Shown piece by piece: positions 1 to 37,571 of a DNA stretch of 37,571 nt (position 1 is its first letter; each line of letters begins with the position of its first letter). Source of the DNA: an uncultured Clostridia bacterium. Its GTDB lineage: Bacteria; Bacillota; Clostridia; Oscillospirales; UBA644. The notes under the pieces are model-generated. The model made no database searches. It worked only from the letters and a program-made list of their open reading frames with translations, and was not told the origin of the DNA. The stretch is taken from NCBI GenBank assembly GCA_944386295.1, contig CALXAO010000011.1, positions 1 through 37,571 of the forward strand, given 5' to 3'. Made by a program: the position numbers and the translations under genes.

Positions 1-1051
1 TGCAACACTTTTAACAGAATTTTTGCAACTCCAAGTTCCATGCTTCTGTTGCAGAGATGAAATTAAGAACTTTGCGGGGTCTGGCATTAATTAATGCCAG
101 ATTCCGCTTTAATGTTTTTGGACTAACCCTGGAAAGGTTTCGTCCTTTGGGATAAAACTCTCGTAATAATCCGTTGCAGTTCTCGTTTGTGCCCTTTTGC
201 CATGCACAGTACGGATCCGCAAAATATACTTGGCATTTTAGCTCCCTTTCAATTGTTTGCCAATTGGCAAACTCCGCACCTCGGTCGCAAGTAATCGTTT
301 TTACCAGTTCTTTTGGATACTCTGAAAGGGTTCTAACTACAGCGTTTGCCATAGTTTCTGCTCTTCTGTCCGGAATCTTAATCGCAATATAGAATCTCGT
401 TTTCCGCTCGGCAAGAGTGGCAAAACAAGTCTTGCTTTTTCCTTGCCCGCTCACTACCGTATCCACTTCCCAATGTCCGGCCTCTTTACGTTTATATACG
501 CTTTTATCTCGTTTCCGAATGGTTTTTCCGGTATTATATTTTCCGCGGGTTTCTTTGCTCCCATGGCTTCTTCCTTTTCTTCGAAGCACTTTAAGGTTGC
601 CATTCAGCAAGTATTTATCATAGATCCAACGATAAATCGTCCGCCAGGAAGGCATTTTTTCAAAAGGAGCAGGTGCACTTGCAATTTGTTCCGGAGACCA
701 CGTTGCCAACAGCCGGTTTTCTATGTATGCAAGAAGCTCCGGCGAATGGTACATCCCTCGGTGACAGTAGGATCTTCGTAATTTACTCTTCTTTTGTGCC
801 GTGTGCGGATAGTAGGATGGAATTTCATACATATGGGTGCAATTCCGGCGCAGCTCCCGAGACACCGAACTGACGTTTCTTCCCAGCAATTTCGCAATTT
901 TTCGGTAACTATATCCTTTTTTGTAATATTCCCGTAGACAACAGCGCTCTTCTATGGTAAAATGTGTGTAATGCATACCCTTTCCTTTCTGTTATTTTGT
1001 TTTTCGTCAACTCATTATAACATGGATTGGGTATGCATTGCAAGTGTTGCA
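1..1051 (-). mobile_element. IS30-family insertion sequence
   Basis: The element consists of one transposase gene flanked by a short inverted repeat. The first ten bases (TGCAACACTT, 1-10) are the exact reverse complement of AAGTGTTGCA at 1042-1051. The true terminal repeats may be longer: the left end lies on the window edge, and sequence outside 1051 could still belong to the right repeat. No target-site duplication can be tested because the left flank is missing. The element sits just upstream of a hairpin and the promoter of the biosynthetic operon, so it may have separated that operon from upstream genes. Confidence 0.8.
11..976 (-). CDS. IS30 family transposase
   Basis: This 321-residue protein has the IS30 layout. 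An N-terminal helix-turn-helix opens with a 'FTIEER' start followed by 'YSYRKIAKLLGR' and 'SVSRELRRN'. A DDE catalytic core follows, with 'HWEVDTV' (first Asp), 'TCDRGAEF' (second Asp) and 'GTNENCNGLLREF' (Glu). The length is normal for the family and the frame is uninterrupted, so the enzyme is probably active. It catalyses cut/copy transposition of its own element. It reads toward the window edge and away from the biosynthetic operon. Confidence 0.93.
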   Translation of the reverse strand: MHYTHFTIEERCCLREYYKKGYSYRKIAKLLGRNVSSVSRELRRNCTHMYEIPSYYPHTAQKKSKLRRSYCHRGMYHSPELLAYIENRLLATWSPEQIASAPAPFEKMPSWRTIYRWIYDKYLLNGNLKVLRRKGRSHGSKETRGKYNTGKTIRKRDKSVYKRKEAGHWEVDTVVSGQGKSKTCFATLAERKTRFYIAIKIPDRRAETMANAVVRTLSEYPKELVKTITCDRGAEFANWQTIERELKCQVYFADPYCAWQKGTNENCNGLLREFYPKGRNLSRVSPKTLKRNLALINARPRKVLNFISATEAWNLELQKFC

Positions 1052-1078
1052 CTTGATAGTATAATTCACCCATGAAAA

Positions 1079-1112
1079 AAAATTGGCGACAGATATATCT
1101 GTCGCCAATTTT
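1079..1112. terminator. 34-bp perfect palindrome, bidirectional terminator
   Basis: The sequence is a perfect palindrome centred on TATA, with GGCGACAGA/TCTGTCGCC as the GC-rich part of the stem. It is flanked by an A-run on the left and TTTTAATT on the right, as in a two-way intrinsic terminator. It lies between the IS30 element and the promoter at 1165, and it insulates the operon from upstream transcription. A protein-binding operator is an alternative reading. Confidence 0.7.
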
Positions 1113-1164
1113 AATTACAATCATATGATAATTTTAATAAGTTAAGAATTTTTTGTGGAAAGTA

Positions 1165-1193
1165 TTTACAATTCTTTATTTTTATGCTATTAT
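1165..1193 (+). promoter_or_regulatory. Sigma-A type promoter of the biosynthetic operon
   Basis: The -35 TTTACA (1165-1170) and -10 TATTAT (1188-1193) are separated by exactly 17 bp. The start codon of the first gene is about 60 bp further downstream, preceded by AAGGAG at 1245-1250. It is the only good promoter seen before the tightly packed genes that follow, so it probably drives the whole operon. Confidence 0.7.
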
Positions 1194-1255
1194 AGATACG
1201 ATAAAACATAAAATGTGTCGACATCTGTCGGCCAAATTTTCTGCAAGGAGCATTT

Positions 1256-2056
1256 ATGACTACAGTTACAGTTGCATGTCCGTTTCAAAGTTCTGTTTGT
1301 GTTCAAACCGAGGATCGGGCGCTATTAAAAAATTTGCGATTAAAATATGGACAATATTTGTTGGACGGCGACAATAACAAGGCGGAATTTCGTCTGTGCG
1401 AACAAGAAAACGGGAAGTACAAAGCAATTGGCGACGGAAAAACAATAGAGGTTGATTCTTCCTTAAATTATATTTCCGCTTTTCTCACCAGAACCAGAAC
1501 CTTTTCCCCAAAAATTCTTGCCCTGCACGGTGCGGCTGTTGCATACGGCGGAAATGCGTATTTGTTTTTGGCACCGACAACCGGAGGGAAAACAACACTT
1601 ACAGCATGGCTGACAGAACGGGGAGCCGACTATATAACCGATGATTGCATTTTGATTAACCGGGAAACTCTGGAGGTCTACCCCTGCACCACGCCCATTC
1701 ACCTGCGTACAGGTGGGGTCACAGTGCTTCGGGAGCAAAATGCACTTCCGGAAGGACTGGAACACCTGGACGCCCCTGGATTTGAACGCTGGGTATTTAC
1801 ACCGAAGAATCGCGTCTCTGGCCCGGTTCCCTTAGGGAAAATCTACTTTTTATCTCGGACAGATCAAAACAGACATGTCCCGTTATCCTCTAACGATGCC
1901 TTTATCCGTCTGTTAAAGTCTCCCATTACAGAATATCCTGTTACGCCATCCCATTTACAAATCATGTCCCGCCTGACGACAACGGCGCCCTGTGAGCTGC
2001 AATATCGGGATATGACCTTTCCAGAGGAGGTGTTGCGCAATAAATCCCATGCATAA
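1256..2056 (+). CDS. HPr kinase-like P-loop protein (HprK-related)
   Basis: This 266-residue protein resembles the C-terminal kinase domain of HPr kinase/phosphorylase. A 'LHGAAV' strand precedes a Walker-A-like loop 'APTTGGKTT' (residues 106-114, Lys112), then 'YITDDCILI' with the paired acidic residues Asp129-Asp130, and later 'PLGKIYFLSR'. The first Gly of the P-loop is replaced by Ala. The N-terminal HprK domain is absent, and no HPr or PTS gene is nearby. Such HprK relatives occur beside PqqD-like proteins and nucleotidyltransferases in peptide clusters, and one phosphorylates the lasso peptide paeninodin (family knowledge). A substrate role here is inferred. The start is ATG 1256 with AAGGAG five bases upstream. 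Its end overlaps the next start by 8 bp. Confidence 0.8.
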   Translation: MTTVTVACPFQSSVCVQTEDRALLKNLRLKYGQYLLDGDNNKAEFRLCEQENGKYKAIGDGKTIEVDSSLNYISAFLTRTRTFSPKILALHGAAVAYGGNAYLFLAPTTGGKTTLTAWLTERGADYITDDCILINRETLEVYPCTTPIHLRTGGVTVLREQNALPEGLEHLDAPGFERWVFTPKNRVSGPVPLGKIYFLSRTDQNRHVPLSSNDAFIRLLKSPITEYPVTPSHLQIMSRLTTTAPCELQYRDMTFPEEVLRNKSHA

Positions 2057-2753
2057 TCTTTTGCCCCATATCATCCGTCTGAAAGGGAAAGCAGATATTA
2101 CGGTCGAAGGCGTCAGTATGAATCCTACGCTTGCGGCAGGAGATGTCGTAACCGTTTGTACAGGAACGTATCTTCCAGGAGATATTCTGGTCTTTTTTTA
2201 TAAGGAAGGCTTCCTGTTAATTCATCGACTGCTGTACATAAAAAACGGTCGTTATTTTTGTAAGGGGGACAATGCCCTACGCGTGGAGGATTTGACGGAA
2301 GACAAAATTGTAGGAAAGGCCGTGGCGGTCAACGGATTCCCCCTGTCCCCGTGGCCAAAATGGAAGATTGAGCTTTCCCGGAAGGTAGGGAAAGAACTCC
2401 ACCGATGCAGTTATGACCCAAATCGGACGAAACAAAGCAAAATTTATCAGATATATCAATTACTTGTTTTAAAAAGAAAGGAAGAACCTATTATGTATCA
2501 AAAAAATAAGGACCTTACTTATATTCTCACCGATGAAACTTCTCTTGCGATTTTTAATCCCGAATCGGGAGAAACACATCTTTTGGATGATATCGGAATT
2601 GCCATTCTCGACCGCCTGAATGAACCGATAGCGTTGGACACCTTGCTGGAAAGTCTTTGCAAAGAATTTGACGCGGAGCCCACACAAATCCACGACGATG
2701 TAGAGGCCTTTTTGGCAGAAATGATTCAGAAAAAGGTGGTATTGTTGGGATGA
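2049..2753 (+). CDS. S26 signal-peptidase-like domain fused to a PqqD-like domain
   Basis: The protein has 234 residues. Residues 1 to about 110 look like a type I signal peptidase core: 'VEGVSMNPTL' carries the nucleophile Ser23, 'PGDILVFF' lies at 43-50, 'LLIHRLL' puts His59 where bacterial enzymes have Lys, and 'KGDNA' is at 72-76. The Ser/His arrangement recalls SipW/ER-type peptidases. No membrane segment is visible, which is unusual for that family. Residues from about 149 to 234 resemble a PqqD-type peptide-binding domain. A leader-peptidase plus leader-binding function is inferred. The ORF overlaps its upstream neighbour by 8 bp and the radical SAM gene by 4 bp (ATGA). Confidence 0.75.
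   Translation: MHNLLPHIIRLKGKADITVEGVSMNPTLAAGDVVTVCTGTYLPGDILVFFYKEGFLLIHRLLYIKNGRYFCKGDNALRVEDLTEDKIVGKAVAVNGFPLSPWPKWKIELSRKVGKELHRCSYDPNRTKQSKIYQIYQLLVLKRKEEPIMYQKNKDLTYILTDETSLAIFNPESGETHLLDDIGIAILDRLNEPIALDTLLESLCKEFDAEPTQIHDDVEAFLAEMIQKKVVLLG
2477..2495 (+). promoter_or_regulatory. Internal ribosome-binding site and in-frame ATG for free PqqD
   Basis: AAAGGAAG (2477-2484) stands 8 bp before an in-frame ATG at 2493, exactly where the PqqD-like domain starts (residue 149 of the long ORF). This suggests that a separate 86-residue PqqD-like protein is also made, or that two ancestral genes fused by losing a stop codon. Confidence 0.5.
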
Positions 2754-3769
2754 CCGTTCATTCTATTTATCTGGAAATTACCAATCAGTGTAATTTAAAC
2801 TGCCGCACCTGCTACAACCGTTCCGGAATAAACCGGGAACGAAAGGAAATTTCGCCCAAACAAACAGAGCAGATTATTCAGACTTTTTTGCCTGACGGAC
2901 TGCAGCGGGTTCTTTTTTCCGGAGGAGAACCCACATTACATACACAATTTGAGCAAATACTTCGCCTTATAGACCGTTATCCTGCATTGTCCTTTGGACT
3001 TGTTACCAATGGAACCGTGCACTCTCCAGCACTGATTGAAGCAATTAACACCCGCAAAAATTTTTGGATACAAATTAGTCTGGACGGATCGACCGAAGAG
3101 GTCAACGCGAAAACCCGAGGCATGGGAAATTTTGCAAAAACACTGGATTTTATTCGACAACTGAAAACGCCGGCAACGCCGCCGCTAATGAAATGCGTTT
3201 TGTCACAGCAAAATCTGGACGATCTGGAAGCCTATTATGATCTCGCCTGTTCGCTGAACTGCATTCCCGAATTTGCCGCCATATACCGTTCCGGCAATGG
3301 AGCGTCTAATTGGGAACAGAAAGTTCTTTCTCCTCAGCAGCGGATCGGAATTCTTTCTCGAATCAAAACGCTGAACCAAACCTATGGCATTTCCGCGTTC
3401 CTGCCCCACTGTACAGGAACCTGCCCCTTTTCCACGGAAACGTTGAAACTTTCCCTTTGTGTTCGTACCGACGGTGCGGTTCAGCCCTGTCAAATGCTGT
3501 ACGGGGACAAGTTTACCCTAACCAATATGTTCTGTTTTGATCGGAAAGAATTCCAAGAAAATCTTGACCGCATCTGCAGGATTGCCGTTGCCCGAAAACA
3601 AAAGGATTACGGCTGTTATTCCTGCCCCCTACGGGGATTCTGCGGCAAAGGCTGCATGGCCATGGCGGAAGATCTGGAGGGGGATCCCACGGGATGCGAC
3701 GGAGACTGCGACTTGCGGCGGCTGCAGCTTTTTTCATTTCATAGGAAGGAGGCTCTTAAATTACGGTGA
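2750..3769 (+). CDS. Radical SAM/SPASM domain protein
   Basis: This 339-residue enzyme has the radical SAM cluster motif 'CNLNCRTC' (Cys14, Cys18, Cys21) and the SAM-binding 'FSGGEP' (56-61). Its C-terminal third is Cys-rich, with 'HCTGTCPF', 'LCVRTDGAVQPCQ', 'YGCYSCPLRGFCGKGC' and 'GCDGDC'. This is the pattern of a SPASM domain carrying extra 4Fe-4S clusters. Enzymes of this class modify ribosomal peptides (thioether, C-C links, epimerisation) or mature other proteins, usually with a PqqD-like leader-binding partner, and one is encoded directly upstream. The exact reaction cannot be read from the sequence. The start ATG overlaps the preceding stop, and the stop overlaps the GTG start of the ABC gene. 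Confidence 0.9.
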   Translation: MTVHSIYLEITNQCNLNCRTCYNRSGINRERKEISPKQTEQIIQTFLPDGLQRVLFSGGEPTLHTQFEQILRLIDRYPALSFGLVTNGTVHSPALIEAINTRKNFWIQISLDGSTEEVNAKTRGMGNFAKTLDFIRQLKTPATPPLMKCVLSQQNLDDLEAYYDLACSLNCIPEFAAIYRSGNGASNWEQKVLSPQQRIGILSRIKTLNQTYGISAFLPHCTGTCPFSTETLKLSLCVRTDGAVQPCQMLYGDKFTLTNMFCFDRKEFQENLDRICRIAVARKQKDYGCYSCPLRGFCGKGCMAMAEDLEGDPTGCDGDCDLRRLQLFSFHRKEALKLR

Positions 3770-5578
3770 AACAAAAACAGAACGCCCCGGCTGTCTGGAA
3801 AAACAATTTGTTTCTTCTCAAAGAAATTCAAAAAGCTTCGCCCAGGCGAATTGTCCTGGGAATAACCGTTATTTTTCTAAAATCAGTTTCTTATTTTATG
3901 TTTGATGTTTACATGCTCCGTTATATTTTAAACAGCTTGCAAACAGGACAAGCTTTTCATGAAATCGTTCTGTTTATTCTGTGTATTGCTGTTTATCATT
4001 TGGGCGTATGTATTCTGGAAAACTGGTTTTACAGTGCTTATGTTCCGATATCCGATCAAAAAATTACCCGGCATTTGCAAAAAAAAGTTTTTGAAAAAGC
4101 AGTCTTGGTGGATCTGGCCTGCTTTGAAGACCCCAAATTCTATGATAAGTATGTCAAGGCCGCAGGAGAAGCATCTCAGCGAACGGGGCAGGTACTGGCA
4201 ACCCTAAACCGAATTGTCCAATATATATTTACACTTTCCGCCATGTCTTTTGTCATTTTCACCATTGATCCCGTCTTGATCGTATTCGCCGTAATTCCCT
4301 TTGTCACAAGCTTCATTTTTGGCAGAAGACTAAACAAAATTAACTATGAATATCAAATGAAAAAAAAGGAGGGTATCCGGAAACGGGATTATTCACTTCG
4401 GTTATTTTATCTGCAGGATTATGCCAAGGAATTACGGATGAGTCATATCAACCGTGTCGTTCTTCTTCGGTTCCGGGATACGATCCGGGATCTAAAGAAA
4501 CTGATTCAAGATTATGGAGTAAAAACAGCACTATTGGATTATGTTCTTCAGGCAACCAATGATATTCTAGTATATCTCGGCGCGGTCTTTTACGCTGCGT
4601 GGAAAACCGTAGTCAAAAAAAGCATGCTGCTCGGAGATTGCGTTGTTGTAATCAACTCTATTAATTCTGTAGCCGCTTCTTTGCGGGGAACGGTGGAACT
4701 TTATTTGCAGTTCCAGAAACATGCGCTTTATGTAGAAGATTTAAAACAGTTTTTGGAGGCGCCCACCATACTATCGGACAAAACAAATGCGCTGCCCTGT
4801 CCGCCCTTTGAACGGTTGATTTTTCAAAAGATAGGATTCACCTATCCCAAACAGTCCGGTGAGGTCTTAAAAAATGTAGACTTTACCTTGTGTTCCGGAG
4901 AGAAAATTGCTCTTGTAGGTTTGAATGGCGCCGGAAAAACGACTTTTATTAAACTGCTGCTGCGGTTATACGATCCGATTTCCGGACAAATAGAATACAA
5001 CGGAATTCCCCTAAAGGAAATAGACCCCATTTCCTATCGTAAACAATTTTCCGTTGTTTTTCAGGACTATAAGTTATATGCTTTTTTCCCTGATCGACAA
5101 TCTTCTTTTGCGGGAGGAAAGGAACGGTGATCGGCCGTATGCCGAACAGCTGTTAAAAAAGTTTGGTCTTTATGATAAAATCTGTGCTGCGCCGCAAGGG
5201 CTGGACAATGACTTGACGCGGGAATTCAGGAAAGACGGCCTTGTTTTATCTACCGGGGAACAGCAAAAACTGGCCATTATTCGGGCGTTAATGAATCCAG
5301 TTCCAATTCTGATTATGGATGAACCGTCCTCCGCCATTGATCCCATCTCCGAATCACAAATTTTTAAAACCGTAATGCAGGAAAGCGGAAACCGAACAGT
5401 TGTATTTATTTCGCATCGCCTGTCCGCCACCCAATACGCCGATAAGATCTATGTTTTTGACAATGGAGCAATTTGTGAGTCCGGGACCCACGAAAGACTT
5501 CTTGCAAAACAGGGCATTTATGCCAATCTGTGGGAAAAGCAAGCCGAAAATTATCGGAAGCTGGAGGAATACGGATGA
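3766..5578 (+). pseudogene. ABC exporter (TMD-NBD), frameshifted in the nucleotide-binding domain
   Basis: The gene encodes a half-transporter of the ABC exporter type, broken into two frames. The first part (GTG 3766 to 5130) has hydrophobic segments and the Walker A 'GLNGAGKTT' near residue 385. The second part carries the signature 'LSTGEQQK', Walker B 'ILIMDEPSS' and the H-loop 'ISHRLS', ending at 5578. The break is at the T6 tract 5082-5087. Reading five T residues gives a continuous product that aligns with the next ABC protein. This could be a real mutation, a sequencing error, or slippage expression. No C39 peptidase domain is present. AGGAAGGAGG (3743-3752) lies 13 bp before GTG. Confidence 0.85.
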
Positions 5579-7380
5579 AAATTTTGAAAAACAATTGGTT
5601 TATGCTAAAATGGATCTATCAATATACTCCGGGATTTTTCTTTGCAACCATCGCAGAGGGACTTGTTTGGGGGTGCATTCACTCTTTTACAAGCGTACTT
5701 TTTATTAAAATGCTCTTTGACCGCATTGAATCTGCCGCACCGTTTGAACAGATTGTTTCCGTGATTGGCGGGATGGCTGTATTTCTTGTTCTTGCCTATA
5801 TTTTTCATGAATGGTATTGGAAGTTCTTGGAGCCCAAAGCAGAACAGGAATTACATAGCCAAATGCAACAGACCTTGTTTAAAAAGGCGATTGCCATGGA
5901 CTTGGCCTGTTATGACAATCCGGAGTTTTATAATGATTTTGTTTGGGCAGTCCGGGAGGCAGACCGCCGTGCAATAGCAGTGGCAAAGGAATTCGGGAAG
6001 GTCATTAACCGGGGATTTTCTTCTTTGGTAATTATTAGCGTTCTGTTTACGGTAGATCCAATTATTGTCGGAGTTATTTGTGTCGCGGTTGGGATTTCCG
6101 TTGCCATTCGTTTGTGGCAAACAAAACTGCAATTTCACAAAGAAGAGGAAATTCGTCCCATTCAAAGGAAAACAAACTATGTAAATCGGACTTTTTACCT
6201 TGCGGATTATGCAAAGGAATTACGGATGAGCAATGCAGGAGAGCTTCTTCACCGGCATTATGACCACGCTGTGGAAAATATTGTAAATATTCATCAAAAA
6301 TTCGCGCCAAAACTTTTCATAGCAGGATTATTACGGAGCGTGGCCGTTTCTACTCTGTTTGACGTGGGAATTCTTTTGCTTTTGGTTTACAAAATTAGCG
6401 TTCAAAAAACAATTACTTTAGGAGATTTCGCAGCTTCGCTCAGCGCCACATGGAAGTTATTCCGGCAAATTCAGGATTTAATGGCCCGTTTGGCAAAATT
6501 TAAGGAACACAGCCTTTATACAGAGAAATTCCGTGCTTTTCTGGAGTATCAAATTACAGTGCAGGATTCCAGTTCTGCCAAGGCTTTGGAAGCCCCCTTA
6601 AATGAAATTTCTTTTCAGAATGTCTCCTTTGCATATCCGGAAGCTTCCCATCCCACATTAAAAAACCTTACCTTTGTAATTCCTAAGTATCGGAAAATTG
6701 CTATTGTAGGACCGAATGGGGCGGGAAAAACGACTTTAATCAAGTTGATAACCCGAATGTATAACCCTACCGAGGGAGAAATTCGGATCAACGGTGTCCC
6801 TGTTTCGGAGTACACGATTCACTCGGTACGGGAAAAGATCGGAATTACGTTTCAGGACTATAAGATTTATGCGACTTCTGTAGCGGAAAACATCCTGATG
6901 GATCTTTTTTCCAAGGAAGATGAGCCGGCACTGCAGCATTCGTTAGCAATCAGCGGTTTTTCAGAAAAAGTCGCGTCTCTGCCTGACGGGTTAAAAACAG
7001 AGCTGACCCGGGAATTTCATCCCAAAGGAACAGTATTGTCCGGAGGAGAGCAGCAACGGATTGCCGTTTCCCGTGCCTTTGCGCGGGATTATGATCTGAT
7101 TATTCTAGATGAACCCTCTGCGGCGTTGGATCCCGTTATTGAATATGAATTGAACCGTAAATTGGATGAAACAATTACAAACAAAACCGTTATTCTCATT
7201 TCCCATCGTCTTTCCACGGTCTGTATGGCGGATGAAATCTTTATGATGGAGAACGGACAAATTGTAGAACGGGGAACCCATGGGGAATTAATGCGGCTAA
7301 ATGGAAAATATGCGGAAATGTTCCGTATTCAGGCTGAAAAATACCATCAGGAGGAAAATTATGAAACAAAAAATATTTGA
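5575..7380 (+). CDS. ABC exporter, TMD-NBD half-transporter
   Basis: This intact 601-residue half-transporter has an N-terminal membrane domain with several hydrophobic segments and a C-terminal ATPase. Walker A 'GPNGAGKTT' is near residue 380, the signature 'LSGGEQQR' near 488, Walker B 'LIILDEPSA' near 510 and the H-loop 'ISHRLS' near 543. It is a diverged paralogue of the preceding ABC gene, and both share stretches such as 'YAKELRMS' and 'FQDYK', so the two probably form a heterodimer. Export of the cluster product is inferred. ATG 5575 was chosen because GGAGGA stands just before it and it overlaps the upstream TGA (ATGA). The longer frame beginning at 5530 lacks such a site. Confidence 0.92.
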   Translation: MKILKNNWFMLKWIYQYTPGFFFATIAEGLVWGCIHSFTSVLFIKMLFDRIESAAPFEQIVSVIGGMAVFLVLAYIFHEWYWKFLEPKAEQELHSQMQQTLFKKAIAMDLACYDNPEFYNDFVWAVREADRRAIAVAKEFGKVINRGFSSLVIISVLFTVDPIIVGVICVAVGISVAIRLWQTKLQFHKEEEIRPIQRKTNYVNRTFYLADYAKELRMSNAGELLHRHYDHAVENIVNIHQKFAPKLFIAGLLRSVAVSTLFDVGILLLLVYKISVQKTITLGDFAASLSATWKLFRQIQDLMARLAKFKEHSLYTEKFRAFLEYQITVQDSSSAKALEAPLNEISFQNVSFAYPEASHPTLKNLTFVIPKYRKIAIVGPNGAGKTTLIKLITRMYNPTEGEIRINGVPVSEYTIHSVREKIGITFQDYKIYATSVAENILMDLFSKEDEPALQHSLAISGFSEKVASLPDGLKTELTREFHPKGTVLSGGEQQRIAVSRAFARDYDLIILDEPSAALDPVIEYELNRKLDETITNKTVILISHRLSTVCMADEIFMMENGQIVERGTHGELMRLNGKYAEMFRIQAEKYHQEENYETKNI

Positions 7381-8554
7381 AATTTTGAATGAAGTCATTG
7401 ATACAGAAAAACCGATTTGCTTTTCCGACGAAACAGACCTTTCAGAGGCAGGATTAACCTCTATAAAATTTATTCAATTTATTGTGAAACTGGAAGAAAC
7501 CTTTTCCATTGAAATTTTGGACAGCGATCTTACGCTCCAAAAATTTAAAACTGTGAAAAAAATGTTTGAGACGCTTTCAACCTATATTTCTCCGGAAAAA
7601 AGTTTTATCAAAAAGGTTCTTGTCAGCGATTGCGACAACGTTCTTTGGCAGGGAATTGCCGGAGAAGAACCGCTTTCAATCGGGCAAAGGGAATCTGAAT
7701 ATCAATCCTTACTCCAAAAACTATATAACGAAGGCGTACTGCTTTGCCTTTGCAGTAAAAATGAGCCAGAACACATTTCGGAAGCCTTTGCTATGGGAGA
7801 AATGAAATTGACATGGGAGCATTTTATTGCGCATCGAATCAACCGAAAAGATAAAGCCTCAAATTTGCGAGATCTTGCCTTTGAATTGAATCTTTCCCTT
7901 GAAAGCTTTGTTTTTGTAGACGACAGCAATTACGAAATCGGATTGATTCAAAACCTATTGCCAGAGGTGACTGCAATTCCCGCAGATGGAGGAAATCTTT
8001 GGATTGAGGAAATTCGCAGTCTTTTTTCCCTGCCGTCTAAAGAAGAGCGCAATCGAACGGAATTGTATCGAGAACAGAAGAATAGGGAACAGGCAAAGGC
8101 AAAGTATTCCTCTGCAGAGGAATATAACCGTTCACTTCAAACAGTTACTATTTGTAAAACCGCATCGGAAGAACAGATTCCCCGTCTTTCGGAATTATCC
8201 CTCAGAACCAATCAATGTAATTTATCTCTTGCCCGTTATACGGAAGAAGACTTGCGGTTATTGATTCAAGACCCCGCGGTAACAGTTCTCGCGCTTTCCG
8301 CGTCAGATCAATACGGCGATATGGGCATTGTGGGCGGCGCCGTATTACGTAGGGGAGAAGAAGCAGTGATTGAAGGGTTTTATTTGTCCTGCCGGGTATT
8401 TGACAGAGGCTTCGAAGAAATTCTTTTGTCCGAACTCCAAGCAGCGGCAGGAAATGTTCTCCTTGCGGGAATTTTGAAAAAATCCGCTAAAAATAAGAAT
8501 TACCACAACTTCTATCAAAAAAACGGAGTTAAGGTCTATGAACAAAATCCTTGA
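7361..8554 (+). CDS. ACP domain fused to FkbH-like HAD protein with C-terminal GNAT-like region
   Basis: The protein has 397 residues. Residues 1-75 look like an acyl carrier protein: 'LSEAGLTSIKFIQF' places Ser34 as the probable phosphopantetheine site. Residues from about 85 to 220 match FkbH-type HAD proteins, with 'VSDCDNVLW' (Asp90, Asp92), 'CSKNEPEH' (131-138) and 'FVDDSNYE' (185-192). The usual Thr of the DxDxT loop is Val94. The remainder resembles the GNAT-like tail of this family. FkbH proteins load a glyceryl unit from 1,3-bisphosphoglycerate onto an ACP (family knowledge). Having both parts in one chain within a radical SAM/PqqD operon is unusual. The start ATG 7361 follows AGGAGG by 6 bp and overlaps the ABC gene by 20 bp. 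Confidence 0.85.
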   Translation: MKQKIFEILNEVIDTEKPICFSDETDLSEAGLTSIKFIQFIVKLEETFSIEILDSDLTLQKFKTVKKMFETLSTYISPEKSFIKKVLVSDCDNVLWQGIAGEEPLSIGQRESEYQSLLQKLYNEGVLLCLCSKNEPEHISEAFAMGEMKLTWEHFIAHRINRKDKASNLRDLAFELNLSLESFVFVDDSNYEIGLIQNLLPEVTAIPADGGNLWIEEIRSLFSLPSKEERNRTELYREQKNREQAKAKYSSAEEYNRSLQTVTICKTASEEQIPRLSELSLRTNQCNLSLARYTEEDLRLLIQDPAVTVLALSASDQYGDMGIVGGAVLRRGEEAVIEGFYLSCRVFDRGFEEILLSELQAAAGNVLLAGILKKSAKNKNYHNFYQKNGVKVYEQNP

Positions 8555-9599
8555 ATTGGTTTGTCACATATTAAACCAAGCATATAAAAAAAAATTGACA
8601 GACGGAGAACTTTTTGATCTTTTTTCTCAGCATAAATGTGCAGGACTTCTGTATGAATTATCCTGTCCAAAGGAAAAACAGCAGGAAATTGCTTTTTATA
8701 AAATGCTGAATCGAAATATAATTTATGTTCGGTATCAGAGCTGTGCTTCCATTTTTACGCAATTAGAAAAACAAAAAATCCCCTATGCGGTAATAAAAGG
8801 AGCAGTGTTATCCTTGTCTTTATATGGAAACGCCTTTGTGCGGAGATCCGGGGATATTGATCTTCTAATCTGTCGCAATGACGCAGATCGGATAAAGCAG
8901 CTGCTTTTATCCGAGGGATTTATCCAAGGTCGAATTACAGAGCAGGGAATTGTTCCGTTTTCACGGTATGAACTACTCTATTATACAGCACAAACCCATC
9001 AGCTTGCACCGTTTATTCGAAAAACAAACAATCCGCTTTGTCCATATGTTAATGTAGATGTTAATTTTGATCTTCTTTGGGGAGAAGCGAACAGATCCCT
9101 TACTATGGATTTTGTTCTCTCCAAGACCGAATTGGTATCGATTTGTAATGTCACAGTGCGAAAACTGAAAACAGAAATGGAATTTATTTCTCTATGCCTG
9201 CATCATTATAAGGATATGAATTCTCTTTATCTTCTTTACAAAGGAAAATTAAAACTAGGACTGTTTTGCGATCTTTACGCTTATCTTTCTAATGCCGCTC
9301 CAGATCCAAAGCATCTCGCAGAATTGTGTGATACATTGTCAGTTTCCTTGTATGTAAAAAAATGTATTTCAGATACAGAAAAGGTTTTTGGTAAGAATAC
9401 GTTGACCCAGCGGTATCTACAATACCTGCATTGTCCAAATCTACCCGATACTTATGGTCTTGCAAAAACAGAGATACATCCTTGGCCTTTTGCTTTACCG
9501 GAACGTCTTTTTGTTGATATTCGTTCTTATTTTGATCAAACATTATCTTTGGAGGAAAAAGAAAAAATCAAGCTAAACAACACAGTTATGATGTTATAA
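8538..9599 (+). CDS. Nucleotidyltransferase family protein (NTP_transf_5-like)
   Basis: This 353-residue protein carries the pattern of the family-5 nucleotidyltransferases: 'VIKGAVLS' (Lys87-Gly88), then 'YGNAFVRRSGDIDLLI' (96-111), with Asp106 and Asp108 as likely metal ligands. Members sit beside HprK-like kinases in lasso peptide clusters, and in pseudomycoidin such a protein was linked to decoration of the phosphorylated peptide (recalled knowledge). By analogy it may act on a phosphate or on the glyceryl/ACP chemistry encoded upstream, but this is inference. The start overlaps the FkbH gene by 17 bp. It is the last gene of the operon, and a hairpin follows 49 bp after the stop. Confidence 0.8.
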   Translation: MNKILELVCHILNQAYKKKLTDGELFDLFSQHKCAGLLYELSCPKEKQQEIAFYKMLNRNIIYVRYQSCASIFTQLEKQKIPYAVIKGAVLSLSLYGNAFVRRSGDIDLLICRNDADRIKQLLLSEGFIQGRITEQGIVPFSRYELLYYTAQTHQLAPFIRKTNNPLCPYVNVDVNFDLLWGEANRSLTMDFVLSKTELVSICNVTVRKLKTEMEFISLCLHHYKDMNSLYLLYKGKLKLGLFCDLYAYLSNAAPDPKHLAELCDTLSVSLYVKKCISDTEKVFGKNTLTQRYLQYLHCPNLPDTYGLAKTEIHPWPFALPERLFVDIRSYFDQTLSLEEKEKIKLNNTVMML

Positions 9600-9648
9600 A
9601 ATTTTTTTGCGGAAAGCGCTCAATTATTACAATTACCTGCACTTAAAT

Positions 9649-9703
9649 AAACAACACCATTGATATCCGAACCATAAAGATTCAAATATCAATGGTGTTG
9701 TTT
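9649..9703. terminator. Long perfect hairpin after the biosynthetic operon
   Basis: Two 18-bp arms (9649-9666 and 9686-9703) are perfectly complementary and contain ACAACACCATTGATAT and its complement, separated by 19 bp. It ends in TTT on the plus strand and AAA precedes it, so it can act in both directions. It probably terminates the operon. A closely related hairpin lies about 290 bp further on. Confidence 0.6.
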
Positions 9704-9936
9704 AATGCCTAAGCCACATGAAAAAGATATTTTTGCGTTTTCGGAGGTGGGAGTTGAACTCTTGCATTGAATAGGACATTGAAAAGAGCAATAAGAAAAC
9801 ATTCAGGAGAGAAGTGCTTTCGCAGCGTATACGAAATCAGACACAGGGGAGGCGAGTCTGCCCGTTTTATTTTTTCTTTCGTCAATTTGAATAAAAAGCG
9901 AAAATCCCCCAAACCCGCACAAGTACTGACTTTATA
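9704..9936. other. Non-coding stretch between twin hairpins
   Basis: No convincing gene is seen. A 67-codon minus-strand frame (9709-9912) lacks recognisable motifs and a ribosome-binding site. A patch near 9740-9760 (GGAGGTGGGAGTTGAACTC) resembles the T-arm end of a tRNA on the minus strand, but no full cloverleaf can be drawn. The stretch is probably debris of a mobile element. Confidence 0.35.
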
Positions 9937-9993
9937 ACAAAAACACTATTGATGTCCAAAACCTCAGATCTCAATGGTGTTTTTGTTTTTCGG
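9937..9993. terminator. Second hairpin related to 9649-9703
   Basis: Arms 9937-9953 and 9972-9988 pair over 17 bp with one wobble position, followed by TTTTTC on the plus strand. The core 'ACAC(C/T)ATTGAT' repeats that of the first hairpin, so the two look like copies. It faces the 3' end of the minus-strand MATE pseudogene. Confidence 0.55.
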
Positions 9994-10052
9994 CAACTTT
10001 TTTTCCGATAGTTCTGTCGACGATTTCAAACCGACGGTTAATAGTAATAACC

Positions 10053-11424
10053 TTATTCATTAGGTATTGCTTCCTTTAATTTCTTTTTAGTATTTCCGTT
10101 TAATTTCCAGTAGGTAAATATAATAGCCGATAAAACAGCAGTCAAAAGGTCGGATGCTAGCATTGAGTAAAGAACACCGTCAAGTTCAAAGAAAATCGGT
10201 AGCAAAAATGCAAAGCCAACGCCGAACACAACCTCACGCACCATTGAAAGCGTTATTGAAGATATTGCCTTTCCCATAACTTACAAGAATATAAAATACA
10301 AGCAAGGATAATACCCTTAATTGCAAATTCAGTATAGTAGGCACTTTCGTTTGCCGCACCAAAAATGTTGATAATTGTCCACGGAAAGAACTCAACCAAG
10401 ATAAAGCCTATAAGTTCGACTGCCGCTTCTGAAACGAGCAGCATTGTAAAGAGCTTCTTCACTCTCTGTTTAAGGTTATTGTATCCGATAATCGGAATAC
10501 AGCCTGCCGTCATACCTACGATAATGGAAATGACGATTTGGAAAAATTTCGTTACGATATCAACAATCGCCGTCGGAATTTGAGCATACTGCTCCTGTCC
10601 AAAAATCGCGTCCGTTGCACCGTATTTTCGAATCATATTGTTAATTGCCGCTGTAGCTGCAACAAGCGAGATTTGAGAGAGAAAACTGCAAACACAAGCG
10701 AAAGCGTTTGGCTGATAATCTTTCCGCTGAGCTTGAAATCTGTCTTTTTCATTTTGACGATTTTTGTGTAGCAAAGATACCAAATTGCAAGCAAGAATTA
10801 CGGTTGCAATTTGTCCGATAACCGTTGCACTCACCGCACTTACCATCCCCATTTTCGGGCAACCAAACCAACTGTAAATCATAATCAGTCAAGGATAATA
10901 TTGATAACTGTCTCTGTAACGGTAGATACCATTGCAAACTTCAAACTTCCGTCCGCACGGACAACCCTGCCCGAACATATAAAACGGGATACCGAGTGAG
11001 ATCCAAAAGAAATATTCTTTGCTGTGCTTAAAGGTTTCAGCGTTAACTGTACCGCGAACATAGCAATAATTTTGTCCATAAAAATCAAGTAAAATTTCCA
11101 TAAGTCCAATACTTGAAATAATAGAGTTTACCATACTTTTTGAAGCCTTCTCTGGCTTACCCTTGCCAAAACAAAGGCTTACAAAAGCGCGGCAACGTCA
11201 TCAATCATAACCGCAATGGCAAGGGCTATAACCGTTAGAGGGAATACAATGGTATTAGCGACGTTCCCGTAAGAGCCTAAATAATCGGCATTAGCAATAT
11301 AAATTTGGTCAACGATGTTATAAAGTGCGCCTACAAGAAGCGAAAGAATACAAGGAATTGTATATTTGCTCATTAGTTTACGGACCTTTTTAATGGCGAG
11401 AAATGAATTGTAATGTTTTTCCAT
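10053..11424 (-). pseudogene. MATE family multidrug efflux transporter, multiply frameshifted
   Basis: Fragments in different minus-strand frames together cover a MATE transporter of about 455 codons. The N-terminus starts at ATG 11424 behind AGGAGGT and shows 'IPCILSLLVGALYNIVDQIYI'-type sequence. The middle (about 10885-11180) shows 'HSKEYFFWISLGIPFYMFGQG', then the large fragment 10253-10882, then the C-terminus ending at 10053. At least three frame changes are needed, near 11190, 10885 and 10265, plus small indels, so this is a decayed gene and not a single sequencing error. Its AT-rich codon use differs from the core genes downstream of 12796. It once exported cationic drugs or metabolites by Na+ or H+ antiport (family knowledge). 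Confidence 0.85.
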
Positions 11425-11450
11425 ATTCAGATTACCTCCTATTTTCAGCA

Positions 11451-11491
11451 AAAAATAATGCGTAAACCCAGTTAGACTGGGCTTACGCATT
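11451..11491 (-). terminator. Minus-strand hairpin with T-run before the MATE pseudogene
   Basis: Arms 11457-11471 and 11477-11491 (AATGCGTAAACCCAG and its near complement, one mismatch) enclose a 5-base loop. On the minus strand the hairpin is followed by ATTATTTTTT. It lies only about 27 bp before the MATE start, so it may be an attenuator in the leader or the terminator of a lost upstream gene. Confidence 0.6.
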
Positions 11492-11744
11492 CTCTGCTCG
11501 ACTTATGTATTATAATATTGCTGAATCAAAAAATTTTCGAGGATTTTTTTCAAAAATTTGCGTGAAATTTTCTTCAAAAAATGCTATAATTATAATGTAG
11601 CAAAGCTATCAGGAGAGTGCTTTACAGCACCGATTTACAGCGGCAGCTGGTATTTCGGAACGCACAATTTCGCTTGAACATCTCTCTGCATTATGGGTCT
11701 AATCTATTCTGCCGAAATGTATTGTACCAAAGGAGGTGTGTCAA
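11492..11744. other. Leader/intergenic region with tandem TATAAT and a decayed frame
   Basis: Two adjacent TATAAT hexamers (11585-11596) could serve as -10 elements, but no good -35 is present. A plus-strand frame from about 11648 reads 'GISERTISLEHLSALWV' before a stop, then 'LPKCIVPKEV' up to the next gene. This looks like a remnant of a small helix-turn-helix-type protein, but the match is weak. Confidence 0.3.
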
Positions 11745-11993
11745 GTGAAAAGAGTAAAAGCGGCCTGTATTCTTCAAACATTGGTTTTCGCTCAGAAGTC
11801 TGAAATGGGTTATTCCAAAGAGAGAGCACTTCAAATCAATCACGAAGAAATCGAGCATTACAAGAAAAGCCTTGAGCGTGCTAAAACAAGATATGTTATC
11901 GTTAATGAAGCAGAGCAAGAGGACGGATCTATCGTTGTTCATGTTAAGAAACAGTACAACGATAAGGCTGATGTATCCGAATATTTCAATTAA
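11745..11993 (+). CDS. Small conserved-looking protein of unknown function
   Basis: This 82-residue protein starts at GTG 11745. AGGAGG at 11731-11736 lies 8 bp upstream, and a GTG at 11736 overlaps that site and is rejected. The sequence is hydrophilic with a probable central helix ('EEIEHYKKSLERAKTRY') and a short C-terminal beta section ('GSIVVHVKKQYN'). No catalytic motif, signal peptide or membrane segment is seen. It is followed by a hairpin and a second small gene. Good initiation signals and codon usage support a real gene, but its function is unknown. It lies in a decayed accessory region and may be cargo of a mobile element. Confidence 0.65.
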   Translation: MKRVKAACILQTLVFAQKSEMGYSKERALQINHEEIEHYKKSLERAKTRYVIVNEAEQEDGSIVVHVKKQYNDKADVSEYFN

Positions 11994-11998
11994 TACAC

Positions 11999-12034
11999 AG
12001 CCGTCCGAGTTGATTCGGACGGCTCGTTCTTTCT
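11999..12034 (+). terminator. Intrinsic terminator between two small genes
   Basis: Perfect 10-bp arms AGCCGTCCGA (11999-12008) and TCGGACGGCT (12015-12024) enclose a 6-base loop, followed by the T-rich CGTTCTTTCT. The tail is weak, so some read-through into the next gene is likely. Confidence 0.7.
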
Positions 12035-12051
12035 AAAGGAGAGAACACACA

Positions 12052-12306
12052 ATGACGCAGTTAGAACTTATCCGAGAGCAGATTAAGCAGCTCTATAAAA
12101 TCAATCCTAATATCCATTTGAATGTATTTCTGAAAAATCCGAGAATAACACTTGAGAATACTAACGCAAAAATTACGGGCGTTTATCCGCATATATTTCA
12201 GGTTGAGGAATATACAAGCGGAAAACCAAAACAACACACTTTACAATACACAGATGTGTTGATTAAAAACATTGTTATTTTAGAACTTGAAAAAGGCAAG
12301 GAGTGA
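12052..12306 (+). CDS. Veg-like small protein
   Basis: This 84-residue protein has a short N-terminal helix ('LIREQIKQLY') followed by a beta-rich part: 'ITGVYPHIFQVEEY' and 'LQYTDVLIKNIVIL'. This matches the 'GvlxEtYPxvFvV...YsYxDvLT' pattern of the Veg family of small Sm-fold-like proteins in Firmicutes. Veg of Bacillus affects biofilm formation (family knowledge); a role here cannot be inferred. AAAGGAGAG (12035-12043) stands 8 bp before ATG 12052. The stop codon lies at the loop edge of a strong terminator. The gene is AT-rich like its neighbours. Confidence 0.65.
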   Translation: MTQLELIREQIKQLYKINPNIHLNVFLKNPRITLENTNAKITGVYPHIFQVEEYTSGKPKQHTLQYTDVLIKNIVILELEKGKE

Positions 12307-12328
12307 TTGGCTCCTTGCCTTTTATTTT
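12291..12328 (+). terminator. Intrinsic terminator overlapping the Veg-like stop codon
   Basis: Perfect 13-bp arms AAAAGGCAAGGAG (12291-12303) and CTCCTTGCCTTTT (12311-12323) flank a loop that contains the TGA stop. TTTTATTTT follows. Confidence 0.85.
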
Positions 12329-12461
12329 AGTTGTAGATTAAGTTTAAATTAACAATTTCAGTTGCTCTGTTTCGGATGTTGTTCATACGACTAATCCATT
12401 TCATTTGATTTTCAGTCTTGAGTGTTTCGGTTACATTTTTTTCGGCAGGCAATGTGAAATT
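12327..12461 (-). pseudogene. TnpV transposon protein, 3' remnant
   Basis: Reading the minus strand from about 12461 to the TAA at 12327-12329 gives 'NFTLPAEKNVTETLK', then 'TENQMKWISRMNNIRNRATE' and 'IVNLNLIYN'. This is the C-terminal end of the TnpV family carried by Clostridia conjugative/mobilizable elements, with its typical 'KxENQMxWxxxMNNIxNRAxEIIxxELIY' ending. No start codon or N-terminal half is present. It shows that a mobile element was once inserted near the 3' end of the tRNA-Val gene. Confidence 0.7.
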
Positions 12462-12619
12462 GGGCAAAACATAATTTCCTTGTTGTGTGTGCTGCCTGTT
12501 TGCTCGAATAATTATTTTTCCATTGGATTTATCATCCTGTGTTTTAATGTGATTTCATTTTACAGGAAGGTAAAAGATAATACGAATGTACCAATTTTTA
12601 GGTATAAAAAGCCGCCTGC
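12462..12619. other. AT-rich stretch without a recognisable gene
   Basis: A 74-codon plus-strand frame crosses this stretch but has no ribosome-binding site and no family resemblance. It is probably the further decayed part of the element that left the TnpV remnant. Confidence 0.3.
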
Positions 12620-12646
12620 AAAAAAGTAGGTGTTCGTCCAACACCT
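12620..12646 (-). terminator. Terminator of the tRNA-Val gene
   Basis: On the minus strand AGGTGTT/AACACCT (12640-12646 and 12628-12634) forms a stem-loop followed by ACTTTTTTG. It starts a few bases after the CCA end of the tRNA. Confidence 0.75.
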
Positions 12647-12649
12647 GTC

Positions 12650-12726
12650 TGGTGGGGACAAGGGGACTCGAACCCTTGACCTCTCGCATGTGAAGCGAGC
12701 GCTCTAACCAGCTGAGCTATGCCCCC
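12650..12726 (-). tRNA. tRNA-Val (CAC)
   Basis: The minus strand reads GGGGGCA...TGTCCCC-A-CCA with a complete cloverleaf: acceptor stem with one G-T pair, D-arm AGCTCAGCTGGTTAGAGC, anticodon stem CTCGC/GCGAG around the loop TTCACAT (anticodon CAC), and T-arm with GGTTCGAGTCC. CCA is encoded. It decodes GUG valine codons. The 3' end faces the decayed accessory region, as expected for a tRNA used as an integration site. Confidence 0.97.
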
Positions 12727-12745
12727 AAGATCAATTTACCCGTAT

Positions 12746-12774
12746 AGTATACCATATTTCGCAACGAATGACAA
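12746..12774 (-). promoter_or_regulatory. tRNA-Val promoter
   Basis: On the minus strand TTGTCA (12769-12774) and TATACT (12746-12751) are 17 bp apart. The -10 lies about 20 bp before the tRNA 5' end. Confidence 0.8.
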
Positions 12775-12795
12775 GAGGGGGAATGTAAAAAAAGT

Positions 12796-13470
12796 TCAAC
12801 TTTTTCCTTGGGAAGTCCGGGAGTCCATCCATCCGGCAAGAGAAACGTACAGAAAAATCAACATTATTCCCATTAGAAGCCCACCCAGAATATCCGTGAT
12901 CCAATGGACACCCGACAGGGTACGACTGAAAACACCGACAGCAGCAAGAAACCAAAATAAAACCATTGCTATTCGATTTTTGGCTTTACCGGGGATAAGC
13001 CGACCCAACTGAAGAGGCGCCGTTCCGAAAACACAAAGCATCAGTAATGTGTGGGAAGAGGGATAGGAAGCTTCCAGCAAGCCATCGGTAAACACCGGGC
13101 GAAAGTTAACAACAAACAGCTCAAAGCCCACATACAACACGGCCATAGCCCCATAAACCAGAGCCAAAGCAAAAAAGCCCCGGTTTACCGCCTGTAGGCG
13201 CCGGTGCCAAATCCATTGAATCAGTCCAACCAAGCCAAACCCCAGAGCAACAGCAACTGCCAACAGGCCCAAAAACGCACTGACAGATTTCCAAAAAGCA
13301 CTGGTTCCAAAAAAATCGGCAGCGGACCGATTGAGTGCCCCAAAGCCAACCAGAGAGTGCGACGGTCCCACCGGGAGCACGTCCACAGTTTTTACCAAAA
13401 GCGTAAATAAAACCGATCCCACAAAAAACAGTCCGGTAAACCCAAAATTCCGTTTGCAATTCTGCTGCAT
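12796..13470 (-). CDS. PAP2 superfamily membrane phosphatase
   Basis: This 224-residue integral membrane protein has about six hydrophobic segments and the three PAP2 motifs: 'NFRP' (122-125) as the end of motif 1, 'YPSSH' (136-140, His140) as motif 2, and 'SRTLSGVHWITD' (182-193, with Arg183, His189 and Asp193) as motif 3. The Lys that normally begins motif 1 (KX6RP) is Glu117, a change at a phosphate-binding position that may alter activity. The family dephosphorylates lipid phosphates such as undecaprenyl-PP or phosphatidic acid at the membrane. The start ATG 13470 follows a GGAAGAGGA stretch. It lies downstream of rpmE behind a terminator, so it may have its own weak promoter. Confidence 0.88.
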   Translation of the reverse strand: MQQNCKRNFGFTGLFFVGSVLFTLLVKTVDVLPVGPSHSLVGFGALNRSAADFFGTSAFWKSVSAFLGLLAVAVALGFGLVGLIQWIWHRRLQAVNRGFFALALVYGAMAVLYVGFELFVVNFRPVFTDGLLEASYPSSHTLLMLCVFGTAPLQLGRLIPGKAKNRIAMVLFWFLAAVGVFSRTLSGVHWITDILGGLLMGIMLIFLYVSLAGWMDSRTSQGKS

Positions 13471-13490
13471 ACTTATTCCTCTTCCTGTAC

Positions 13491-13522
13491 AAAAAGCAGA
13501 AGGGACACCCCGTGCCCCCTCT
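13491..13522 (-). terminator. Terminator after rpmE
   Basis: Just after the rpmE stop on the minus strand, CAGA/TCTG, GGG/CCC and CAC/GTG pair into a slightly bulged hairpin, followed by CTTTTTG. Confidence 0.7.
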
Positions 13523-13525
13523 GTT

Positions 13526-13726
13526 TTATTTCAGATTGAATCTCTTCTTGAATCTGTCCACACGTCCGCCGGTATCGACGAGCTTCTGCTTGCCGGTAAA
13601 GTAAGGATGGCAGCTAGAACAAATTTCCACACGGATATCCTTTTGGGTAGAACGGGTGTGGATCACATTGCCGCAGACGCAAGTGATGGTCGCATCCTCG
13701 TAAACGGGATGAATTCCGTCCTTCAT
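13526..13726 (-). CDS. rpmE: 50S ribosomal protein L31
   Basis: This 66-residue protein has the zinc-binding form of L31: Cys16, Cys18, Cys36 and Cys39 ('TCVCGN' and '[14 protein letters not shown]'). Length and C-terminus ('[11 protein letters not shown]') are typical. It binds the large subunit at the central protuberance. The zinc-containing type is usually replaced by a Cys-free paralogue under zinc limitation in bacteria that have both; no second copy is in the window. It has its own consensus-like promoter at 13783-13811 and its own terminator. Confidence 0.97.
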
Positions 13727-13782
13727 CTATTTTCTCAGTCCTTTCCAAGGCCGCAGGGGCGCATAATTTTACATTGTAGTTT

Positions 13783-13811
13783 ATTATAGCACACTTTCCG
13801 CGGAATTGCAA
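13783..13811 (-). promoter_or_regulatory. rpmE promoter
   Basis: On the minus strand TTGCAA (13806-13811) and TATAAT (13783-13788) are separated by 17 bp, with TGTGC before the -10. The start codon of rpmE lies about 57 bp downstream. Confidence 0.8.
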
Positions 13812-13836
13812 GGGCTGTAACATTTTTTTCAGAAAT

Positions 13837-14325
13837 TCAAACAGCTTTAATACCAAAACCCCGTTCCAGTACTTCTAGAGCTGCCGAATACCGAGAACCG
13901 TCCACCAGACAGGAAATCCGAGTTTCAGAAGTAGTAATCAGTTTCAGGTCAATGCCGAAATCGGCAAACACCCCGAACACAAAAGCCGCAGTTCCGCAGC
14001 AGAACTTCATTTTTTCACCGGACAGGGTAATTCGACAATTGCCGGTATCTACCTCCGGCAAAAGCTCTCCAAGGGTCCGAAGTTTGCCGATAGAAGCTAG
14101 AAGCACCGGAAGATCCTCGTCAGCAGCAGAAAACCGCAGGGTCCGAAGCCCTGACACACCCCGAGCTGACAGGGAAATCATATCCACATGGATTCCATCT
14201 TCAGCCAGCAGGGAAAACAGCTGTCCCGGCACTGTGGATCCGGTAGGAAGGTCCCGCAGACTGATAAGGGTTACGCCGGGGGTTACGGTTACCCCAGTGA
14301 TAATTTCTCTTACATGAAACTGCAT
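13837..14325 (-). CDS. ACT-domain protein, aspartokinase regulatory-domain-like
   Basis: This 162-residue protein resembles the tandem ACT regulatory part of aspartokinase without a kinase domain. 'GVTVTPGVTLISLRDLP' and 'LFSLLAEDGIHVDMISLS' form one ACT unit, and 'FGVFADFGIDLKLITTSETRISCLVD' forms the second. It is the last gene of an operon with asd and dapA, which start the lysine/diaminopimelate branch. It might therefore sense lysine, threonine or another amino acid and act on a separate aspartokinase, but this is inference. It begins at ATG 14325, 15 bp after dapA, with GGGAGAAG upstream. Confidence 0.8.
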   Translation of the reverse strand: MQFHVREIITGVTVTPGVTLISLRDLPTGSTVPGQLFSLLAEDGIHVDMISLSARGVSGLRTLRFSAADEDLPVLLASIGKLRTLGELLPEVDTGNCRITLSGEKMKFCCGTAAFVFGVFADFGIDLKLITTSETRISCLVDGSRYSAALEVLERGFGIKAV

Positions 14326-14340
14326 TGATCTTCTCCCTTC

Positions 14341-15234
14341 TCAGGAACAAAGGGCATACCGGCACAACACCTGACGCAGCCGCTCCCGGTTTGTCTCCGA
14401 AAGCTCGCATAGAGGCAGGCGGCAAGAACCGACCGAACGGCCCATAAGGGCCAAGGCGGCTTTCACCGGAATGGGGTTTACCTCGCAGAACAGGGCATCA
14501 ATAAGGTCCATCAGACCAATTTGCGCCCGAGCGCTACCCTTCACGTCCCCTTCAAAAAACTTCATACACACAGTATGCACCCGGTCGGGCACAATATTCG
14601 AGGCAACCGAAATCACTCCCATGGCCCCCAGAGACAACATAGGTGTAATCAAAGCATCGTCCCCCGAATAGACGACCAGATTTTCTCCGCACAAGCGGAC
14701 AGTCCGAGCCACCGCCGCCAAGTCGCCGGAGGCCTCTTTAACTGCAACAATATTCTCTGTTTCCGCCAAGACAGCATAGGTTTCCGGGTGGATACCTACC
14801 CCAGTTCGGGAGGGCACGTTGTAAAGAATCAAAGGTAAGGCCGTGCTTGCAGCCACCGTCCAGTAATGCCGGATTAACCCCTCCTGGGTTGTTTTATTGT
14901 AATAGGGAGTAACCACCAGTCCTCCATCGGCCCCTGCAGCTTCCGCCTGACGTGCCAAACGGCAGGCCCGGGCAGTGTCGTTGCTGCCACACCCGGCAAT
15001 GACCGGCACCCGGCCGGCCACTTTATATACCGTCCGACGAATAATTTCAGCCTGTTCCTCCTCAGTCAGCGTAGAAGCCTCGCCGGTGGTTCCACACACA
15101 ATTAGGGCATCGGACCCGCCGGCAATCTGAGTTTCAGTCAATTCCTCTAGACGGGAATAATCTACCTCTCCACTGTCCAAAAAGGGGGTGACTAAAGCCA
15201 CCCCCGCACCGACAAAAATCGGTTGCTTGCTCAA
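14341..15234 (-). CDS. dapA: 4-hydroxy-tetrahydrodipicolinate synthase
   Basis: This 297-residue enzyme condenses pyruvate and aspartate semialdehyde. Visible landmarks are 'CGTTGE' (47-52, the active-site Thr pair), 'TPYYNK' (109-114), 'LYNVPSRTG' (Tyr138, Arg143) and 'AVKEASGD' with the Schiff-base Lys166. All catalytic positions are kept. The start appears to be TTG 15234, preceded by GAAAGGAAA; the nearby ATG is out of frame. It is the middle gene of the asd-dapA-ACT operon. Its product feeds both diaminopimelate for the cell wall and, through dpaAB at 28-29.5 kb, spore dipicolinate. Confidence 0.96.
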   Translation of the reverse strand: MSKQPIFVGAGVALVTPFLDSGEVDYSRLEELTETQIAGGSDALIVCGTTGEASTLTEEEQAEIIRRTVYKVAGRVPVIAGCGSNDTARACRLARQAEAAGADGGLVVTPYYNKTTQEGLIRHYWTVAASTALPLILYNVPSRTGVGIHPETYAVLAETENIVAVKEASGDLAAVARTVRLCGENLVVYSGDDALITPMLSLGAMGVISVASNIVPDRVHTVCMKFFEGDVKGSARAQIGLMDLIDALFCEVNPIPVKAALALMGRSVGSCRLPLCELSETNRERLRQVLCRYALCS

Positions 15235-15298
15235 TTCGTACCATTTCCTTTCTTACCAAAGAATTTGGGAAAGAAGCGGCACTTTTTTATTTCGGAAT

Positions 15299-16297
15299 TC
15301 AATTTTTCTCCCAAAGCTCAATCAAACGCAAAGCAATCTGCACAGCGTTTGTAGCAGCACCCTTGCGGATATTGTCAGCGACCACCCACATATTCAAGCC
15401 GTTTTCAACACTGTCATCCCGACGCAGACGACCCACAAATACCTCATTGTGTCCCTTCGCAGTAATTGCCATGGGATACAGGTTATTAGCCGGATCATCC
15501 TGCACCACGATTCCCTCTGACGTAGCCAGAAGTTCCCGCAACTCCGTCAAATCAAAGGGACGATCAAATTCCACATTGATCGACTCACTGTGGCAATCAA
15601 ACACCGGAACCCGGACAGTGGTAGCAGTAATCCGAAGATCGTCCCGGCCCAGAATCTTCCGGGTTTCGTTAACCATCTTCAGTTCTTCTTTGGTGTAGCC
15701 GCTTTCGGTAAACACATCGATATGGGGCAAACAGTTGGAAAAAATCGGATAGGGAAACTTCTGGGGGGCTTCGCCACAGATTCCGCTTTTCAAATCATTC
15801 CATCCGCCCATGCCGGCGCCCGAAACCGCCTGATACGTAGAATAGACAATGCGTTTGATACGGTATTTGTCATCCAGGGGCTTGAGGGCAACCACCGCCT
15901 GGATGGTAGAACAGTTGGGATTAGCAATGATTCCCTTATGTTTGGCAATGTCGCCAGAATTAACCTCCGGTACCACCAGAGGGACCTCCGGGTCCATCCG
16001 CCAGGCCGAACTGTTGTCAATAACTACACAGCCCTTGGCCGCAGCAATGGGGGCAAAGTGCTTGCTGGTATCCCCGCCGGCCGAAAACAGAGCAATGTCA
16101 AAACCGCTGTCAAAGGAAGTATCGGTCAATTCCTGCACAGTATGCGTCTTTCCCATGAAATCCAGCTCTGTCCCGGCAGACCGTGCCGACGAAAACAGTG
16201 TGTAGTCGGCGTCCAGTTTGTACTCCTCAAGAACCTTTAGAAAGGTCCGGCCCACCATGCCGGTCGCACCTGCGACCGCAATTTTATACTTTGCCAT
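15299..16297 (-). CDS. asd: Aspartate-semialdehyde dehydrogenase
   Basis: This 332-residue enzyme reduces aspartyl phosphate to the semialdehyde with NADPH. The N-terminal nucleotide loop 'VAGATGMVG' is at 8-16, and the catalytic cysteine is Cys129 in 'NPNCST'. 'SAGGDTSKHF' and 'TATTVRVPVF' are typical of the family. ATG 16297 is preferred because GGGAGAG stands before it and the protein then begins with 'MAKYKIAVAG'. The open frame continues 29 codons further upstream but overlaps the promoter. It is the first gene of the operon, divergent from argS. Confidence 0.96.
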   Translation of the reverse strand: MAKYKIAVAGATGMVGRTFLKVLEEYKLDADYTLFSSARSAGTELDFMGKTHTVQELTDTSFDSGFDIALFSAGGDTSKHFAPIAAAKGCVVIDNSSAWRMDPEVPLVVPEVNSGDIAKHKGIIANPNCSTIQAVVALKPLDDKYRIKRIVYSTYQAVSGAGMGGWNDLKSGICGEAPQKFPYPIFSNCLPHIDVFTESGYTKEELKMVNETRKILGRDDLRITATTVRVPVFDCHSESINVEFDRPFDLTELRELLATSEGIVVQDDPANNLYPMAITAKGHNEVFVGRLRRDDSVENGLNMWVVADNIRKGAATNAVQIALRLIELWEKN

Positions 16298-16355
16298 GAA
16301 AGCATCTCTCCCATTCGTATTGTATGAAAAAAACAATAATTTGCCATTGTGTAAC

Positions 16356-16384
16356 AGTATAACACGGGAATCCGACTCTGTCAA
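16356..16384 (-). promoter_or_regulatory. asd-dapA-ACT operon promoter
   Basis: On the minus strand TTGACA (16379-16384) and TATACT (16356-16361) are 17 bp apart. The leader to the asd ATG is only about 50 nt, too short for a lysine riboswitch, and none is seen. Confidence 0.85.
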
Positions 16385-16445
16385 GAAAAATATGTTACAA
16401 AAAAATTAATTTTCCCCGGTTTCCTCAACTTTCTCCCCGCCCTTG

Positions 16446-16474
16446 TTGAAATTCCCTCCAAAATATGATATAAT
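16446..16474 (+). promoter_or_regulatory. argS promoter
   Basis: TTGAAA (16446-16451) and TATAAT (16469-16474) are 17 bp apart. The start codon GTG 16524 lies about 45 bp further, behind GGAGGAGG. No T-box leader fits in this short distance. Confidence 0.82.
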
Positions 16475-16523
16475 AACTTATACAAAAACATTCCGGCCGT
16501 CGGTCGGAGGAGGATATAAAACC

Positions 16524-18248
16524 GTGCTGATCAATCAACTTAACCAGGACCTTTCCCTTTGCGCCGGGCAGCTAGGCTGGCCGGCGGACCGGATTGCGGT
16601 CACCTATTCTGACCGCCCCGACCTATGCCAGTTTCAGTGTAACGCCCCCTTCCGTCTTGCTAAGGAACTGCACCGCCCCCCCATGGCCATTGCCACGGAA
16701 TTGGCCGAGGCCTTTGCCCGAAAGTTTAATTACGCGGCAGCGGCACCGGCAGCTCCCGGGTTTCTGAACTTTACTGTCACCGATAACGCGTTGAGCCGTC
16801 AGTTGAAGGAATTCAATGAAGACAGCCGATGCGGAGTGGAAAAGACCCCTGCCCCCCGACGGATTATCATTGACTACGGCGGCCCTAATATTGCAAAACC
16901 TTTGCATGTAGGGCATTTGCGGTCAGCAGTCATCGGGGAATCTCTCAAACGATTGGCCAGATTCCTAGGACATCAGGTATATGGAGACGTACATCTGGGC
17001 GACTGGGGCACCCAGATGGGACTGGTGATTGCCGGACTAGAAGAGCGGTACGATCTTTCAGGGTACTTTGGTTCCTCCCTGCCTCGGCCCAGATTTACTT
17101 TGGACGATTTAAACGAAATATATCCTCAGGCCAGCGCCCGGGCCAAAACTGACGAGGCTTTTCGGGAAAAGGCGCAGGAAATCACCTGCCGTCTGCAAAA
17201 CCGAGAGAAAGGGTATTATACCCTTTGGCAAGATGTGTGTGAAGTATCGGTCAGCGACATTCAAAAGGATTACCGAAAACTGGACGTAGAGTTTGACTTA
17301 TGGTACGGGGAGAGCACCTGCGACCGATATGTAGACCCCATGCTTCAGTCTATGGCGGAAAAAGGGTTAACCTATGAAAGCGATGGTGCCCTAGTGATGG
17401 ACGTAAACCAGCCGGAGGACGAAAAACCTATGCCTCCAATTCTGTTGCGAAAAAGCAATGGCGCTCGACTGTACGCCTCCACTGACCTTGCCACCCTTTG
17501 CCAGCGGCAGGAGGAATTTGCTCCCGATGAGGTATGGTATGTAGTGGATGCCCGGCAAGCACTGCATCTTGAGCAGGTGTTCCGCTGTGCGAAAAAAAGC
17601 GGCATTGTTCCGAAGGAGACCCGGTTAATTCATATTCCCTTTGGAACAGTCAACGGCAAGGACGGCAAACCCTTCAAAACCAGAGAAGGGGGGACCATGA
17701 AATTAAAGGATCTAATCGCTATGATCTCAGAAGCGGCGGAACAACTCCTGTCCCCCGGCGCCCTGACCCAAGATCCTCAGGCCCCCCGAAAGGTGGGCTG
17801 CGCGGCTCTGAAATTTGGGGATTTGGTTTGTAACCGAATCAAGAACTATATTTTTGATCTGGAAAAATTTATCCAGTTTGACGGAAAAACAGGCTCTTAT
17901 CTTCTTTATACTCTGGTAAGAATCCGCTCGCTTTTAGCAAAGGCCGAAAGCGACGGAACCGGAATCGACCCGGTAATCACTACACAGGAAGAACGGGACG
18001 TACTGATGAAATTACAACTGCTGGCAACCTCTTATCAGCAAGCCTACGAGGAAAAGCTACCCAATTATATCTGCGAAGCCGTCTATGACCTGGCCAATGC
18101 CTATAACGTATTCTACGGCTCCTGCCGGATTCTGTCAGAAGAAAACCAGCAAAAAAAGAACACCTGGCTGGCGCTGAGTCGGGCGGTGGGAGAAGCTATG
18201 GAGCAGGCACTGTTTGTTCTGGGAATTGAGCCGGTTCCTGCAATGTAA
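16524..18248 (+). CDS. argS: Arginine--tRNA ligase
   Basis: This 574-residue class I synthetase attaches arginine to tRNA-Arg. The HIGH signature appears as 'HVGH' (128-131) within 'DYGGPNIAKPLHVGHLRS'. An N-terminal tRNA-recognition domain precedes it, and a C-terminal DALR helical bundle follows ('FDGKTGSYLLYTLVRIRSLL' region to the end). As in many ArgRS there is no canonical KMSKS, and 'GKPFKTREGGT' occupies that loop. GTG 16524 is chosen as start because GGAGGAGG lies just upstream. An ATG-led extension from 16443 would overlap the promoter. The solute-binding lipoprotein gene follows 14 bp later and may be cotranscribed. Confidence 0.96.
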   Translation: MLINQLNQDLSLCAGQLGWPADRIAVTYSDRPDLCQFQCNAPFRLAKELHRPPMAIATELAEAFARKFNYAAAAPAAPGFLNFTVTDNALSRQLKEFNEDSRCGVEKTPAPRRIIIDYGGPNIAKPLHVGHLRSAVIGESLKRLARFLGHQVYGDVHLGDWGTQMGLVIAGLEERYDLSGYFGSSLPRPRFTLDDLNEIYPQASARAKTDEAFREKAQEITCRLQNREKGYYTLWQDVCEVSVSDIQKDYRKLDVEFDLWYGESTCDRYVDPMLQSMAEKGLTYESDGALVMDVNQPEDEKPMPPILLRKSNGARLYASTDLATLCQRQEEFAPDEVWYVVDARQALHLEQVFRCAKKSGIVPKETRLIHIPFGTVNGKDGKPFKTREGGTMKLKDLIAMISEAAEQLLSPGALTQDPQAPRKVGCAALKFGDLVCNRIKNYIFDLEKFIQFDGKTGSYLLYTLVRIRSLLAKAESDGTGIDPVITTQEERDVLMKLQLLATSYQQAYEEKLPNYICEAVYDLANAYNVFYGSCRILSEENQQKKNTWLALSRAVGEAMEQALFVLGIEPVPAM

Positions 18249-18262
18249 TTAGGAGGCGCTCA

Positions 18263-19552
18263 ATGAAACAGTTTTTTCGGATTGCCGGACTGGCACTGCT
18301 TTGCTGCGGTCTGCTATCTGCCTGCACAGAAACAGAAGGACCCAATCTCCAGAAATCTGACACACTGACGATTCAAACCATAGCAGCCGGACCATTTTCT
18401 CTGGCTCCTACCGAGGGTTCGTCTGTTCGGGCGGAACGAATTCTAGCTCAATATGATCGGATTTGGGAGGAATACGGCTGCAAGGTCACTGTAAGCTATA
18501 CCGCTGAAAGCGAGTTTTCCTCCCGCTTTCTTCGCACGGTTCGGGCGGATGTCAAATTTGCCGATGTAATTCAGACTTCCGCCGGGGAATTGGCCTCCTT
18601 TCAGAACGCCGGAGCGCTCGCTTCGCTGACTGGGACCGGATTGGAAGAAGGCCGAACGCTGACCCAAAACGGAGAACCTTTTGCTTTTCGCGCAGATGCC
18701 TGGGGCCTCCCCCTGCCAACCCTATCCTATGGTGTATTTTATAACCGGACCTTACTGCGGGAAGCAGACTGTGATCCGCTGGAATTGTACGAGCAGGATC
18801 AATGGAACACAGACACCTTTTCCTTACTATGCCAAGCTGTGCCCAGGACAGAAGGAACCGAACGGCCAATTTCAGCATTCATTACTCCTACCGCCCAATA
18901 TCCCGACCTGATTTTTGCGGTGTTTTACGCCTTCGGGGGAGATTTTATCCAAGACGGACAGATTACCGTTAATAATCAGGCAGCTTTTGAAGGCATGAAT
19001 TATTTATCCGAACTTCTGCGCCGGGAGGTCAGCTTTTCCTTGCCGAACGACGACGAGACAGTTTCCGACCGATGGGCTTTTGGCGATCGACGCACCGCCT
19101 TTTTGATTACTGATTCCTCCTTGCTGTTTGACACCGCAGCCGACAGCCCAACTCAACGGCTGGGGGAGGATATCGCCTGGCTACCCTTCCCTACAGGAAC
19201 AACGGAAACCTCCAGAGTGGGAGGAACCTACTCCGTACCAGACCTGTTCTGCGCCCTAACAGCTAAAGCCAACTGGGAACTGTGCGCTCAGATTTTGCCG
19301 GAACTGTTTGGACCTCTTGAGGGAGAAACCGAAACCACCGCCGATACTCTGCTGGTGGAAACATACTTTTTTACGGAAACGGAGGGGCAAGCCTACCTTA
19401 CAGCTTTGGATCGGGCAGGCACCGACAGTCTGCTGTTTTTAAACACGGAACAACGGACAGCCGCTGCGGAAATTCTGTCAGGCATTTGCAACCAAACAGC
19501 TTCGGCCGCTCTGGCGCTTCACCAATTGGAAGAACGACTCACTGCTGAATAA
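18263..19552 (+). CDS. Extracellular solute-binding lipoprotein
   Basis: This 429-residue protein has a lipoprotein signal peptide: a basic start, a hydrophobic stretch, and lipobox 'LLSAC' with the lipidated Cys21. The mature part resembles family 1 extracellular solute-binding proteins of carbohydrate-type ABC importers ('DVIQTSAGELASFQNAGALASL', 'WGLPLPTLSYGVFYNRTLLREA'-like hinge regions). No permease or ATPase gene is nearby, so it is an orphan receptor or uses distant partners; the ligand is unknown. ATG 18263 follows AGGAGG by 6 bp, and the gene sits 14 bp after argS. The C-terminus is Ala- and Leu-rich and ends normally. Confidence 0.8.
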   Translation: MKQFFRIAGLALLCCGLLSACTETEGPNLQKSDTLTIQTIAAGPFSLAPTEGSSVRAERILAQYDRIWEEYGCKVTVSYTAESEFSSRFLRTVRADVKFADVIQTSAGELASFQNAGALASLTGTGLEEGRTLTQNGEPFAFRADAWGLPLPTLSYGVFYNRTLLREADCDPLELYEQDQWNTDTFSLLCQAVPRTEGTERPISAFITPTAQYPDLIFAVFYAFGGDFIQDGQITVNNQAAFEGMNYLSELLRREVSFSLPNDDETVSDRWAFGDRRTAFLITDSSLLFDTAADSPTQRLGEDIAWLPFPTGTTETSRVGGTYSVPDLFCALTAKANWELCAQILPELFGPLEGETETTADTLLVETYFFTETEGQAYLTALDRAGTDSLLFLNTEQRTAAAEILSGICNQTASAALALHQLEERLTAE

Positions 19553-19743
19553 AAGCCTTTCGTCTCCTTCTGAGCGCAAACTCCCGATAATTACCAAATT
19601 AAACCAAGATAAATCTATGTTCATATAGCGCAATCTGAGCCCGTCCCCCTGCTCATGTATTGCAATGTAGAAAAGCCTATGTAAATTTAGGCGGAGGGAA
19701 ACGGGAGGGAAATCAAGAAAAAGTCTTTTGTTTTTCACATAAG

Positions 19744-19777
19744 AAAAAAGCCCCTAACCGTCTGGTTAAAGGCTTTT
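19744..19777 (-). terminator. Terminator following the truncated tRNA-Met
   Basis: Arms AAAAGCC/GGCTTTT (19746-19752, 19771-19777) and TAACC/GGTTA pair, with a T-run on the minus strand (19744-19749). This is probably the original terminator of the tRNA-Met gene, of which only the 3' half remains. It may also stop transcription of the lipoprotein gene from the other side. Confidence 0.65.
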
Positions 19778-19780
19778 CTA

Positions 19781-19827
19781 TGGTTGCGGAGGCTGGATTT
19801 GAACCAACGACCTTCGGGTTATGAGAC
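19781..19827 (-). pseudogene. tRNA-Met (CAT) gene, 3' half only
   Basis: The minus strand reads GTCTCATAACCCGAAGGTCG, then the T-arm TTGGTTCAAATCCAG and CCTCCGCAACCA. This is the anticodon loop (CTCATAA), the 3' anticodon stem, variable loop, T-arm and CCA end of an elongator-type tRNA-Met. The acceptor 5' strand, D-arm and 5' anticodon stem are absent; upstream sequence cannot pair. The break falls exactly at the anticodon stem. It is a recombination scar or a leftover attachment site. Confidence 0.8.
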
Positions 19828-19896
19828 GAAAGGCTTTTCCTTCCACAGAAAGCCCCAGGCAAAGACAGCATAGAACAGAAGATGGAACCGCACGCC

Positions 19897-19925
19897 TTGA
19901 CAGACAAGGCAAAATATGGTATAAT
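19897..19925 (+). promoter_or_regulatory. Consensus sigma-A promoter of the ACT/DUF711 pair
   Basis: TTGACA (19897-19902), a 17-bp spacer and TATAAT (19920-19925) match the consensus at all twelve positions. The start codon is 31 bp downstream, with AAGGAG at 19941-19946. Confidence 0.92.
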
Positions 19926-19955
19926 AAACCATCAAATATAAAGGAGACGCTGGAT

Positions 19956-20225
19956 ATGAGAGCCATTATCACCGTAACCGGGAAAGATACCGTAGGCATC
20001 ATCGCCAAGGTCAGCAAAACCTGCGCCGAATACAATGCAAATATTACAGACATTACCCAAAAGGTTTTTGACGATCTGTTTGTGATGATTATGCTGGCAG
20101 ACACCGATAGGCTGTCCGTCCGATTCACCGAGTTTGCGGATCGGCTTTCCGCTTTGGGGCAGGCAAACAATCTTGACATCCGCGCCATGCATGAAGACAT
20201 TTTTGACGCCATGCACAAAATTTGA
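19956..20225 (+). CDS. ACT domain protein, UPF0237 family
   Basis: This 89-residue protein is a single ACT domain: '[21 protein letters not shown]' at the N-terminus, '[19 protein letters not shown]' in the middle and a C-terminal helix. The UPF0237 family is regularly encoded directly before a UPF0210/DUF711 protein, as here, and is thought to be a small-molecule-binding regulator of it; the ligand is unknown. It is driven by a fully consensus promoter, which suggests constitutive high expression. The stop lies 11 bp before the next start. Confidence 0.9.
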
Positions 20226-20236
20226 GAGGTGTGGGC

Positions 20237-21592
20237 ATGATTAACGACAAAGACATCTTGGAAACCCTACACATGCTCCAGCAGGAGCATCTGGACGTGC
20301 GAACCGTCACCATGGGAATCTCCTTATTGGACTGCGCGGACGGAAATCCGACGGTTTCCTGCCGAAAAATTTACGATAAAATTTGCAGAAAAGCAAGCCG
20401 CCTGGTAGAAGTCGTGGAGGAAATCGAAAAAGAATACGGCATTCCGATTATTCATAAGCGAATTTCAGTTACGCCCATTTCTATGGTGGCCGCGGCGTCT
20501 CACGCTTCCGATTTGACGCCATTTGCCCTGGCCTTACAACAGGCGGCCGACGCCTGCAGCGTCAATTTTATCGGCGGATTTTCTGCGCTGGTGCATAAGG
20601 GCTTTACAGAATGTGACAAGGCGCTGATCCGCTCTATTCCGGAAGCGCTCGCTCAAACCCGGAACGTATGTTCTTCGGTCAATGTAGCCTCTACCAAAGC
20701 CGGTATTAACATGGACGCTATCGCCATGATGGGAGACGTAATCAAACAACTGGCCTACAACACCCGGGAAAATAATTCCATTGGATGCGCAAAATTAGTG
20801 GTCTTTGCCAATGTCCCGGAGGATAACCCCTTTATGGCGGGAGCCTTCCACGGCACTGGAGAAGCGGAATGTGTCATTAACGTAGGCGTATCCGGGCCCG
20901 GTGTAGTTAAGACTGCGCTGGAAAAATGTACTGGTGATTTGACGGCTGTAGCCGATACCGTCAAAAAAACCGCCTTTAAGATTACCCGTATGGGGCAGCT
21001 AGTAGCCTCGGTAGCCTCCCAGCGTCTGAACGTACCCTTTGGTATTGTGGACCTGTCGCTGGCCCCCACACCGGCGATCGGCGACTCCGTAGCCTATATT
21101 CTGGAAGAAATGGGACTGGAACGCTGCGGTTGTCATGGCACTACCGCTGCCCTGGCCCTGCTCAACGACGCGGTTAAAAAGGGCGGAGTGATGGCATCTT
21201 CCCATGTAGGAGGTCTGTCGGGTGCCTTTATTCCGGTATCCGAGGATGCTGGCATGATCGCTGCCGCAGCCTGCAGAACCCTTTCCATTGAAAAACTGGA
21301 GGCGATGACAGCTGTCTGCTCGGTAGGCTTGGACATGATTGCTGTAGCCGGAGACACCCCGGCAGAAATTTTGTCAGCAATCATTGCCGACGAAGCAGCC
21401 ATCGGAGTTGTCAACAGTAAAACTACCGCCGTCCGGATTATTCCCGTCTATGGCAAAACTGTAGGAGAAGAAGTGGAATTCGGAGGATTGTTAGGAAGGG
21501 CCCCCATCATGGCCCTCCGTCCTGAATCCCCTCGGAAATTTATTCATCGGGGCGGCAGAATCCCTGCGCCCATTCAAAGTCTGAAAAACTAA
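20237..21592 (+). CDS. UPF0210/DUF711 family protein
   Basis: This 451-residue protein of the UPF0210 (DUF711, PFL-like fold) family is paired with the UPF0237 ACT gene. Recognisable stretches include '[15 protein letters not shown]', '[15 protein letters not shown]', '[11 protein letters not shown]', '[19 protein letters not shown]' and '[13 protein letters not shown]' at the end. The fold relates to glycyl-radical enzymes, but I see no glycyl-radical loop, and the biochemical role is unestablished. ATG 20237 with GAGAGGTG before it is preferred over the upstream TTG 20222. A strong terminator begins at the stop codon. Confidence 0.92.
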
Positions 21593-21626
21593 AAAGAGCT
21601 TCCCGCCTCAGCGGGAAGCTCTTTTT
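21591..21626. terminator. Bidirectional terminator shared by DUF711 and the anchored-protein gene
   Basis: Sixteen-base arms (21591-21606 and 21611-21626, AAAAAGAGCTTCCCGC and its complement) enclose the loop CTCA, giving T-runs in both directions. On the minus strand the stop codon of the anchored protein lies in the loop and its last codons form one arm. Confidence 0.9.
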
Positions 21627-22585
21627 CTCCCAACAAGAACGGCAACCGCCGCCAGAACCGCAGCACCGCCAGCCGCCAGGGCAACCCAGAGGCCGCCAGA
21701 AGAAGTCTTTCCGTTTAGTAAATACGAGATATCCGAATCGGTCAACGCCCAAGGTGCAGGCAGAACATATGCAGGATCGTCCGGAACAAAATAGTACTTT
21801 TTCAACACCTCCGCAGCATTCGATGTTGAAAAAAAATCTTCTGAAAAATTTTCTGCAGCTTTGTCTATTTTAAATGTTCCTACTGTTCCTTGCGTTGTCG
21901 GATAATTGGGATTCCGGGCATTAGAAACAGGATTAAATATGATTGGAGGATTGGAAGGAAGAATCGTATGCCCAGAAACGGCAATCTAGTCTCTTGTCAC
22001 GTTCAACCAATAAGACACCGGCGTCGGCATATCGCCTCCCACGACCTTTGCCCTTTCCCCAAGCGGGCATCCCCAGAGAATATATTCGGATGCTTCATAG
22101 AGCGGAACAAACTGTTTCTTTGCAGAATTATAAAGAACCGCACCGCTCAAAAGAATTTCATCAGACTCCTCAAACGTAATGTCTTCTCCTTTGTAATACA
22201 GATTCAGCACCGTCGCCCTATAAATATACCGAAACTCATATTCTTCCAATACCGAAACTCTCGCAAATACTTCCGGGTACTGCTTCGGATATTCCTCCAG
22301 ATTTTCCGGTGGGTGAATCCGAACCCTGGCAACAAAAAAGAAATCGTATTTCTGCATATGGTATTTCAACCAAGGGCCATACAAAGCTTCCTCGCTCACA
22401 GGATATCCTTCCGGATAAGGATAGGGAATAAACGGGACAGGAGAAACAAAAGAAATACGCTGTCCACTATCTGCAAGCTCAAGAGGTTCCGGTAGCAAAA
22501 TATCTGCACCTGATGCTGCAACACAAGGATAGGCAGCCCCGAATAGAATAAAAAAAACAATAAAAATGCAAATTCGCTTTTTCAT
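21608..22585 (-). pseudogene. Secreted C-terminally anchored protein, copy 2, with in-frame amber stop
   Basis: A single reading frame runs from ATG 22585 (AAGGAGGG upstream) to 21608 but contains one TAG at 21986-21988, after about 199 codons. The part before it has a signal peptide ('MKKRICIFIVFFILFG') and matches the N-terminal domain of the protein at 23226-24223, for example 'VLNLYYKGEDITF' against 'VLNLYYKGANIPF'. The part after it continues the homology to the C-terminal anchor: 'GGLWVALAAGGAAVLAAVAVLVGRKRASR' in short, a Gly/Ala-rich membrane segment and basic tail. No LPXTG motif is present. The function is unknown; it is coupled to a metzincin gene 12 bp upstream. It is either a nonsense pseudogene or read through. 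Confidence 0.75.
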
Positions 22586-22597
22586 CAAATACCCTCC

Positions 22598-23195
22598 TTA
22601 ACTATTGTAAAGATCCCAAACAGCCCGTAACGCAACTCGATCGAAATTCGTAACATGTAAAGAAACATATGGAATACAATTATATTCATTTACCCCTACA
22701 TAGTTTGGATAAAACCATTGCATTACAGACACTACATTCTGAAATCCCGCAATTGATTCAAAAGGGTGATTTAGATTTAGACTATGCCCCATTTCATGAA
22801 TAACAACTTTTTTAAAATTCTCTCGCCCAATATCCCATATATAAAAAGTCCCATTCCATTTTCGGAATAGGGAGATTCCGTTTGAATAGTATACAAATTT
22901 CCTGTTGTTGGTTTTTGGGGATCATCGATAGCATAAACATTACACTGAATAAGCGAAGGATAAGCGGTGTTCCATTCATCCGCTGCTTCTCTGTAAATTG
23001 CAAGCATTTCCGTAGCTGTTAAATTTGTTTGACTCAACGGCTCTAAAGCCGAAGCGCTTATAATAAAATTAATTACAGTTGGCTGTTCCCGTGAGGGAAA
23101 TACTGCGGGTGTCCAAACACCGGCCCAATTCTTCCCTTGCAATCGCATATCTCCTAAGGTCTGGAACATGTTTTCAAAGTTCCACACCGTGGGGG
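22598..23195 (-). pseudogene. Metzincin metalloprotease fragment, copy 2
   Basis: This is a second copy of the protease domain encoded at 24235-27014. It begins abruptly at 23195, where similarity to the full copy stops ('VWNFENMFQ' is the first shared segment). It has no signal peptide or start codon of its own. A frame change lies near 22840-22850 at a TTTTT tract, because the zinc motif 'HEMGHSLNLNH' and the C-terminal 'TNFDRVALRAVWDLYNS' are in another frame from the preceding part. The stop at 22598 is followed directly by the ribosome-binding site of the anchored protein. It is a truncated, non-functional duplicate. Confidence 0.8.
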
Positions 23196-23214
23196 TTCCC
23201 CCGTCTGCAGCCGG

Positions 23215-23244
23215 AGCTTCCCGCCTCAGCGGGAAGCTTTTTTT
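23215..23244. terminator. Hairpin with T-run at the duplication junction
   Basis: AGCTTCCCGC (23215-23224) and GCGGGAAGCT (23229-23238) enclose CTCA, followed by a T-run on the plus strand. It copies the terminator at 21591-21626 but has lost the A-run on its left side. On the minus strand it therefore lacks a T-tail, and transcription from the anchored gene would run on into the truncated metzincin copy. Confidence 0.7.
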
Positions 23245-24223
23245 CTCCCAACAAGAACAGCAACCGCCGCCAGAACCGCAACTCCGGCCGCCGCCAGGGC
23301 CGCCCAGAGGCCGCCGTCCGACGTCTCCCCGTTCAGCAGACGGGCCACCTCCGCGTCGGAAAACCTCCAATAGTCTCTAATATCATAATAGATGTTGTCC
23401 GGATTAAAAGGATTGTCTGGACTGTCCGGATCGGACAGCGTATAATAGTACTTCTGGATCACAGCCGCCGCGTTTTCAGTGGCAAAAAACGCCTCGTCAT
23501 ACTCCGGCGACGTCGGGTCCAACTGGGCAAAACCCACGCGTCCCGCTTTGCTGAAAGAATCTACCGGAATAAAAATCCGCGGATCCTCCGGAGGAAGGAC
23601 GTAAAATACATCATCACGAAATTCATCAGGTTGATACGCGAGGCTCCCTTCCGGGAAATTCAACAAAAGACTGATATAACACAAATCGTTATACTGATAA
23701 ATCGGACGGGGGATGCCAAAGGAGTAACCGAATATAATACATTCCGACGAATTTTCATACCGATCCGGAGACTCCCATTCCTGAGATTCCTCATTAGCAG
23801 TTAACAGGTCCGTCAACAGAATGGTATCCCCTTCCTGAAAAGGGATATTCGCGCCTTTGTAATACAGATTCAACACCTTGGCCTGAAACACATAATAGAT
23901 TTGCCCATACCAGGGCAATTCTTCATACAACTCATTGTATTTTTCCAGATTCTTGCCGGCCGGCTGCAGTTGCAGCCGGGCTACAAAAAAGTCCGGAGAG
24001 CGAAACATCATTTCCTTCAGCTGCAGCACCCAAATTCCGGGGCTTATATTAGGATACTTTTTCTGATCATACCAGCTACCATAAAGAGAAAACTGCAGCC
24101 CTCTGAGAGTATCATCATGAATCTGTACCGGCGAAGGCAGCGGAGTTTCGTCTTCCGCGCTGCAGAGCAGCGCAGACAGGAAAAGCAATAGAAAGGCCAG
24201 ACAGAAACCGCATATTTTTTCAT
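23226..24223 (-). pseudogene. Secreted C-terminally anchored protein, copy 1, frame broken at the start
   Basis: The body of about 330 codons is open. It has a hydrophobic signal peptide ('CGFCLAFLLLFLSALLCSA'), a beta-type domain with 'VLNLYYKGANIPFQEGD', the segment 'SDAEVARLLNGET', and a C-terminal Gly/Ala membrane segment ending 'VLVGRKKASR'. The only well-placed start, ATG 24223 behind GAGGAGGG, is out of frame by one base. The A6 tract after the ATG would need a seventh A to join start and body. The stop lies in the loop of the junction hairpin. Function is unknown, but its position 12 bp after the metzincin suggests a membrane-bound partner or inhibitor. Confidence 0.7.
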
Positions 24224-24234
24224 AATATCCCTCC

Positions 24235-27014
24235 TCAGCCGTTCTGAATTTGCCAGATGGCCCGCAACGCAACCTTGTCAAAATTCGTCGGAACAATTGC
24301 CACATAATTTACATGCGTTCCCCGGTCGCCGCCGGTATAGCCCGGGTAAAACCACTCCATAACGGAAACAACATTTGAAATCATTATGCTGATCGCAAAG
24401 GGATGGCCCAGATTCAAGCTATGGCCCATTTCATGAATAACCGTTTTTTGGAACGCGACCGCTCCCTTATTCCAGAGATTTAAATATCTGGACGGATCAT
24501 GATTCAATTTTATGGTTCTAGGGGTTCCGGCCTCTGTTTGACCTAAATAATCTTCGTCCATAACGGTAGTCACAACTTCGATCCGGCAAATTACCCCCGG
24601 GGTAGTAATCGTTTCTCCTTCCCGGTACACGTGACATTCGATCCGTTCCGGATACACGCCGTTCCAATAATTTGCCGCAGTCACATAGATCTGGAACATC
24701 TGGTCGGCGGTTTCATTTGAAAGCGGGGCTAGCGCCTCGTCGGTCACCACATAATTCATCACCAGATACGCCCCCGGAGAAACCGGAAACGCCACAGGCG
24801 GGGAACTGGCTTCTTTTTCATTTGCATGCCAATACATATTATTCCCCAGCATCTGGAACATATTTTCAAAGTTCCACACCGTGGGGGAAATCGCCGTCCG
24901 CACCCGGAGATCTCCATTCACCAGACACAGGTAGTAGAACGGGAACGCCGCGCTGCGAAGCTGGTATCCGCTACTGGCGGAAACCAGTTCCCAGTACTGC
25001 CCCAGATAGACATCTCTGGAGGAGTCTCCCGTACGGGACTGAAGTTCAAGCTGGGTATAATCCTGAATCGTCAGCTGCACGGGATAGGTTCCGTTATTAT
25101 GCCCCGAACCGCGCAGATTTCTATGGTATAATAGCCGTTTTTCTGTTCCAGATACCAAAGTTGACGGCCATCTTTTGGTTGATCAAGGGTCGTGATCGAA
25201 GCTTTGGAATTTGCCACATTTAGATACATGCCGGCGGCAGAAATCCGATATACATTTTTGTCGCTAAGAGCGGTTGGCGTCTTGGAAGCTAACACCCGAA
25301 CGGACAGGGTATCCACCGTTCCGTTGCAGGTAATCCGTATGGAAACCGGGCTTGCGGACGAAGCCAGGGCCGTCAAAACACCGTTGGAGGACACCGAAAC
25401 CACCGAAGAATTGGTGGAGGTCCAGCTTACATTCCCGCGGCTGACGCCCTCGGCTAAATCCAGCGCCGGCGTCACAGATTCTCCCTGGAAAAGCGTGATG
25501 GTCTTTTCCGGAAAGGACGCGTAACGGAAATAAAGAGACAGCACCGGACGATAGCTGGCATAGGCCGCCTGCATGGAATAAAAATACTTTGCTCGAAGAT
25601 AATCCTGCATATTCAGGTTGGAAACTCGCACGCCCCGGGCAGGACTATCTTTTTTGGAAATACTTTCACTTTTCCAGGCGCGGAACACCTCCACCAGAGA
25701 AAGGTCAAAGCGCGCCAAATAGGACATCGTGGGACATTCGATAATGGAAGTTGGCGTATTGGCTACGCAGTTAGCACTGTCATAAAAAATATCCCAGTTA
25801 GGCTCCGACTCCGACCAATCAGTATACATTAAATACAATCCCCGTTCCGCATTCTGTTCTCCCTGTACCATCGGCCCCAGATTTGTCAGCGTCAGATCCG
25901 CCCGGGTAATCTGATTTTTCCCCAGGCTCTGATAAACGCTGTTATTGCTCAGACTGGGGAATGCAATCAGAAAATGATTGCTCGAACATCCGTATCCGTC
26001 TATACTTTCATAATTCAAACCCGCAACATTCGATGCAGAATAACCAGACATTCCCTCACAGCCATAATCCAACAGGGGATCGATAATTCCGGTAAAGGTA
26101 ATGGGACTGACCGCCATTGTAGCTGTCACCGGAGAGGAAGTGCCGACAGACAGAAATCCGGAAGGAAACGCTGCCGTAAGAATACAATCGCCCGCCTCGT
26201 CGGTTTCCAGGGCAAGCGTTCCCAGCGCCGTCCGGCCTGCGCCGTCGGTCACCTCCGGCAAAGAAATTCGCATCCGATGAACACCGGAGGCATCGGTCAA
26301 TACGAGGGCTCCACCCCAAAACATTGGCGTCAGACCTTCGGCGTCCAGCCGGAAGGAAATGGTTTCCATCCCAGGGAAGGCGGACATGACCACCTGCTGC
26401 AGGAGACCGTCCACCGAAGGCGCGGTCAGCAGCGATACATTTTGCGCAAAAGCATTTTCATAAAGCATTGCCTGATCCCCCACCGGTACCCCAATCGGAT
26501 CCCGGACAGAATGCAGAGGGGACCGGACCGGCAGTCGCGGGGTCAGGGAAACTGTATACTGTCCGTCGCTGACCGAAGCGCCGCCAGCCGCCGATGCCGC
26601 AACGCGGGTAATGATATTATTTTGCAGCGTCTCATACGCCGTATTTCCGGAAACGGCAGAAAGAACATTGCTTTTATCCCGCACTTCCCCGGTTGCCGCA
26701 TCCCGATATTTAATATCATAAGGAAACACATACAGCGTCGCCGAACCGTCCCGGTTCAGAAACAAAGCGGAATTCAGGGCATCGGGATCTTCCTCCTCGT
26801 ACAGCCGCCGTACGTGCCCCTTTGTCAACGCTTCGGAATAAACCATGGTTTCCGGCAGGTCGGCGGAGGTCATCTGCAATGGAAGAATTACTTCTTCCGC
26901 TGCGGAAATTTCCTCCGAAAAAGTAGGGTCCGCCGCTGCAGCCGTCGGAAGAGCGGCGCAGAGCAGACCAAATATAAAGAAAACAGCCAAAGAAAGTGAT
27001 ACCTTCTTTTTCAT
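24235..27014 (-). pseudogene. Large secreted metzincin-type metalloprotease, frameshifted
   Basis: Two overlapping frames together encode a secreted protein of about 925 residues. From ATG 27014 there is a signal peptide ('MKKKVSLSLAVFFIFG'), a long extracellular part with DNRLRE-like features ('YLARFDLSLV'), a Big_2-like domain ('TLFQGESVTPALDL', 'WTSTNSSVVSVSSNGVLTAL') and the start of a ricin-like or carbohydrate-binding module ('YRISAAGMYLNVANS'). At about 25108-25120 the frame changes, and the second frame continues that module ('RGSGHNNGTYPVQLTIQDY'). It ends in a protease domain with 'HEMGHSLNLGH', the zinc motif HExxHxxGxxH form, and a Met-containing 'VVSVMEWFYPGY'. A 1-nt insertion or 2-nt deletion would restore the frame. 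Confidence 0.8.
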
Positions 27015-27035
27015 GGAAATCTTTTCCTTTTTTAC

Positions 27036-27065
27036 ATTATAGCATAGAACAATCCACCATGTCAA
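27036..27065 (-). promoter_or_regulatory. Promoter of the metzincin/anchored-protein module
   Basis: On the minus strand TTGACA (27060-27065) and TATAAT (27036-27041) are 18 bp apart. AAAAAAGGAAAAG precedes ATG 27014. The promoter remains intact although the genes behind it are damaged. Confidence 0.8.
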
Positions 27066-27124
27066 TAAGCAATAATAAACAAAAAAGGAAATCTTGACTT
27101 GTGAAAAATAAACAAAAGCATTTC

Positions 27125-27466
27125 CTACACTTTTTTTGAAGAGTTCCGATCCAAAATATAATTTAGGATTCTGCGGGTTTTCTCGTCTGCCGCCAAATAT
27201 TTTCGGCGGAACCGCGCCCAGTCGCCAGACTCTTCTTCAACGTCGTCCGCGCACCGCAGGGCGGTTTTTCCTTCCAGATAAGCCACCGAAACGCCCAGAT
27301 ATTCCGCAATCCGGGGCAGCTTTTTCAAATAAGACCGGTTCTTCCCGCTTTTCCAGTCGGTAAAGACGCTGCAGGCAATGCCAAGAAAACGGCACAGTTC
27401 CCGCTGTGTCCTATGCTGCCGGGCCAGTTCCTTTACAATCCGTGTCAGAGTCTCACTCACTCCCAT
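27125..27466 (-). CDS. XRE-family transcriptional regulator
   Basis: This 113-residue protein has an N-terminal Cro/C1-type helix-turn-helix: 'RTQRELCRFLGIACSVFTDWKSGKNRSYLKKLPRIAEYLGVSVAYLEG' region, residues about 18-68. A charged C-terminal helix follows ('DWARFRRKYLAADEKTRRILNYIL'). It has no sensor domain or membrane segment. It lies directly upstream of the metzincin promoter on the same strand and is a candidate regulator of that module. A second XRE gene follows upstream. Confidence 0.88.
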   Translation of the reverse strand: MGVSETLTRIVKELARQHRTQRELCRFLGIACSVFTDWKSGKNRSYLKKLPRIAEYLGVSVAYLEGKTALRCADDVEEESGDWARFRRKYLAADEKTRRILNYILDRNSSKKV

Positions 27467-27531
27467 TCGCCTCCTTTTTTTGATTTAAAACAGTTTCCCA
27501 AAACCGTCAGAAACACTTGTTTTCGGCAGAC

Positions 27532-27843
27532 TTATTCCGAATCCTGTTTCGGAGGTCCGCACCGGCGAAAACAATCCGCGGTTTGGTATAAAATATTCTT
27601 GCATTCTTCGGCAAGACCGGTCAGGCATAAATATTCTCTGTCCTCGATTCCGGCCAGATAGTCCAACGTCACATTAAACTGACGGGACATCTCTACTAGG
27701 GACGCGAGAGAAGGAACGGACAAACCCATCTCCCAACCGTTCACGCTTCCCCGAGTAGTTCCCAATCTTTCTGCAAGTTCTTTTTGTGTCCACCCGTGTT
27801 TTTCCCGTAGATATTGGATTCGGCTCGCAACATCAAACACCAT
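27532..27843 (-). CDS. XRE-family transcriptional regulator
   Basis: This 103-residue protein has a standard helix-turn-helix at the N-terminus: 'IQYLREKHGWTQKELAERLG', then 'TTRGSVNGWEMGLSVPSLASLVEMS', with the usual 'FNVTLDYLAG' end. The C-terminal 35 residues contain several Cys ('YLCLTGLAEECKN', 'CFRRCGPP') that might sense redox state or metal; this is speculative. It is divergent from dpaA, with a 256-bp AT-rich region between them that contains a perfect palindrome at 27991-28008. It could control itself, the second XRE gene or the metzincin module. Confidence 0.88.
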   Translation of the reverse strand: MVFDVASRIQYLREKHGWTQKELAERLGTTRGSVNGWEMGLSVPSLASLVEMSRQFNVTLDYLAGIEDREYLCLTGLAEECKNILYQTADCFRRCGPPKQDSE

Positions 27844-28044
27844 GGCAATTTCCTCTTTCTTTGGCGTAAATCAAAAAAGCCAATAATTTCACATTAAAAT
27901 CCCTTTCTAAATTTCAAAAAAACACAATATACATTTCATCATTATTATAACCTATCTTAAAAAACAAATAAATATCAATATTGAAATATGTTTATCATTT
28001 ATGATAAAGAATTTTGCAATTCCTCTCTTTAAAAACAGGACGGA
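27844..28044. promoter_or_regulatory. AT-rich divergent intergenic region with palindromic operator candidate
   Basis: No gene is seen here. TTTATCATTTATGATAAA (27991-28008) is a perfect inverted repeat of 8-base arms around TT. The palindrome CAATATTG lies at 27976-27983. Both have the size of XRE operators and are placed upstream of both divergent genes. No clear sigma-A promoter for the XRE gene could be fixed. Confidence 0.45.
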
Positions 28045-28072
28045 ACCTCTTTCCAATGGATAACATAGGATA
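28045..28072 (+). promoter_or_regulatory. Sigma-K-like promoter of dpaAB
   Basis: CATAGGATA (28064-28072) matches the sigma-K -10 consensus CATANNNTA completely, and AC at 28045-28046 stands 17 bp upstream in the -35 position. The start codon of dpaA is 27 bp further. In Bacillus subtilis the equivalent spoVF operon is transcribed by mother-cell sigma-K (established knowledge), so this fits. Confidence 0.65.
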
Positions 28073-28099
28073 GAACAGACCTTTTTCGGGAGGATATTT

Positions 28100-28960
28100 A
28101 TGAACCAATTAAAGCAACCTATTGTAATCCTCGGAGGAGACCGAAGGCAGAAGGCGGCAGCGGAAGAGCTAATCCGCCGAGGCTATCCGGTTCAGACCCG
28201 GGAACTGGAACCGGGTGGACCGGACTGGCGAGCCGAAGCCGCCGGAGCAGACATTCTTTTGCTTCCAGCCCCCTGTACCCGAGATAATGTTTGCCTATTT
28301 ACCCCCCTGTCGGATAGCAGGGTAGAATTAAAAGAACTAGGTGCGCTGCTGCGTCCAAGCACACTGGTTATCGGCGGAAAACTGGAAACCCTGCCGGCAG
28401 AACAGGTCTGCAAAGAAGATCTGCTGACCCGGGAAGATTATCAGTGGAGAAACGCCGTTCCCACCGCGGAAGCCGCCCTAGCACTTGCGTTAGAACAACG
28501 CCAGAAAACACTGCATACCAGCCGGTGTCTTGTTATCGGCGGTGGAAGAATTGGTCAGGTGCTATCCCGACTGCTGCAGGCTCTGGGGGCGATTGTGTGT
28601 GTAAGCGCACGTAAATCAGCGGATTTAGCCCGAACCGAGGCCCTGGGCATGGAAGCATACCGCACCGAACAAATCAGAGATATTGCGGATCGGTTCGACC
28701 TAATTTTTAACACTGTCCCGGCGCTAGTACTGGACCGCAGAGTCTTAGAACGGGTTTCCGACCAATGCATTATTTTAGATCTTGCATCCGCACCCGGCGG
28801 TACGGACCGATTGGCGGCGGAAGCATTCGGCCGGACCGTAATTTCCGCACCGGGCCTTCCGGGAAAGGTCACCCCTATCACGGCCGGCATCATTGTTGCT
28901 CGAACCGTCGATGAAATTATTCACTCCACAAACGGAAGGAAGAACACTCATGGACAATAA
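28100..28960 (+). CDS. dpaA: Dipicolinate synthase subunit A
   Basis: This 286-residue protein is the SpoVFA-type subunit with a Rossmann fold: 'IVILGGDRRQKAAAEELIRRG' at the start, a second nucleotide-binding loop 'CLVIGGGRIGQVLSRLLQALG' at about 142-162, and 'FDLIFNTVPALVL' and 'ILDLASAPGGTD' further on. With DpaB it oxidises dihydrodipicolinate to dipicolinic acid in the mother cell during spore maturation. GGGAGGATAT precedes ATG 28100. The stop overlaps the dpaB start by 11 bp. Length is close to the B. subtilis homologue. Its substrate derives from the dapA product encoded at 14-15 kb. Confidence 0.93.
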   Translation: MNQLKQPIVILGGDRRQKAAAEELIRRGYPVQTRELEPGGPDWRAEAAGADILLLPAPCTRDNVCLFTPLSDSRVELKELGALLRPSTLVIGGKLETLPAEQVCKEDLLTREDYQWRNAVPTAEAALALALEQRQKTLHTSRCLVIGGGRIGQVLSRLLQALGAIVCVSARKSADLARTEALGMEAYRTEQIRDIADRFDLIFNTVPALVLDRRVLERVSDQCIILDLASAPGGTDRLAAEAFGRTVISAPGLPGKVTPITAGIIVARTVDEIIHSTNGRKNTHGQ

Positions 28961-29543
28961 GTCCTTGGCCCGGTCTCCGGTAAGGCTGGGCTTTGCTATG
29001 TGCGGCTCGTTCTGCACATTTCAACCGGTATTGGAACAAATGGAACGGCTGGCGTCGGACTATGAAATCCAGCCGATTCTTTCCGAAACCGCATACACAA
29101 CCGATACCCGCTTTGGCACAGCGGAACACTTTCGAATCCAAATCGAGGGGTATTGTAACAAAAAAATCCTTCATACCGTCCGGGAGGTAGAACCCATTGG
29201 ACCGAAAGAATTGCTGGACCTGCTCCTGATCGCCCCCTGCACCGGAAACACGCTTGCAAAGCTAGCCAATGGAATTTCAGACTCTCCGGTAACCTTGGCC
29301 GCAAAAGCTCATCTGAGGAACAGCCGCCCAGTGGTGATTGCAGTTTCCTCTAACGATGCTCTCAGTGCCAATGCAAAAAACCTTGGCCAGTTGTTGAACA
29401 CCCGGCATCTTTTTTTCGTCCCTTTCCGACAGGACGACCCAAAACAGAAACCTGCATCGCTGGTGGCAGACATGTCCCGCATTCCAGAAACCATTTCCCT
29501 AGCACTGCAGGACATCCAGATTCAGCCTCTGCTGGTCTGCTGA
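28950..29543 (+). CDS. dpaB: Dipicolinate synthase subunit B
   Basis: This 197-residue protein is a flavoprotein-fold subunit of dipicolinate synthase (SpoVFB). It shows 'LGFAMCGSFCTFQPVLEQME' near the N-terminus, 'ETAYTTDTRFG', 'LLLIAPCTGNTLAKLANGISDSPVTLAAKAHLR' (about 102-134) and 'IAVSSNDALSANAKNLGQLL'. Both subunits are needed for dipicolinate formation. ATG 28950 is the start that follows an AAGGAAG site; a longer frame from 28893 overlaps dpaA unnecessarily. The coupled arrangement is the one seen across spore-formers. A strong terminator follows the stop after 5 bp. Confidence 0.94.
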   Translation: MDNKSLARSPVRLGFAMCGSFCTFQPVLEQMERLASDYEIQPILSETAYTTDTRFGTAEHFRIQIEGYCNKKILHTVREVEPIGPKELLDLLLIAPCTGNTLAKLANGISDSPVTLAAKAHLRNSRPVVIAVSSNDALSANAKNLGQLLNTRHLFFVPFRQDDPKQKPASLVADMSRIPETISLALQDIQIQPLLVC

Positions 29544-29548
29544 AATAA

Positions 29549-29589
29549 AAAAATGACCCGCTATGACGCTGTCATAGCGGGTCATTTTT
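29549..29589. terminator. Bidirectional terminator after dpaB
   Basis: Nineteen-base perfect arms (29549-29567 and 29571-29589, containing ATGACCCGCTATGAC) enclose GCT, with A- and T-runs at the ends. It serves both dpaB and the convergent minus-strand gene. Confidence 0.93.
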
Positions 29590-29597
29590 CCACGACA

Positions 29598-30224
29598 CTA
29601 TATAAAAATATCTCCGAAACGCAGATCCATGGAACAAAGCAGTTCTGCTCCACGGTACAAATCCATACGGACAATGCCGCCCCCTTCCCTATTCACCTGT
29701 CGGACGGCCTCGGGGGCCACCGTCAAAGCGGTGGAAATGTCTTCTTCCGGCGAAAGCGTTACCTTTACCAACTTTCCCTCCCGGTAGCCAAACATCTGTG
29801 TCTCGCAGGGGCCAAGAAACTGTTCCAACTCATATTTCAGTTTGAACAGCGTCAGTTCCTCTTCTAGGGTTTCGGCTCGTCGCTCGAAAGGAAGTGGCGC
29901 AATTCCAATATTTTCTTTTTCATACCAATAAAGCAACTGATGCCTTCGGTCCCGAGCCTCCACCCATAGATCCCGGGGCTGCCGGGAACTGAGGCGCACC
30001 CGCTGTACTGTTTCTGCAACGCAGAACAGCGCTTCCGAACGGGAAGAGGCAGGAAGCGTCACCACCAGACAGTCTCCTTCCCATTCCACCGAAGACGGCG
30101 CAAGGTCTTCCAGCAGCGCCAAAAAATGTCCGACTGGCAAAGGCGGAACCAGCAACAGCGACAGGAACACAGTTATCGCCCCGACTGCGAATACCGCAGC
30201 CAATCGTAAAATCAATTGTTTCAT
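29598..30224 (-). CDS. Membrane-anchored protein of unknown function
   Basis: This 208-residue protein has one N-terminal hydrophobic segment ('LAAVFAVGAITVFLSLLLVPPLP'-type, about residues 8-30) that acts as anchor or uncleaved signal. A hydrophilic, Glu/Arg-rich domain follows, with a likely helix around 'AETLEEELTLFKLKYELEQFLG' (about 115-138). I do not recognise the family and see no catalytic motif. It lies between dpaB and spoIIE and has its own good promoter, TTGACT-17-TATTAT at 30292-30320. A sporulation role is possible only by neighbourhood. Confidence 0.75.
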   Translation of the reverse strand: MKQLILRLAAVFAVGAITVFLSLLLVPPLPVGHFLALLEDLAPSSVEWEGDCLVVTLPASSRSEALFCVAETVQRVRLSSRQPRDLWVEARDRRHQLLYWYEKENIGIAPLPFERRAETLEEELTLFKLKYELEQFLGPCETQMFGYREGKLVKVTLSPEEDISTALTVAPEAVRQVNREGGGIVRMDLYRGAELLCSMDLRFGDIFI

Positions 30225-30291
30225 CGGTCTTATCCTTTCCCTGTTTCGTATGTTTTCGGCATCGTTCCGGAAAATATCCTTTTATATTATT

Positions 30292-30320
30292 ATAATAGCA
30301 TAATTTTTTTTCAGAGTCAA
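30292..30320 (-). promoter_or_regulatory. Promoter of the membrane-anchored protein gene
   Basis: On the minus strand TTGACT (30315-30320) and TATTAT (30292-30297) are 17 bp apart with TATGC before the -10. Confidence 0.75.
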
Positions 30321-30349
30321 TAGGAGAACAAGGGAAAGCGATGACTTTT

Positions 30350-30416
30350 CTGTCGAAATTTTTTATAGATCCGACAGCAGGTTCCGACCTTCTTTGCGCC
30401 AGAAATGCGTTATACT
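30350..30416 (+). promoter_or_regulatory. Spo0A-box-like site and candidate spoIIE promoter
   Basis: CTGTCGAA at 30350-30357 contains the complete Spo0A core TGTCGAA, and the reverse strand of 30370-30376 reads TGTCGGA with one mismatch. TATACT at 30411-30416 may be the -10, with no good -35 at standard distance. Spo0A-activated sigma-A promoters, including that of spoIIE in Bacillus, lack a well-placed -35 (established knowledge). Confidence 0.5.
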
Positions 30417-30436
30417 ATAGCTACATACAACATCAG

Positions 30437-30464
30437 GCCCTTTGCGGACAACCCTTCAAAGGGC
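30437..30464 (+). other. Leader hairpin before spoIIE
   Basis: GCCCTTTG (30437-30444) pairs perfectly with CAAAGGGC (30457-30464) around a 12-base loop, 16 bp before the AAGGAGG of spoIIE. It is not followed by a T-run, so it may affect mRNA stability or translation, not termination. Confidence 0.4.
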
Positions 30465-30499
30465 AAAACGGTCACGCACAAGGAGGAAATACCTGTTCC

Positions 30500-32350
30500 A
30501 TGAAACTAAAAATTCGTTCCTTATCCTCTCCCGCAGCCTCGCTGCAAAAAAAAATACTTACTTGCTCCTTCCAGATTATTCTGGGATTTCTTTTCTCCAA
30601 CATTGTTCTTTCCCGCGGCATTTTACCCTTCGGCGTCGCCTTTGCGGCCAACAGCGGCCCCTTCGGCCTGGCTGGTACGCTGGCAGGGTACATTGCCGGG
30701 GGCAGGGACGTGCTCCGCTATGTCATTGCCGCCTCAGTAGCCGGATGCGCCAAATACCTTTTGGGAGCCATGATGGAAATCGACCGGGGAATGACTTGCT
30801 TCTTATTCAGCCTGTGGGGAACCATGCTGGGAGGGCTGGCAGGATTCTTTTTCAGTGACTATACTTTTTCCGAAAATCTTCGGTTTATGCTTAGCGGCCT
30901 CATTAGCGGAACCCTGGCATATATGTTCAGCATGGCCCTTGATGCCATGTCAGACCGTCCAAGAGGAAACGCAGCCTTGCGATATGTGTGTTTTACTGTT
31001 TCAGCAGCGGCGGTTCTTCTCGGAATTCTTTCCTTTGGAGGCATGTGGGTTTACGCCGCCCAGATTTTGACTTTTTTCCTGCTCCTTTGCATCGGCTTCC
31101 GGTGCACCATAACCTATGCTGTCACCACCGCGGCGCTAATCGGACTTTCTTTTTGCTTTTACAACCCGGAATACGCCTATCTGACCGGAATTTTGCTTTT
31201 GGGAGCAATTTTGTCCGGCCTACTGAAGCAATTAGGAAAATACGCCGTTTTCGGTTGTTATGCCGGAGCAGTTCTTTTGCTGTCATTTTATTTTGAAGAC
31301 ACCTCCCGGATTTTGCTTTGCCTGTTCAGTCTTTTACTGGCCGGTATCGCCTACCTAGCCCTTCCCCGAAAAACAACTGAACGGTTTTTGCGCTATGTAA
31401 CACCAGTCAGCCGACCCGCAAATCCGGTATTTCGGAAACGGGAAGGACTGCGCCGATACATTTTTCAAAAAAAACTTCTCCGCCGGACAGTGGAACCGGA
31501 AGAAAATTCTTATACCTATATTTGCGGAAAATGCAGGAAAAAGCTACTGTGCTGGACCAAAAATTACGACCACACCTGGGAAAATTTTCGCCAGCTAAAA
31601 CAAACCTTCCAGGAGCCGACCGCGGAGATTCCCGATTTTTTTAACCGGGAGTGCATCAAAAAAGACAGTATTCTGCGGCACTTCCGTCATTTAAATGCCG
31701 CCGAAGGAGGCTATAGTATCAGCTGTGCAAAGGCCTTTGCCCCCAAGCAAGGTGAAGAGCGGTGTGGAGACACAGCAGGAGGGTTTCGGACCGAAGATCA
31801 CCGCTACGTACTGAGCATCACAGACGGCATGGGTACCGGAAAGGCCGCAGCAGGGCAAAGCCAGCGAACTACCCGGATGCTGCGAACCCTGACAGAACAT
31901 GGCTTATCCCAGGAAGACATTCTCAAATTAATTAATCAGGAACTTCTGAAAAGCAAAGAAGAAACAGTGCTTGGCGTGGACATCGCAGCGGTAGACCTGG
32001 TAACCGGTCAGTGTGAACTATTCAAGGCTGGGGCCGCCCCTACCTACATTCTCCGGGGGGAACACGTATACGAAATTGGCTCTTCTTCCCTTCCGGTAGG
32101 CATTCTGGAGCAGTCAGATTTTGAGCACGATTCTTGTTTACTACGGGAAAACGATTATTTAATTCTGGTTTCCGACGGAATTCTGGGACAGGATGCAAAA
32201 TGGCTGAGCGAATTTCTCAACCGAAAGGGAACACAGGCAACCGACTGCGTTACCCTGGCCGACTGGATTTTGGAAGAGGCAAAAAAGGAAGGGAAAAATT
32301 CCAGAGACGATATGACAGTGGTCACGGCACAACTAAAAAAAGCGGCGTAA
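30500..32350 (+). CDS. spoIIE: Stage II sporulation protein E (PP2C-type phosphatase)
   Basis: This 616-residue protein has about ten hydrophobic segments in residues 20-290, a Cys-containing linker ('YICGKCRKKLLC') and a C-terminal PP2C/SpoIIE phosphatase. The metal-binding motifs are 'ITDGMGTG' (Asp442), 'VSDGIL' (Asp559) and 'RDDMTVV' (Asp603-Asp604). SpoIIE dephosphorylates SpoIIAA, which frees sigma-F in the forespore, and acts at the polar septum. It is shorter than the 827-residue Bacillus protein, mostly in the middle region. ATG 30500 has AAGGAGG 13 bp upstream. The frame extends to 30341, but that region contains the putative promoter. Confidence 0.94.
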   Translation: MKLKIRSLSSPAASLQKKILTCSFQIILGFLFSNIVLSRGILPFGVAFAANSGPFGLAGTLAGYIAGGRDVLRYVIAASVAGCAKYLLGAMMEIDRGMTCFLFSLWGTMLGGLAGFFFSDYTFSENLRFMLSGLISGTLAYMFSMALDAMSDRPRGNAALRYVCFTVSAAAVLLGILSFGGMWVYAAQILTFFLLLCIGFRCTITYAVTTAALIGLSFCFYNPEYAYLTGILLLGAILSGLLKQLGKYAVFGCYAGAVLLLSFYFEDTSRILLCLFSLLLAGIAYLALPRKTTERFLRYVTPVSRPANPVFRKREGLRRYIFQKKLLRRTVEPEENSYTYICGKCRKKLLCWTKNYDHTWENFRQLKQTFQEPTAEIPDFFNRECIKKDSILRHFRHLNAAEGGYSISCAKAFAPKQGEERCGDTAGGFRTEDHRYVLSITDGMGTGKAAAGQSQRTTRMLRTLTEHGLSQEDILKLINQELLKSKEETVLGVDIAAVDLVTGQCELFKAGAAPTYILRGEHVYEIGSSSLPVGILEQSDFEHDSCLLRENDYLILVSDGILGQDAKWLSEFLNRKGTQATDCVTLADWILEEAKKEGKNSRDDMTVVTAQLKKAA

Positions 32351-32358
32351 TGCCAACG

Positions 32359-32390
32359 ACGGAGGGAAGTATATTCCCTCCGTTAATTAT
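32359..32390 (+). terminator. spoIIE terminator
   Basis: Perfect arms ACGGAGGGAA (32359-32368) and TTCCCTCCGT (32374-32383) with a 5-base loop are followed by TAATTATT. Confidence 0.8.
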
Positions 32391-32418
32391 TATAAAAAGT
32401 TCACATCCAACCCTGTAT

Positions 32419-32447
32419 TTGCCATATTTTTTTTACATTTATATGTT
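32419..32447 (+). promoter_or_regulatory. Possible promoter of the VTC/DUF4956 pair
   Basis: TTGCCA (32419-32424) and TATGTT (32442-32447) are 17 bp apart. The match is moderate. AAAGAAAGGGAAT precedes ATG 32477. Confidence 0.45.
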
Positions 32448-32476
32448 ATGATAAAAAAAAAAGAAAGGGAATAGAA

Positions 32477-33193
32477 ATGATTATTACAACATTTCGACGA
32501 AGGGAAAAAAAATTCCTGCTCAACCGGGAGCAAACCAAATTTCTCATGCAGGGCATTGTCCCTTACACCGAACCGGATTCTTATAGCCGTTCCGAAAATG
32601 GATATCGAATTTGCAGCCTGTATTTTGATACCCCGGATAACTGGATTATTCAACGAAGCTTGCAAAAACCGCCCTACAAAGAAAAGCTTCGGCTACGAAG
32701 TTATGGAACAGCAAACGAACACACCCCTGTATTCTTTGAACTAAAAAAAAAGTTCAAGGGAGAGGGAGTTAAACGTCGGGTGGTACTGCCGCTGGGAGAG
32801 ATTCAGCGCTTCTGGACCACCGGACAACTGCCGGAAAATCTCAGTTACATGAACCGGCAGGTACTCAATGAAATTGAATATTTTCGGCAATTACACCCGA
32901 ACCTTAGTCCAGTGATTTACATCGGCTGCGACCGGCGGGCGTTTTTTGCAAAAAATAACCCGGAGCTACGCATCACCTTTGACCGGAATATTTTGACCCG
33001 CAGAGAAAAGGTCAACCTAACCGATGGGCACTTTGGGACGCCACTTTTGGAAGAAGGGCAACAGCTCATGGAAGTCAAAGTTTCCGACGCATTCCCTCTT
33101 TGGCTGGCAAATCTGCTCAGTCAGGCACAGGCCTATACCACCGGTTTCTCCAAATACGGCAAAGAATATGAAAGGATGATTTCCCATGTTTGA
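32477..33193 (+). CDS. VTC domain-containing protein (CYTH-like, polyphosphate polymerase type)
   Basis: This 238-residue protein has the basic tunnel-fold pattern of VTC/CYTH proteins: 'RREKKFLL' near the N-terminus, 'CSLYFDT' (46-52), 'KEKLRLRSYG' (68-77), 'VFFELKKKFKGEGVKRRV' (84-101), 'YDRRAF'-like 'CDRRAFF', 'RITFDRNI' and 'LMEVKVSDAFP' near the end. In eukaryotes the VTC4 domain makes polyphosphate from ATP, while bacterial members are mostly uncharacterised. It overlaps a DUF4956 membrane protein gene by 8 bp, a common bacterial pair. A polyphosphate or cell-surface role is inferred from the family only. Confidence 0.88.
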   Translation: MIITTFRRREKKFLLNREQTKFLMQGIVPYTEPDSYSRSENGYRICSLYFDTPDNWIIQRSLQKPPYKEKLRLRSYGTANEHTPVFFELKKKFKGEGVKRRVVLPLGEIQRFWTTGQLPENLSYMNRQVLNEIEYFRQLHPNLSPVIYIGCDRRAFFAKNNPELRITFDRNILTRREKVNLTDGHFGTPLLEEGQQLMEVKVSDAFPLWLANLLSQAQAYTTGFSKYGKEYERMISHV

Positions 33194-33872
33194 TAGAATT
33201 TTTACAACTCAAATCGGAACCACCCTTAATTTTACCTCTGCACTTATTATTATTTTTTCCGCTTTGGGACTTGGACTGCTTGTTAGCTTGGTTTACATTT
33301 TTGCCAATCGCAAATCAGGATATACGACAAATTATGTGATTACCCTGGCGCTCATGCCAGCTATTGTCGCTGTAATTATTCTTTTGGTAGGAAGCAATGT
33401 CGCAAGGGCACTAAGTCTGGCAGGAGTTTTTTCTCTGGTTCGCTATCGCAGTGAGCAGTCCAGCCCCAAGGATATTGCTTATACCTTTTTTGCAGTTGCC
33501 GCCGGGGTAGCCTGCGGTATCGGCTATATTGCGATAGGTCTTCTGTTCACAATAATTATCGGTGCGGCCGCCATTGTTCTGGAACGACTTCGCTTTGGCT
33601 CTCGGGCAGCCGATTGCGACCTTCGACTGAAAATTTCCGTGCCAGAAGATATGAATGTCAAGGGTGCATTTGATGACATTCTAACCGAAAACACCCGCAG
33701 TTTCCAGCTTCAGGAGGTACGCTCCTCCCAATTCGGAACATTATTTGAGTTGATTTACCGGCTTCATGTAACTCCGGACTTCGATCAAAAGGAATTCCTG
33801 GATAAGTTGCGCACCCGTAACGGAAACCTAAACATCTCTCTGACCTTGTATGGGGAACCCAAAAAGAAATAA
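33186..33872 (+). CDS. DUF4956 domain-containing membrane protein
   Basis: This 228-residue protein has four or so hydrophobic segments in residues 15-150 ('SALIIIFSALGLGLLVSLVYIF', 'ALMPAIVAVIILLVG', 'GVACGIGYIAIGLLFTIIIGAAAI' regions). The DUF4956-typical motif 'ALSLAGVFSLVRYRSEQSSPKDIAYTFFA' lies around residues 75-103, and a soluble ferredoxin-like C-terminal domain follows. It is always found next to VTC-domain proteins in many Firmicutes and is thought to be their membrane partner. Translation is coupled to the upstream gene. A terminator follows. Confidence 0.9.
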   Translation: MFDRIFTTQIGTTLNFTSALIIIFSALGLGLLVSLVYIFANRKSGYTTNYVITLALMPAIVAVIILLVGSNVARALSLAGVFSLVRYRSEQSSPKDIAYTFFAVAAGVACGIGYIAIGLLFTIIIGAAAIVLERLRFGSRAADCDLRLKISVPEDMNVKGAFDDILTENTRSFQLQEVRSSQFGTLFELIYRLHVTPDFDQKEFLDKLRTRNGNLNISLTLYGEPKKK

Positions 33873-33878
33873 AGTACA

Positions 33879-33909
33879 GCCGTTCGGCAACGCCGGACGG
33901 CATATTTTT
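33879..33909 (+). terminator. Terminator after the VTC/DUF4956 pair
   Basis: GCCGTTCGG (33879-33887) pairs with CCGGACGGC (33893-33901) with one wobble position, followed by ATATTTTTA. Confidence 0.8.
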
Positions 33910-33989
33910 ATGGGACACGAAAAAAATAGAATACAACAAGAATTTTTCGGGGAAATTTATACTCACGTAATATCATGGAGGAGATTCAA

Positions 33990-34865
33990 GTGCGAAATGA
34001 ACGTGAAATGTTGGATCTGATAATTGGCACAGCGGAAAAGGACGATAGAATCCGCGCTGCTTATATGAACGGTTCCAGAACAAACCCGAACGCAAAAAAG
34101 GATATTTTTCAGGACTATGATATTGTTTATGTTGTAAAAGAAAATAAACCGTTTTATGAAAATGAAGCATGGATTGATGTTTTTGGAGAAAGAATGTATA
34201 TGCAGTGCCCTGAAAAAGTAGACAAAAGTTTTGGGCTGGAGGTTGATTTTGACAAATGCTTCGGATGGCTGATACAGTTTAAAGACGGAAACAGACTTGA
34301 TTTGCATGTTATACCGGTCCAAGAATCAATTGTAATTGCAGATAAATTGTGTATTATTCTGCTTGATAAAGATCACATCTTGCCATCCATACCACCGCCC
34401 TCCGATAAGGATTATTGGATAAAAAGGCCAACGCAGGACGCATTTTCCGCTTGCTGCAACGAATTCTGGTGGTGCCTAAATAATGTAGCAAAAGGGTTAT
34501 GGCGGGAAGAAATTCTCTATGTGCAAAAGGAATATTATGAAGGAAGCCATGCTCAATTGGTTCAACTGTTAGACTGGAAAGCCGGTTACGATTACGGGTT
34601 TCACATATCCACCGGAAAAGCTTCCAAGGATTTGAAAAAGTATTTGCCGGAAAATCTATGGAATAAATTTTTAGAAACATATATTAATGGAAAATTAAAC
34701 GATGTTTGGAAAGCCGTATTTATTATGTGTGATTTATTCCACGATACAGCGTCTGAATTGGGAACACTTTTCGGATATCCCTATAATGCAGAAGAAGAAA
34801 ATGCAAGCGTTCAGTTCCTAAAACACGTATATACACTGCCCAAAGACGCCGCAGCAATTTTTTAA
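33990..34865 (+). CDS. Aminoglycoside 6-adenylyltransferase (ANT(6), AadE-like)
   Basis: This 291-residue protein matches ANT(6) streptomycin adenylyltransferases. It starts 'MRNEREMLDLIIG', has the nucleotidyltransferase motif 'AAYMNGSRTNPNA' (about 22-34) and 'DYDIVYVV' (about 41-48), then 'RLDLHVIP', and ends in the helical domain with 'KDLKKYLPENLW'. Key acidic positions are kept, so it could inactivate streptomycin. GTG 33990 is chosen because GGAGGAG (33977-33983) stands 6 bp before it and the family starts there; ATG 33975 overlaps that site. It is more AT-rich than its neighbours, is monocistronic between two hairpins and has no visible partner genes, so acquisition is possible. A housekeeping homologue is the alternative. 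Confidence 0.87.
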   Translation: MRNEREMLDLIIGTAEKDDRIRAAYMNGSRTNPNAKKDIFQDYDIVYVVKENKPFYENEAWIDVFGERMYMQCPEKVDKSFGLEVDFDKCFGWLIQFKDGNRLDLHVIPVQESIVIADKLCIILLDKDHILPSIPPPSDKDYWIKRPTQDAFSACCNEFWWCLNNVAKGLWREEILYVQKEYYEGSHAQLVQLLDWKAGYDYGFHISTGKASKDLKKYLPENLWNKFLETYINGKLNDVWKAVFIMCDLFHDTASELGTLFGYPYNAEEENASVQFLKHVYTLPKDAAAIF

Positions 34866-34904
34866 AATTATTCCTGCACAACAGCATATCCAAGCAACAT
34901 TTAT

Positions 34905-34960
34905 AATAATGAAGCGCCGAAGACCCACAAAAGTCTTCAGCGCTTCATTATTGTTTTTTT
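34905..34960 (+). terminator. Terminator of the aminoglycoside nucleotidyltransferase gene
   Basis: AATAATGAAGCGC (34905-34917) pairs with GCGCTTCATTATT (34940-34952), extended by GAAGAC/GTCTTC past one mismatch and followed by GTTTTTTT. It overlaps the last codons and stop of the convergent ECF gene. Confidence 0.88.
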
Positions 34961-35512
34961 TGCAAAAGCTTTTTGCAACAAGAGTACCGCAGGGACGGTC
35001 AACACCCCACCGATGAGTGCGGTAATCAGCTGAGGAGTAGCAAACATGGCAGAAAACTTTTCCATCTGAGGAGCTTTAATAATACCCGCATTTAGAAACA
35101 ATGGTAGAATTCCCTTGGACAATCCGAGCCACAAAAACAAAAATTTGGCAATGGCACCGATAACAATCCCAACAACACCCTGCACTGTTCCCCAAAGCGT
35201 GCGAACTGTAAAACCCCGATGCCCAATGGCCCAGGCAACTGTCACATAAATTAAATTGCCCACGGCAATAAAAGGAACAAGCTGAAGGAGTGCCGGTCCG
35301 ATTCCAAACAAAAATGCAAAAAAGGGAGATAACAGTGCAACCGTCAGGCCCGACCAAATTCCGCTTAGAAAAACCGCAAGCAAAAGGATCAGATTCACAC
35401 AAGAACCAGTTACCAATTGCCCCGCAGGGGCCGTAATACCCTGTAAAACCACTAAAAGCGCAATTAGAATCCCGGTACGCACAATCCATAAGATTCTTTG
35501 ATTTAATTTCAT
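34937..35512 (-). CDS. ECF transporter S component
   Basis: This 191-residue protein is almost wholly hydrophobic, with about six membrane segments, as in substrate-binding S components of energy-coupling factor importers. Examples are 'GILIALLVVLQGIT', 'GSCVNLILLLAVFLSGIWSGLTVALLSPFFAFLFG' region, and the last segment 'LITALIGGVLTVPAVLLLQKAF'. The vitamin or micronutrient carried cannot be told, and no riboswitch is seen in the 100-bp leader. The EcfA/A'/T energising genes are not in the window. Its C-terminal codons lie inside the convergent terminator. Confidence 0.82.
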   Translation of the reverse strand: MKLNQRILWIVRTGILIALLVVLQGITAPAGQLVTGSCVNLILLLAVFLSGIWSGLTVALLSPFFAFLFGIGPALLQLVPFIAVGNLIYVTVAWAIGHRGFTVRTLWGTVQGVVGIVIGAIAKFLFLWLGLSKGILPLFLNAGIIKAPQMEKFSAMFATPQLITALIGGVLTVPAVLLLQKAFAKKTIMKR

Positions 35513-35579
35513 TTCTTATTCATCCTTTCTTTTGTTTAGTATACCACAAAATTCCAAAAAAATATATTGCAAATGCAAC

Positions 35580-35603
35580 AAAAACCCGGAACACCGGGTT
35601 TTT
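35580..35603 (-). terminator. Terminator after the SGNH hydrolase gene
   Basis: Perfect arms AAAAACCCGG (35580-35589) and CCGGGTTTTT (35594-35603) around AACA give a T-run on both strands. Confidence 0.9.
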
Positions 35604-35612
35604 GTATTTCAT

Positions 35613-36338
35613 TTAAATTGCCTTTAACCGTACTACTGGTGGAACATAGTTCCGAAAAAACTCGCCAAAACACCTTTTAATTAAAGCATGCCCAGCTTTT
35701 GCCGGATGAATCCCGTCAATGCAGAATAGCTCGGAAAATTTCCTTTCCTCCAAAAAAGCGTGGCGTACATTGATATAAGCAGTCGCTGTTTCCCAGGCAA
35801 TCCGCTCCAGAATTCCGGCATACATTTCCTGGAACCGATAAATCCGGTTTGTATCGCCCAACCATTCCAGAATTGCAGCCCGGGATAGACCGGTCCGGGT
35901 AATCCAAGAAAGATACCGATCGGAATCTAGGGGCGTCATAGACATAATTACTGGAACAATTCCCTGGCTTTTGAGCGCACGGATCATTTTTCGCCACAGC
36001 TGCTCAAACAAAGACGGGGAGGTTACCGGGTCGTGAGACACCGCCGGAGCCTCGGAAATTTCCTTCCAATTGAAATTACAGTCATTTCCGCCATATTCCA
36101 GCACCACCACGTCGCAGTCCATGCCCTGTTCCAAGGCCCGCTCCAAAAGAAGACTGCCCCGCTGTACTGTACAGCCAAAGCGAGACTGATTTTCAATCTC
36201 ACCGCCAAATTCTTTCCGAAACAGAGCTACACTGTTTTCCGGTAGTGTCATGTACCGCCCCGCATCCTGATCCCAGGTAACGCCTCGCAGAATTGAATCT
36301 CCATAAATTTGAATTTTTTTATCCAATCTTTTTTCCAT
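35613..36338 (-). CDS. SGNH/GDSL-family hydrolase
   Basis: This protein of about 241 residues has the four SGNH blocks: 'YGDSILRG' (Ser nucleophile), a Gly in the 'RFGCTV' region, 'LEYGGNDCNFNW' (Asn) and 'CIDGIHPAKAGH' (Asp and His). It has no signal peptide, so it is likely a cytoplasmic esterase or deacetylase; the substrate is unknown. ATG 36338 is chosen because GGAG lies 9 bp upstream; two earlier starts exist at 36353 and 36356. It is driven by a fully consensus promoter at 36386-36414. Confidence 0.88.
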   Translation of the reverse strand: MEKRLDKKIQIYGDSILRGVTWDQDAGRYMTLPENSVALFRKEFGGEIENQSRFGCTVQRGSLLLERALEQGMDCDVVVLEYGGNDCNFNWKEISEAPAVSHDPVTSPSLFEQLWRKMIRALKSQGIVPVIMSMTPLDSDRYLSWITRTGLSRAAILEWLGDTNRIYRFQEMYAGILERIAWETATAYINVRHAFLEERKFSELFCIDGIHPAKAGHALIKRCFGEFFRNYVPPVVRLKAI

Positions 36339-36385
36339 AGTCACATTCTCCATCAAATGAATTGCTTTATCTAGTTTCTAAAACT

Positions 36386-36414
36386 ATTATAAAACATTTT
36401 AATCATCTTGTCAA
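36386..36414 (-). promoter_or_regulatory. Consensus promoter of the SGNH hydrolase gene
   Basis: On the minus strand TTGACA (36409-36414), 17 bp and TATAAT (36386-36391) match the sigma-A consensus at all positions. Confidence 0.9.
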
Positions 36415-36475
36415 GTAGAAATTCCAATTTCATTTTGACAGTTTTTTGATTTTTTTCTTTACACAGTCAGAACAG

Positions 36476-36504
36476 TTGCAAAATTTCTAAAAATGTGCTA
36501 TAAT
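36476..36504 (+). promoter_or_regulatory. Promoter of the DUF1836 gene
   Basis: TTGCAA (36476-36481) and TATAAT (36499-36504) are 17 bp apart with TGTGC before the -10. It is divergent from the SGNH hydrolase promoter, 62 bp away. Confidence 0.85.
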
Positions 36505-36585
36505 ATCAGTATCTCCGTTTTTATTCTTTTTACACAAATGAAACCGAAGAAAGGAACCCTTTTTTCTGCAAGGGTGGTAATTGGT

Positions 36586-37182
36586 ATGACTACGGATGTT
36601 TTACAGAAACTTAGCCAGCTTCGTGCCCTGTTGCAAAGCAGCCGGCTTCCTTTTTGGAAAGAATTGCCGGAAATTGACCTCTATATGGATCAGGTTATTG
36701 TTTTATCCGAAAAGTATTTGGGAGCATTTTTTCCGGAAGACACGAAAAAACCACTGACGCCGGCCATTGTAAACAACTATGTAAAAATGGGTGTTATTCC
36801 GTCGCCTAACAAAAAGCGTTACACCAGAGAACACCTAGCCCGGCTATTCATGCTCTGCATTCTCAAGCAGGTGCTATCGGTTTCAGCCTCCGGAGCACTG
36901 CTTGCCGACGAACTGAAAAGACGGCCGATTGATCAGGTGTATGACCGCTTCTGCGAAACCCAGGCAGCTCTCGCAGCACGCACACTGGATTTGACGGAAC
37001 AAGAACTGATGCATTGGGAAGAAGACGGCGGATCACCGGAAATGGCCATTGCCCTCAGAGCTAATTTGGAAAAAATGCTGGCGGAACGCCTTCTCCCTGT
37101 TCTCATGCCAACAGAACCGGAACCGTCCAAAAAGAAACGCAAAGAAACGAACGAGCTCACGGCTGAGGCTGAATCTCAATAA
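36586..37182 (+). CDS. DUF1836 domain-containing protein
   Basis: This 198-residue protein has the DUF1836 pattern, including a MerR-like winged-helix segment: 'LTPAIVNNYVKMGVIPSPNKKRYTREHLARLFMLCILKQVLS', about residues 62-103. A helical second half and a charged Lys/Glu-rich tail ('PEPSKKKRKETNEL') follow. The family is presumed to bind DNA, but target and signal are unknown. ATG 36586 has AAGGGTGG 9 bp upstream. An earlier ATG at 36493 lies just before the -10 hexamer (36499-36504) and is rejected. The last codons run into an integrase remnant on the opposite strand, so the tail may have been altered by that insertion. Confidence 0.85.
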   Translation: MTTDVLQKLSQLRALLQSSRLPFWKELPEIDLYMDQVIVLSEKYLGAFFPEDTKKPLTPAIVNNYVKMGVIPSPNKKRYTREHLARLFMLCILKQVLSVSASGALLADELKRRPIDQVYDRFCETQAALAARTLDLTEQELMHWEEDGGSPEMAIALRANLEKMLAERLLPVLMPTEPEPSKKKRKETNELTAEAESQ

Positions 37183-37571
37183 CATTCCCACTCACGGATA
37201 CCGCACCAGTAGAGCACTTCAAAGGCGTAAAAGGAAATGGGTTTGTCCATCATCACATCTGCAAATTTCAAATATTCTTCTTTCGTCCAAAAGAGCATTT
37301 CACGGTTTTTCTTTTTACCCATACTGCCTGACTTCTTGCAGGGATTTTCTTTTAGGTTGTAATACCTGACAGCGTGATTGAATATCGCTGATAGCTGATT
37401 GTGAATGGTTTTCAGATATACAGGCGAATACTGCTTTCCGTTCTCGTCTTTATGATTGATGAGTTCGTTTTGCCAAGTGATAATTTGCTGTGCGGTGATG
37501 TTACACATCTTCAGCTTCCCGAAGTAGGGAATGAGTTTTGTCTGAATAATATGCTCCTTCGTTGCCCAAGT
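37176..37571 (-). pseudogene. Tyrosine integrase fragment, truncated at the catalytic domain
   Basis: The minus-strand frame enters from the window edge ('TWATKEHIIQTKLIPYFGKLK') and contains the core-binding domain ('ITAQQIITWQNELI', 'YLKTIHNQLSAIFNHAVRYY') and the beginning of the catalytic domain up to 'YWCGIRE', which includes the first catalytic Arg. It then departs from the family ('WECY') and stops at 37176. The remaining catalytic residues (Lys, HxxR, Tyr) are missing. This resembles integrases of Tn916-type or phage elements. The break coincides with the 3' end of the DUF1836 gene. Confidence 0.85.

Follow-up and report, generated by a model that had tools for sequence, protein, structure and literature searches.

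What does a tightly packed set of peptide-modification genes beside an insertion element produce in an uncultured Clostridia bacterium, and do these genes form one system? The window (the whole stretch of DNA analysed, 37,571 nucleotides) carried seven plus-strand genes between positions 1256 and 9599, each overlapping the next (by 8, 4, 4, 4, 20 and 17 bp), and the ORF table reproduced exactly both the location and the overlaps given in the earlier note. The promoter placed there ahead of the operon corresponds to a promoter-like site at 1165-1193, recognised by consensus match only. The gene families listed were also borne out, except that the protease and the PqqD domain, given as separate items, are one fused protein. 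A frameshift in the gene for the first ABC transporter (ABC1) and an upstream IS30-family transposase were absent from that account. The features were as follows:

1..1073, minus strand: IS30-family insertion element with a transposase at 11-976 (ORF; element end repeated in the genome)
1165..1193, plus strand: promoter-like site, TTTACA-17-TATTAT with an extended TG (consensus match only)
1256..2056, plus strand: HprK-like kinase (P-loop, TDDC, HprK-related models)
2049..2753, plus strand: SEC11/SipW-type signal-peptidase-fold protease fused to a PqqD-type RRE domain (profiles, conserved residues, model)
2750..3769, plus strand: radical SAM/SPASM peptide maturase (profiles, invariant Cys motifs)
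3766..5578, plus strand: ABC transporter 1, with a frameshift at about 5042-5085 (tblastn with three intact relatives)
5575..7380, plus strand: ABC transporter 2 (ORF, profile; 56% identity to the L092 counterpart)
7361..8554, plus strand: acyl carrier protein-FkbH fusion (profiles; DxD and carrier Ser)
8538..9599, plus strand: NTP_transf_5 nucleotidyltransferase-like protein (PF14907, 91 bits)
9648..9704, no strand assigned: terminator-like hairpin closing the operon (z -9.4)

Catalytic motifs were intact in the kinase, the radical SAM enzyme, FkbH and the nucleotidyltransferase. The kinase matched HprK-related models only, all below cut-off (NCBIfam HprK_rel_A, 37 bits vs a cut-off of 200), and its P-loop (GKTTL) and TDDC motif were invariant in 18 relatives. 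The radical SAM enzyme scored 78 bits against the Radical_SAM profile, and both its CxxxCxxC motif and its SPASM cysteines (C-x2-C-x5-C-x3-C...C) were invariant in 23 relatives. The ACP-FkbH fusion scored 34 bits for PP-binding and 217 bits for FkbH (cut-off 147); the FkbH DxD and the carrier serine of the ACP were invariant in 13 relatives, and the protein has the features of a glyceryl-loading FkbH enzyme. The KGAVLS...DxD signature of NTP_transf_5 was conserved in nine relatives, and the two transporters scored 64 and 107 bits against ABC_tran.

The protease half of the fused protein gave weak sequence matches (Peptidase_S24, E 0.0025; a sub-cut-off 37 bits for the archaeal-type signal peptidase model), and also matched SEC11A (E 7e-5). 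Its S23, H59 and D74 were invariant in 19 relatives, as were its SxMxP, HR and KGDN boxes, and the boxes of type I (S26B) signal peptidases with Ser-His-Asp were present throughout the 19 sequences. In the structure model of the protease-PqqD protein (pLDDT 92), a fold search related one half to signal peptidases and LexA and the other to the lasso RRE TbiB1 (TM 0.82 by target for the PqqD half). Invariant active-site residues and a confidently modelled fold thus support the protease assignment despite the weak sequence score. No hydrophobic membrane anchor was seen in the sequence or the model when judged by eye. The PqqD domain was also recovered by profile search (47 bits), and by profile and model it qualifies as the leader-binding RRE of a RiPP system.

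Conservation of the gene set was assessed with two queries. The ACP-FkbH protein, searched against 394 genomes of the same order, had full-length relatives (44-52% identical) in three of them and a split counterpart in one more, and all four loci carried genes for the kinase, protease-PqqD (split in one), radical SAM enzyme, ACP-FkbH and NTP_transf_5 in the same order. The protease-PqqD alignment, scanned against 84,980 species genomes, yielded 19 loci, all from MAGs, nearly all labelled Clostridia, Oscillospiraceae or similar, with one labelled Opitutales. Three gut Clostridia loci (L092, L095, L097) matched the window in all seven genes and their order; another 15 or so (L033-L036, L090, L091, L093, L094, L096, L099-L107) kept most of the set. 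More distant clusters retained the kinase, protease, PqqD and radical SAM genes and lacked FkbH; those of L074 and relatives have a protease-NTP_transf_5 fusion. No relatives of the protease-PqqD fusion were found in IMG/VR or plasmids, where FkbH matches were ordinary FkbH proteins only. Recurrence of the set across other genomes, with its order intact, makes it more than a chance arrangement.

A common pattern, unsought and not defined beforehand, emerged among small ORFs of the related loci that have ribosome-binding sites. The encoded peptides, of 34-55 residues, have WxxP in the leader, then an AxA junction resembling a signal-peptidase site, a core of the form X-S-x(1-7)-C and, mostly, a C-terminal Arg. 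Among 37 such peptides, in five of which the core start was assigned by eye, all had W-x-x-P in the leader and Ser at core position 2 followed by Cys after 1-7 residues, the residue before the core was small (A, G or S) in 36, and 30 ended in Arg. The cores, of 9-25 residues and in many cases just 9-11, varied widely apart from the Ser, the Cys and the C-terminal Arg. Examples, with / marking the proposed cut, are MRKLWNKPVCNTLTAQSLSSHIKAAA / WSGETMCIFGVFR (L034), MKKWVKPVVVELSAKELAKHIQAAA / RSGQCFAGDFR (L097) and MKKEWKKPIFNTVVADALKMHIQAAA / WSGCRFGNFR (L103). Signal peptidases follow the (-3,-1) rule, by which small residues occupy those positions before the cut, and the small residues before the putative core fit this rule. 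None of the NCBIfam models matched any of six precursors searched. The C-terminal Arg was also considered as a correlate of two of the enzymes: a tie to NTP_transf_5 was dropped, as that family also occurs in distant clades, where it is also fused to the protease, and a tie to FkbH was dropped, as two genomes lacking an FkbH match (G055, G161) also have the Arg.

A precursor profile built from 14 members recovered each of them in leave-one-out searches (E 1e-5 to 2e-15) and found more distant precursors. Used alone and genome-wide, it matched in 12 of 14 operon genomes, unlinked copies included, and supplied precursors for loci that had shown none (L092, L093, L095, L100) and for the genome of L033. 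Every new precursor that was checked adjoined a regulator gene, although the regulator was not part of that search. The precursor gene lay nearly always directly 3' of this ArsR-type regulator gene, even where unlinked from the operon; the one clear exception was L035, with the precursor between ACP-FkbH and NTP_transf_5. The regulator gene encodes a C-terminal ArsR-type HTH domain and is homologous among loci; it often runs divergently to the operon, and at times it lies at another place in the genome. Some genomes held two regulator-precursor cassettes, sometimes with different cores. Across 388 genomes of the order, the operon occurred in 13 and the precursor in 12, with nine genomes possessing both, four the operon only, three the precursor only and 372 neither (Fisher p 3e-13, relatedness ignored). 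The three precursor-only genomes were incomplete.

FkbH and the ABC pair were absent from three loci (L105, L152, L155) whose precursors are of the same type, and are therefore not essential to the core chemistry, a reading limited by the fact that several loci are MAG contigs ending near the operon. By gene content, the recurrent core consists of the kinase, protease, PqqD, radical SAM and NTP_transf_5 together with the precursor and its regulator, and ACP-FkbH and the ABC pair are accessories found in a subset of loci.

Sequence comparison thus establishes the linkage of precursor and operon, the conserved sites and the intact catalytic motifs. The related genomes, although not the window's own, encode a short precursor with a conserved leader and a variable core that travels with the enzymes, as is characteristic of a RiPP. 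Overall, with a probability of roughly 70%, the operon matures and exports the members of a new RiPP family: a Ser/Cys-core peptide would be cleaved after AxA, decorated on Ser and given a glyceryl group. Two proposals of the earlier note agree with these results: one conserved system, as the families are found together well beyond the window's genome, contrary to the refuting condition set there, and ribosomal peptide modification by radical SAM and PqqD. The note had named no substrate, and the related loci supply one. The precursor family, its regulator and the predicted logic of leader cleavage are additions to that account.

Whether the window's own copy still works is a separate matter, and decay of a system that is real elsewhere, a reading compatible with a new RiPP, stands at about even odds. 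The IS30 element probably sits between the operon and its regulator gene. The element end occurs five times in this 200-contig genome, with common outer sequence, and four contigs besides the window's end in it. The first 107 bp of the window are the last 107 of contig C100. This contig also has a zinc-ribbon gene and, about 0.85 kb from the junction, a regulator sharing 45% identity with the L034 one. Although other contigs share the element end, C100 is very likely the left neighbour of the window, because the zinc-ribbon counterpart in the nearest relative, L089 (55% identity, E 6e-25), lies just upstream of the kinase. Behind the regulator on C100, the expected precursor position is taken by a partial copy of a neighbouring XRE gene, and no precursor was found in the window or in its genome at E<=10, in a search that matches 12 of 14 operon genomes. 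In ABC1, three intact relatives aligned in frame +1 up to about 5082 and in frame +2 from about 5042 (tblastn). The missing precursor and the ABC1 frameshift suggest decay, with assembly gaps or errors as the alternative cause: in a MAG of 200 contigs the precursor or the correct base may simply be missing, and a second regulator fragment runs off contig C113. Also speaking against decay, six of the seven genes are intact with all catalytic residues present, and a promoter-like site remains between the element and the first gene.

The other alternatives concern the system as a whole. The shortness of the precursors, and the fact that mycofactocin MftC and PqqE ranked with the better-scoring radical SAM models, would suit a redox-cofactor pathway like those of PQQ or mycofactocin, with the radical SAM enzyme and a PqqD-type chaperone turning a short peptide into a cofactor. 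Such a pathway is nevertheless improbable, given cores that vary in sequence and length outside the Ser, Cys and C-terminal Arg, the duplication of cassettes within a single genome with unlike cores, the accompanying dedicated regulator and, at many loci, ABC exporters, and precursors without a C-terminal Val-Tyr or Glu-Tyr pair.

It is very improbable that FkbH-ACP and NTP_transf_5 make a glyceryl-substituted cell-surface polysaccharide with the peptide genes as mere neighbours. In many genera, ACP-FkbH of the window's type overlaps NTP_transf_5 amid peptide enzymes, and the operon contains no glycosyltransferases or flippases, even if most other FkbH matches in the order (about 30% identical, in proteins of about 600 aa) are as expected for glycan or polyketide loci and the ACP and FkbH of L080/L107 adjoin glycan-type genes. 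Decoration of a threaded lasso peptide by the HprK-like kinase, PqqD and NTP_transf_5 has only a very slight probability. In its favour, lasso clusters of Firmicutes and of rumen bacteria contain these three families (PMC9266682, PMC7533575), and TbiB1, a lasso RRE, is the nearest structural match of the PqqD domain. Against it, the operon proteins gave no Pfam match to an Asn-synthetase-like cyclase or a transglutaminase-like B2 protease, whose places are taken by the radical SAM enzyme and the signal-peptidase-fold protease, and the cores, many of only 9-11 residues, have no conserved acidic residue at positions 7-9.

In the RiPP maturation pathway favoured here, the PqqD domain would bind the WxxP leader, and the radical SAM enzyme and the kinase would act on the leader-bound core. 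The kinase would most likely phosphorylate the invariant Ser2 of the core. The radical SAM enzyme would most likely introduce a cross-link or another change involving the conserved Cys, with a thioether from this Cys as one possible outcome. By analogy with the presumed role of PsmN, NTP_transf_5 may add a sugar or a nucleotide to the phosphate. FkbH would charge the carrier domain of the same protein with glyceryl, which would then pass to the peptide, perhaps through the C-terminal, GNAT-like half of FkbH. The fused signal-peptidase-like domain would cut after AxA inside the cell, although it could act at some other site, and the ABC transporters, where present, would export the product.

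A role as peptide signal or as self-regulated antimicrobial is suggested by the dedicated pairing of regulator and precursor, of which a second copy with another core sometimes exists. The product may be a bacterial signal or weapon, and the paired regulators slightly favour a signal. Peptide sensing by the regulator is a guess, as the fold search matched the ArsR part only and returned nothing for the N-terminal domain. A defence role was dropped, the PADLOC matches being just generic viperin and Csa3-like (radical SAM and HTH folds). There is a fair chance that the family is a new RiPP class rather than a variant. A fuller picture of that class is tentative and rather doubtful: in gut Oscillospiraceae-type bacteria, a phospho-sugar or phospho-nucleotide on Ser2 together with glyceryl, intracellular release by a signal peptidase fused to the leader-recognition domain, an ArsR-type receptor for each precursor, and several such pairs sharing one operon as a signalling network.

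A substrate, leader, cleavage site and gene set are now available, in testable form, for a family of peptides that would escape annotation pipelines. The hosts are uncultured gut and rumen bacteria, a little-studied group in which the regulator-precursor cassettes may reveal peptide signalling. If the proposed chemistry holds, glyceryl-ACP chemistry and a signal-peptidase-fold leader protease would enter RiPP biosynthesis.

No description of the gene set as a whole, or of FkbH in a RiPP, was found in the searchable full-text literature; to this extent the earlier statement that no characterised pathway has the whole set still stands. The absence of a lasso cyclase and B2 protease, also stated there, extends to the gene content of the relatives.

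The nearest described systems share parts of the set. As in the HPr-rel-A system of NCBIfam, the PqqD domain passes the TIGR04353 PqqD_rel_X cut-off (41.2 vs 35 bits), whereas the kinase fails that of TIGR04352 (37 vs 200 bits). That system is not known to include a radical SAM or FkbH gene. With the radical SAM/SPASM maturases (sactipeptide, ranthipeptide, SynChlorMet, mycofactocin, PqqE, SkfB, CteB) the operon shares CxxxCxxC, SPASM cysteines and a Cys-containing peptide substrate, but its best scores (66-93 bits) were far under every curated cut-off, including those for sactipeptide and ranthipeptide maturases (StsB, 80 vs 625; PapB, 70 vs 340), and its PqqD domain is fused to the protease, not to the radical SAM enzyme. 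As in the FkbH glyceryl-ACP systems of polyketides and glycans, an FkbH above the curated cut-off (217 vs 147 bits) accompanies a carrier protein; here, in contrast, the two form one protein inside a peptide-modification operon. The nickel SOD maturation protease and the SEC11/SipW signal peptidases offer the same Ser-His-Asp fold and small residues before the proposed cut, but the protease of the operon has an RRE joined to it, and its predicted target is the leader of a RiPP in the cytoplasm.

A further parallel lies in the Firmicutes lasso peptides that undergo phosphorylation, paeninodin (PadeK) and pseudomycoidin (PsmK/PsmN), whose clusters likewise combine a PqqD-type leader binder, an HprK-like kinase and a nucleotidyltransferase for a peptide Ser. 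Lasso clusters with HprK, PqqD and nucleotidyltransferase have been described (PMC7533575, PMC9266682). For PsmK/PsmN, knock-outs showed phosphorylation and hexose addition, and PadeK and PsmK/PsmN are precedents for a kinase and a nucleotidyltransferase acting on peptide Ser (PMC9266682). Unlike those clusters, the operon described here is without the lasso cyclase and the transglutaminase-like B2 protease, and its system has a protease-PqqD fusion, a radical SAM/SPASM enzyme, ACP-FkbH and an ArsR-type regulator paired to the precursor. The conserved Ser also differs in place, standing at core position 2 here and at the C-terminus in the phosphorylated lasso peptides.

Downstream of the operon in the window, a gene called by eye as a MATE-type efflux gene (10053-11490, minus strand) was divided among four overlapping or adjacent frames. 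This split gene is either a pseudogene or a stretch of poor-quality sequence, and the latter reading would also bear on the frameshift in the first ABC transporter gene of the operon (window ~5042-5085).

Among the related loci in other genomes, L097 carried an Opitutales label, yet its operon was about 50% identical to the Clostridia operons, a discrepancy that would reflect mis-binning or transfer. The NTP_transf_5 gene of this locus was split into two frames.

The surroundings of the ArsR-type regulator gene, usually followed directly by the precursor gene, varied in three loci:
L086, 7514-7714 (-) and 9245-9625 (+): the ArsR-type regulator gene stands between an XRE-type regulator and a partial copy of that XRE-type regulator
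L087, 6-116 (-): beginning of a second ArsR-type regulator copy, terminated by a stop codon where the contig ends
L094, 7803-8855 and 15149-16207: two regulator genes flanking a single operon

The arrangement in L086 looks like a duplication that took the place of the precursor gene. In L094, a recognisable precursor was found behind the second regulator gene (15149-16207) only, and not behind the first.

Another cluster adjoined the operon in L104 (81-7340), and the same region was present in L035; it comprised two HprK-like kinases, further radical SAM genes, and a 539-aa fusion of an S24 protease with a radical SAM domain.

Related clusters of other make-up were also observed. L071 (5558-19528) brought together the kinase, PqqD, radical SAM, a YcaO protein, protease, NTP_transf_5, ACP and FkbH, as well as a precursor-like ORF of a different kind. 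A clade with no FkbH nearby (L070, L073, L074, L075) possessed a protease-NTP_transf_5 fusion of about 711 aa, and its precursors had CS...C cores lacking the C-terminal Arg.
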